Origin: Pseudomonadota bacterium
GTDB lineage: Bacteria; Pseudomonadota; Gammaproteobacteria; Steroidobacterales; Steroidobacteraceae
Reading direction: 5' to 3'
Length of the DNA stretch: 5,554 bases
Assembly: GCA_021792815.1 (NCBI GenBank)
Contig: JAJYTX010000227.1
Location: 1 to 5,554 of the forward strand
Shown: positions 1-5,554 of the stretch, one piece after another
Layout of the letters: every line of letters begins with the position of its first letter
How positions within the stretch are numbered: position 1 is the first letter of the stretch
Made by a program: the position numbers and the translations under genes
The notes under the pieces: generated by a model
The model's database searches: none
Seen by the model: the letters and a program-made list of their open reading frames with translations, nothing else
Told to the model about the DNA's origin: nothing

Positions 1-1
1 C

Positions 2-379
2 CGCCTGGCTCTGCGGCTGGATGTGATGACGGATTTCACCATCAATTTCCTGCGTCACGATCAGCAGGCGCTCTCCACCTACTTCGCGGGCGGGTGGCGG
101 GCGCCGGCTGCGCCGCCTTTCCGCCTCGTCCCGTGGCGCGCAGCGCCCCGGCTCGAAGGATCGCTGGCCTCGCTCGATTGCGAACGGGAGCGCGTCGTGG
201 AAGCCGGCGACCACTGGCTGGTGATCGGCCGGGTGCGGGATCTGCACAGCGGGGTCCCGCCGCACCGCCCGCTCCTCTTTTTCCAGGGTCGCTACCACGA
301 AGTCGATTTCGCGCCGGGCGAGCCGGCCCCGGACCTTACGGCACAGGATGAGCCCGCCCACGTATTCTACGGACCTTGA
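2..379 (+). CDS. Flavin reductase family protein, C-terminal part (5' end outside window)
   Basis: The frame is open from the left edge and ends at TGA 377-379. The GTG/ATG codons at 23 and 26 are probably internal, because the family's conserved sequence has already begun there. The visible part matches the C-terminal two-thirds of the flavin reductase-like (FMN-binding split-barrel) domain: INFLRHDQQALSTYFAG resembles the family's VNVL..(D/E)Q..L...FAG segment, LEGSLASLDC is close to the LKGSLASLEG stretch of E. coli HpaC, and GDHWLVIGRV followed by PLLFFQGRYHEV is the usual last strand block. Such proteins make reduced flavin with NAD(P)H for a partner monooxygenase. Beside a homoprotocatechuate operon, the reductase of 4-hydroxyphenylacetate 3-hydroxylase (HpaC role) is plausible, but the partner gene is not visible. 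It appears to belong to an upstream transcription unit, since a promoter-like region follows it. The family call is firm; the specific role is inferred. Confidence 0.8.
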   Translation, partial: RLALRLDVMTDFTINFLRHDQQALSTYFAGGWRAPAAPPFRLVPWRAAPRLEGSLASLDCERERVVEAGDHWLVIGRVRDLHSGVPPHRPLLFFQGRYHEVDFAPGEPAPDLTAQDEPAHVFYGP

Positions 380-425
380 GTCGGCGGCCAGGACCGCTCG
401 GCGCCTCGCTCCGGCGCCACCGCGC

Positions 426-457
426 TTGACAAGCCGGCCCCGGGAGGTAATTATGAT
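426..457 (+). promoter_or_regulatory. Candidate sigma-70 promoter of the hpaF operon
   Basis: A perfect TTGACA lies at 426-431. With the standard 17-nt spacer the -10 would be AATTAT (449-454, four of six consensus bases). The better box TATGAT (452-457, five of six) sits 20 nt away, longer than ideal. Either choice puts the transcription start near 461-465, about 25 nt before the hpaF ATG. It lies in the only intergenic gap longer than 31 nt in the window and overlaps the putative operator, as expected for a repressor-blocked promoter. The -35 is convincing; the exact -10 is uncertain. Confidence 0.55.
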
Positions 458-466
458 GTTAATTAC
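447..466. promoter_or_regulatory. Inverted repeat, putative HpaR (MarR-family) operator
   Basis: The left arm GTAATTA (447-453) and right arm TAATTAC (460-466) are perfect reverse complements separated by TGATGT. This makes a 20-bp dyad of the size MarR-family dimers normally bind. It is a strikingly AT-rich island in very GC-rich DNA, covers the -10 region, and precedes an operon that encodes an HpaR-type repressor. Binding there would block RNA polymerase; release by the aromatic ligand would induce the operon and hpaR itself. The repeat is directly visible; its assignment to HpaR is inferred from context. Confidence 0.7.
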
Positions 467-487
467 TTTTCGGACTCGGGAGCGGGC

Positions 488-891
488 ATGCCGCACATCG
501 TGATCGAGTACTCGGCGAACCTGCGTGGACGGCTGGACCTTCCCGCCTTTCTCGCTACCGTACACCATGCCGCGCTGGACACCGGGGTGTTTCCCTCCGG
601 CGGGATCCGCACCCGCGCCTACGCGGCCGAGCATTACGTCATCGCCGACGGCCATCCGGACAACACCTTCGTGCACATCGGGCTGCGGATCGGCCCCGGA
701 CGGGATCTCGAGACGCGCAAACGCGCCTGCGAGGCGATCTTTGCCGCGGCCCGGCGGCACCTTGCGCCGCTGTATGAAGCGCTGCCACTCGGCATTTCGC
801 TCGACATGCAGGACATCGATCCGGTGTTGCGGTGCAGGCAGAACAACCTGCACGATTACGTTGAAAAGCGACGGAGTGAAGGAGAGACGCG

Positions 892-895
<4 letters not shown>
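488..895 (+). CDS. hpaF: 5-carboxymethyl-2-hydroxymuconate delta-isomerase (HpaF/HpcD)
   Basis: This 135-residue protein of the tautomerase (4-OT/MIF) superfamily would convert 5-carboxymethyl-2-hydroxymuconate (CHM) to 5-oxopent-3-ene-1,2,5-tricarboxylate (OPET) in the cytoplasm. It begins MPHIVIEYSAN, so removal of Met exposes the catalytic N-terminal proline; that pins the ATG at 488. GGIRTRAY aligns with AGIRSR of E. coli HpaF and carries the conserved arginine. FVHIGLRIGPGRDLETR parallels FVHMTLKIGAGRSLESR, and RQNNLHDYVE near the C-terminus parallels KQNNVHALFK. The length is slightly above the roughly 125 residues of the E. coli enzyme because of a short charged C-terminal tail. GGGAG (478-482) is the ribosome site, 5 nt upstream. 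It is the first gene after the promoter/operator and overlaps hpaE by 4 nt. Confidence 0.93.
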
Positions 896-2409
<1,514 letters not shown>

Positions 2410-2417
2410 CACAACGC

Positions 2418-2423
2418 AGGAGA
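2418..2423 (+). promoter_or_regulatory. Ribosome binding site fixing the start of the DapA-like gene
   Basis: AGGAGA lies 6 nt before the GTG at 2430. An in-frame GTG at 2406 (overlapping the hpaE stop) would place this site inside the coding region and add eight basic residues (TQRRRFP region) absent from the family's usual N-terminus. The 2430 start is therefore preferred. Confidence 0.75.
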
Positions 2424-2429
2424 TTCCCG

Positions 2430-3341
2430 GTGAGCGCACGCCTCGAAAGACTCAAAGGTTCCATCCCACCGCTGGTCACGCCGTTCCGCGACGGCGAAGT
2501 CGACTACGACGCTTACGCCCGTCTGGTCGAGTTCCAGATCCAGAACGGTTCGCACGGCGTACTGGTGAACGGCACCACCGCCGAGCCGTCGACACTCTCG
2601 ACCGACGAGCGCAACCGCCTGGTCGATATCGCCGTCCAGGTGGCGGGCGGGCGGATCCCGGTGGTCGCGGCCACGGGTTCGCAGTCCATGATGGAAACGC
2701 GGACGCTGACGGAACACGCCGCACGAGCCGGAGCCGATGCCCTGCTCATCGTCACGCCCTACTACATCCGCCCGCCGCAGCGCGGCCTCATCGCCTACTA
2801 CCTGGAACTCGCCTCGCTCACCAACCTGCCGTGGATGGTCTATCACATCCCGGGGCGGGCGGCTGTGAGCGTGACCATCGAGACGCTGAAGACGCTGCGC
2901 GAGCGCTCGCCGTCGTTCGTCGGCATGAAGCACGCGGTGAACGATCTGGGGCTGGTATCGGAATGCCATGCCGTGCTTGGCCCGGAATTCAAGATCTTTG
3001 TCGGGCTCGAAGAGCTCAGTTTTCCGATGATGACGGTGGGCGCGTGCGGCCTCATGAATGCCGTGGGGAACCTGCGGCCCCGGATCCTCGCCGAGCTGTG
3101 CGAGGCGGTATGGCGGGGGGACCTGGCGGGCGCACAGACGCTGCACCACCAGTTGTTCGAGATCAACCAGGCGGTGTTCTTCGACACCAACCCCATCCCG
3201 ATGAAATACATGATGCGGCGGCTGGGACTGCTGGCGCGCAACGAGCATCGTCTGCCAATGATGAGCGCGACGGCCGAGCTCGAGCGGCGCCTCGATGGGG
3301 TGCTCGAACGCGCCGGGCTGCTCGCGGAGGCGGCTGCGTGA
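2430..3341 (+). CDS. DapA/DHDPS-family class I pyruvate aldolase, candidate 4-hydroxy-2-oxoheptanedioate aldolase
   Basis: This 303-residue TIM-barrel protein of the dihydrodipicolinate synthase / N-acetylneuraminate lyase family begins SARLERLKGSIPPLVTPF from the GTG at 2430. Lys167 in FVGMKHA is the Schiff-base lysine. GTTAEPSTL (49-57) matches the GTTGES pyruvate loop, VTPYY (108-112) and VYHIPGR (137-143) supply Tyr138 and Arg143, equivalent to Tyr133 and Arg138 of E. coli DapA, and TNPIPMKY lies at 253-260. The family includes lysine-pathway DapA, sugar-acid aldolases and hydratase-aldolases such as NahE. Its position inside an hpa operon argues for catabolism: splitting 4-hydroxy-2-oxoheptanedioate into pyruvate and succinic semialdehyde, the job of HpaI elsewhere. 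A genuine DapA cannot be excluded. It overlaps the next gene by 4 nt (GTGA). The family is certain; the role is inference. Confidence 0.88.
   Translation: MSARLERLKGSIPPLVTPFRDGEVDYDAYARLVEFQIQNGSHGVLVNGTTAEPSTLSTDERNRLVDIAVQVAGGRIPVVAATGSQSMMETRTLTEHAARAGADALLIVTPYYIRPPQRGLIAYYLELASLTNLPWMVYHIPGRAAVSVTIETLKTLRERSPSFVGMKHAVNDLGLVSECHAVLGPEFKIFVGLEELSFPMMTVGACGLMNAVGNLRPRILAELCEAVWRGDLAGAQTLHHQLFEINQAVFFDTNPIPMKYMMRRLGLLARNEHRLPMMSATAELERRLDGVLERAGLLAEAAA
3326..3330 (+). promoter_or_regulatory. Ribosome binding site fixing the start of the HpaG-type gene
   Basis: GGAGG sits 7 nt before the GTG at 3338. The hpaG reading frame stays open far upstream (to about 2831) within the preceding gene, so this site and the GTGA overlap with the DapA-like stop decide the start. 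Confidence 0.75.
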
Positions 3342-4195
3342 GACTGATCAACTTCCAGGCCGGCGATCGGCGATCGTGCGGCGCGCTCGGACCCCGGGGC
3401 GTGATCGATCTCGGCGCGCGACTGGGGACGGACGCCGGTGACGTGCTGTCGTTGCTGCGGGCCGGGCTGATCGATCGGGCCCGGGCATGCGCCGCCTCCG
3501 ATCTCTGCGACTACGACCCGTCCGAGGTGCGGCTGCTCAACCCGGCGGGCCGCTGTACGCGCTACTTCTGCATCGGCGTCAACTATCCCGAGCGCAACGA
3601 AGAATACAAGGACGGCTCGGAGAAACCCAGGTATCCGAGCGTCTTCATGCGCTCGCACACCTCGTTCTCTGCTCCCGGCGAGCCGATCGTGCGCCCGCGG
3701 GAGTCCGAGCAGCTCGACTACGAGGGGGAGATCGCGCTGCTGATCGGCCGCGGCGGGCGCCGCATCCCGCAGGAGCAGGCGCTCGAGCACGTGTTCGGAT
3801 ACACCTGCGCCAACGAGGGCACGGTGCGCGACTGGGTGCGGCACGCCAAGTTCAATGTCACCCAGGGCAAGAATTTCGATCGTTCCGGATCTCTCGGTCC
3901 GCACATCGTGACCCGCGACGAAGTGGGCTCGGCGCCACTGCGCGTCATCACCCGCGTCAACGGCGAAGTGCGTCAGGACGATACCAGCGACCGGATGATG
4001 TTTTCGATTCCGTATCTGCTCAACTACCTGTCGCGCTTCTGTACGCTCGAACCCGGCGATATCATCCTGACCGGGACGCCGAGCGGTGCCGGGGCGCGGC
4101 TCGATCCACCGCGCTACCTGGTGCCGGGAGACAGGGTAGAGATCGAAATCCCGCGTGTCGGAGTGCTGCGCCACGAGGTGATCGATGAGCTCTAA
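3338..4195 (+). CDS. hpaG: Fumarylacetoacetate hydrolase-fold protein, probable OPET decarboxylase / HHDD isomerase (HpaG-type)
   Basis: This 285-residue protein has the FAH fold. An N-terminal domain of about 70 residues leads into the catalytic domain, with RYFCIGVNYPERNEEY (75-90), SVFMRSHTSF (101-110), LDYEGEIALLIG with metal ligands Glu129 and Glu131, CANEGTVRDW (158-166) where Glu160 takes the third-ligand position, KNFDRSGSLGP (178-188) and TGTPSGAG (245-252). In this pathway the enzyme decarboxylates OPET to 2-hydroxyhepta-2,4-diene-1,7-dioate and isomerises it to the 2-oxo form, using Mg or Mn. E. coli HpaG is a tandem fusion of two such domains; this one is a single unit, so it may do one reaction, act as a dimer for both, or have a partner elsewhere. 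The fold is certain. The substrate is inferred from hpaE, hpaF and hpaR, since other FAH members hydrolyse acylpyruvates. Confidence 0.82.
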   Translation: MRLINFQAGDRRSCGALGPRGVIDLGARLGTDAGDVLSLLRAGLIDRARACAASDLCDYDPSEVRLLNPAGRCTRYFCIGVNYPERNEEYKDGSEKPRYPSVFMRSHTSFSAPGEPIVRPRESEQLDYEGEIALLIGRGGRRIPQEQALEHVFGYTCANEGTVRDWVRHAKFNVTQGKNFDRSGSLGPHIVTRDEVGSAPLRVITRVNGEVRQDDTSDRMMFSIPYLLNYLSRFCTLEPGDIILTGTPSGAGARLDPPRYLVPGDRVEIEIPRVGVLRHEVIDEL

Positions 4196-4709
4196 ACGAC
4201 CGCCACTCGCACAGCGCTCGCTGCCCATGCGACCGTTCTCCGAGTCGCTGCCGATGGCGCTGCTGCGCACGCGCGAGGCGGTGATGCGGCTGTTTCGTCC
4301 CGGTCTGCGCAGCCGCGGTGTGACCGAGCAGCAGTGGCGGATCCTGCGGGCGCTTGCCCATCGCGGCCCGATGGAGGTCACCGAGCTCGCCGAAGAGACG
4401 TTTCTCCTCGCCCCCAGCCTCTCGCGCATTCTGCCCGACCTCGCCAAGCGCGGCCTGATCGGCCGACGCCAGGTGGACACGGATCTGCGCCGTTCGGTGG
4501 TGAGCCTGCAGACTGACGCTCTGCGCCTGATCGGCGAACACGCCCCGTATTCCGAACAGATGTATGCGCGCATCAGCAGGCGCTTCGGCCCGGAGAAGCT
4601 CGCTGAACTGCTGCGGCTGCTGCATGAGCTCGAGGTCTCGCTCGGCGAGCTCGCCCAGGAGCTCGACGCCCAGCCGATGGACGCCGACAGGCGGGCAAAT
4701 CAGCAATGA
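4185..4709 (+). CDS. hpaR: MarR-family homoprotocatechuate operon repressor HpaR
   Basis: This 174-residue winged-helix repressor has a segment SLPMALLRTREAVMRLFRPGLRSRGVTEQQWRILRALA (21-58, in part) that matches E. coli HpaR, which reads SLTIALLQAREAAMSYFRP then LTEQQWRI. The recognition helix region is VTELAEETFLLAPSLSRIL (65-83); the wing follows with DTDLRRSVVSL (98-108); the C-terminal helices (124-160) complete the dimerisation domain. It should bind DNA as a dimer and release it when the pathway's aromatic acid binds. GAGG (4175-4178) precedes the ATG at 4185, giving an 11-nt overlap with hpaG; the N-terminus is then about 20 residues longer than E. coli HpaR, and the ATG at 4227 is a shorter alternative. 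Being inside the operon, it would control its own synthesis through the 447-466 operator. Its last codons overlap the next gene (ATGA). Confidence 0.94.
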   Translation: MSSKRPPLAQRSLPMRPFSESLPMALLRTREAVMRLFRPGLRSRGVTEQQWRILRALAHRGPMEVTELAEETFLLAPSLSRILPDLAKRGLIGRRQVDTDLRRSVVSLQTDALRLIGEHAPYSEQMYARISRRFGPEKLAELLRLLHELEVSLGELAQELDAQPMDADRRANQQ

Positions 4710-5011
4710 GCCTGTATTACATCCAGAAGCTGATCTATCAGCTCAATCGCGACCCGGCGGTGCGCCGGCGGCTCGACGAAGATTTCGAAAGCCTGCTGGC
4801 GGAATATGAGCTGACCGAGGAAGAGCGCGCTGCGCTGCGCAAGCCGGACATCGGCCTGTTGTACGTGATGGGCGTCAACGGCCAGATCCTCATGCATTAT
4901 GCGGCACTGCGCGGCTACGAGTGGAACGCGTACATCGAGGCGATGCGCGAGGGCGAGCGCAAATACGGACCGGTGAGAACGGGCCTGTATACGCGGGCGG
5001 ATTCCCGCTGA
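4706..5011 (+). CDS. LigA-like small subunit of a class III extradiol dioxygenase
   Basis: This 101-residue protein is predicted to be mainly helical. The core, roughly residues 10-80, resembles the LigA (protocatechuate 4,5-dioxygenase alpha subunit) domain: NRDPAVRRRLDEDFESLL, then the hallmark ELTEEERAALRKPDIGLL, and GVNGQILMHYAALRGYEW, corresponding to the small-subunit segment that caps the active site of the catalytic partner. It has no iron ligands of its own. In LigAB enzymes this subunit closes over the beta-subunit cleft and contributes to substrate binding. It is followed 31 nt later by a LigB-type catalytic gene, supporting the pairing. The ATG overlaps the hpaR stop (ATGA) with only a weak AGG-type ribosome site, so translation probably depends on coupling. 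The LigA similarity is by motif recognition and is moderate; the function is inferred from the neighbour. Confidence 0.75.
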   Translation: MSLYYIQKLIYQLNRDPAVRRRLDEDFESLLAEYELTEEERAALRKPDIGLLYVMGVNGQILMHYAALRGYEWNAYIEAMREGERKYGPVRTGLYTRADSR

Positions 5012-5042
5012 GGGCCGGCACGGCCGACCGAGGGTTTTGATC

Positions 5043-5554
5043 ATGGCATTGGTTTTCGCGGGTGTTTGTTCACATGCGCCGGGCATCACCGGACGCGCGG
5101 AGCGCGCCGATCCCGAGGCGCGTGACACCTTTTATGCGGCGCTGCGCCGGATGCGCGAGGCGCTCGAAGCATCCCGGCCCGACGCCCTGGTGGTGATCGC
5201 GGCGGAGCATTTCGCCAACTTCTTCATGAATAACATGCCGGCGATCTGCGTCGGCATGGCCGAGCACTACGACGGGCCGATCGAGGACGAGAACTGGCTC
5301 GGCATCCAGCGGCACCGCGTCCCGGGGAACAAGTCGCTGTCGCGCGATCTCATCCAGGAGATCATGCACGACATCGACCTCGCCTACGCCGAGGAGTGGA
5401 AATTCGACCACGGCATCATGGTGCCGCTGAACTTCCTGACCCCCCGGTACGATCTGCCCGTCATTCCCGTCAACATCAACTGCCAGGGGCCGCCGCTCAT
5501 CCCGGTCGGGCGCGCCTACGAGTTCGGCCGGGCGCTGCGGCGCGCGTGCGATGC
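5043..5554 (+). CDS. LigB-type class III extradiol ring-cleavage dioxygenase, catalytic subunit (3' end outside window)
   Basis: The ATG at 5043 follows GAGGG (5030-5034) by 8 nt; 170 codons are visible before the window ends. The start FAGVCSHAPGITGR places His11 where LigB has iron ligand His12. VIAAEHFANFFMNNMPAICVG (51-71, in part) supplies the second ligand, His56, in the family's DH..NFF..NMP motif, and WKFDHGIMVPLNF (His123) matches the conserved FDHG..VPL motif with its active-site histidine. The third ligand, a glutamate, and the acid/base histidine lie past the edge. These Fe(II) enzymes insert O2 next to a catechol diol; here the likely substrate is homoprotocatechuate, giving CHMS for HpaE. 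It looks closer to LigB/gallate-type enzymes than to E. coli HpaD, so the gene name is withheld. The family is firm; the substrate is inferred from context. Confidence 0.87.
   Translation, partial: MALVFAGVCSHAPGITGRAERADPEARDTFYAALRRMREALEASRPDALVVIAAEHFANFFMNNMPAICVGMAEHYDGPIEDENWLGIQRHRVPGNKSLSRDLIQEIMHDIDLAYAEEWKFDHGIMVPLNFLTPRYDLPVIPVNINCQGPPLIPVGRAYEFGRALRRACD

Follow-up and report, generated by a model that had tools for sequence, protein, structure and literature searches.

We propose that DapL, a DapA-like protein encoded in a bacterial hpa operon, completes the 4-hydroxyphenylacetate/homoprotocatechuate pathway as a class I aldolase and hydratase. We use the name for the DapA-like class I aldolase encoded at positions 2430–3341 of the window (the whole stretch of 5,554 nucleotides analysed here) and for its relatives. 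DapL very probably performs the aldolase step in place of HpaI. As to the hydratase step in place of HpaH, which rests on the absence of HpaH, we lean towards assigning it to DapL as well. We infer both reactions and the mechanism from sequence, and consider the reading as a whole likely.

The hpa operon of the window

The window carries a compact operon, all on the forward strand. It opens with the 3′ part of a gene for an HpaC-like flavin reductase domain (23–379; PF01613, 62 bits), whose frame is open at the 5′ end of the window. This is followed by hpaF, encoding 5-carboxymethyl-2-hydroxymuconate isomerase (488–895; PF02962, 150 bits; 41% identity to E. coli HpaF), and, with a 4-base overlap, by hpaE, encoding CHMS dehydrogenase (892–2409; TIGR02299, 776 bits with a cut-off of 638). 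The DapL gene (2430–3341) starts with GTG, 7 bases downstream of an AGGAG (2418–2422) that we read as its likely ribosome-binding site, and encodes 303 amino acids matching PF00701 (DHDPS) with 256 bits; its product is a candidate 4-hydroxy-2-oxoheptanedioate aldolase and probable 2-oxohept-3-ene-dioate hydratase. Its stop codon overlaps the GTG start (GTGA) of the gene for a single-domain, HpaG-like FAH protein (3338–4195; PF01557, 231 bits in a scan from 3341). Downstream lie hpaR, encoding a MarR-family regulator (4185–4709, the longest frame with a provisional start; TIGR02337, 146 bits, cut-off 121), and the genes for the LigA-type small subunit of a ring-cleavage dioxygenase (4706–5011; PF07746, 47 bits) and for the LigB-type catalytic subunit of the presumed homoprotocatechuate 2,3-dioxygenase (5037–5552, cut by the window end; PF02900, 75 bits). 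The short overlaps between neighbouring genes (hpaF–hpaE, DapL–FAH, FAH–hpaR and hpaR–ligA, a few bases each) suggest one transcript.

The sequence-only reading of this DNA had described a class I aldolase with Lys167, Tyr138 and Arg143, and both the family match and the residues bear this out. It had also placed the gene between hpaE and hpaG. The location holds; the hpaG in question encodes a single FAH-domain protein rather than the fused two-domain HpaG of E. coli, and matches the HpaG domain models below their cut-offs (TIGR02303, 151 vs 276 bits). As it had further stated, HpaH and HpaI are missing from the window: tblastn with the E. coli proteins gave no match there at E≤0.01. A stretch of 5.5 kb is too short to establish absence by itself, and the wider set of loci described below bears on this point.

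As stand-ins for the window's own genome, we used the two loci L003 and L004 (92% and 91% identical, respectively). The nearest one, L003, has the same gene set with HpaB ahead of it (TIGR02309, 654 bits, cut-off 480), followed by the HpaC-like flavin reductase gene. Since an HpaB over its cut-off precedes the same set in L003, the starting compound of the pathway is most likely 4-hydroxyphenylacetate. In the window, the place of an HpaD of the E. coli type is taken by a LigAB-type dioxygenase (4706–5552), which has a small LigA subunit of its own. At the thresholds set, LigB matches were found near 50 of 80 DapL relatives and HpaD matches near 10; LigB matches also occur in some clusters with both HpaH and HpaI (L203, L204, L206 and L207, from the family of the genome carrying locus L014).

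Family assignment of DapL

The window protein belongs to the DHDPS superfamily by its PF00701 score (256 bits vs a threshold of 22) and its catalytic Lys-Tyr pair. PF00701 is its sole Pfam match, and the HpaI/HpcH model TIGR02311 is absent from its seven NCBIfam matches. The best-scoring of these is TIGR02313, named ‘HpaI-NOT-DapA’, at 288.5 bits, under the cut-off of 396.7; six further DapL proteins score 271–304 bits on it. We rejected this match as stand-alone proof, because the cut-off is missed and ordinary DapA proteins reach up to 304 bits on the same model. The cut-off was passed by none of the 398 sampled genomes from the phylum of the L014 genome, and was passed by the controls Thermus composti and Deinobacterium chartae.

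The window protein also passes TIGR00674, the model of lysine-pathway DapA (258 bits, cut-off 206.15). TIGR02313 exceeds TIGR00674 by 16 to 53 bits in all seven DapL proteins scanned and falls below it by 53 to 193 bits in all six ordinary DapA proteins, separating DapL from DapA in all 13. The named relatives among the protein matches listed are called 4-hydroxy-tetrahydrodipicolinate synthase, and the organisms given are Steroidobacteraceae bins. Among PDB fold matches, the best 50 listed are all entries of the DHDPS type. A predicted DapL structure has a mean pLDDT of 80.9 and a pTM of 0.85; its residues 193–208, near the active site, have pLDDT values below 50, too low for a reading of the pocket shape.

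Linkage of DapL to hpa genes

We searched for relatives by scanning one genome per species with the peptide patterns IP[MI]KYMM and VNGTTAEP. This gave 185 confirmed DapL relatives, of which the best 80 were kept with flanks of up to 10 kb, many of them shorter: 43 loci reach 7 kb or more upstream and 5 kb or more downstream, and 37 have short flanks. At the set thresholds, these best 80 of 185 loci contain matches to HpaE in 66, HpaF in 67, FAH in 68 and HpaR in 57 cases; by the first and third of these counts (66/80 and 68/80), DapL shares with TIGR02313 the clustering with hpa genes. Among the 43 long-flanked loci, HpaE is present in 39. The record titles of the DapL loci name Gamma- and Alphaproteobacteria, Acidobacteria, Eremiobacterota and Acidimicrobiia.

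In 68 of the 80 loci, DapL has an FAH gene on its own strand no more than 600 bases away, downstream in 66 and upstream in two. The hpaE gene is mostly on the opposite strand just upstream of DapL (49 of the 69 loci with a match). Gene order therefore varies between lineages and the linkage stays, as would be expected if the genes are functionally tied. Some DapL relatives sit outside hpa clusters. Three of them, in L080, L082 and L260 (genome G296), are about 68% identical and have no hpa genes nearby; L080 and L082 are also without a cupin match, and L080 lies near a gene resembling those for molybdopterin S/N-oxide reductases.

Absence of HpaH and HpaI

With the E. coli proteins as tblastn queries (E≤1e-5), none of the 80 DapL loci, 37 of them short-flanked, gave a match to HpaH or HpaI. 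As a control, we took a sample anchored on hpaE, drawn regardless of the aldolase, in 398, 274 and 60 genomes from the phylum, class and family, respectively, of the L014 genome. We opened 63 clusters with HpaE over its cut-off, including L003 for genome G001 and leaving out genome G013, where HpaE is at the contig start; HpaH and HpaI were sought with the queries used for the 80 loci, and DapL was called at 300 bits. HpaH and HpaI together were found in 35 clusters, HpaH alone in 12, DapL alone in 6 and none of the three in 10. Thus, HpaH or HpaI occurs in 0 of 6 clusters with DapL vs 47 of 57 without it (Fisher p 1e-4, for clusters that are related and hence not independent). Of the 60 genomes from the family of the L014 genome, 13 encode HpaE; the clusters of these 13 comprise six with DapL only, six with HpaH and HpaI, and one at a contig end. 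L164, which has HpaH and HpaI, contains a weak DapA-family match (100 bits, 28%) under the DapL threshold.

The checks proposed in the sequence-only reading, a search of the flanks for hpaH and hpaI and a survey for mutual exclusion of hpaI and this gene, thus turned out in its favour: the flanks of the 80 loci yielded neither gene, and the 63 clusters yielded no co-occurrence with DapL. A complete hpaH and hpaI beside DapL, the arrangement it took as counting against it, was seen neither in the 80 loci nor in the six hpaE-anchored clusters with DapL. As 10 of the 63 hpa clusters contain neither HpaH nor HpaI nor DapL, a cluster without these genes need not lack the step. Six of the hpaE-bearing stretches without an HpaH, HpaI or DapL match (L153, L157, L158, L165, L186 and L190) are 19.5 kb long.

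We then extended the comparison to whole genomes. Among 50 DapL genomes, HpaH was at or over its cut-off in two, matched below the cut-off only in 23, and had no family match at E≤1e-3 in 25. No HpaI exceeded its cut-off, which may miss divergent HpaI, and an HpcH/HpaI-family match at E≤1e-20 was present in 31. These genomes are mostly metagenome bins, in which gene absences may reflect incompleteness.

In the two genomes with HpaH at or over the cut-off (G005 and G724), it adjoins an HpaI-like gene whose score falls slightly short of the HpaI cut-off. Both pairs lie outside any hpa cluster (L245, 7689–10187, on contig C131 of G005; L246, on contig C158 of G724). The G005 pair follows an intradiol (chloro)catechol dioxygenase-like gene, an unusual pairing, and adjoins a 3-dehydroshikimate dehydratase-like gene with a shikimate dehydrogenase-like gene also beside it, a set resembling quinate/shikimate breakdown. 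Because of these neighbours, the G005 pair probably serves another pathway, which is still compatible with help in trans. In nine plasmid hpa clusters, five of them from Deinococcus, HpaH and an HpaI-family gene are present in seven and neither in two, and no DapA is annotated in the stretches examined.

Conserved and altered residues of DapL

To compare residues, we aligned two sets. The first consists of 82 DapL sequences, taken from the window, L001, L235 and 79 of the 80 loci; the second consists of 29 ordinary DapA sequences, namely those of 28 of 30 phylum-sample loci and of E. coli. L235, which is a DapL, and L216, a short match, were left out of the latter set; L074, with an in-frame stop in its match, was dropped from the residue counts and kept in the motif counts. 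DapL T49, T50, Y112, Y138, R143, K167 and N254 correspond to E. coli DapA T44, T45, Y107, Y133, R138, K161 and N248, respectively. Thr49, Tyr138, Arg143, Lys167 and Asn254 are invariant in all 82; Tyr112 is Tyr in 77 and Phe in five, and Thr50 is Thr in 76 and Ser in six. The earlier equation of Arg143 with the DapA arginine that binds the semialdehyde carboxylate was therefore correct, as the residue aligns with R138 and is kept throughout.

The lysine feedback site is changed. Its E. coli residues S48, H56 and N80 are replaced by P, R and Q, respectively, in 82 of 82 DapL sequences; because one of the two scan patterns covers the S48 position, the count there is partly selected, and the other changed positions lie outside both patterns. 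The equivalents of the lysine-site residues E84 and Y106 are retained (E in 77 of 82, Y in 82 of 82). Further changes from E. coli DapA seen in all 82 are N134 to H, D187-D188 to L-E and I203-S204-V205 to M-N-A. With the catalytic and carboxylate-binding residues kept and lysine-site residues replaced, DapL is predicted to have kept the means to form the pyruvate imine and to hold the carboxylate, with partial changes in both the feedback site and the acceptor pocket. Lysine-insensitive true DapA proteins also exist. In the motif counts, 81 of 81 DapL sequences contain YHIPGR, 73 GTT[AS]EP and 70 KHAV (in the pattern used); the 29 DapA-type loci listed carry GTTGE[SA] and YN[VI]P[GS]R instead.

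Proposed reaction

Crystals of DapA from E. coli (PDB 4EOU) and Ca. Liberibacter (8GEK) contain condensed pyruvate and succinic semialdehyde bound to the lysine, the carboxylate of the adduct being held by Arg138 and, in E. coli, Asn248, as passages of PMC11201819 describe. This adduct is the imine of 4-hydroxy-2-oxoheptanedioate, the substrate of HpaI. DapA is thus already able to form this bond in the forward direction, because the crystals hold that adduct.

DapL would be a pyruvate-releasing, metal-free class I (Schiff-base) aldolase of the 4-hydroxyphenylacetate/homoprotocatechuate pathway. The C7 diacid would be bound through its C2 ketone as an imine of Lys167, its far carboxylate being gripped by Arg143 and Asn254, and retro-aldol cleavage between C3 and C4 would give succinic semialdehyde and pyruvate. 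This would be the reverse of the DapA-type condensation and would replace the class II HpaI. NahE and PhdJ combine hydration and retro-aldol cleavage of a 2-oxo-3-enoate, with aromatic substrates. In the manner of such hydratase-aldolases, the C3=C4 bond of 2-oxohept-3-ene-1,7-dioate would probably be hydrated on the same lysine imine before cleavage; we suggest that DapL hydrates first because HpaH is missing together with HpaI from the 80 loci, and has no family match in 25 of the 50 genomes. The superfamily includes a hydratase-aldolase as well as the C4 dehydratases KdgD and KdaD, according to PMC13398020. The hydratase step of A. baumannii requires Mn2+ (PMC12718150), and HpcH is a class II aldolase that depends on metal (PMC7610986), so that the DapL route would be the metal-free one in both steps. 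The central proposal of the sequence-only reading, that a DapA-family class I enzyme takes the place of HpaI, is supported by the linkage, the exclusion of HpaH and HpaI, the residues and the DapA crystal chemistry.

Alternative explanations

DapL might replace HpaI only, with hydration left to the adjacent FAH protein, an unlinked hydratase or a non-enzymatic reaction. HpaH has an FAH-like fold, 25 of the 50 genomes have HpaH-family matches (23 sub-cut-off, two at or over it), and the name of TIGR02313 covers the aldolase alone. In the other 25 genomes, however, nothing matches the HpaH family at E≤1e-3, and the clusters of Ruegeria, Aminobacter and Pannonibacter with a single annotated FAH gene retain a separate hpaH, which argues that a lone FAH gene normally does not cover hydration. 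We regard this division of labour as possible but unlikely. An alternative in which HpaH and HpaI encoded at other genomic sites supply both activities in trans, DapL catalysing a side reaction, is improbable. The pairs in G005 and G724 and the HpcH/HpaI-family matches in 31 of 50 genomes (E≤1e-20) are consistent with it, but HpaI is over its cut-off in 0 of 50 genomes and HpaH at or over it in only two, the intradiol-dioxygenase-like and shikimate-type neighbours of the G005 pair point elsewhere, and nothing would explain why DapL is linked to FAH in loci whose names span several phyla.

It is more improbable still that DapL is an ordinary lysine-pathway DapA that entered the operon by chance. 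NCBIfam cut-off rules do fit dapA (TIGR00674, 258 vs 206 bits), as do the names of the listed relatives. A separate TIGR00674 match of at least 288 bits, stronger than DapL itself, is nevertheless present in 37 of the 50 genomes. Thirteen are without one, eight of which show one DapA-family match only (E≤1e-40); many of the 13 are small bins, and the missing DapA likely reflects incomplete bins, although DapL may have a lysine role there. Against a chance placement also stand the lysine-site residues replaced in 82 of 82 sequences, the many fixed differences from DapA and the conserved hpa linkage.

Relatives next to cupin genes

In L040, L044, L058, L071, L072 and L001, a DapL relative directly follows a two-cupin gene, and no hpa genes are present in the stretch examined. 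The sites are 3–740 of L040 and 13836–15882 of L001; in the other four loci, the cupin gene is just upstream of DapL. L001 is from Paraburkholderia largidicola; its DapL relative is about 67% identical and annotated hpaI_2. For the cupins of L001, L044 and L071, the best models are gentisate 1,2-dioxygenase and 5-aminosalicylate 1,2-dioxygenase, with scores far under the cut-offs. Because dioxygenases of these types open hydroxybenzoates to unsaturated C7 oxo-diacids, the same type of enzyme could act on closely similar C7 skeletons in the cupin setting. In L071, a second, distant DHDPS-family gene (2935–3858) lies directly downstream of the cupin–DapL pair.

In the tree, the 82 DapL sequences form one clade (support 0.81). 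Five cupin-linked loci group together (0.99) beside the hpa group, which has a support of 0.67 of its own, and L001 and L235 branch lower, where supports are 0.67–0.78. In this tree, loci carried the hpa label unless they were listed as cupin or as lacking hpa genes, a default that also took in short contigs; the order of recruitment, with the cupin setting before the hpa setting, is therefore a suggestion only. We give an even chance to a broader account, in which one metal-free, DapA-derived enzyme stands in for the two metal-dependent enzymes HpaH and HpaI, using a single lysine for both steps on the C7 enone diacid, was recruited from an older gentisate-type dioxygenase setting with a similar unsaturated C7 diacid, and is found across several phyla under the mistaken name dapA.

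Implications and comparison with known systems

If the proposal is true, a group of proteins now named dapA would receive a corrected name, and the apparent gap in DapL-bearing 4-hydroxyphenylacetate clusters would be closed. DapL would also be a clean example of a biosynthetic aldolase working in reverse, and an enzyme that both hydrates and cleaves an aliphatic diacid would be useful in biocatalysis. YHIPGR separates DapL from the ordinary DapA proteins compared here and offers a possible annotation rule.

E. coli DapA (b2478) shares with DapL the fold, the catalytic lysine and tyrosine, and the equivalents of Arg138 and Asn248. It is 32% identical, and its S48, H56, N80, D187-D188 and I203-S204-V205 are replaced in DapL. 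HpaI/HpcH shares the proposed reaction and the place in the pathway; it belongs to another family, is metal-dependent according to part of PMC7610986, and never occurs together with DapL in the clusters examined. NahE and PhdJ are of the same superfamily, whose members according to PMC13398020 include the hydratase-aldolase.

The closest precedent is TIGR02313 (2,4-dihydroxyhept-2-ene-1,7-dioic acid aldolase), which, like DapL, is a DapA-family protein for the HpaI step in an hpa setting. Its published comment reportedly makes the same argument as the sequence-only reading, that the HpaI substrate is the DapA product skeleton without the amino group. The window DapL fails its cut-off (288.5 vs 396.7 bits). 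Our searches of the open-access literature returned no recognisable paper characterising a DapA-family HpaI or the DapL clade, and no experimental test. The idea of a DapA-like HpaI is thus already known in database form, as NCBIfam TIGR02313; what is added here is the DapL clade, the joint loss of HpaH and HpaI, the residue signature and the cupin setting.
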